In this document: positions 1 through 23,300 of the stretch, piece after piece
Layout: the number at the start of each line of letters is the position of its first letter
Position numbering within the stretch: the first letter of the stretch is position 1
IMG/VR virus record: IMGVR_UViG_3300047564_000689
Location: 1 to 23,300 of that record
Length of the DNA: 23,300 nt
Origin: a virus
Direction: 5' to 3' (one strand)
Notes under the pieces: model-generated
What the model was told of the DNA's origin: nothing
Databases searched by the model: none
Seen by the model: the letters and a program-made list of their open reading frames with translations, nothing else
Made by a program: the position numbers and the translations under genes

Positions 1-2
1 GG

Positions 3-5
3 CAT
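3..5 (-). other. Possible start of an early gene running off the left edge
   Basis: An ATG read on the minus strand at 5-3 is followed only by the window edge, so no product can be given. About ten bases before it, at 16-27, lies the 12-mer CAACCTTTCCAC, which also stands upstream of the 59-aa gene that starts at 4685. The int terminator and attP-like site lie further upstream. This suggests the first codon of another leader-driven early gene, but there is no protein sequence to test it. Confidence 0.2.
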
Positions 6-44
6 GTTGTCTCAAGTGGAAAGGTTGTCGCTAGAACCCGATTT

Positions 45-60
45 ACTAATTTTGATTAGT
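45..60. promoter_or_regulatory. Operator-like dyad
   Basis: ACTAAT and ATTAGT form a perfect 6-bp inverted repeat around a 4-base centre (TTTG). It lies between the int terminator and the possible start codon at 5. It could be an operator for a gene to the left or an arm-type site for the integrase. No partner copy was found, so the role is a guess. Confidence 0.2.
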
Positions 61-76
61 GGATCCTTGAAACCAC

Positions 77-102
77 AAGAAAAGCCGGGCTTTCACCCGG
101 CT
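77..102 (-). terminator. Intrinsic terminator after int/attP
   Basis: On the minus strand a 7-bp GC-rich stem (AGCCGGG with CCCGGCT, + strand arms 83-89 and 96-102) with a 6-base loop is followed by TTTTCTT. This is the first terminator-like signal after int and would end the MarR-int transcript just past the attachment site. On the plus strand the hairpin has no T-run, so it is called for minus-strand transcripts only. Confidence 0.7.
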
Positions 103-134
103 CTTGTCCACTACTCAATCTCAGTCTGGCCGCG

Positions 135-174
135 AACCTGAAACTAGCGCGTCTACCAATTCCGCCACATCCGC
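135..174 (-). other. attP: attP candidate: 5' half of tRNA-Leu
   Basis: Read on the minus strand, 174 to 135 begins GCGGATGTGGCGGAATTGG and continues TAGACGCGCTAGTTTCAGG. This is the acceptor strand, the D-arm and the 5' side of the anticodon arm of a bacterial tRNA-Leu, with a CAG anticodon position. After the anticodon loop the sequence no longer pairs or resembles a tRNA, so it is a fragment and not a functional tRNA. It lies 160 bp beyond the int stop codon. I recall that P-SSP7 has a 42-bp match to a host tRNA-Leu gene downstream of int, and this has the same layout. Use as the integration core is inferred. Confidence 0.75.
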
Positions 175-335
175 AACTGGCACAAGGTCAACCGGCGCAA
201 TCGATCTCAAGGATTTTTTGGCCGTTTTCCTGGTGCATTCGCAAATTGAGACTCACAGAGATCGGAGTCATTTGCTGGCGGAAGCGTAGCAGATCGGGGG
301 TCACTAGTCGCGCTTAGTCAGGAGCTAGTCCAGAC

Positions 336-1214
336 TCAGATCGCATTAATGGCGTCGTAACGCGCTTGGTCGGTGACCTTGGCGTACCGCAGCGTGGTCT
401 CCACATTGCTGTGACCCATCAGACCCATGAGGGTGCGGATCGGTACACCGGCTTCGGCGCACCATGTGGCGAACGTGTGGCGCAGGGAGTGGAAGGTCCA
501 CTTGTCGTCTTTCTTAACAGAGTAATTCCTTACTTTTTTGAAAGCACGAATCAATTGGTCCTTACCACCTGGCCAGTCATCTCCAAACAGCAAGGTATTG
601 CGCGAGGCATACTCTGTCCGTTGGGTCATGATCGGCTTGATGCGCTCATGAACAGGGACCGCACGGAAGTTCTTGGCCTTGGTTTGAAAGCCCTCTCGAC
701 CACCGATGTAGATCTGACCTGTTCCCAGGTCGACATCCTGCATCCGCAGCTTGAGTAGCTCTCCTTGACGCATCCCTGTGTAGGCAGCAACCACGATGAT
801 GGCGGCAACATCATCCCGCGAGAACGGGTCAATGGCTGCCTCATACATCTGATCCACCTCCTCCTTTGTGAACCACGTCAACCGGTGTTCACCTTCCTTA
901 CGTCGCTTGAATTTGGGAGGAGTGATTTCTGTCACGCCCATCGACGAGCAATGATTCAACACCGTGGATACGGCACTGATAACTCGATTGATGGTGGAGT
1001 CGGACATGTTGCGTTCCTCTTCCAAATCAATACACGCTTGGTTCATCACCATGGGCGTGATTTTGGCTAGTGGAAAAGAATTGCCAACACAATTGGTAAA
1101 GTGTTGACAGTTGTAGGTGTTGGTAGCAATAGAAGCACCGTGCCTCCATGTATCCCTGGTTCTGAAGGTGAAGTCGACCGCATCACCCCACGTTGTAATG
1201 GATTTACTGACCAT
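336..1214 (-). CDS. int: Tyrosine recombinase (phage integrase)
   Basis: A 292-aa site-specific recombinase of the lambda-integrase family, which would integrate phage DNA at the adjacent tRNA-Leu-like site. All catalytic positions are visible: Arg149 in TGMRQGEL, a Lys at 179 or 181, His242 and Arg245 in HSLRH, His268 in MGHSN and nucleophile Tyr277 in TLRYAKV. Residues 1-105 form the core-binding region. There is little room for a separate arm-binding domain, so it is on the short side. The ATG at 1214 lies inside the end of the upstream MarR-like gene (11-bp overlap, ATGGTCAGTAA), which suggests translational coupling. The gene looks intact. Excision would probably need a directionality factor, and none is recognisable. 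Confidence 0.95.
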   Translation of the reverse strand: MVSKSITTWGDAVDFTFRTRDTWRHGASIATNTYNCQHFTNCVGNSFPLAKITPMVMNQACIDLEEERNMSDSTINRVISAVSTVLNHCSSMGVTEITPPKFKRRKEGEHRLTWFTKEEVDQMYEAAIDPFSRDDVAAIIVVAAYTGMRQGELLKLRMQDVDLGTGQIYIGGREGFQTKAKNFRAVPVHERIKPIMTQRTEYASRNTLLFGDDWPGGKDQLIRAFKKVRNYSVKKDDKWTFHSLRHTFATWCAEAGVPIRTLMGLMGHSNVETTLRYAKVTDQARYDAINAI

Positions 1215-1596
1215 CGAGAATCTCCTTGATTTGAGAAACCATGGCGTGACCCTCTTTTGTCAAAGTGACAATGCGCCTCCTTGCATTGAGAGGGTCCACC
1301 TTCTTAATAATTAAGCCCATACCGGGTTTACCTAAGCGATGGTGTGTACTAAGCCAATCTGTATTGCGACTTGTGCTATTAGGTGATAAACCTAAATCAT
1401 CTTGGATCGATTGTAAATTACAAGGATCGTGAGATGCGATATAGCAAAAAATCGAAACAAGTTGGCCGGGTACTTCAAAGTCTTTGACCCGAAACAGCTC
1501 GTGAACCTTGCACAGACGCCACATGAGATCGTCTGTTTTTTGGTTGAGTAGTGGATGAGATGTTTCGGACACTGAACTGGTTGAAGAACCAATCAC
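1204..1596 (-). CDS. MarR-like winged-helix regulator
   Basis: A 130-aa protein starting at GTG 1596; an in-frame stop lies just upstream, so no longer form is possible. An inner ATG at 1524 would drop 24 weakly conserved residues. The region from about 45 to 115 reads as a MarR winged helix: helix FCYIASHDPCNLQSIQDDLG, recognition helix SPNSTSRNTDWLS (71-83), then a wing with GMGLIIKKVDPLNARRRIVTL and LTKEGHAMV. MarR proteins bind palindromic operators as dimers. Its stop overlaps the int start by 11 bp, so regulator and recombinase are made from the same message. A part in lysogeny control is plausible but inferred. The first 25 residues overlap a competing ORF in another frame. Confidence 0.75.
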   Translation of the reverse strand: MIGSSTSSVSETSHPLLNQKTDDLMWRLCKVHELFRVKDFEVPGQLVSIFCYIASHDPCNLQSIQDDLGLSPNSTSRNTDWLSTHHRLGKPGMGLIIKKVDPLNARRRIVTLTKEGHAMVSQIKEILDGQ

Positions 1597-1717
1597 AGCC
1601 TAGCAAAAGCAGTCCCATCTGAACCTGAACTGACCCGCAGTAGATCCGTAGATCCATGTGCGGAATGCCGCCCCGGTCCCAGCCCACATACAATCCAGCC
1701 CCATCAAATAGCGTCAT
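1475..1717 (-). CDS. Doubtful small ORF overlapping the MarR-like gene
   Basis: An 80-codon frame from ATG 1717. Its first 40 residues (MTLFDGAGLYVGWDRGG, then a beta-like stretch ending QVQMGLLLLG) look protein-like and lie where no other gene is present. The second half runs through the start of the MarR-like gene in a different frame and has ordinary shadow composition. No Shine-Dalgarno precedes the ATG. Either the real product is a decayed small gene cut by the MarR-like start, or the frame is spurious. I do not recognise it. Confidence 0.25.
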   Translation of the reverse strand: MTLFDGAGLYVGWDRGGIPHMDLRIYCGSVQVQMGLLLLGCDWFFNQFSVRNISSTTQPKNRRSHVASVQGSRAVSGQRL

Positions 1718-1777
1718 GCGGTCAGGGAAGCAACGAGTAAGAGTAGTACATTTGTTCAGAAAGTGGCAACTGATGCG

Positions 1778-1930
1778 CTAATCGCATAATTGGGATCCCT
1801 CCTGCTGATGCGATAACTGCATAAACACGGTGTGCCAGTCGTCACCCCATGCGTCCCTGTACTCCTGGGCACTGAACGCTGAACCCTTGAAGGCAGGCTC
1901 AGCTACAGGTTTCATCTCATCATTAGACAT
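1778..1930 (-). CDS. Small hypothetical protein, 50 aa
   Basis: Starts at ATG 1930 (MSNDEMKPVAEPAF...), which overlaps the stop of the preceding gene by 8 bp (ATGTCTAA). A longer frame upstream exists only as a shadow of that gene. The product is acidic to neutral, with a central SAQEYRDAWGDDW helix-like part and no membrane segment or known motif. It belongs to the chain of overlapping small early genes that leads to the MarR-like gene. The function is not recognised. Confidence 0.6.
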   Translation of the reverse strand: MSNDEMKPVAEPAFKGSAFSAQEYRDAWGDDWHTVFMQLSHQQEGSQLCD

Positions 1931-2228
1931 TGTTGTCGTTAGGGTAGTTAAGTACGCCGATGTAGGCCTGTGTGATAAGAGTAAGCTCGTAGCCAATATC
2001 TGCTAACTCCCTGATCTTTGCGTGAGCCCTTCCTGGTTGTTTGTATGCATACTCTTTGACCTTGGAATCCTTGCGGTTATAAGATCGAACGATGCAGCAA
2101 TACGGATCAGGTAGGTGCCAGATTACTGAGTCTTCTAAGACATCAATAAACGGTGGCGTAGCAAGATCATTCTCGTCTATATGAAATACTTCTTCCCAAT
2201 CATTGGGAAATGGATCTTTTTTAGCCAT
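1923..2228 (-). CDS. Hypothetical early protein, 101 aa
   Basis: I place the start at ATG 2228 (MAKKDPFPNDWEEVF...) because GGAG stands 7 bases upstream and the ATG lies inside the stop of the previous small gene (ATGGCTAA, 8-bp overlap). The ATG-like extension to 2261 lies within that gene and lacks a ribosome site. The protein is soluble and acidic at its N terminus, with two Cys together (DPYCCIVRSYNR) and a basic middle. No family is recognised. It is followed by another 8-bp overlap, so three genes in a row are coupled. Confidence 0.7.
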   Translation of the reverse strand: MAKKDPFPNDWEEVFHIDENDLATPPFIDVLEDSVIWHLPDPYCCIVRSYNRKDSKVKEYAYKQPGRAHAKIRELADIGYELTLITQAYIGVLNYPNDNNV

Positions 2229-2385
2229 ATAACAACTCCATCTGCCTACGCTCACAATCACGGATACAAAACAGCGCCTCGCTTATTTCCTGCTCACTAG
2301 CGTCTGGATCGCTCAATGTGTCCTTGTAATGAAGACACATCAATAACAACGCATCAAGATATGTTAGTTCTTCAAGTGAATTCAT
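2221..2385 (-). CDS. Small hypothetical protein, 54 aa
   Basis: A short gene read from ATG 2385: MNSLEELTYLDALLLMCLHY..., ending ...RRQMELLYG. It is almost wholly helical, with three Cys and many Leu, like a small phage regulator or anti-host peptide. Its stop overlaps the next ATG by 8 bp (ATGGCTAA), and its own 3' end contains the GGAG that serves that next gene, both signs of real coupled translation. Upstream are a dyad at 2402-2416 and a tRNA-arm-like hairpin at 2449-2467. No strong ribosome site is visible for its own ATG. The function is unknown. Confidence 0.6.
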   Translation of the reverse strand: MNSLEELTYLDALLLMCLHYKDTLSDPDASEQEISEALFCIRDCERRQMELLYG

Positions 2386-2401
2386 CCATGGGTACAGTTG
2401 T

Positions 2402-2416
2402 CTAGACTTTGTCTAG
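2402..2416. promoter_or_regulatory. Perfect dyad upstream of the 54-aa gene
   Basis: CTAGAC and GTCTAG form a perfect 6-bp inverted repeat with a 3-base loop, 17 bp before the start codon at 2385. It could be an operator or an RNA hairpin that controls initiation. There is no T-run next to it, so it is not a typical terminator. Confidence 0.3.
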
Positions 2417-2440
2417 GGGGAGTGATTCTGGGTGCGTCCA

Positions 2441-2467
2441 TGTGCAACGGTGGGCCTCGAACCCACC
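2441..2467 (-). other. tRNA T-arm-like fragment
   Basis: On the minus strand GGTGGGTTCGAGGCCCACC (2467-2449) has the size, stem and TTCGA loop of a tRNA T-arm, and is followed by GTTGCACA, which has the length of an acceptor strand. No matching 5' acceptor, D-arm or anticodon arm precedes it; the 52-aa gene ends there instead. It is therefore a remnant, a mimic, or a simple hairpin. It lies in the gap between two small early genes. Confidence 0.35.
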
Positions 2468-2478
2468 CTGAAAATGCA

Positions 2479-2637
2479 TCATTCTTGGTTGTCATCATCC
2501 CAGTCATGCATTTCGATCACGCGATAGATACGTTGATTGGGATACAATTCAAGGGCTGTCAATAATGCACTAGAACGATTTGTAGCCATAAGGTCAGTGG
2601 TACGTCCTTGTAGGAACACTGTGAAGCGTTTACACAT
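2479..2637 (-). CDS. Small hypothetical protein, 52 aa
   Basis: Read from ATG 2637: MCKRFTVFLQGRTTDLMATN... ending ...EMHDWDDDNQE. It starts after a copy of the recurring early leader (CACAAGGACGCACC, SD AAGGA). A basic N-terminal half with beta-like FTVFLQGR and a helix (SSALLTALELYP) is followed by an acidic tail. It is the first gene after the terminator at 2688-2713, so a promoter should lie in the 50 bp between; I could not define one. No family is recognised. Confidence 0.6.
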   Translation of the reverse strand: MCKRFTVFLQGRTTDLMATNRSSALLTALELYPNQRIYRVIEMHDWDDDNQE

Positions 2638-2641
2638 GCGT

Positions 2642-2665
2642 GGTGCGTCCTTGTGACTCGTAACG
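2642..2665 (-). repeat. Early leader repeat, diverged copy
   Basis: CGTTACGAGTCACAAGGACG followed by CACC on the minus strand. It matches the leader at 3484-3515 and 3730-3761 with a few changes, and carries the same AAGGA ribosome site. It serves the 52-aa gene. Confidence 0.7.
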
Positions 2666-2687
2666 GATTAGTGGTGACTTAAGGCAC

Positions 2688-2713
2688 AAAAAAGGGGAGG
2701 TCATTAGCCTCCC
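2688..2713 (-). terminator. Strong intrinsic terminator
   Basis: Minus-strand GGGAGG CTAATGA CCTCCC C followed by TTTTTT: a 6-bp GC-rich stem with a 7-base loop and a run of six T. It lies 8 bases after the stop of the 55-aa gene and closes the first early transcription unit (4685 to 2722). Confidence 0.9.
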
Positions 2714-2721
2714 AATTGTTG

Positions 2722-2889
2722 TTAGTGATGACGTGTTAAGTGGTGCGTTGCATGTGCCCTTTCAACATCAGACAAGAGAGCAACATTAGAAGCGGCGGGA
2801 TTGGTAACAGCAGGATGAGGCTTTCCAAAGTCAGCAATAATAGCGGCGACAGTAAACGTAGGGATCAAGAAACAAAGCAGGTTCTTCAT
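2722..2889 (-). CDS. Small hydrophobic-N-terminus protein, 55 aa
   Basis: Read from ATG 2889 with GGAG seven bases upstream, one base after the stop of the preceding gene. The N terminus MKNLLCFLIPTFTVAAIIAD is a Lys-Asn head plus about 16 hydrophobic residues, fitting a signal peptide or single membrane anchor. The rest is short, Ala/Pro-rich and ends in a His cluster (ATHHLTRHH). A membrane-acting early phage peptide is possible. It is the last gene before the terminator at 2688-2713. Confidence 0.65.
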   Translation of the reverse strand: MKNLLCFLIPTFTVAAIIADFGKPHPAVTNPAASNVALLSDVERAHATHHLTRHH

Positions 2890-2890
2890 A

Positions 2891-3034
2891 TTAAATCACT
2901 CCGTATAGTGCGTCATTGTAAATAACATTATCGGTGTCATCATCTTCTAGCCAAGTGGGATAATGAGGTTCTGGTTGTGATTGCATTAGCTCATCCAATT
3001 CGTAAGTGTTTAGGTAATAACTTTGACGTGCCAT
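2891..3034 (-). CDS. Small hypothetical acidic protein, 47 aa
   Basis: Read from ATG 3034: MARQSYYLNTYELDELMQSQ..., with an acidic LEDDDTDN stretch and a hydrophobic end (DALYGVI). It starts 3 bases after the stop of the 60-aa gene and ends 1 base before the next ATG, so it sits in a tight three-gene run. No motif is recognised. High acidity in so small a phage protein could mean a DNA-mimic or enzyme-inhibitor role, but nothing here proves that. Confidence 0.6.
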   Translation of the reverse strand: MARQSYYLNTYELDELMQSQPEPHYPTWLEDDDTDNVIYNDALYGVI

Positions 3035-3037
3035 GAT

Positions 3038-3220
3038 TTAAGTTCCAAACCTTTTGTTAGTGATAACAACAGAAGCAACCTTTTCGTTTTGTTCAAAGCG
3101 GTTGCGTTCTTCTCGTGCTATTTCGATTGTTTTGCACACTGAACCAAACCCAATAACACCAGAGCTAGACTGGTGTTCTTTGTGATAAGTTGCGGTGACG
3201 TAGTAAAGAGAGAAGCCCAT
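3038..3220 (-). CDS. Small hypothetical protein, 60 aa
   Basis: MGFSLYYVTATYHKEHQSSS... ending VASVVITNKRFGT. The pattern is strand-helix-strand (YYVTATYH, then TIEIAREERNRFEQ, then VASVVITNKR), a compact alpha/beta domain. The ATG at 3220 is preceded by AAGGACTCAACG, a shortened form of the early leader, but with a longer distance (11-12 extra bases) between SD and ATG. The function is unknown. Confidence 0.65.
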   Translation of the reverse strand: MGFSLYYVTATYHKEHQSSSGVIGFGSVCKTIEIAREERNRFEQNEKVASVVITNKRFGT

Positions 3221-3242
3221 AGTGATGACGTTGAGTCCTTAA

Positions 3243-3476
3243 TTAGATACAAGCGTAATAACGTGGTGCAACCTTTTTGCCGTGTTGAGTACGGATAACA
3301 GCAACACGATGTTGCTGCTCAAGACGCTCTACAATGTGTTTGGTTCCCCAGCTATGGTGAGAGCGTAGTGTCTCGGAATTAATTTCATAGAGACGACGAC
3401 CAGGATTGCTTTTAATGTATTTAAGAACAAGAAGATCAAGTGTTTTAAGTGTGAGATTGGCGAACAGTTTGGTCAT
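3243..3476 (-). CDS. Putative small winged-helix protein, 77 aa
   Basis: MTKLFANLTLKTLDLLVLKY... Predicted layout: helix (LTLKTLDLLVLKYIKSNPG), short helix with RRLYEINSETLRSHHSW, helix GTKHIVERLEQQHRVAVI, then a basic hairpin RTQHGKKVAPRYYACI. This is the order of a winged helix, so DNA binding is likely, though I cannot name a family. The leader repeat lies upstream, but where other copies have ATG this one has ATT (3485-3483), in frame three codons before the annotated ATG. Initiation might occur there and give an 80-aa product. Confidence 0.65.
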   Translation of the reverse strand: MTKLFANLTLKTLDLLVLKYIKSNPGRRLYEINSETLRSHHSWGTKHIVERLEQQHRVAVIRTQHGKKVAPRYYACI

Positions 3477-3483
3477 CGTTTTA

Positions 3484-3515
3484 ATGGTGAGTCCTTGTGA
3501 TTTCGTAACGTTTGA
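3484..3515 (-). repeat. Early leader repeat, copy A
   Basis: A 32-bp stretch identical to 3730-3761. On the minus strand it reads TCAAACGTTACGAAATCACA and then AGGACTCACCAT. It holds the AAGGA ribosome site 6 bases before the initiation position. In this copy the base after AT is T, giving ATT where copy B has ATG. Confidence 0.9.
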
Positions 3516-3533
3516 GTTACAGTAATTAGTTAT

Positions 3534-3731
3534 TTAGAAAAAGCCCCAGCCTGTAGAGTTACATTCAGCAACTAGTTGACTGTTATTCATAGCCTCAAGT
3601 TGCTGACGCTTCCATGCAGCTTCTGTGTCCATTGTTTCTTCGCTTGCATAGCTGCATGTTTCAAACCAGCAATCCATATACTGGTTGATTAGATCAGTGC
3701 GACGATCTGAATTGATGTAGGTAGTTGCCAT
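3534..3731 (-). CDS. Small hypothetical protein, 65 aa
   Basis: MATTYINSDRRTDLINQYMD..., with a mixed helical centre (SEETMDTEAAWKRQQLEAMN) and a final AECNSTGWGFF. The ATG follows leader copy B directly (AAGGACTCACC then ATG), the canonical arrangement. It contains three Cys but no metal-site spacing. It is soluble, of unrecognised function, and cotranscribed with its neighbours. Confidence 0.7.
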   Translation of the reverse strand: MATTYINSDRRTDLINQYMDCWFETCSYASEETMDTEAAWKRQQLEAMNNSQLVAECNSTGWGFF

Positions 3732-3761
3732 GGTGAGTCCTTGTGATTTCGTAACGTTTGA
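3730..3761 (-). repeat. Early leader repeat, copy B
   Basis: Identical over 32 bp to 3484-3515, and ends in the ATG of the 65-aa gene. Less complete versions precede the starts at 4478 (TAAGGACTCACC), 4685 (CACAAGGAGCCACC), 3220 and 2637. Copies B, 4478 and 4685 are further related upstream by a GTGGAA-type element on the plus strand. Confidence 0.9.
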
Positions 3762-3773
3762 TCTGTGGAATGG

Positions 3774-4478
3774 TTAGGCTGCAGTTACATACTTTGAGCC
3801 CGTACCATGTGCATGGACAAAGATGTCACGTTTGGCACCATCACATAGTTTGCAAGTGATACATTGAGCTTCGCTATTGTCTACAGTTGCTGGGCATTGT
3901 TTGGCGTAGATTGGTGTAACATTCTTGTTAACAACTACGAAAGTTTTCCAGCCGTGAGCAGTAGCCTCCAGATAATCATTAAAGCCATCGCATGATGCTT
4001 GGAAGATACCTTTGAATTCTTGGGCGAAGTCTTCGCGCCATTGGTGCGTGTAACCAGTATGACCCGTGGCGAATGCATTCAATGAGATAACAATACCGGG
4101 ATCGATAACACTAGGATCACCGTATGCACCCCAACGTATGCGGCGATTCTTTAATGCTAGAGCTAGTTCGAGATAGTTAAGCTCACTGTATGCGCCGCGT
4201 TTGTATGCTTTCCAGACACTATTTGGCCCCTGGCCCACGTTGACATAGCAGGAGCGTTGCCCTAGTGCGTCCTTACGGTGTGGACAGTTACCGCAGATAG
4301 AATAATCTTCGCCCGTGTTAATAGCAGCAACTGGGTTGATATCCTCCCGTAGGATGAACACCTGCGCCATATCACCAGTTTTGCGATTGGTACTCTTTAG
4401 AGTCAAGATGGCGACGTAAGGTTGGCCATCGATCGGTGATAGACCACGGTCGATGATGAAGCCTTTGATTTTCTTCAT
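3774..4478 (-). CDS. Cysteine-rich conserved phage/plasmid protein (DUF7227-like)
   Basis: A 234-aa protein, far larger than its neighbours. Visible motifs are Cys62-x2-Cys65-PHR, Cys77-YVNVGQGP with VWKAYKRGAY (residues 77-97), WGAYGDP (116-122), GYTHQW (142-147), and a C-terminal Cys195-PA plus Cys206-x2-Cys209-x2-Cys212-DG followed by HAHG. I recall this set from a widespread phage and plasmid family of unknown function, possibly DUF7227. The two cysteine clusters suggest a zinc or Fe-S centre, and CxxC plus GYTHQW recall the radical-SAM-like Gp37/Gp68 group, but no radical SAM triad is evident. The ATG follows a leader copy (TAAGGACTCACC). Confidence 0.75.
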   Translation of the reverse strand: MKKIKGFIIDRGLSPIDGQPYVAILTLKSTNRKTGDMAQVFILREDINPVAAINTGEDYSICGNCPHRKDALGQRSCYVNVGQGPNSVWKAYKRGAYSELNYLELALALKNRRIRWGAYGDPSVIDPGIVISLNAFATGHTGYTHQWREDFAQEFKGIFQASCDGFNDYLEATAHGWKTFVVVNKNVTPIYAKQCPATVDNSEAQCITCKLCDGAKRDIFVHAHGTGSKYVTAA

Positions 4479-4505
4479 GGTGAGTCCTTATGATGAGTGG
4501 AAGGA

Positions 4506-4685
4506 TTAATTAATGACAAATGTGCAATCTGGATGATGATCTTCTGACCAATACACTTGTGGCAATCCGGAATCGCGGCAGTGATCATTTAAGCGGTCAA
4601 CTTCATCATCAGCTTGCTGTTCGGTAAGGTGAGAATAATGGACACGTACAACATTGTTAGTCTTGGAGTAGATTGCAAAAGTCAT
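4506..4685 (-). CDS. Small hypothetical protein, 59 aa; first gene of the early unit
   Basis: Start set at ATG 4685 (MTFAIYSKTNNVVRVHYSHL...) because AAGGAG stands 6 bases upstream in a leader copy. An in-frame extension to 4727 would run through that leader. The protein has a strand-strand-helix-strand look (FAIYSKTNNVVRVHYS, TEQQADDEVDRLNDHC, PQVYWSEDHHPDCTFVIN). No family is named. The 12-mer CAACCTTTCCAC (4704-4715) upstream recurs at 16-27. Confidence 0.7.
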   Translation of the reverse strand: MTFAIYSKTNNVVRVHYSHLTEQQADDEVDRLNDHCRDSGLPQVYWSEDHHPDCTFVIN

Positions 4686-4867
4686 GGTGGCTCCTTGTGA
4701 TTTGTGGAAAGGTTGAAAATTTCCCAAGGATGGGAATAGGACAGACAGCGAATCGACGCTGATATAAACGGCTGGCCGTTCTGTCCATTTAGTTGTGTGT
4801 TGCGTCCATATTGTTATATATGAAACCCGATTCAGTTTGCCCTAACCCATAGCGTCCCTGTTGATAT

Positions 4868-5028
4868 GCACCGGGAGGTGTCTGGCGGCAGTGACCTACT
4901 CCCACTTCCTGCGAGCGGTGGCCGGGTTCAATTGTCGAGGTTCGGATTGCGACTCGCAGAGCTGATCGTGCTGGTCTGGCGATCGGGATGGGCCGGTGTC
5001 GTTCCGGTTTCCCTCTCGCTTGAACCCA
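4868..5028 (-). ncRNA. Candidate structured RNA with partial 5S rRNA resemblance
   Basis: A GC-rich block between AT-rich flanks, read on the minus strand. Complementary arms are TTGAACCC (5020-5027) with GGGTTCAA (4924-4931), CTCGCAG (4953-4959) with CTGCGAG (4909-4915), GATCG (4964-4968) with CGATC (4980-4984), CCGG (4993-4996 with 5004-5007), and a terminal hairpin CACC/GGTG at 4868-4879. The first two interleave as A-B-A'-B', the order of a pseudoknot. The 5' part AGCGAGAGGGAAAC ... CCCATCCCGA and the 3' part GGGAGTAGGTCACTGCC resemble the corresponding ends of bacterial 5S rRNA. The middle is longer, and the closing helix I strand is missing. No T-run follows. It may be a phage regulatory RNA or a decayed captured rRNA piece. 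Confidence 0.4.
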
Positions 5029-5057
5029 GTATTGCCCCTTACCGTTCCACCCGTCAA
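5028..5057 (-). promoter_or_regulatory. Candidate sigma-70 promoter for the structured block
   Basis: On the minus strand TTGACG (+ coordinates 5052-5057) and AATACT (5028-5033) are separated by 18 bases. The -35 matches the consensus at five of six positions and the -10 at four of six. The predicted start near 5021 falls at the first paired arm of the RNA candidate. It was found by eye and is not unique enough to be certain. Confidence 0.35.
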
Positions 5058-5149
5058 CAGGTCAGGCCAAGGCTTAACACTGGTTTAACAATTGGGGCAG
5101 GGCTGCTGATTGAATAGAACCGCACGATCTATATATATACCAATGTATT

Positions 5150-5163
5150 AGTACACTTGTACT
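5150..5163. promoter_or_regulatory. Operator-like dyad
   Basis: AGTACA and TGTACT form a perfect 6-bp inverted repeat with a 2-base centre, next to an AT-rich run (TATATATA at about 5130-5137). The spacing and symmetry suit a dimeric winged-helix protein such as the MarR-like product. No second exact copy was seen in the window. Confidence 0.3.
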
Positions 5164-5277
5164 GGTGTGGCGACAGATGGCATGATGATGATACTGCGAA
5201 TCATTCTCAATAAGCCAACACTATTGACGTTAGATTAACAATACATCAGTACTAGTTGTCAGTATTTCCTACTAGAA

Positions 5278-5373
5278 TCAGTAACTAGCGCGGCCTATTT
5301 GACAGGAAAAGGGGGGCATGGGGGTGAATCCTGCGCCCTTACCATGTCGATAGGCTTCAGAAATTTCTGTCAT
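5278..5373 (-). CDS. Possible 31-aa peptide after the YkgJ-like gene
   Basis: ATG 5373 overlaps the stop of the YkgJ-like gene as ATGA. The frame reads MTEISEAYRHGKGAGFTPMP and continues PFSCQIGRASY to a TGA. A GGAA lies just upstream. The stop/start overlap and the protein-like composition favour a real peptide, but 31 codons is short enough for chance. Confidence 0.4.
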   Translation of the reverse strand: MTEISEAYRHGKGAGFTPMPPFSCQIGRASY

Positions 5374-5693
5374 TTTTCCAACGACACCAGGAAGGACGGA
5401 TCCAACCCCGCTTCCTCGATCATCTGATTACACCCCATCATGTTGAGCTGATACCACTCCTGTTGATCCAGACCCAACACCACTCCCCCCATCTTGATGT
5501 TGCAGATCAACGGACGTTTCATATAGACCGAACATTTACCATCCTCCGTCAACATCTCACAGGATCCATCATCCCGTACCTTGTAGGGAAACCGTTCCAC
5601 CAGCTCCCTCAAGATTGGATGTTCCCAGCACCCCTCCAGGACGCTCTGTACGCGCTTACAGCACTGAGCGCACCCAGTACACGGATAATCCAT
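5370..5693 (-). CDS. YkgJ-type cysteine cluster (Zn/Fe-binding) protein
   Basis: A 107-aa protein from ATG 5693 (TAATG overlap with the upstream stop, GGAGG eight bases before). The GTG 15 bases upstream is inside the ribosome site and is less likely. The N-terminal Cys5-x2-Cys8-x2-Cys11-Cys12, then Cys45, Cys54 and CSVYMKRPLIC (54-64), are the signature of the YkgJ family, a putative zinc- or iron-chelating domain. Members often act in redox or modification chemistry, but no reaction is established. The protein is close to a minimal domain. Its location behind thyX in a three-gene overlapping unit suggests a role in nucleotide or DNA metabolism; this is inference. Confidence 0.8.
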   Translation of the reverse strand: MDYPCTGCAQCCKRVQSVLEGCWEHPILRELVERFPYKVRDDGSCEMLTEDGKCSVYMKRPLICNIKMGGVVLGLDQQEWYQLNMMGCNQMIEEAGLDPSFLVSLEK

Positions 5694-5974
5694 TAGACAC
5701 GCCTCCACGGGGCTTCTAGACGCATCTCAGGAAGTAATTCAGATGTAGGACTATCCACCTCCGTATAAATCGGATCAGGTAATGACACCTCAGGTGGATG
5801 TACCTGTTCATACTCTTCAATTGCCCGATCCACCGTCTCCTTTACCCGTGCTTCGATCACCAACCCCTCCAACCACACCAGCAGCCCAAGGAGAAGGTGA
5901 TCAATCCAAGGTATGTCCCGTTTAAGGGAGCGATAAAGAACTTTAAAGTCCTCCAGCTTTAATTCTTTGTCCAC
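5693..5974 (-). CDS. Hypothetical protein, 93 aa
   Basis: MDKELKLEDFKVLYRSLKRD... A charged N-terminal helix, an amphipathic or hydrophobic helix (WIDHLLLGLLVWLEGLVIEA, about 23-42), then an acidic, Pro-rich tail (EEYEQVHPPEVSLPDP). The hydrophobic stretch is interrupted by charges, so membrane insertion is uncertain. It starts 16 bases inside the end of thyX and ends in a TAATG overlap with the YkgJ-like gene, so it is made as part of that unit. It is not recognised. Confidence 0.7.
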   Translation of the reverse strand: MDKELKLEDFKVLYRSLKRDIPWIDHLLLGLLVWLEGLVIEARVKETVDRAIEEYEQVHPPEVSLPDPIYTEVDSPTSELLPEMRLEAPWRRV

Positions 5975-6603
5975 ATTGCATCAGATACATTAGGAAGGTG
6001 TTGATACAACAAGTCTTGTATTTGACTAGCAATCATTGCGTGTTCCCGTTGTGTACCATGACCAGTCCTTAGATCACAATAATGCAACCAAGACCGAATG
6101 GTTCCATTCATGTACAACCTGGATGGTGAAGACATAGGCAACACATCTCTGGCACACTCCTTGGCCACCCCACTGCTTACCATTTCCCGGTACAGGTCTT
6201 CACTTTCAGCATAGAGTTGATGAATCCTACGATAAAAGATTTCTTTTTTATCAGTACTTAGATCATCAATACTATTCTGTCGGTTCTTCATGTCTTGCCT
6301 TCGCAGGCTTGGTACAACGGGAGTACCGATGGTGGTGACATCAGCGTACCGTTGACTAAACTCTTGAAAGCTAAAGCTCCGATGCCTAAGGATCTGAGCA
6401 GCAATAGATCGAGTAGTATTGATCTCTATACACATATTCACCATCTCCATAGGAGACCAGTGATTGTGGTTGATTAGGTATTTAATTAACTTAGCACTGG
6501 TCTCAGTGTTTGATTGATTTGATGGGTTGGACACCCTTGCCATGTAGCTGATCAGTTCTTCAGCGTTAGGGGTGATGTGAATCAGGTTGACAGTGTGGTG
6601 CAT
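5959..6603 (-). CDS. thyX: Flavin-dependent thymidylate synthase
   Basis: A 214-aa ThyX, which makes dTMP from dUMP using methylene-tetrahydrofolate, NADPH and FAD. The family signature is present as RHRSFSFQEFSQRY (73-86; canonical RHR-x7-S). Other conserved positions are HNHWSPMEM (46-54), CARDVLPMS (150-158) and the NGTIRSWLHYCDLRT...TQREH region (166-188). The length fits the family. Phages carry it to keep dTMP supply up during replication. The ATG at 6603 lacks a clear ribosome site. It is the first gene after the large terminase and the dyad-rich gap, and leads a unit of three or four overlapping genes. Confidence 0.95.
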   Translation of the reverse strand: MHHTVNLIHITPNAEELISYMARVSNPSNQSNTETSAKLIKYLINHNHWSPMEMVNMCIEINTTRSIAAQILRHRSFSFQEFSQRYADVTTIGTPVVPSLRRQDMKNRQNSIDDLSTDKKEIFYRRIHQLYAESEDLYREMVSSGVAKECARDVLPMSSPSRLYMNGTIRSWLHYCDLRTGHGTQREHAMIASQIQDLLYQHLPNVSDAMWTKN

Positions 6604-6980
6604 GTAGTAAGTTAATAAATTTTATTTAGGAAGAATGAATCCTGTATCATTTAGATGGCCCTTCAAGAGGCCATTCAGATGATCTAGATTCAGTCTTCTT
6701 CTTAAACCCCTATCTTTTAAATTAAAGATAGTAGAATAAGATATATCCAATCACCCGTTCGGCTTACGCCTCACTGAGGATATAAGGATTCATTACTAGT
6801 TAAGTACTAGTTTTGTGTCATTTGAGAGGCAGTACTCACAGGATGTCAATTCAAGATGACATCAATAGAAGGGGAAGTGGGGATCTCACGTCTTCGTGAG
6901 AGACGCAGTTCCCCCCGTTTCCCCTTTCCCACCCCTGTAATAATGTCGGGTCGGTCAGACCGGTTGCTACACCTTGTGTC
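6604..6980. other. Dyad-rich gap after the large terminase; candidate genome terminus
   Basis: About 377 bp without a gene. Inverted repeats occur at 6655-6674 (ATGGCC/GGCCAT), 6710-6731 (CTATCTTT/AAAGATAG), 6769-6779 (CCTCACTGAGG), 6842-6863 (GATGTCA/TGACATC) and 6884-6901 (TCTCACG/CGTGAGA). There is also a duplicated ACTAGTT at 6795-6801 and 6806-6812, and a pyrimidine/purine-rich run (about 6905-6935). None has a clear T-run, so no intrinsic terminator is called. In T7-type genomes the end of the large terminase is close to the right terminus, with transcription stops and processing signals, so this is where a concatemer junction would be expected. Confidence 0.5.
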
Positions 6981-8720
6981 TTATAATGAGACCCAAGTGG
7001 GAATGCCACCAGCTTTTCTCCCCCCTCTAGCCTGCTGACGTTGGCTAAGGTCCATGCCAAGGGTGATGTGGTTAGCACCAGTTTGAGGGTCATCCAGCCA
7101 GGTATCGAGGATGTCTTGCCAGTCTTCCTGTCTCCTGGCTTTGACGGCCTCATAGGCGGAGATACCCATGGCATCGGTGAAGTACTTGACTCCTTGGGCA
7201 AGGGAGTCCAATCTGTCATCGTGTCTTACAGCCCCTTTCTCCCGGCACATACGGGACATCTGATAGAAGAGCATGTACAGAAGTCGATCTTCTGGTGCTG
7301 CGTCTTTGTTGGAGGAGTAATCCCACTCCACGACACTGCGGTCAATGATGAGCCGGTGTTGATTCATCACTGGTTCTAGGGCATCGATGATTCGGTCTTC
7401 TTTACGGACGTTGGCCCGCACTTCTTCTACGTCTATGGCTTGTTTGGTTTGTTGAAGGTGTTTTTTAAACAGTTCTGCGACGATACCGTCACCGAAGTTT
7501 GTTTCGATAAGGAGTTTAGTAACATTGTACCGCTTACACCCACGAAGGATGTCAAGAAGTGTAGTGTCGCTATAACCATCGCGATACGCTCGTACTTCGT
7601 GAACGTAGAGAAAGCCATTCCTTTGGGAGATATAGGTAGCTGCTGTTTCGTCAGTACCCCGACCAGAGGGGTCAATGGAGCAGATGGTTTCGGTGTACGG
7701 TCCCCATTCACCTTGCAGTTGCATGGGTGTATAGAAGTAGTCCCCCGGTAAGCCCACCGTTGGGAGGTCCTTCAACACGTTTCGTGGATCAGAGCACCAG
7801 ACCACCGCATCAGGAGCCTGGGTGGGGTTGACGGAGGTCACCACAAGGTCAGAGAACTTAAGTGGGAACTTCTCCGCGTCACTGAGGGTAGTATCCAGCA
7901 TGAACTGAAGCATGAAGTTGCTTCGGCCCATAGCTGCTTCCCGTTCCAACAGGTCATCAGCACTAAAGCGGTCAGGGTCGGTGACAGCCCAGGCTTCAAT
8001 ACCTTGATCGATGTCCTCTTGGAGTTGAGGAGCAATCAGGCCTTCGTAGTTGGCAAGGGAGCGGGGGTAACGGGCAGGCCAGACAAAGGGGCGGTAGTTC
8101 CGTTCAGCCAGCTTGCGGTAAATGGTGAAGGTGGTCTGGGGTGTCCCCAGGTACATGATTCGGGAGTCCTTCTTTGGGGTCAGGATGGACTCAGCTTCTG
8201 TACAGAGTTGAAGGAGCTTTTCCCGCATCATCTCGGTCATCGAGTTACCAGGGACTTCGATGTCATCAAGAATCATCAGGTCAGCACGAGAACCGGTGAG
8301 CTGACCCGTAATACCCACACTTTTGACGGAGGGGGCTTGGTGGGGGGAGCAATTCACGTCAAAGCTGATCCGTGACCACCGGGAGTCATCGCTCTTTGGC
8401 CTCAAATGGACGAGCCACGGGGTTTCGATGATCAGCTTCTGAAGGAAGATCGACATGTTGTCAGCCCGCTCTTTAGAAGCGGAGATAATCATGATCTTCT
8501 TTTCAGGGTTGTTGAACAGGGTCCACAACACAAAGGCACCAGTGATCCAGCTCTTACCAACACCACGAAAGGCTTGGATCTGTAGTCGTTTGGGGCCATG
8601 CTGCAGGTAGTCAGCAATGGCGTATTGAGCACGGGTAGGGGAGGGAAGATCGAGCTGTTGCCACAAGGCTTGCAGAAACAGCTTGAAATCGCCCTTCAGT
8701 GCAGAAAGGACATCCGTCAT
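6981..8720 (-). CDS. terL: Terminase large subunit (T7 gp19-like)
   Basis: A 579-aa packaging motor and nuclease that pumps DNA into the prohead and cuts the concatemer. The ATPase half shows Walker A AFRGVGKS (50-57), Walker B LMILDD (148-153) and coupling motif LGTPQT (191-196). The nuclease half shows Asp350 and Asp357 in SIDPSGRGTDET, Glu406 in LLIETN and Asp502/Asp505 in HDDRLDS. The length equals that of T7-group terminases. The ATG at 8720 overlaps the previous stop as ATGA. It is separated from the small terminase by two HNH genes, a low-complexity gene and an 80-aa gene. Confidence 0.95.
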   Translation of the reverse strand: MTDVLSALKGDFKLFLQALWQQLDLPSPTRAQYAIADYLQHGPKRLQIQAFRGVGKSWITGAFVLWTLFNNPEKKIMIISASKERADNMSIFLQKLIIETPWLVHLRPKSDDSRWSRISFDVNCSPHQAPSVKSVGITGQLTGSRADLMILDDIEVPGNSMTEMMREKLLQLCTEAESILTPKKDSRIMYLGTPQTTFTIYRKLAERNYRPFVWPARYPRSLANYEGLIAPQLQEDIDQGIEAWAVTDPDRFSADDLLEREAAMGRSNFMLQFMLDTTLSDAEKFPLKFSDLVVTSVNPTQAPDAVVWCSDPRNVLKDLPTVGLPGDYFYTPMQLQGEWGPYTETICSIDPSGRGTDETAATYISQRNGFLYVHEVRAYRDGYSDTTLLDILRGCKRYNVTKLLIETNFGDGIVAELFKKHLQQTKQAIDVEEVRANVRKEDRIIDALEPVMNQHRLIIDRSVVEWDYSSNKDAAPEDRLLYMLFYQMSRMCREKGAVRHDDRLDSLAQGVKYFTDAMGISAYEAVKARRQEDWQDILDTWLDDPQTGANHITLGMDLSQRQQARGGRKAGGIPTWVSL

Positions 8721-8959
8721 ACGAGCTTCCCTGAGCCCTTCCAGCCAGTCTTTTGCTTCTTGGGAGGATTACGTTTGCGATCCTCTTCAAAGTAGTTATG
8801 CATATCTGGTGATACATTCCTAGGGATCTTGTTTAAAGGTGCATCCAGGAAGTCAGCATTGGCCCTACGCTTATTAATGTTGGTATCGTTTGTCAGATCT
8901 GTAGTTGTGCGACCACGAATGGTGAGAAGGTCAGCAAGTTTCTTGTTCTTCTGAGGCAT
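8717..8959 (-). CDS. Basic hypothetical protein, 80 aa, coupled to terL
   Basis: MPQKNKKLADLLTIRGRTTT..., rich in Lys, Arg and Asn, with a FLDAPLNKIPRNVSPDMHNYF middle and a very basic end (KRNPPKKQKTGWKG). It has no membrane segment. It comes after a terminator and ends in an ATGA overlap with terL, so it is probably always made with the motor. DNA binding or a packaging accessory role fits the charge and place but is unproven. It occupies the site of the T7 18.5/18.7 genes without looking like a spanin. Confidence 0.7.
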   Translation of the reverse strand: MPQKNKKLADLLTIRGRTTTDLTNDTNINKRRANADFLDAPLNKIPRNVSPDMHNYFEEDRKRNPPKKQKTGWKGSGKLV

Positions 8960-9010
8960 CGCTAGAAGGTCTTGTACGGTGGTTTAGATATGCTTGGCGT
9001 GGTAGACACG

Positions 9011-9032
9011 GAAAAGCCCCCACAGGGGTGCT
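9011..9032 (-). terminator. Intrinsic terminator before the terL unit
   Basis: On the minus strand AGCACCCCTGTGGGGGCT followed by TTTTCC: a GC-rich stem closed by a 3-base loop, then four T. It lies about 30 bp after the stop of the 346-aa gene. It would reduce read-through into the 80-aa gene and terL, so those genes may need their own promoter in 8960-9010 or partial read-through. Confidence 0.65.
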
Positions 9033-9063
9033 GCAGGGGCATACAGAGGGGTCTCAGAAGACG

Positions 9064-10104
9064 TTAGGACTTCTTCTTCCTTTTAAGTGAATCTAGATAC
9101 TTAGATCCATCCAGTTTTTCACCGGAGAAGTTGGACTCGGTGTTGAACTTGCTGGTCAGCTTAGAAGCAGAGGAGGCTTGAGCTTTATCCTCACGATCCT
9201 TCATCCGACCAACCATGTCCTTCATGAGGGGGTTGTTGGTCTTGCTGGTCCCGTAATTGCCAGATTCGCGATTAGCTGTAGAAGCAGAAACACGACGCTC
9301 AGTGGGCTTAGCAGGAGCTGCCGGTGCCTTAGGAGCGCTGCTACGGGTCACAGAGGACGGCATCCGGGCAGAAGATCCTGAGCTTATTGCTGCGCGGGAT
9401 GACGTTGCACGTGCCGGGGGCGGAAGCTTGGGTGCATCGGGAGCCTTAGCTTTGTCGAGGCCGTAGTTGCTACGCGAAGCTTGAGTGTCGTATAGAGTTT
9501 CATACATCCGTGAAGCAAGCGTGGGGCTACCTCCACCACCAGAAGTCTTAGGTTTGGCGGCGCTAGGATTGACCCTGCGGCCAGCACCAGGAGTCGTTTG
9601 GAAGTTAACATTGCTGCTGTTTTGGCCGGTGCGTCGGGGAGTGGCCTGACTGCTACCGCCATTACCCCCACTCGGCTTTCCTTGGTTTTTGGTGACAAAC
9701 GGGTGGTTGGCAAGTTTGTTGAAGCCACCTGCCACATTAGCGCCCTGAGCTGCAATAGCGGGTAGAACGAGAGCTTTACTGGCTGCGCCTTTTAGACCAG
9801 CTTTTGCAGCAGCCTTTGCCGTCGAGGCGGCTGCTGCTTGTGGCACACTCGCGCTTGCAGGCTTAGGACGTGCAATAGAACCTGAGGGCCTACCAGCACG
9901 ACCACCTGCCTGCCCACCGGTAGGTCGTTGGCCTGCGCCACGGTTATTTGTGGGGTCTACTACCTGAGCATTCCATGATGCAGGAACACGTACCGTCTTG
10001 TCTCTGGTGCCTGCAATCGGTTTTGTTGGCTTACCAGCCCGACCACCAGCTTTGCCACCAGTTGGGCGCTTGTTGCCGCCACGATTGTTACTAGGAGATG
10101 CCAT
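9064..10104 (-). CDS. Basic, low-complexity Gly/Ala/Ser/Pro-rich protein
   Basis: A 346-aa protein with disordered composition throughout. Two near-identical basic units (residues 6-26 and 53-73, each with NNRG, RPTGG and AGGRAG) are followed by an Ala-rich stretch (about 86-125), Gly/Ser/Asn-rich linkers, a Pro/Ala/Arg part and a helical, charged C terminus ending LDSLKRKKKS. It starts 2 bases after the upstream HNH stop. The strong positive charge suggests nucleic acid binding, for instance a packaged or packaging-assisting DNA-binding protein. Other possibilities are a minor virion protein or a condensate-forming RGG-like protein. I know no homologue. Confidence 0.75.
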   Translation of the reverse strand: MASPSNNRGGNKRPTGGKAGGRAGKPTKPIAGTRDKTVRVPASWNAQVVDPTNNRGAGQRPTGGQAGGRAGRPSGSIARPKPASASVPQAAAASTAKAAAKAGLKGAASKALVLPAIAAQGANVAGGFNKLANHPFVTKNQGKPSGGNGGSSQATPRRTGQNSSNVNFQTTPGAGRRVNPSAAKPKTSGGGGSPTLASRMYETLYDTQASRSNYGLDKAKAPDAPKLPPPARATSSRAAISSGSSARMPSSVTRSSAPKAPAAPAKPTERRVSASTANRESGNYGTSKTNNPLMKDMVGRMKDREDKAQASSASKLTSKFNTESNFSGEKLDGSKYLDSLKRKKKS

Positions 10105-10106
10105 TA

Positions 10107-10436
10107 CTATTTAATCCAAGATAAAATTAGGTGTTCTTTATTTGGGTTCTCCCCAAAGGTTGATCTCATCCACGAGATCCAGTTTTGTGTTCCCTTCGCC
10201 TGATTGCAGGATTTACAACTGGGCACAAGATTATTGGTCTGACTACTTCCACCAGTAGAACGGGGACGAACATGATCCAGGGTAAGTTCATCGATGTCAT
10301 AGGATTCTCCGCAGTACACACAACAGCATCCAAAGTGTTCTTTGATGGCTCTTCTCCAGAGCCGTTTAGCCTCAGGAGATGTCATGGTTATTAGGTTTTG
10401 CAGATAGTGATCAGGTGAGGGGAACAGAGGTGTCAT
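10107..10436 (-). CDS. HNH endonuclease with zinc knuckles
   Basis: A 109-aa compact nuclease. It has Cys39-x2-Cys42 (VYCGE), Asp54-His55 (LTLDHVRPRS), Asn69 (TNNLV) and Cys74-x2-Cys77-Asn78 (SCKSCNQAKG), so both zinc pairs and the HNH metal site are intact. The ATG at 10436 overlaps the preceding HNH stop (ATGA). Such proteins are either free-standing homing endonucleases or, next to terminases as in HK97-type phages, packaging partners. The overlap with neighbours and the place between terS and terL are consistent with either. Confidence 0.9.
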   Translation of the reverse strand: MTPLFPSPDHYLQNLITMTSPEAKRLWRRAIKEHFGCCCVYCGESYDIDELTLDHVRPRSTGGSSQTNNLVPSCKSCNQAKGTQNWISWMRSTFGENPNKEHLILSWIK

Positions 10437-10678
10437 CGCTTCGCGTTAGTCTTACGAGCACCTTTTGCACGGTTAACCTTTCGCGGAACAATGCGGAGGT
10501 TATCCTTTGAATTATTCATGGGGTTGCTATCCTTGTGGTCTACTTCGTGACCAGCAGGGATGTTGCCCATTGAGCGACGTGCGCGATGCCGTGCTGCATC
10601 TTCTTTCTTGTGAGCACGTCGGTAATCTTTGAGATAAGTAGCGCGGGCCTTATACTCGGCTTTCCAATCTCGTGCCAT
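10433..10678 (-). CDS. Second, zinc-free HNH endonuclease
   Basis: An 81-aa protein with a very basic N-terminal helix (DWKAEYKARATYLKDYRRAH) and an HNH core EVDHKDSNPMNNSKDNLRIV (45-64; Asp47-His48, Asn55/56, Asn60), as in small phage HNH homing-type nucleases. No zinc cysteines are present. The ATG at 10678 lies 29 bases inside the end of the small terminase gene, an unusually long overlap that suggests insertion into the cassette with preserved coupling. It belongs to a different subtype from the next HNH, so the two are not a simple duplication. Confidence 0.85.
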   Translation of the reverse strand: MARDWKAEYKARATYLKDYRRAHKKEDAARHRARRSMGNIPAGHEVDHKDSNPMNNSKDNLRIVPRKVNRAKGARKTNAKR

Positions 10679-10913
10679 TCATACGACTCCGAACTAATTC
10701 TGGATCAATCTTGGGGAGGATTGACACAAGTTGATCAAGGGGAGAACCATCAACAGCAATACCATTGATGTCATTATTTTTAAGCCAGTCACACATCGCT
10801 TTGAGGTCCTGGGTTGTAGCTTCCCCGGACTTAATGCGACGAAGATATTCTTCAGTGACAAGGCGGTGCAGTTCGTTGAACTGGTCTTCTGTGGCTTTCT
10901 GTTTACGAGCCAT
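10650..10913 (-). CDS. terS: Terminase small subunit (T7 gp18-like)
   Basis: An 87-aa, mostly helical protein: MARKQKATEDQFNELHRLVT, then EYLRRIKSGEATTQDLKAMC with DWLKNNDINGIAVDGSPLDQ and a C-terminal PKIDPELVRSRM. The DLKAxCDWLKxNDI.G.AxDGSPL pattern is the one I know from small terminases of cyanopodoviruses and T7-like phages. It recognises concatemer DNA and controls the large subunit. The ATG at 10913 overlaps the previous stop by 11 bp. Placement after the lysis genes matches T7 gene 18. Confidence 0.85.
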   Translation of the reverse strand: MARKQKATEDQFNELHRLVTEEYLRRIKSGEATTQDLKAMCDWLKNNDINGIAVDGSPLDQLVSILPKIDPELVRSRMNGTRLESRV

Positions 10914-11148
10914 TTCTCAGTACGATCTGATCTAGTTTGTTTTCGATGCGGATCATGTGATCCTCCATCTTTTGCAAGGCATTGGCTAGCTCTTGGCGGG
11001 GGACGTATTTCTCAGCAAGCCGAAGTTCTACGCCATCAATGCGCTTGTCGATGTCATCCATACGTGAATTAGACCGTCCATGTAAAGCAAAGACTCCCCC
11101 ACCAAAGCCAAGCACGAGCGATGCGGCTCCAATGATGGCTTCAACCAT
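10903..11148 (-). CDS. One-TM coiled-coil protein, lysis-associated
   Basis: An 81-aa protein: an N-terminal membrane segment (VEAIIGAASLVLGFGGGVFA, 2-21) followed by a long amphipathic helix (SRMDDIDKRIDGVELRLAEK through NKLDQIVL) with heptad spacing. Its gene overlaps the endolysin stop by 8 bp (ATGGTTGA) and precedes terS, the place of T7 17.5 (holin). It could be the holin, a holin regulator or an inner-membrane spanin-like partner. The single TM near the N terminus with the helix outside is unlike T7 gp17.5 in detail. Confidence 0.7.
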   Translation of the reverse strand: MVEAIIGAASLVLGFGGGVFALHGRSNSRMDDIDKRIDGVELRLAEKYVPRQELANALQKMEDHMIRIENKLDQIVLRNGS

Positions 11149-12127
11149 TTTTAGATCTCATGATATTGATGAGCTTTGTGGCATAAGCCGGATCAGTTGC
11201 GTAGCCCTCGTGGACAAGAAGCTGAGCGCATTGTTCAGGGTTAGTGGCACGGTTGACGCCCTTCATGTCTTTGTAGTCCTTGTACCACTTGGTCACAAGA
11301 TCAGAGACGCAGGCATCGAGGGACGGGTAGTCCTTGAACCAGGCATCAACCTTGCGCTCCATACCAGCAATGAACTCAGTGGTACGGACAAGGGAGCCTT
11401 CACCAGTTCGGCCTTTAATGCCAAAGTAATTGTTCTTACCTGAGGTGTGCTGACCCCAGCCAGACTCAAGAGCCCATTGAGCAGCAACCACTTCGGGGTA
11501 CTTAGCACCAGCCGTTCTGGCTGCAGCTTTGACGCCTTCCCACGAGTTGGATGCGTGTTTTGCAGGAACTTCGATGCTGGGTTTGTCGAGGCGGAAGGTC
11601 ATGAACCAGCCAGTCCTGGGGCCTTCGACTTCCCAGCGACGTAGCCAGTTCTTCCAGGAATAGCGGACATCTTTGCCACCAGAGCCGATCTTGACGTAGC
11701 CACCAATCACGTTGTCCAGCTCCCCATAGGGATCGTGGAAGACACCATTGACTCCGTCATCACCAATGAGGAGCATCCAGTGGCCACCACCGCTGGGGGC
11801 AGTGACTGGTCCGTGATGAAGGATGCCAGTGGCTACAGGGAAGCCAGCCCTTAGTTCGGAGAGAAGGGTGGCCTTTGTTCCGTTTTTGTAAAAGCTTGCA
11901 AGAACACCATATTGCTGACAAGCTTTGATGTGAGCGGTGTATTGAGTTGTATCACCGTATTTAAGTACGGTCTTTAAGTAGTCATCGTCAGCATTACTAC
12001 CACGCAGGGCATCAGGACGGAGATACTTGATGGCCATAGCACATGTTGAGCTAAAGCACATTCGATCTCCGTGCCTGGTTGCACTGTCCCCTTGAGCGTA
12101 GTATTGCCTTACTGGCAACACGGTCAT
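11141..12127 (-). CDS. Two-domain endolysin: C39-like peptidase plus glucosaminidase
   Basis: A 328-aa protein with two catalytic units. Residues 8-180 resemble the C39-type papain fold: Cys24 (RMCFSSTCAMAIKYL), His116 (GGGHWMLLIGDD) and Asp132 (FHDPYG) are in triad order. Residues 190-328 are a FlgJ/Lyz2-type N-acetylglucosaminidase, with Glu221 in AAQWALESGWGQ and GKNNYFGIKG. There is no signal peptide, so release needs a holin, and small membrane proteins flank it on both sides. It would cleave both peptide and glycan in the host wall. The ATG at 12127 has AAGG eight bases upstream. The C39-like part might instead be an inactive or binding domain. Confidence 0.85.
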   Translation of the reverse strand: MTVLPVRQYYAQGDSATRHGDRMCFSSTCAMAIKYLRPDALRGSNADDDYLKTVLKYGDTTQYTAHIKACQQYGVLASFYKNGTKATLLSELRAGFPVATGILHHGPVTAPSGGGHWMLLIGDDGVNGVFHDPYGELDNVIGGYVKIGSGGKDVRYSWKNWLRRWEVEGPRTGWFMTFRLDKPSIEVPAKHASNSWEGVKAAARTAGAKYPEVVAAQWALESGWGQHTSGKNNYFGIKGRTGEGSLVRTTEFIAGMERKVDAWFKDYPSLDACVSDLVTKWYKDYKDMKGVNRATNPEQCAQLLVHEGYATDPAYATKLINIMRSKNG

Positions 12128-12130
12128 CGC

Positions 12131-12331
12131 TCAGCCTTGGATGATTTTCTTGATCTGTTCGATCTTGTCGTCTTCTTTACGCAGAGGCTTCAGTGCGCTC
12201 ACAGCGTTGGAAAGGAGTTGAACAAGGCCGTTGGACTTGAGCTGGCTTTGTCCGACAACTTCAGAAGAAAGAAAAAGGACGAAGAAAATAACGGTCTCGA
12301 TGGAGACCTTAATACCAAAAAAGGTAAGCAT
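12131..12331 (-). CDS. Small one-TM protein upstream of endolysin
   Basis: A 66-aa protein: MLTFFGIKVSIETVIFFVLF with a hydrophobic segment at about 9-25, then a polar helix and a charged tail (KPLRKEDDKIEQIKKIIQG). It ends 3 bases before the endolysin ATG and begins just after the small tail protein. One TM and a basic tail next to an endolysin make it a holin or antiholin candidate, but single-TM proteins of this kind are also common unknowns in cyanophages. The start has no clear ribosome site, so translation may be coupled. Confidence 0.65.
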   Translation of the reverse strand: MLTFFGIKVSIETVIFFVLFLSSEVVGQSQLKSNGLVQLLSNAVSALKPLRKEDDKIEQIKKIIQG

Positions 12332-12336
12332 TGTAG

Positions 12337-12567
12337 TTATTCAGTAACTGGGGGTTCTGTAGGTGCTTCAGTTGGGGGCTCAGGAGCCGGAGTCGGGGCC
12401 ACATAGGTGCCATCCGCTTGCTTGATCCAGTTCTGCTCCACGTTGTCGGGGCAGGACTCAAACATGGCCACCACTTGAGGAGTGAAGCAATCTTCGATGG
12501 TGAAGCCTTCAGGAGGCGTGAACACTTCGATGACCGTGTTCTCAGTAGAAAGTCGTGCGTAGTTCAT
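12337..12567 (-). CDS. Small tail-associated protein, Pro-rich C terminus
   Basis: I use ATG 12567 (MNYARLSTENTVIEVFTPPE...). A GTG at 12576 overlapping the previous stop would add three residues. Motifs are EGFTIEDCFTPQVVAMFESC, then WIKQADGTYVAPTP and a Pro/Thr/Glu tail. The W-x-DGTYVAP end recalls small tail-fibre accessory proteins (XkdW-like and tail assembly proteins) seen downstream of fibres. It may chaperone or cap the glycine-rich protein. Two Cys are present. The function is inferred from place and motif. Confidence 0.7.
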   Translation of the reverse strand: MNYARLSTENTVIEVFTPPEGFTIEDCFTPQVVAMFESCPDNVEQNWIKQADGTYVAPTPAPEPPTEAPTEPPVTE

Positions 12568-12572
12568 GGGGA

Positions 12573-13664
12573 TCACCAGTAGATAATTACAGCGCCAGGG
12601 CCACCACGCCCGGAAATCGCGTCGTTGGTTACGGCTGAATTACATGCGGCTGCACCACCGCCACCACCGTTTCCACCAGATCCGCCAGCAGCTTTAGCTG
12701 ATGAGCAAGACGCGCTACCACCGCCAGCACCAAATCCACCGTTCCCAGCAACGCCATTTTGACCGTTTATATGGATGCCAGGCCCTGAAGCGCCTGGTCC
12801 ACTATTACCTGCTGCTCCTTGCACACTAATAAAACCCCAAGTTCCTGCCCCAGAGCCATCGACTTGCCAAGGAAACCACCAATCAACACCAGAGCCATTT
12901 CCAGGCATTCCTATTGTCGTAGTGGTGCCTGTGATGTAATACCCCCCAAGACCTCCAGCCGTTGCGCGACCTGATCCACCACTGGCTCCAAGGGAGCTAC
13001 TTGCGGTGGGCATAGATCCGTAGCCACCAGTGCCATGGCCACCTTCGCCACCACTGTTGTCAGTTAGTGTTCTGGTAGGTAAGCAGCACCAGGAGCCGCC
13101 AGCAGAAGCCTGAACAGAGGCACTGGCAATGTTGCTTGATGTTTGACCAATGCCAAATGGCGTTCCAGAGGACCCACCGCCAGTGGTGGCACCAGTCGTA
13201 GAGCTGGGGTTATCTCCAGATGAACCACCAGTTGATGTAAATGCCTCAGACACGCCGGAAGTTGTGCCTGTGCCACCGGGAATGGCTGAGGCGCTTGACA
13301 CTAACCCTCCGGCACCACCAGTAGCTGATAAGAACGCACCGATGCTACTAGTTCCACCAGCGTTGCCGGGTGTATTAGTGATTCCAACTGAGGCTCCTCC
13401 GCTGCCAACTGTGACGGCAATACTCTGGCCTGGAGTGACCGCAATTATTCCTTGGGCGTAGCCGCCGCCAGCGCCACCCCTGGAATAATTACCAGAAGCA
13501 GCACGTCCCCCACTGCCGCCACCACCAATCGCAACCCCAAGAATCTGCGTAACTGCGTCGGGCACAATAAATGTGTACGAGCCACTGACAAGATAAAGAC
13601 GTCGGTCGACACGGAATCGCCCGAGTGCGCTGCCGCTAGAACTTGTCGAAATAGAACGTCCCAT
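12573..13664 (-). CDS. Glycine-rich putative receptor-binding adhesin
   Basis: A 363-aa protein. Residues 1-40 contain a beta segment (RLYLVSGSYTFIVPDAVTQI). From about 45 to the end it is rich in Gly with GG, GGG and GxGG motifs and almost no charge, ending in GRGGPGAVIIYW, typical of the glycine-rich phage tail domain. Poly-Gly-II packing, as in T-even gp38 adhesins, is plausible, with variable loops between Gly strands (WCCLPTR, DWWFPWQVDG). It follows the short fibre and the beta-rich 103-aa protein, which suggests a distal tip. Such proteins change fast because they set host range. Confidence 0.75.
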   Translation of the reverse strand: MGRSISTSSSGSALGRFRVDRRLYLVSGSYTFIVPDAVTQILGVAIGGGGSGGRAASGNYSRGGAGGGYAQGIIAVTPGQSIAVTVGSGGASVGITNTPGNAGGTSSIGAFLSATGGAGGLVSSASAIPGGTGTTSGVSEAFTSTGGSSGDNPSSTTGATTGGGSSGTPFGIGQTSSNIASASVQASAGGSWCCLPTRTLTDNSGGEGGHGTGGYGSMPTASSSLGASGGSGRATAGGLGGYYITGTTTTIGMPGNGSGVDWWFPWQVDGSGAGTWGFISVQGAAGNSGPGASGPGIHINGQNGVAGNGGFGAGGGSASCSSAKAAGGSGGNGGGGGAAACNSAVTNDAISGRGGPGAVIIYW

Positions 13665-13666
13665 GA

Positions 13667-13978
13667 TTAAGCCTCGTACCCATAAACGTTGACAGAAGCA
13701 GTCGCTGCACTGACGTATGCAACGACTTGTTTTGTGGCTTCCGCCACGATCCCCGTCCGCTCCAGGACCCCGTTGGCGGGGATGGATGCGTCGTATTCAA
13801 GCCACTCCCCATTGCCCGGGGTAGCTGTTGCTGCCACCGCCAGCCGTGCGGTGATCGCACTGGACCCACGGTTGCAGATGTTTACCGTGAAGGTTGCAGT
13901 TGTTGCAGCAGGGACGGTATAGACTGTTGTATTAGTTGTTGCTGTTGGATTTGATTGTCCAAGAATTCCAGAAGCCAT
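13667..13978 (-). CDS. Beta-rich small virion/tail protein, 103 aa
   Basis: MASGILGQSNPTATTNTTVY... with alternating Ala/Thr/Val strands (ATTATFTVNICNRGSSAITA, EWLEYDASIPANGVLERTGI, KQVVAYVSAATASVNVYGYEA), giving a probable beta-sandwich. Similar short proteins are common next to phage fibres. It starts 2 bases after the fibre stop and ends 2 bases before the glycine-rich gene, so it likely links or decorates the fibre. There are no catalytic motifs. Confidence 0.7.
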   Translation of the reverse strand: MASGILGQSNPTATTNTTVYTVPAATTATFTVNICNRGSSAITARLAVAATATPGNGEWLEYDASIPANGVLERTGIVAEATKQVVAYVSAATASVNVYGYEA

Positions 13979-13980
13979 AA

Positions 13981-14799
13981 TCAGAAGGAAGAAGCGAAAT
14001 AGACGAATGCTGGCGTCGAATATGTGCGATCAAGCTTTGCAGGAGTCACCGCAGCATTGTTGATCTTTGACGTAGTGACTGCACTATCATTGATCTTTGA
14101 CGCGGTAATTGCATTAGCATTAATTGTCCAAGTCGTTAGATCTAGGCTGACTTGGATGTCACCCTTTGATCCAGAGGTAACATTGCCTGCGCCAATCGCA
14201 AAGCCATCGACGTACGCTTTTGTTGTTGCGTGGGTGCCAACAGTCGGCGTACCAACAGAAACCGGATTAGTGAAGCTATAGTTAGCCGTAAGGGTCAGGC
14301 TACCTGTATCCTTCACAAATGTATCCACATACCCCTTTGTAGCAAATTGGTTGCTATTGACGGGAGTAGGACCAGTTGGTGATTGTGCAAAGCTGGCACT
14401 TCCAGTGAAAGTCGTGTTCGCTAAAGAAGTGGAACCAGTGAAGGTATAGTTAGCCAGCAAGGTGACGTTGCCAACGTCCTTCAATGTATAGTTATTAACT
14501 TCCTGAGAAACGTACAGAGTTTGCGTGTAGTTCTCATTAAGGTCCTGAGACCTGATGGCAGAACCTGGATAGAAGGTGGCAGCCAGTTGGCTATCATCCG
14601 TCTCCCGATAAATTCGGATCACTGCACCGTTGACGGGAGCCGTGTTGAATTGAACAGTAGTGGCGTTGGCTAAAGTGTATGCAGTTGTAAGAACTCCATT
14701 AAGGCTAACCTTGATGTGAGTTGTATCTAAGTATGGGAAGGTAAAAGAAAAGAGGACGGTGGTTCCGTCCCCTGTGTAAGTATTCTGAGTGACGGCCAT
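13981..14799 (-). CDS. Short tail fibre (T7 gp17 N-terminal domain type)
   Basis: A 272-aa protein. Residues 1-130 match the T7 tail-fibre N-terminal attachment domain: NTYTGDGTTVLFSFTFPYLD, HIKVSLNG, RIYRETDDSQL and AIRSQDLNENYTQTLY. The rest has fibre repeats (ATKGYVDTF and TTKAYVDGF) and a series of SKINDSAVTTSKINNAAVTP turns, ending YFASSF. At 272 aa it is about half of T7 gp17 and lacks a receptor-binding tip of its own. The tip is likely carried by the next two genes. The start overlaps the previous stop (TAATG). Confidence 0.85.
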   Translation of the reverse strand: MAVTQNTYTGDGTTVLFSFTFPYLDTTHIKVSLNGVLTTAYTLANATTVQFNTAPVNGAVIRIYRETDDSQLAATFYPGSAIRSQDLNENYTQTLYVSQEVNNYTLKDVGNVTLLANYTFTGSTSLANTTFTGSASFAQSPTGPTPVNSNQFATKGYVDTFVKDTGSLTLTANYSFTNPVSVGTPTVGTHATTKAYVDGFAIGAGNVTSGSKGDIQVSLDLTTWTINANAITASKINDSAVTTSKINNAAVTPAKLDRTYSTPAFVYFASSF

Positions 14800-17700
14800 T
14801 ACTTGTTAACCATGTTAAGAAGTGCGTTAGCACGTTCGGTATCACCAGACTGACGAGCCTTCTTGGAAAGCTGTCGAATAGACTGAGTTTCTACAAGTTG
14901 AGCAACATTGTCTTCTGTGGCTTGCAGCTCCATCCATGCCTGTTTCTTGGCATTTTCAAGGATGGTTTTGATCCTTGCGCCGTGCAGAGTCTCGTCAACG
15001 GTATAAGGACGGCTTGCAGCGCGATCCCGCTCCATGTTGAGGATTGACTCAATCATCTGTGGATTCTTAAATTCAGCAGCAAGTTGAGCCTCAAGGTTTT
15101 GCTTGCCAATGAGATATTGGTACCTTGACTTCATTGCTGGTGTCAGAACTTCGTTGTTCGGGCCAGTGTTGAAAGTTGTCTTAGCATCAATGCCTGAGCG
15201 GAAGAAAAGATCTCGGGTTGGGGTAGATCCCAAGTTAATCTGGAAGGGAGACACAGCATTAAATGCACGTGTCATGAAGTCATAGTCATTGATCCTGGCA
15301 CCCGTCAGGATGTCGTGGCGGTAAGGAAGTTTCCCGTCAGGACCAGCCAGGAATTCTGCGTACAGGTTTCGGTTGCGTAGAGAGTCCTGAATGCCGTTAT
15401 CCAGTTCGCGCATACCAGGGCTTAATAGTTTGCCAATCTCATTCCGCATACCACCCCAAGGAATGGTGTTGTTTGCGATGTTGGCGAGAATACCTGCTGG
15501 TCGTGTACCCTTAAGCTGCATGAAGTCATTAAGCTGCGTAATCCCAGCAAGGAATGATTTATTGGTAACATTTGCTCCAATAACGTGACCTAAGCGGCCA
15601 AACATATCTTCAGTCCACTTCTCACCCATTTCACGTGAGGCGTCACCGATATCAGCGACAGTGGAAAGAAAACTATTAAACGGTTCAAGAGCGTCGTAGC
15701 TGATGTACTTATCACCCACCTTGAGCGACCGTGGACGCCAGCCCATTTGAATCCAAGTATCACGGAGCTGCTTGTCAGCAGGACCATTGCCCGTCAGCAT
15801 TCCATTAAGAAATAACGTTGAGGCGGTCATGACAGTGGCATAGCCAAGGGCAACACGCCCATTAACAAGGGCCTTCATAGCAGCATGATCTTCAGGACTC
15901 TTGATGCCGTAAGTCAGCATCTTGGGATCATCCCAGGCAAGATTCCTAATGTCATGCACCTCTTGAAGCTTTCTATTGAGCAAAGGGGTGTGCTTAGCAG
16001 TCAGCTCTAGGGCGTTGTATGCAGTCTTAGTGAAGAGCAAGAATGGTTTAGCAAAAGGAGCCTTCTCAGCAAACCGCTCAAAGTCCGCAGCCCAGCCACG
16101 AAGGTCCTGAGTAAGAGAGACTTCTTCTTGGGCTCGTTTCAGTAGTGTGTCCTGGATCTGTCCATCAGCAGACCACACTTCACGTTCAAACTTAGCCTCA
16201 TACAGCCTGGTGAGCTGCTTAGCATCAGCATCAGACACAACGCCTTTAGCCTGCTTGAGAGTCTCATAGGCATCATTGAACGCCAGTTGACGAACACGGC
16301 CACGAGCAAGTAGATGCCCGAAGAACTGGTCTCCAGCAGCCATGGCCCGGCTACTCCAGTTGAACAGTGGAAACTGGTTAAGCTTCCGAATCAAGTCGGC
16401 ACTGTTGTAAGCGAAGTTATCGCCATTGGAGCCAAACTGACGGAAGTATTGACCCATCGCTTCCCATTCAAGATCCCTTGCACGATTGATCTCAATGCTG
16501 TCAGCAATGGATTTGGTCGTAGGAGTGTCACCTGTGATTTGACCAGCCCAACGCTGCTTGGCAAACATCCACGCCTCACCAATGGACTCCTGCATAGCAC
16601 TGATGCCAGCAAAGGCTCCACGGGTTACCTGATCATCTCCACGGAGATAGTCACCCATACTGCCAATGATCGTGGCTACGGGTCGCATGAAGGTTGAGAG
16701 CCCTGTTCCAGTGAATGCCCGCATCGGAGTACGAGGACCAGACAAAACACTGTGAACCATCATCGATTGTAATTCACTGACTACTGCACTCTTTTGCGAG
16801 TGATCAGCATCGGTGTATCCATGAAGTTTGTTCTTAAAGAACGATTCAAGGTCCTTGAAGCTGGAGATCTTGTCACCAGCAGTTGCAAGAAATTCAATGT
16901 AGGTGTTGAGAAGGGCGTCATTGGTATCACCACGAAGGGCTTGCTTAATCGTGTTGACCTGGGCTGCAGCGGCATCAGAAGCCTCAGTCAGCTTGGTCAT
17001 AAAGTCGATATCTTTGTCAGCACTATTGGCGACACCACCCGAAACGGACTTACCCTTTCCGGTACCCATCATTCGCAGGTTATAACTATTCAGCATCGAT
17101 GTCTCTTTCCGCAGTCGTGCCAATGTGGCAATCCGACTGAAAATCAAGTCACCAAGGCTATCTTTGTCAAGGATATCAATTTGATCGGAGACGCTTTGAG
17201 CACCACGAGCTACGTCTCGGACCTGCTTAAGCAACGTACCCACAAGGACATCGTGAGCCATCAGTTGAGAAGCATTCAGGATCTCGCGACCTTCTGCAAC
17301 GTTTCCTCCAAACTTCGGGCCACCCTCAGGGTTGCCAAACGTTCCAAGGAAATCAACAATCTGCTCATCTGAGACGGGAGTCTCACGATAGTGCCCAGAG
17401 TCATCGAGAAACTCATTGACACGAATTTGAGCATCAAGCAGATCGTTTTGAATCTCCTTGGCACTTGCAGCACCGTAGATCTTCTTGAAGTCAGGATCGG
17501 CTTGGTAGAACTTGGCAAGGTTCTCAGCCTCCTGAACAGTCATTCCAGGGGCACCAACTTCCATGCGGCGAATCTGCGCTTCAGTCAGAACAGAACGTGG
17601 TGTACCTTCGGCTTGAGTCAGATCCTTCTTGATGACCACGGTATCCCGCAGGGCACCCATCGGATCACCATCTGCAGTGATCGCTTGGCCACGCTCCGGG

Positions 17701-18950
17701 GTTCCACCGTCATAGACAAATGCATCATCGGGATCCACCTCCTCACGAGAGATGCGATCCATTGCCACATCGGTGCTTTGATCAGCCTGACGTGTAGCAC
17801 GAAGCTCGTAGTTACGGTTAGGACCCCAATCCACACCACGCTTGTTGGCCTCATCGACCATCAGCTTTTGCTTCTGTGCATCATCAAGCTTGGACCAAGG
17901 ACTTGCTCCGGTGGAATTGACACGCTTCTGCCATTGAGCAAAGGTCTCGTCAGTCAAGAGTTTAGCTTTCTCGCTCTTATGGGCAGCCATCTCCACGCGC
18001 TTGCGAGCCTCCCTTTCAACACGTTGTGTTAGGGCTTGATAGGCGCGCTCTTCTTGACCACGGAGTTCAGTCAGGTGTCGGTCCTGAGCCAGCTTGGCAA
18101 TGTCAGGATCAAGTGGCTTTACATTCCCAGCACGAGCCGCCTTAACACCACGTACACCAGCACCAGCAGCCTCGAACGCAGCACCAAAGACGCCACCAAT
18201 GCCAAGGCCATCAGCCATGTTGTAGACAGCACGCTGAGCCGGTGACATGTCGTCATTCGTCGCGATTGGCGCAAGAATTGACTTCCATTCCGGTTTCAGC
18301 TTGATCAGTGCTGCTGCTACATTACTTTCTTGGGATTGGTTGCTAGTAACATCAGCCACAAGGCCAAGAGCAGCATCCTGAGCCAACCGGCCCTGGACAG
18401 TGGTCTTGTTGCCAGAGAGGAACTTGAGTGGCTTAGCCGCAGCCTTACCCACAGGCCCGGCTTTAGCGACAACTCCAGCAGTTTTACCAGCCACTCCACG
18501 GGTAGCCACGCCGAGAGTAATCAGCTCTACAGCAGATCGGAGGACGTTACCCCACACTGTACGGGTAATGGGCTTCTCCAATTGCATGAACGGTGGTTTG
18601 TAGTCGTCACCTTTCTCGTAAAATTTAGGGTCAAGCCACTTAGGAAGGGCCATGACGCTGTTAGCAGCATCGACGACACCACCACCTACGGCATTAACAG
18701 CTTCCTGAGCATTCTCACCCAGGCCAAACTCCTTAGGTTTAAGGGTTTGATGTGGAGGTTTAGGTCGCCCTGTTTTAGGATCAATGGATTGTTGAAGGGC
18801 TTTCTGTTCGGCGGCAGCCTGTTGCTTGGCTTGTTCATCCTGCTGCTTCCGAAGAGCTTGCTCATTATCAAGTTGGAGATTGATACGCCGATCGTTTAAT
18901 ACGTCTTGTTGATCAATCTGAATATTGTCTTCAGAAAAAGGGGTAAACAT
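14799..18950 (-). CDS. Internal virion/core protein, gp16-like
   Basis: A 1383-aa protein, the largest in the window, in the place of T7 gp16, the ejected core protein that helps DNA enter the cell. The N terminus is Gln-rich coiled coil (EQALRKQQDEQ, AEQKALQQ). Hydrophobic or Gly/Ala stretches lie at about 145-180 (ITLGVATRGVAGKTAGVVAK) and 245-270. Long charged helical regions run to the end. No lytic transglycosylase is visible at the N terminus, unlike T7 gp16; the muralytic domain is on the preceding protein instead. The gene starts and ends in TAATG overlaps. Confidence 0.75.
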   Translation of the reverse strand: MFTPFSEDNIQIDQQDVLNDRRINLQLDNEQALRKQQDEQAKQQAAAEQKALQQSIDPKTGRPKPPHQTLKPKEFGLGENAQEAVNAVGGGVVDAANSVMALPKWLDPKFYEKGDDYKPPFMQLEKPITRTVWGNVLRSAVELITLGVATRGVAGKTAGVVAKAGPVGKAAAKPLKFLSGNKTTVQGRLAQDAALGLVADVTSNQSQESNVAAALIKLKPEWKSILAPIATNDDMSPAQRAVYNMADGLGIGGVFGAAFEAAGAGVRGVKAARAGNVKPLDPDIAKLAQDRHLTELRGQEERAYQALTQRVEREARKRVEMAAHKSEKAKLLTDETFAQWQKRVNSTGASPWSKLDDAQKQKLMVDEANKRGVDWGPNRNYELRATRQADQSTDVAMDRISREEVDPDDAFVYDGGTPERGQAITADGDPMGALRDTVVIKKDLTQAEGTPRSVLTEAQIRRMEVGAPGMTVQEAENLAKFYQADPDFKKIYGAASAKEIQNDLLDAQIRVNEFLDDSGHYRETPVSDEQIVDFLGTFGNPEGGPKFGGNVAEGREILNASQLMAHDVLVGTLLKQVRDVARGAQSVSDQIDILDKDSLGDLIFSRIATLARLRKETSMLNSYNLRMMGTGKGKSVSGGVANSADKDIDFMTKLTEASDAAAAQVNTIKQALRGDTNDALLNTYIEFLATAGDKISSFKDLESFFKNKLHGYTDADHSQKSAVVSELQSMMVHSVLSGPRTPMRAFTGTGLSTFMRPVATIIGSMGDYLRGDDQVTRGAFAGISAMQESIGEAWMFAKQRWAGQITGDTPTTKSIADSIEINRARDLEWEAMGQYFRQFGSNGDNFAYNSADLIRKLNQFPLFNWSSRAMAAGDQFFGHLLARGRVRQLAFNDAYETLKQAKGVVSDADAKQLTRLYEAKFEREVWSADGQIQDTLLKRAQEEVSLTQDLRGWAADFERFAEKAPFAKPFLLFTKTAYNALELTAKHTPLLNRKLQEVHDIRNLAWDDPKMLTYGIKSPEDHAAMKALVNGRVALGYATVMTASTLFLNGMLTGNGPADKQLRDTWIQMGWRPRSLKVGDKYISYDALEPFNSFLSTVADIGDASREMGEKWTEDMFGRLGHVIGANVTNKSFLAGITQLNDFMQLKGTRPAGILANIANNTIPWGGMRNEIGKLLSPGMRELDNGIQDSLRNRNLYAEFLAGPDGKLPYRHDILTGARINDYDFMTRAFNAVSPFQINLGSTPTRDLFFRSGIDAKTTFNTGPNNEVLTPAMKSRYQYLIGKQNLEAQLAAEFKNPQMIESILNMERDRAASRPYTVDETLHGARIKTILENAKKQAWMELQATEDNVAQLVETQSIRQLSKKARQSGDTERANALLNMVNK

Positions 18951-21900
18951 TAGCTAGCTGTACCATGTAGGAAAGTGAAACGGCGGCCATCAGGCGTGGC
19001 AATAGTAAGAACATCACCGTGTTCAGAAGGTTTCTTAGAAATCACGCGGGCTCCATTCTTCAAAACAACGGGTGTGCCTGCGGGAACCGCATAGTCCCAT
19101 CCAAGGTGCCTCCCATAAGAACGGCTTGCTCCAAACTCACCTCCCGGAGCAGTCACACCACTAGACAGTGGAACAAGACCGTTTGCCATTTTGAAGGAGA
19201 TGTACTTATCTAGGGAAGTCCGGTTAAAGAACGCTCCCGATACATCTTTGACATCAAGATGCGCTCCCGTTGAAGTGGGACCAATATTCCCAACGCGATA
19301 GGCGACTTGTGGACGCAGCCGTGTGACATCAATGTTGGATGCACTTAGGTTGGCTTTTGCCTGCTCCATCGCTATTGCCAATTGACCAGGCTTGAGCTTT
19401 TGCAGGCCGATCCAGGCATTACCTAACCCAGGAACATAGCTTTGAGCTGAAGCTTGCCCTGACCAGAACTTACCGGTGCGCTCACGCAGGTAGGCAATTG
19501 CAATCTTGTCTTGTGTCTGTTCATTGAATATTTCACCAGGACGTGCAACGCCTCGATCGATTAAACCTTGAAGTGTTGGGTGGATAAATTGATACCGACC
19601 AGCAGCATGAATTCGGCGCTGACGGCCAAGATTGAGAACTTCTCCAACACTCATCTGAGTCAGGGGTCGTCCAAATGTCGCAGTACCCGTACCAGATCCA
19701 ATCGCAGTGTGGCCGCCATCATCTCCACCTTTATTCATGGCGTCGTAGCCATTCAGTTTGGGATCAGTAGAAAGACTTTCCTTGGAGGCGATAAGGTCCA
19801 GCACAGGCTGGTAGGGATTCATGTTGGCACCACCTGTACCGCCTTCTACAGCTCGTAGTGTGCGGTCAATGGATGGACGCCATGTCAGAAGCTGCCTGAA
19901 CTCAGGACGCACACCCTCGTACAGTTGAGCAGAAGGCGGTCGCTGAAGAGCTGGTCTGCCGTATGCCTTCATTTGAGCATCAGCGATGTCAAACGGGGAG
20001 GCGTTTTTAATGCGACTTGTCAGGGCCCAAATGATTGGCGGGATTGAACCACCTCCTTGCCTAAACCCCTCTAGTTGAAGAATCTCCTCCTCATTAAGAA
20101 TCTTCTCAGTGAATAGTGCTTTCGGATTGGCAGTAATCTTGGCTTGAATCTGGCGAGCACGCTGGCGCTGCGCTTCAGCACTTGTACCTTTTCCAGCAAG
20201 CTGAAAGCCTGGGTTTTTCAAATCAGGCGATTTCCCATCCTGCTGCATTCGGATGGAGAACATACCTTTCCCCTGGCGACCACTTTCAATTTGCTTGATT
20301 ACGTCGTCTCGTGCTTGATCCCAGGCAGCCTGAGGTACTACACCTTGACCGATTAATGCAGATGCTCGTTCCGAAACCATTCGACGAGCAACACCTTGGG
20401 CAATGAAGAAGTCACCATTCTGGTTGTACCCTTTGTCAACACGACCTATGGACTCTTTCAGCTCAGCATCGACAGCATTGAAGATGTTGGTTTTGACATC
20501 AGCAGGCACCATCTCCTGCTTCTTTGCATCGTCGTCATACTTATCACGCAGCTTGGCTGAGTACCGACCGCTATTAAGCTCACGCATAGTGAGCATCCCA
20601 TCAACCTTCTTTTGAAGGAGGATTGCGTCACCAATCTCGTCAGCAAGTTCTTCAGCGGTCTCCATCGACTTAAGCCAAGCCGGAGGAGAGCCAAAACCAC
20701 GACTTTGCCATTCGGCAATCGCCTCTCTAACCTCATCCTTGGAAAGGGGGCGTTGAGCTGCAAATTGATTGAGCCTCTGCTCAAACTGAGCTTTTTCATC
20801 CTCAGTTGCTTGCTCACGGTCAGCACGGACTTGGTTGTTGTATTCACGAACTGCTGATCGCAGTTGTGGAAGGTCGGTAGTCCCAAAACGCTCACCAAAG
20901 AGGACGGGCTTAGATTCACCATTCGGGATGAACTGAGTAGACTCAAGTTCCATCAGATCGTCTGAGGTGAACTTGCCAGCCTTTGCTGCATTAACTAGAT
21001 AGCCAATTGCTGAGCGTCGCTTTTCACCCAACTCTTTTGGATCACCACCAGACATGCGTTGGATCCAATTAAGGACACCAGCTCCACGACCTGCTTGCCA
21101 TTCAGTGAGCAGATCATTACTCTCCTTCTGAGTTCGGTCAAGTTCCAGCTCCTTAGCCCGTTTTTCAGAAAAAAGGAGGCGTTCTTGAGATTCCTGCTTA
21201 CGCATACCTTCATAAAGGTATTGGTTAGCAAATGCCTGATTGAGGCCACGGAACCGCTTTAAATACTCAGCGCGGACAAGAGTATTAACAGCCTGATAAG
21301 TTTCAGGTGATGCGTTGGCAGCTTGGGCCAAACTAATCTGCTGACCACCAATATCGAATGGTCTGTCTGCTATTTCAGCACGAAAAGCTCCGTAGTTTTC
21401 TCCGCCTTGAATTGCCCATTGTTTGCTAGCTCCGTAGAGTTGGCGACCAGAAAGGTTTCTGATTCTAGAAATATATTCTTCAGTGTAGCCTGCCGCCCTT
21501 AGCTTGTTGACTACATTGTTGACTTGTGTATCTGCTGCATCAATCTGCGCTTCACCAGCCTTTAGCTGCTGGTAATCCTCAAATGTAATGCCGGACTCAA
21601 AGGCAATGTTGGCCCCTTCCAGTTCGGCAATTTCATCCCTTTTCTTCTTTTGATCAAGAACAATTTTACCAATAGTACCAGAAAGGGCCGATAGAGCAAC
21701 AAAAGCTTTCTGGGTATCCTCAGACTGAATCAGGTAATTATTTGCCTGAGTCTTCAGATTCTGAGCTTGACCTTCAAACACAGCACGATCAGAAGCCCGT
21801 TCAAACTGACGGTTGTCTTGACGGTTCTGAGCTTCTAATCCTTGATTCCGTTCTAATTGAGATTGATAAGCATCCCGATTTCTACGCTCAGCATCAGCGT

Positions 21901-22024
21901 TATCTCTCATCTGCCGTAGCAGATTATTGCCTTGTTGACCGATAGCGTCAACGCTGGCGGTAGACATCTGGATGGGGTTGAAACCTCTCTCGCGGGCGTA
22001 CCCTTGATACTTTATTTGTTCCAT
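18950..22024 (-). CDS. Internal virion protein, gp15-like, with muralytic and M23-like ends
   Basis: A 1024-aa protein. Residues 1-730 are charged helices and coiled coils, as in ejected core proteins. Residues 735-885 form a lysozyme/transglycosylase-like domain: Glu749 in LIASKESLS, NGYDAMNKGG, then HAAGRYQFIHPTLQGLID. Residues 965-1024 look like the start of an M23 (LytM) domain: YGRHLGWDYAVPAGTPVV with His973 and Asp977, then FTFLHG. The first His of the usual HxH is Phe1018, and the protein ends at once, so M23 activity is doubtful. The domains would open the host wall during DNA entry. The ATG lacks a clear SD. Confidence 0.75.
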   Translation of the reverse strand: MEQIKYQGYARERGFNPIQMSTASVDAIGQQGNNLLRQMRDNADAERRNRDAYQSQLERNQGLEAQNRQDNRQFERASDRAVFEGQAQNLKTQANNYLIQSEDTQKAFVALSALSGTIGKIVLDQKKKRDEIAELEGANIAFESGITFEDYQQLKAGEAQIDAADTQVNNVVNKLRAAGYTEEYISRIRNLSGRQLYGASKQWAIQGGENYGAFRAEIADRPFDIGGQQISLAQAANASPETYQAVNTLVRAEYLKRFRGLNQAFANQYLYEGMRKQESQERLLFSEKRAKELELDRTQKESNDLLTEWQAGRGAGVLNWIQRMSGGDPKELGEKRRSAIGYLVNAAKAGKFTSDDLMELESTQFIPNGESKPVLFGERFGTTDLPQLRSAVREYNNQVRADREQATEDEKAQFEQRLNQFAAQRPLSKDEVREAIAEWQSRGFGSPPAWLKSMETAEELADEIGDAILLQKKVDGMLTMRELNSGRYSAKLRDKYDDDAKKQEMVPADVKTNIFNAVDAELKESIGRVDKGYNQNGDFFIAQGVARRMVSERASALIGQGVVPQAAWDQARDDVIKQIESGRQGKGMFSIRMQQDGKSPDLKNPGFQLAGKGTSAEAQRQRARQIQAKITANPKALFTEKILNEEEILQLEGFRQGGGSIPPIIWALTSRIKNASPFDIADAQMKAYGRPALQRPPSAQLYEGVRPEFRQLLTWRPSIDRTLRAVEGGTGGANMNPYQPVLDLIASKESLSTDPKLNGYDAMNKGGDDGGHTAIGSGTGTATFGRPLTQMSVGEVLNLGRQRRIHAAGRYQFIHPTLQGLIDRGVARPGEIFNEQTQDKIAIAYLRERTGKFWSGQASAQSYVPGLGNAWIGLQKLKPGQLAIAMEQAKANLSASNIDVTRLRPQVAYRVGNIGPTSTGAHLDVKDVSGAFFNRTSLDKYISFKMANGLVPLSSGVTAPGGEFGASRSYGRHLGWDYAVPAGTPVVLKNGARVISKKPSEHGDVLTIATPDGRRFTFLHGTAS

Positions 22025-22031
22025 TTATTTT

Positions 22032-22832
22032 TTATGAAAAGATACCAGCAATACTTAAGCCAAGACCAATATCGCTTGTAATGCCATTAAGTGCTGATGC
22101 AAACGAACTCCCTGTAGCCCCTTTGATCGGAGCAGGTCCTTTAACCGGAGCACGAGGATCGAGCAGCGTTGCACGGGGCATCTTAAGAGGAGCCATCGGT
22201 GCAGGTGCTTTAAGCGGAGTAAGCATCCGCCGGGACTGAGCGTTGAGATCAGCACCGTATTTCTCGGTGGCGATCTGCCTCTTCGATACAGCACTCTCCT
22301 TAGTGGCACTCACAAGGCTCTCTGCCAGCACTGCTTGGTTTCGGCCATATCCAGCCAATGCAGACGCCAAAGCCTTACCAGCGGACCTTCCAGACACCCC
22401 TGCGGCCTGAATCTGACCCTCTTCTTGCAGCATCTTGACAAGCATGTCTTGCTGGTCAAAAGCCATACCAGTCAGGATTTCTTCAAACCTACGGTTCTCA
22501 GCTTCATAGGCCACCTGAGCGGCTTGATTGTTGAAGCCAAGCTGCATACCGTAGATACGTTCAGACTCATTGAACTGACGTACTTGGTTACCGTAGTCAA
22601 AGTCACGGATAGCTAGGTCGTACTGATACTGCCGTTGAGCAGTGGCATCTTGGTATTGAGCATTCTTCTCAATATTGCGCCTATTTACCTGGTTCTCTTG
22701 AAGACGCCAATCGTAGTCTCTCTGCGTCTCATCCCACTGGTAATTATAGACACTTGTATCATAGGCAAATTGGGCATTTGCGGCCTTCTTTTGAGCCCTG
22801 CTTGATGCGAGTGAACTGATTAGTCCAAACAC
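22032..22832 (-). CDS. Internal virion protein B, gp14-like
   Basis: A 266-aa core protein in the T7 gp14 position. The start is GTG 22832, three bases after the tail-tube stop, with AGGAGG eight bases upstream inside that gene. The N terminus MFGLISSLASSRAQKKAANA is followed by Tyr/Gln/Asn-rich helices (YDTSVYNYQWDETQRDYDWR). The conserved GVSGRSAGKAL lies at about 147-157, and Pro/Ala motifs (KAPAPMAPLK) precede a hydrophobic end (GLGLSIAGIFS). gp14 homologues are ejected and form an outer-membrane channel. Confidence 0.8.
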   Translation of the reverse strand: MFGLISSLASSRAQKKAANAQFAYDTSVYNYQWDETQRDYDWRLQENQVNRRNIEKNAQYQDATAQRQYQYDLAIRDFDYGNQVRQFNESERIYGMQLGFNNQAAQVAYEAENRRFEEILTGMAFDQQDMLVKMLQEEGQIQAAGVSGRSAGKALASALAGYGRNQAVLAESLVSATKESAVSKRQIATEKYGADLNAQSRRMLTPLKAPAPMAPLKMPRATLLDPRAPVKGPAPIKGATGSSFASALNGITSDIGLGLSIAGIFS

Positions 22833-22835
22833 TAC

Positions 22836-23300
22836 TTACCTCCTCGTATAGAACCTTGGTGAATAAATACCCTCCCACTTCATTGACAGCAAACTAACAG
22901 GAAATGGTGAATCAGAGAAAATCCTTAGCCTTATATTGTCTGATCGCTGGTAGATTGGCACAGTAAATTGAGACGTATTGACAAACGGAATATCGTTAGC
23001 GAGATAGTAGTCTGCATTACGCACACCTTCTGTTTCCTGCCACTCTGTCCTGCCACGAGAATTAAGTTTGAAGACCACATCACCACCCAGCCCAAGGATG
23101 AACTTGAGTCGTGCAATAGTCAACGATGCAGTGTAATCAGTCTGTTGCAGGTTGTCACCAGTGCGGTAGTAGATCCTAGGGATCTCTAGGTCCATATCGT
23201 AGATGTAACCAACGATCATATCTTCGCTAGTCAGATCAATGTCAGGAACCTTGGCATAGAAACCGCCACCATCCTGGAGCACAGTTGGCAGTAGAACCAA
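22836..23300 (-). CDS. Tail tubular protein B (gp12-like), partial
   Basis: Only the last 154 residues lie in the window. The frame is open to the right edge and the codon there is not a start. The C-terminal part is beta-rich (YTASLTIARLKFILGLGGDV, ADYYLANDIPFVNTSQFTVP) and ends SMKWEGIYSPRFYTRR, the end known in T7-group gp12 nozzle proteins (KWEG.Y..R.RR). It forms the tail tip with six copies. Its final codons hold the AGGAGG used by the next gene. Confidence 0.85.
   Translation of the reverse strand: MVLLPTVLQDGGGFYAKVPDIDLTSEDMIVGYIYDMDLEIPRIYYRTGDNLQQTDYTASLTIARLKFILGLGGDVVFKLNSRGRTEWQETEGVRNADYYLANDIPFVNTSQFTVPIYQRSDNIRLRIFSDSPFPVSLLSMKWEGIYSPRFYTRR

Follow-up and report, generated by a model that had tools for sequence, protein, structure and literature searches.

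The early operon of a T7-like cyanophage appears to be headed by a structured leader RNA with a host-type BoxA, and our preferred reading, to which we assign a probability of about 0.6, is that this leader would load host NusB and NusE (S10) and let transcription read through terminator-like hairpins. The leader lies in a 23,300-nucleotide stretch of viral DNA (IMG/VR record IMGVR_UViG_3300047564_000689), called the window here and taken at its full length, and the features that bear on it are collected in Table 1. As we envisage it, host RNA polymerase would start the early transcript on the minus strand, at a promoter some 300 nt in from where we place the genome end; the BoxA in the emerging leader would draw host NusB-NusE(S10) and other Nus factors to the polymerase in the style of an rRNA operon; and the Nus-modified polymerase would withstand pausing and intrinsic termination and pass both terminator-like hairpins that it meets after the leader, before it reaches the phage RNA polymerase gene. 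The phage would probably be borrowing the host antitermination machinery by way of an rRNA-type BoxA. In Escherichia coli rRNA, boxA is both necessary and sufficient to recruit the Nus complex (PMC10250234). The argument is built, at the level of sequence, on the position of the leader, the conservation of its promoter, the match and enrichment of its BoxA, the covariation of its structures, and the terminator-like hairpins; from these we infer that the leader is transcribed, binds Nus factors, and causes antitermination, as well as the parts played by its two structured elements, a hairpin (HP1) and a downstream element (class I).

Table 1. Features of the leader and the early operon in the window, with their strand and the basis on which each was assigned
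Feature	Positions	Strand	Basis
Conserved motif AGAAATTTCTGAAG	5355..5368	-	matching motif in S-TIP37
Early sigma-70-type promoter, TTGACG-N18-AATACT	5028..5057	-	sequence; conserved in relatives
Hairpin HP1 (stacked helices GCGA/TCGC, GGGA/TCCC, CCGG/CCGG; heptaloop AACGACA)	4979..5019	-	stacked helices and heptaloop
Variable linker, possibly a second hairpin	4944..4978	-	inspection; TCAGG/CCTGA in L006, CCGCG/CGCGG in L014
BoxA-like GAACCTCGACAATTGAACC, core GAACCTCGACAAT	4925..4943 (core 4943-4931)	-	match to cyanobacterial rRNA box
Class I RNA element, divergent member, GTAGGTCACTGCCGCC ... TGGGTTAGGGCAAACTG	4823..4924	-	covariance model R1
First likely early ORF, 59 aa, AAGGAG ribosome-binding site upstream	4506..4685	-	ORF list and inspection
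Terminator-like hairpin within the early operon, 2.2 kb past BoxA	2695..2713	-	conserved in L006
Integrase, early operon	336..1214	-	protein annotation
Terminator-like hairpin past the integrase	80..105	-	conserved in L006

The window is part of a T7-like cyanophage with an integrase: its megablast matches are T7-like cyanophages of Synechococcus and Prochlorococcus (S-SRP01, DSL-LC07, S-CBP3, S-B28, S-TIP37, and others), and its minus strand encodes, in order, tail and internal virion proteins, an endolysin, HNH nucleases, the terminase large subunit, thymidylate synthase, small early genes, and the integrase, with the gap at 4728-5369 forming the boundary between the late and early genes. 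The S-TIP37 counterpart of the motif, AAAAATCTCTGAAG, begins 19 nt ahead of the 150-bp terminal repeat, and by analogy this distance, applied to the window motif, places the packaged genome end near 5349. The GC-rich island that had drawn attention to the gap (GC content 62% at 4868-5057; 44% and 41% in the 200 nt on either side) is thus put about 300 nt inside the inferred end, with packaging genes on one side and early genes on the other, where T7 has its early promoters. The earlier note had proposed that the phage makes a regulatory RNA here, from a dedicated promoter and between its packaging module and its early module; that part of the proposal stands. Three other observations concern the same gap and its edge. 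A block GACAGAAATTTCTnAAG...ACCCCCATGCCCCCC (window 5308-5372), which many relatives conserve past their thymidylate synthase region, is probably a terminal-repeat or terminase-cut region; a 112-aa protein adjoining the genome end (5370-5708) has a CxxCxxCC zinc- or iron-chelating domain (Pfam PF03692, E 2e-7), and tblastn found no relative of it in cultured phages; and a 48-nt stretch (4739-4786), perhaps a mobile element or a regulatory one, is 87.5% identical to S-CBP2 1032-1079, within an annotated hypothetical gene, the rest of the leader being unrelated.

Loci of relatives were collected through similarity to two window proteins. One of them (L006) can be aligned over the larger part of the gap (4668-5400), with 78% identity, and L014, L010, L020, L101, and others align in part. 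The promoter-like pair noted from the sequence alone was confirmed at 5057-5028 on the minus strand, and its N18 spacing is kept in L006 (TTGACA-N18-TACCTT), L014 (TTGACA-N18-TATGTT), and L101 (TTGACC-N18-TACCTT), with a promoter ahead of the element also detected in many further relatives. Since the region has about as many promoter-like and terminator-like sites as chance would give, the case for both kinds of site depends on this sort of conservation.

For cyanobacterial rRNA operons, the antitermination box A has been given as GAACCTTGAAAA plus D4 CTGCATA (PMC8461337), and the marine picocyanobacterial box, from the reverse complement of a primer, as GAACCTTGACAACTGCATAG (PMC9769826). In public genomes this pattern recurs between the 16S and 23S genes of many cyanobacteria, the host spacer box being GAACCTTGACAACTGCATA, in agreement with the PMC9769826 primer, and a close variant, GMACCTGGACAACY, stands upstream of 16S in picocyanobacterial rRNA leaders. 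The window core GAACCTCGACAAT satisfies the host-clade core pattern GMACCTNGAMAAY, and over its full length the window box is identical to the host box at 14 of 19 positions, its 3' part, TTGAACC, being the portion that deviates; the aligned leaders of relatives have GAACCTnGAcAAcTGAATA in common, which matches the cyanobacterial box A. Among 107 de-duplicated loci (818 kb), drawn by protein similarity and hence independently of the BoxA motif, the GMACCTNGAMAAY core occurs 18 times on the sense strand and never on the antisense strand, while 200 column-permuted patterns give a sense-strand mean of 0.53 and a maximum of 4 in the same loci. Most of the 18 sense sites fall in leaders, as far as their positions were compared with genes. 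The cultured phages S-TIP37, S-CBP3, and DSL-LC07 have one match each, directly before the first early gene; in the other six of the nine cultured podoviruses (S-SRP01, S-CBP2, Syn5, NATL1A-7, S-B28, and P-SSP7) the box is absent or unrecognised, so that it is common rather than universal.

The box lies on the putatively transcribed strand, 84 nt past the -10 element in the window and 6-10 nt past it in many relatives; in the group to which the window belongs, 84-88 nt that include HP1 separate promoter and BoxA. Across all viral contigs, a promoter and a BoxA 4-14 nt apart were found in 80 stretches, compared with 21 when the box was reversed, and after de-duplication in 61 distinct sites compared with 17, and only the real box shows a peak, at a spacing of 8-9 nt. 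This spacing suggests that in many phages the BoxA starts near +1 to +3. In the predicted fold of the full leader the box is partly paired, which, like the deviating 3' part of the box and the cultured podoviruses without a recognised one, speaks against our preferred reading.

The compensatory changes among related phages that the earlier note had looked to as a check were found in two places, HP1 and the class I element. The HP1 loop (AACGMCA) plus stem, with altered stems, is common to nine phage loci (the window, L006, L014, L101, L008, L165, L180, L208, and L240; the loop of L008 is AACACGA), and control heptamers with comparable stems are less frequent. The HP1 architecture is the minimum-energy fold in eight of the nine sequences, L208 being the exception, and the 66-nt window stretch that holds it has z = -4.3, a value matched by 0 of 200 shuffles; the window is the strongest case, and only four of the nine reach z < -1.5 with few equal shuffles. 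In the HP1 alignment (A2), 12 cells are changed on both sides, compared with 5.9 for shuffles, none of 500 of which reach this number, and the count is lowered by imperfect alignment of the outer helix.

The class I element was modelled from 21 relatives (alignment A1, covariance model R1), with the window outside the training set, and its conserved ACTGCCGCC ... TGGGTTAGGG stretch picked out 26 viral contigs. Covariation in A1 exceeds that of all 500 shuffles (0 of 500) and of slid controls; a larger alignment (A4) gives stronger covariation but was fitted to the model and is biased toward it. The best R1 match in the window, at 4823-4943, comprises BoxA plus the element and scores 33.6 bits (E 7e-6), the runner-up scoring 13.3 bits, and L208 and L014, whose P1 pairs differ, score 61.5 and 51.4 bits. 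Because the window's own class I helices fit weakly, we regard it as a divergent member, backed mainly by primary sequence. The class I element is a covarying RNA element without a match among the Rfam 15 models, and a scan of 16 relatives likewise gave no known RNA family at gathering score.

That HP1 and the class I element each covary, and were detected independently of one another, would also be expected if the leader were the target of some unknown protein, whether of the phage or of the host, or were cleaved by RNase III like T7 early RNA, and acted in processing, stability, or translation, with the likeness to BoxA secondary. The presence of several differing structured elements behind BoxA in different phages fits this explanation as well. 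At least two such elements were seen besides class I, one of the form AGCACACCG...CGACAACCGGCATGGGTT...GGTGTGG and one of the form CCGTTGCGACGCCGCGG...GGCCTGGATG, drawn respectively from L165, L185, L063, L075, L079, and S-CBP3 (L396), and from S-TIP37 (L395), L087, and L094, so that the same box is followed by differing structures. What leaders with unlike structures share, however, is just BoxA, often almost at +1, and we therefore consider a structured leader of that other kind unlikely.

Downstream of the leader, antitermination at BoxA would have terminator-like hairpins to act on. The hairpin within the early operon has a counterpart at 6519-6537 of L006, where place and stem are the same and the loop is changed, and the one past the integrase recurs in L006 at 9129-9154, just ahead of the phage RNA polymerase gene (9229). 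A hairpin is also present between the integrase and polymerase genes of S-CBP3; the sense strand of S-TIP37 yielded none between integrase and RNA polymerase, and a terminator ahead of the polymerase gene is accordingly not universal. These hairpins also bear on the possibility that the leader is a decoy that titrates NusB and S10 off the host rRNA operons and so lowers rRNA synthesis during infection. Its BoxA does match the host rRNA box, and early transcripts can in general be abundant; yet a single BoxA per genome, at the head of an operon and on the coding strand, is a better fit to action in cis, as are terminator-like hairpins downstream of the leader, and a decoy seems to us quite improbable.

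The host side was considered through genomes of the picocyanobacterial host type. NusB is encoded in all four genomes tested, and a search for Rho in the tested genomes gave weak similarity only, far under the family cut-off. To our knowledge, cyanobacteria lack Rho. We tentatively suggest, at fairly low odds, that in the T7-like cyanophages, with their apparently Rho-less hosts, a host-type rRNA BoxA and the new structured RNA form an N-independent antitermination leader that controls whether host RNA polymerase gets past the hairpins ahead of the phage RNA polymerase gene, and that could gate integration versus lytic growth in phages that bear an integrase. As an observation on integration itself, a stretch downstream of the integrase (window 133-175) shows a 42-nt identity with S-TIP37, S-TIP28, and S-CBP2, resembles tRNA-Leu genes, and is a probable attP for integration at host tRNA-Leu, a site at which other cyanopodoviruses have been reported to integrate. 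With the tRNA-Leu-like identity placed there, an attP in the island was rejected.

The location of the conserved sequence, some 300 nt inside the inferred genome end, could point instead to a role of the DNA itself in packaging, injection, or as a replication origin, with the RNA folds incidental. Compensatory base-pair changes and the strict strand bias of BoxA indicate RNA, and the conserved end motif is a distinct site, 5355-5368, which makes a DNA-level role very improbable.

The island had further been described as 5S-like, possibly a remodelled rRNA capture, on the strength of a short resemblance, which no tool confirmed, to the 3' portion of certain 5S genes, and this explanation can be dismissed: cmscan with all Rfam models gave no match in the window at gathering score or at E<=10, RF00001 run alone gave 7 bits (E = 4) at 4935-4956, away from the parts that had been named and short of its gathering cut-off of 38 bits, and the supposed 3' end of a 5S gene is the conserved GTAGGTCACTGCCGCC of the class I element, a conserved element that is not 5S. 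What looked like 5S in this phage DNA has a different cause, and the part that does resemble rRNA sequence is the BoxA at 4943-4925, another sequence, which had been missed. No tRNA or tmRNA was found. The view that it holds no convincing protein frame is borne out, as the plus-strand 83-aa ORF across it is interrupted by stops in L006 and L014, and a coding reading was rejected. The interleaved arms described earlier (8 bp at 5020-5027/4924-4931 and 7 bp at 4953-4959/4909-4915) are indeed perfect complements in A-B-A'-B' order, but they are at chance level, at least one 8-bp arm pair being present in 88 of 500 dinucleotide shuffles, and neither pair is retained in L006 (78% identical over the gap), L014, or L208; the pseudoknot was rejected on both counts. 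In the 8-bp pair, the 5' arm (5027-5020) falls after the -10 box and ahead of the likely +1 and is presumably mostly untranscribed, and the minus-strand fold of 4868-5030 has z = -1.5.

The classical settings of BoxA are rRNA operons and lambdoid phages. For a long time Nus factors were regarded as serving rRNA exclusively, lambdoid phage excepted (PMC5725501), and non-lambdoid Nus-dependent coliphages exist (PMC11893012). The cyanophage leader resembles the antitermination leader of rRNA operons (boxB-boxA-boxC; NusA/B/E/G, SuhB, and S4; PMC10250234) in placing a host-type BoxA in a non-coding leader after a sigma-70-type promoter. As rrn boxB precedes boxA, so HP1 precedes BoxA in the window; unlike the rrn leader, the phage leader heads protein genes rather than rRNA, and in many relatives BoxA stands nearly at the 5' end and is not preceded by a hairpin. 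We know of no rrn counterpart of the class I element, the structured element that follows BoxA in the window. With the lambda nut sites (boxA-boxB, the boxB hairpin downstream of boxA being recognised by protein N) and the mEpimmI-type Nus-dependent non-lambdoid coliphages (PMC11893012), the leader shares a boxA in a phage early leader and, presumably, Nus recruitment, whereas the order and fold of the structured elements differ and the phages are T7-like cyanophages rather than E. coli siphoviruses. The put RNA of HK022 (PMC9378689), likened here by description, is also a structured nascent leader of early operons, and the cyanophage leader may similarly act in cis on RNA polymerase; put, however, works on the polymerase by itself, whereas this leader carries BoxA. 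The manA, wcaG, and PhotoRC-II motifs (PMC2864571) are likewise structured cyanophage RNAs but sit upstream of metabolic or photosynthesis genes, and the window and the scanned relatives score below every Rfam gathering threshold.

A BoxA leader in T7-like cyanophages was not described in the literature searched, which covered few subscription journals, and the portion seen of the literature that joins cyanophage, boxA, and antitermination yielded host ITS primers and no such leader; the leader family therefore appears to be undescribed. If our preferred reading of BoxA-directed antitermination is correct, the hijacking of Nus factors would extend to another large group of phages, whose hosts have no evident Rho gene, and would offer a handle on how these cyanophages govern both the opening minutes of an infection and their RNA polymerase gene.

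Similar leaders were seen beyond those discussed above. A further family, in which BoxA is followed by GGATCGGGCGGTGCCGGAGGCATCGCGGG...GTCGGGCGGG or variants (L146, L160, L172, L206, L207, L228, L402, L416, L419, and L421), often stands directly after a promoter and gives weak R1 matches of 21-29 bits in the members searched. Three viral contigs (L191, L198, and L204) carry the BoxA-like GAACCTnGAmAACTGAATA tens of bases before apparent phage tRNA genes, which suggests that BoxA leaders stand on phage tRNA operons too. Finally, a promoter and a BoxA-like box spaced by 11-14 nt occur in L405, L410, L436, L455, L408, and L438, whose flanks are unlike those of the cyanophages considered here, so that BoxA leaders may, to judge from these contigs, occur in other phage groups.
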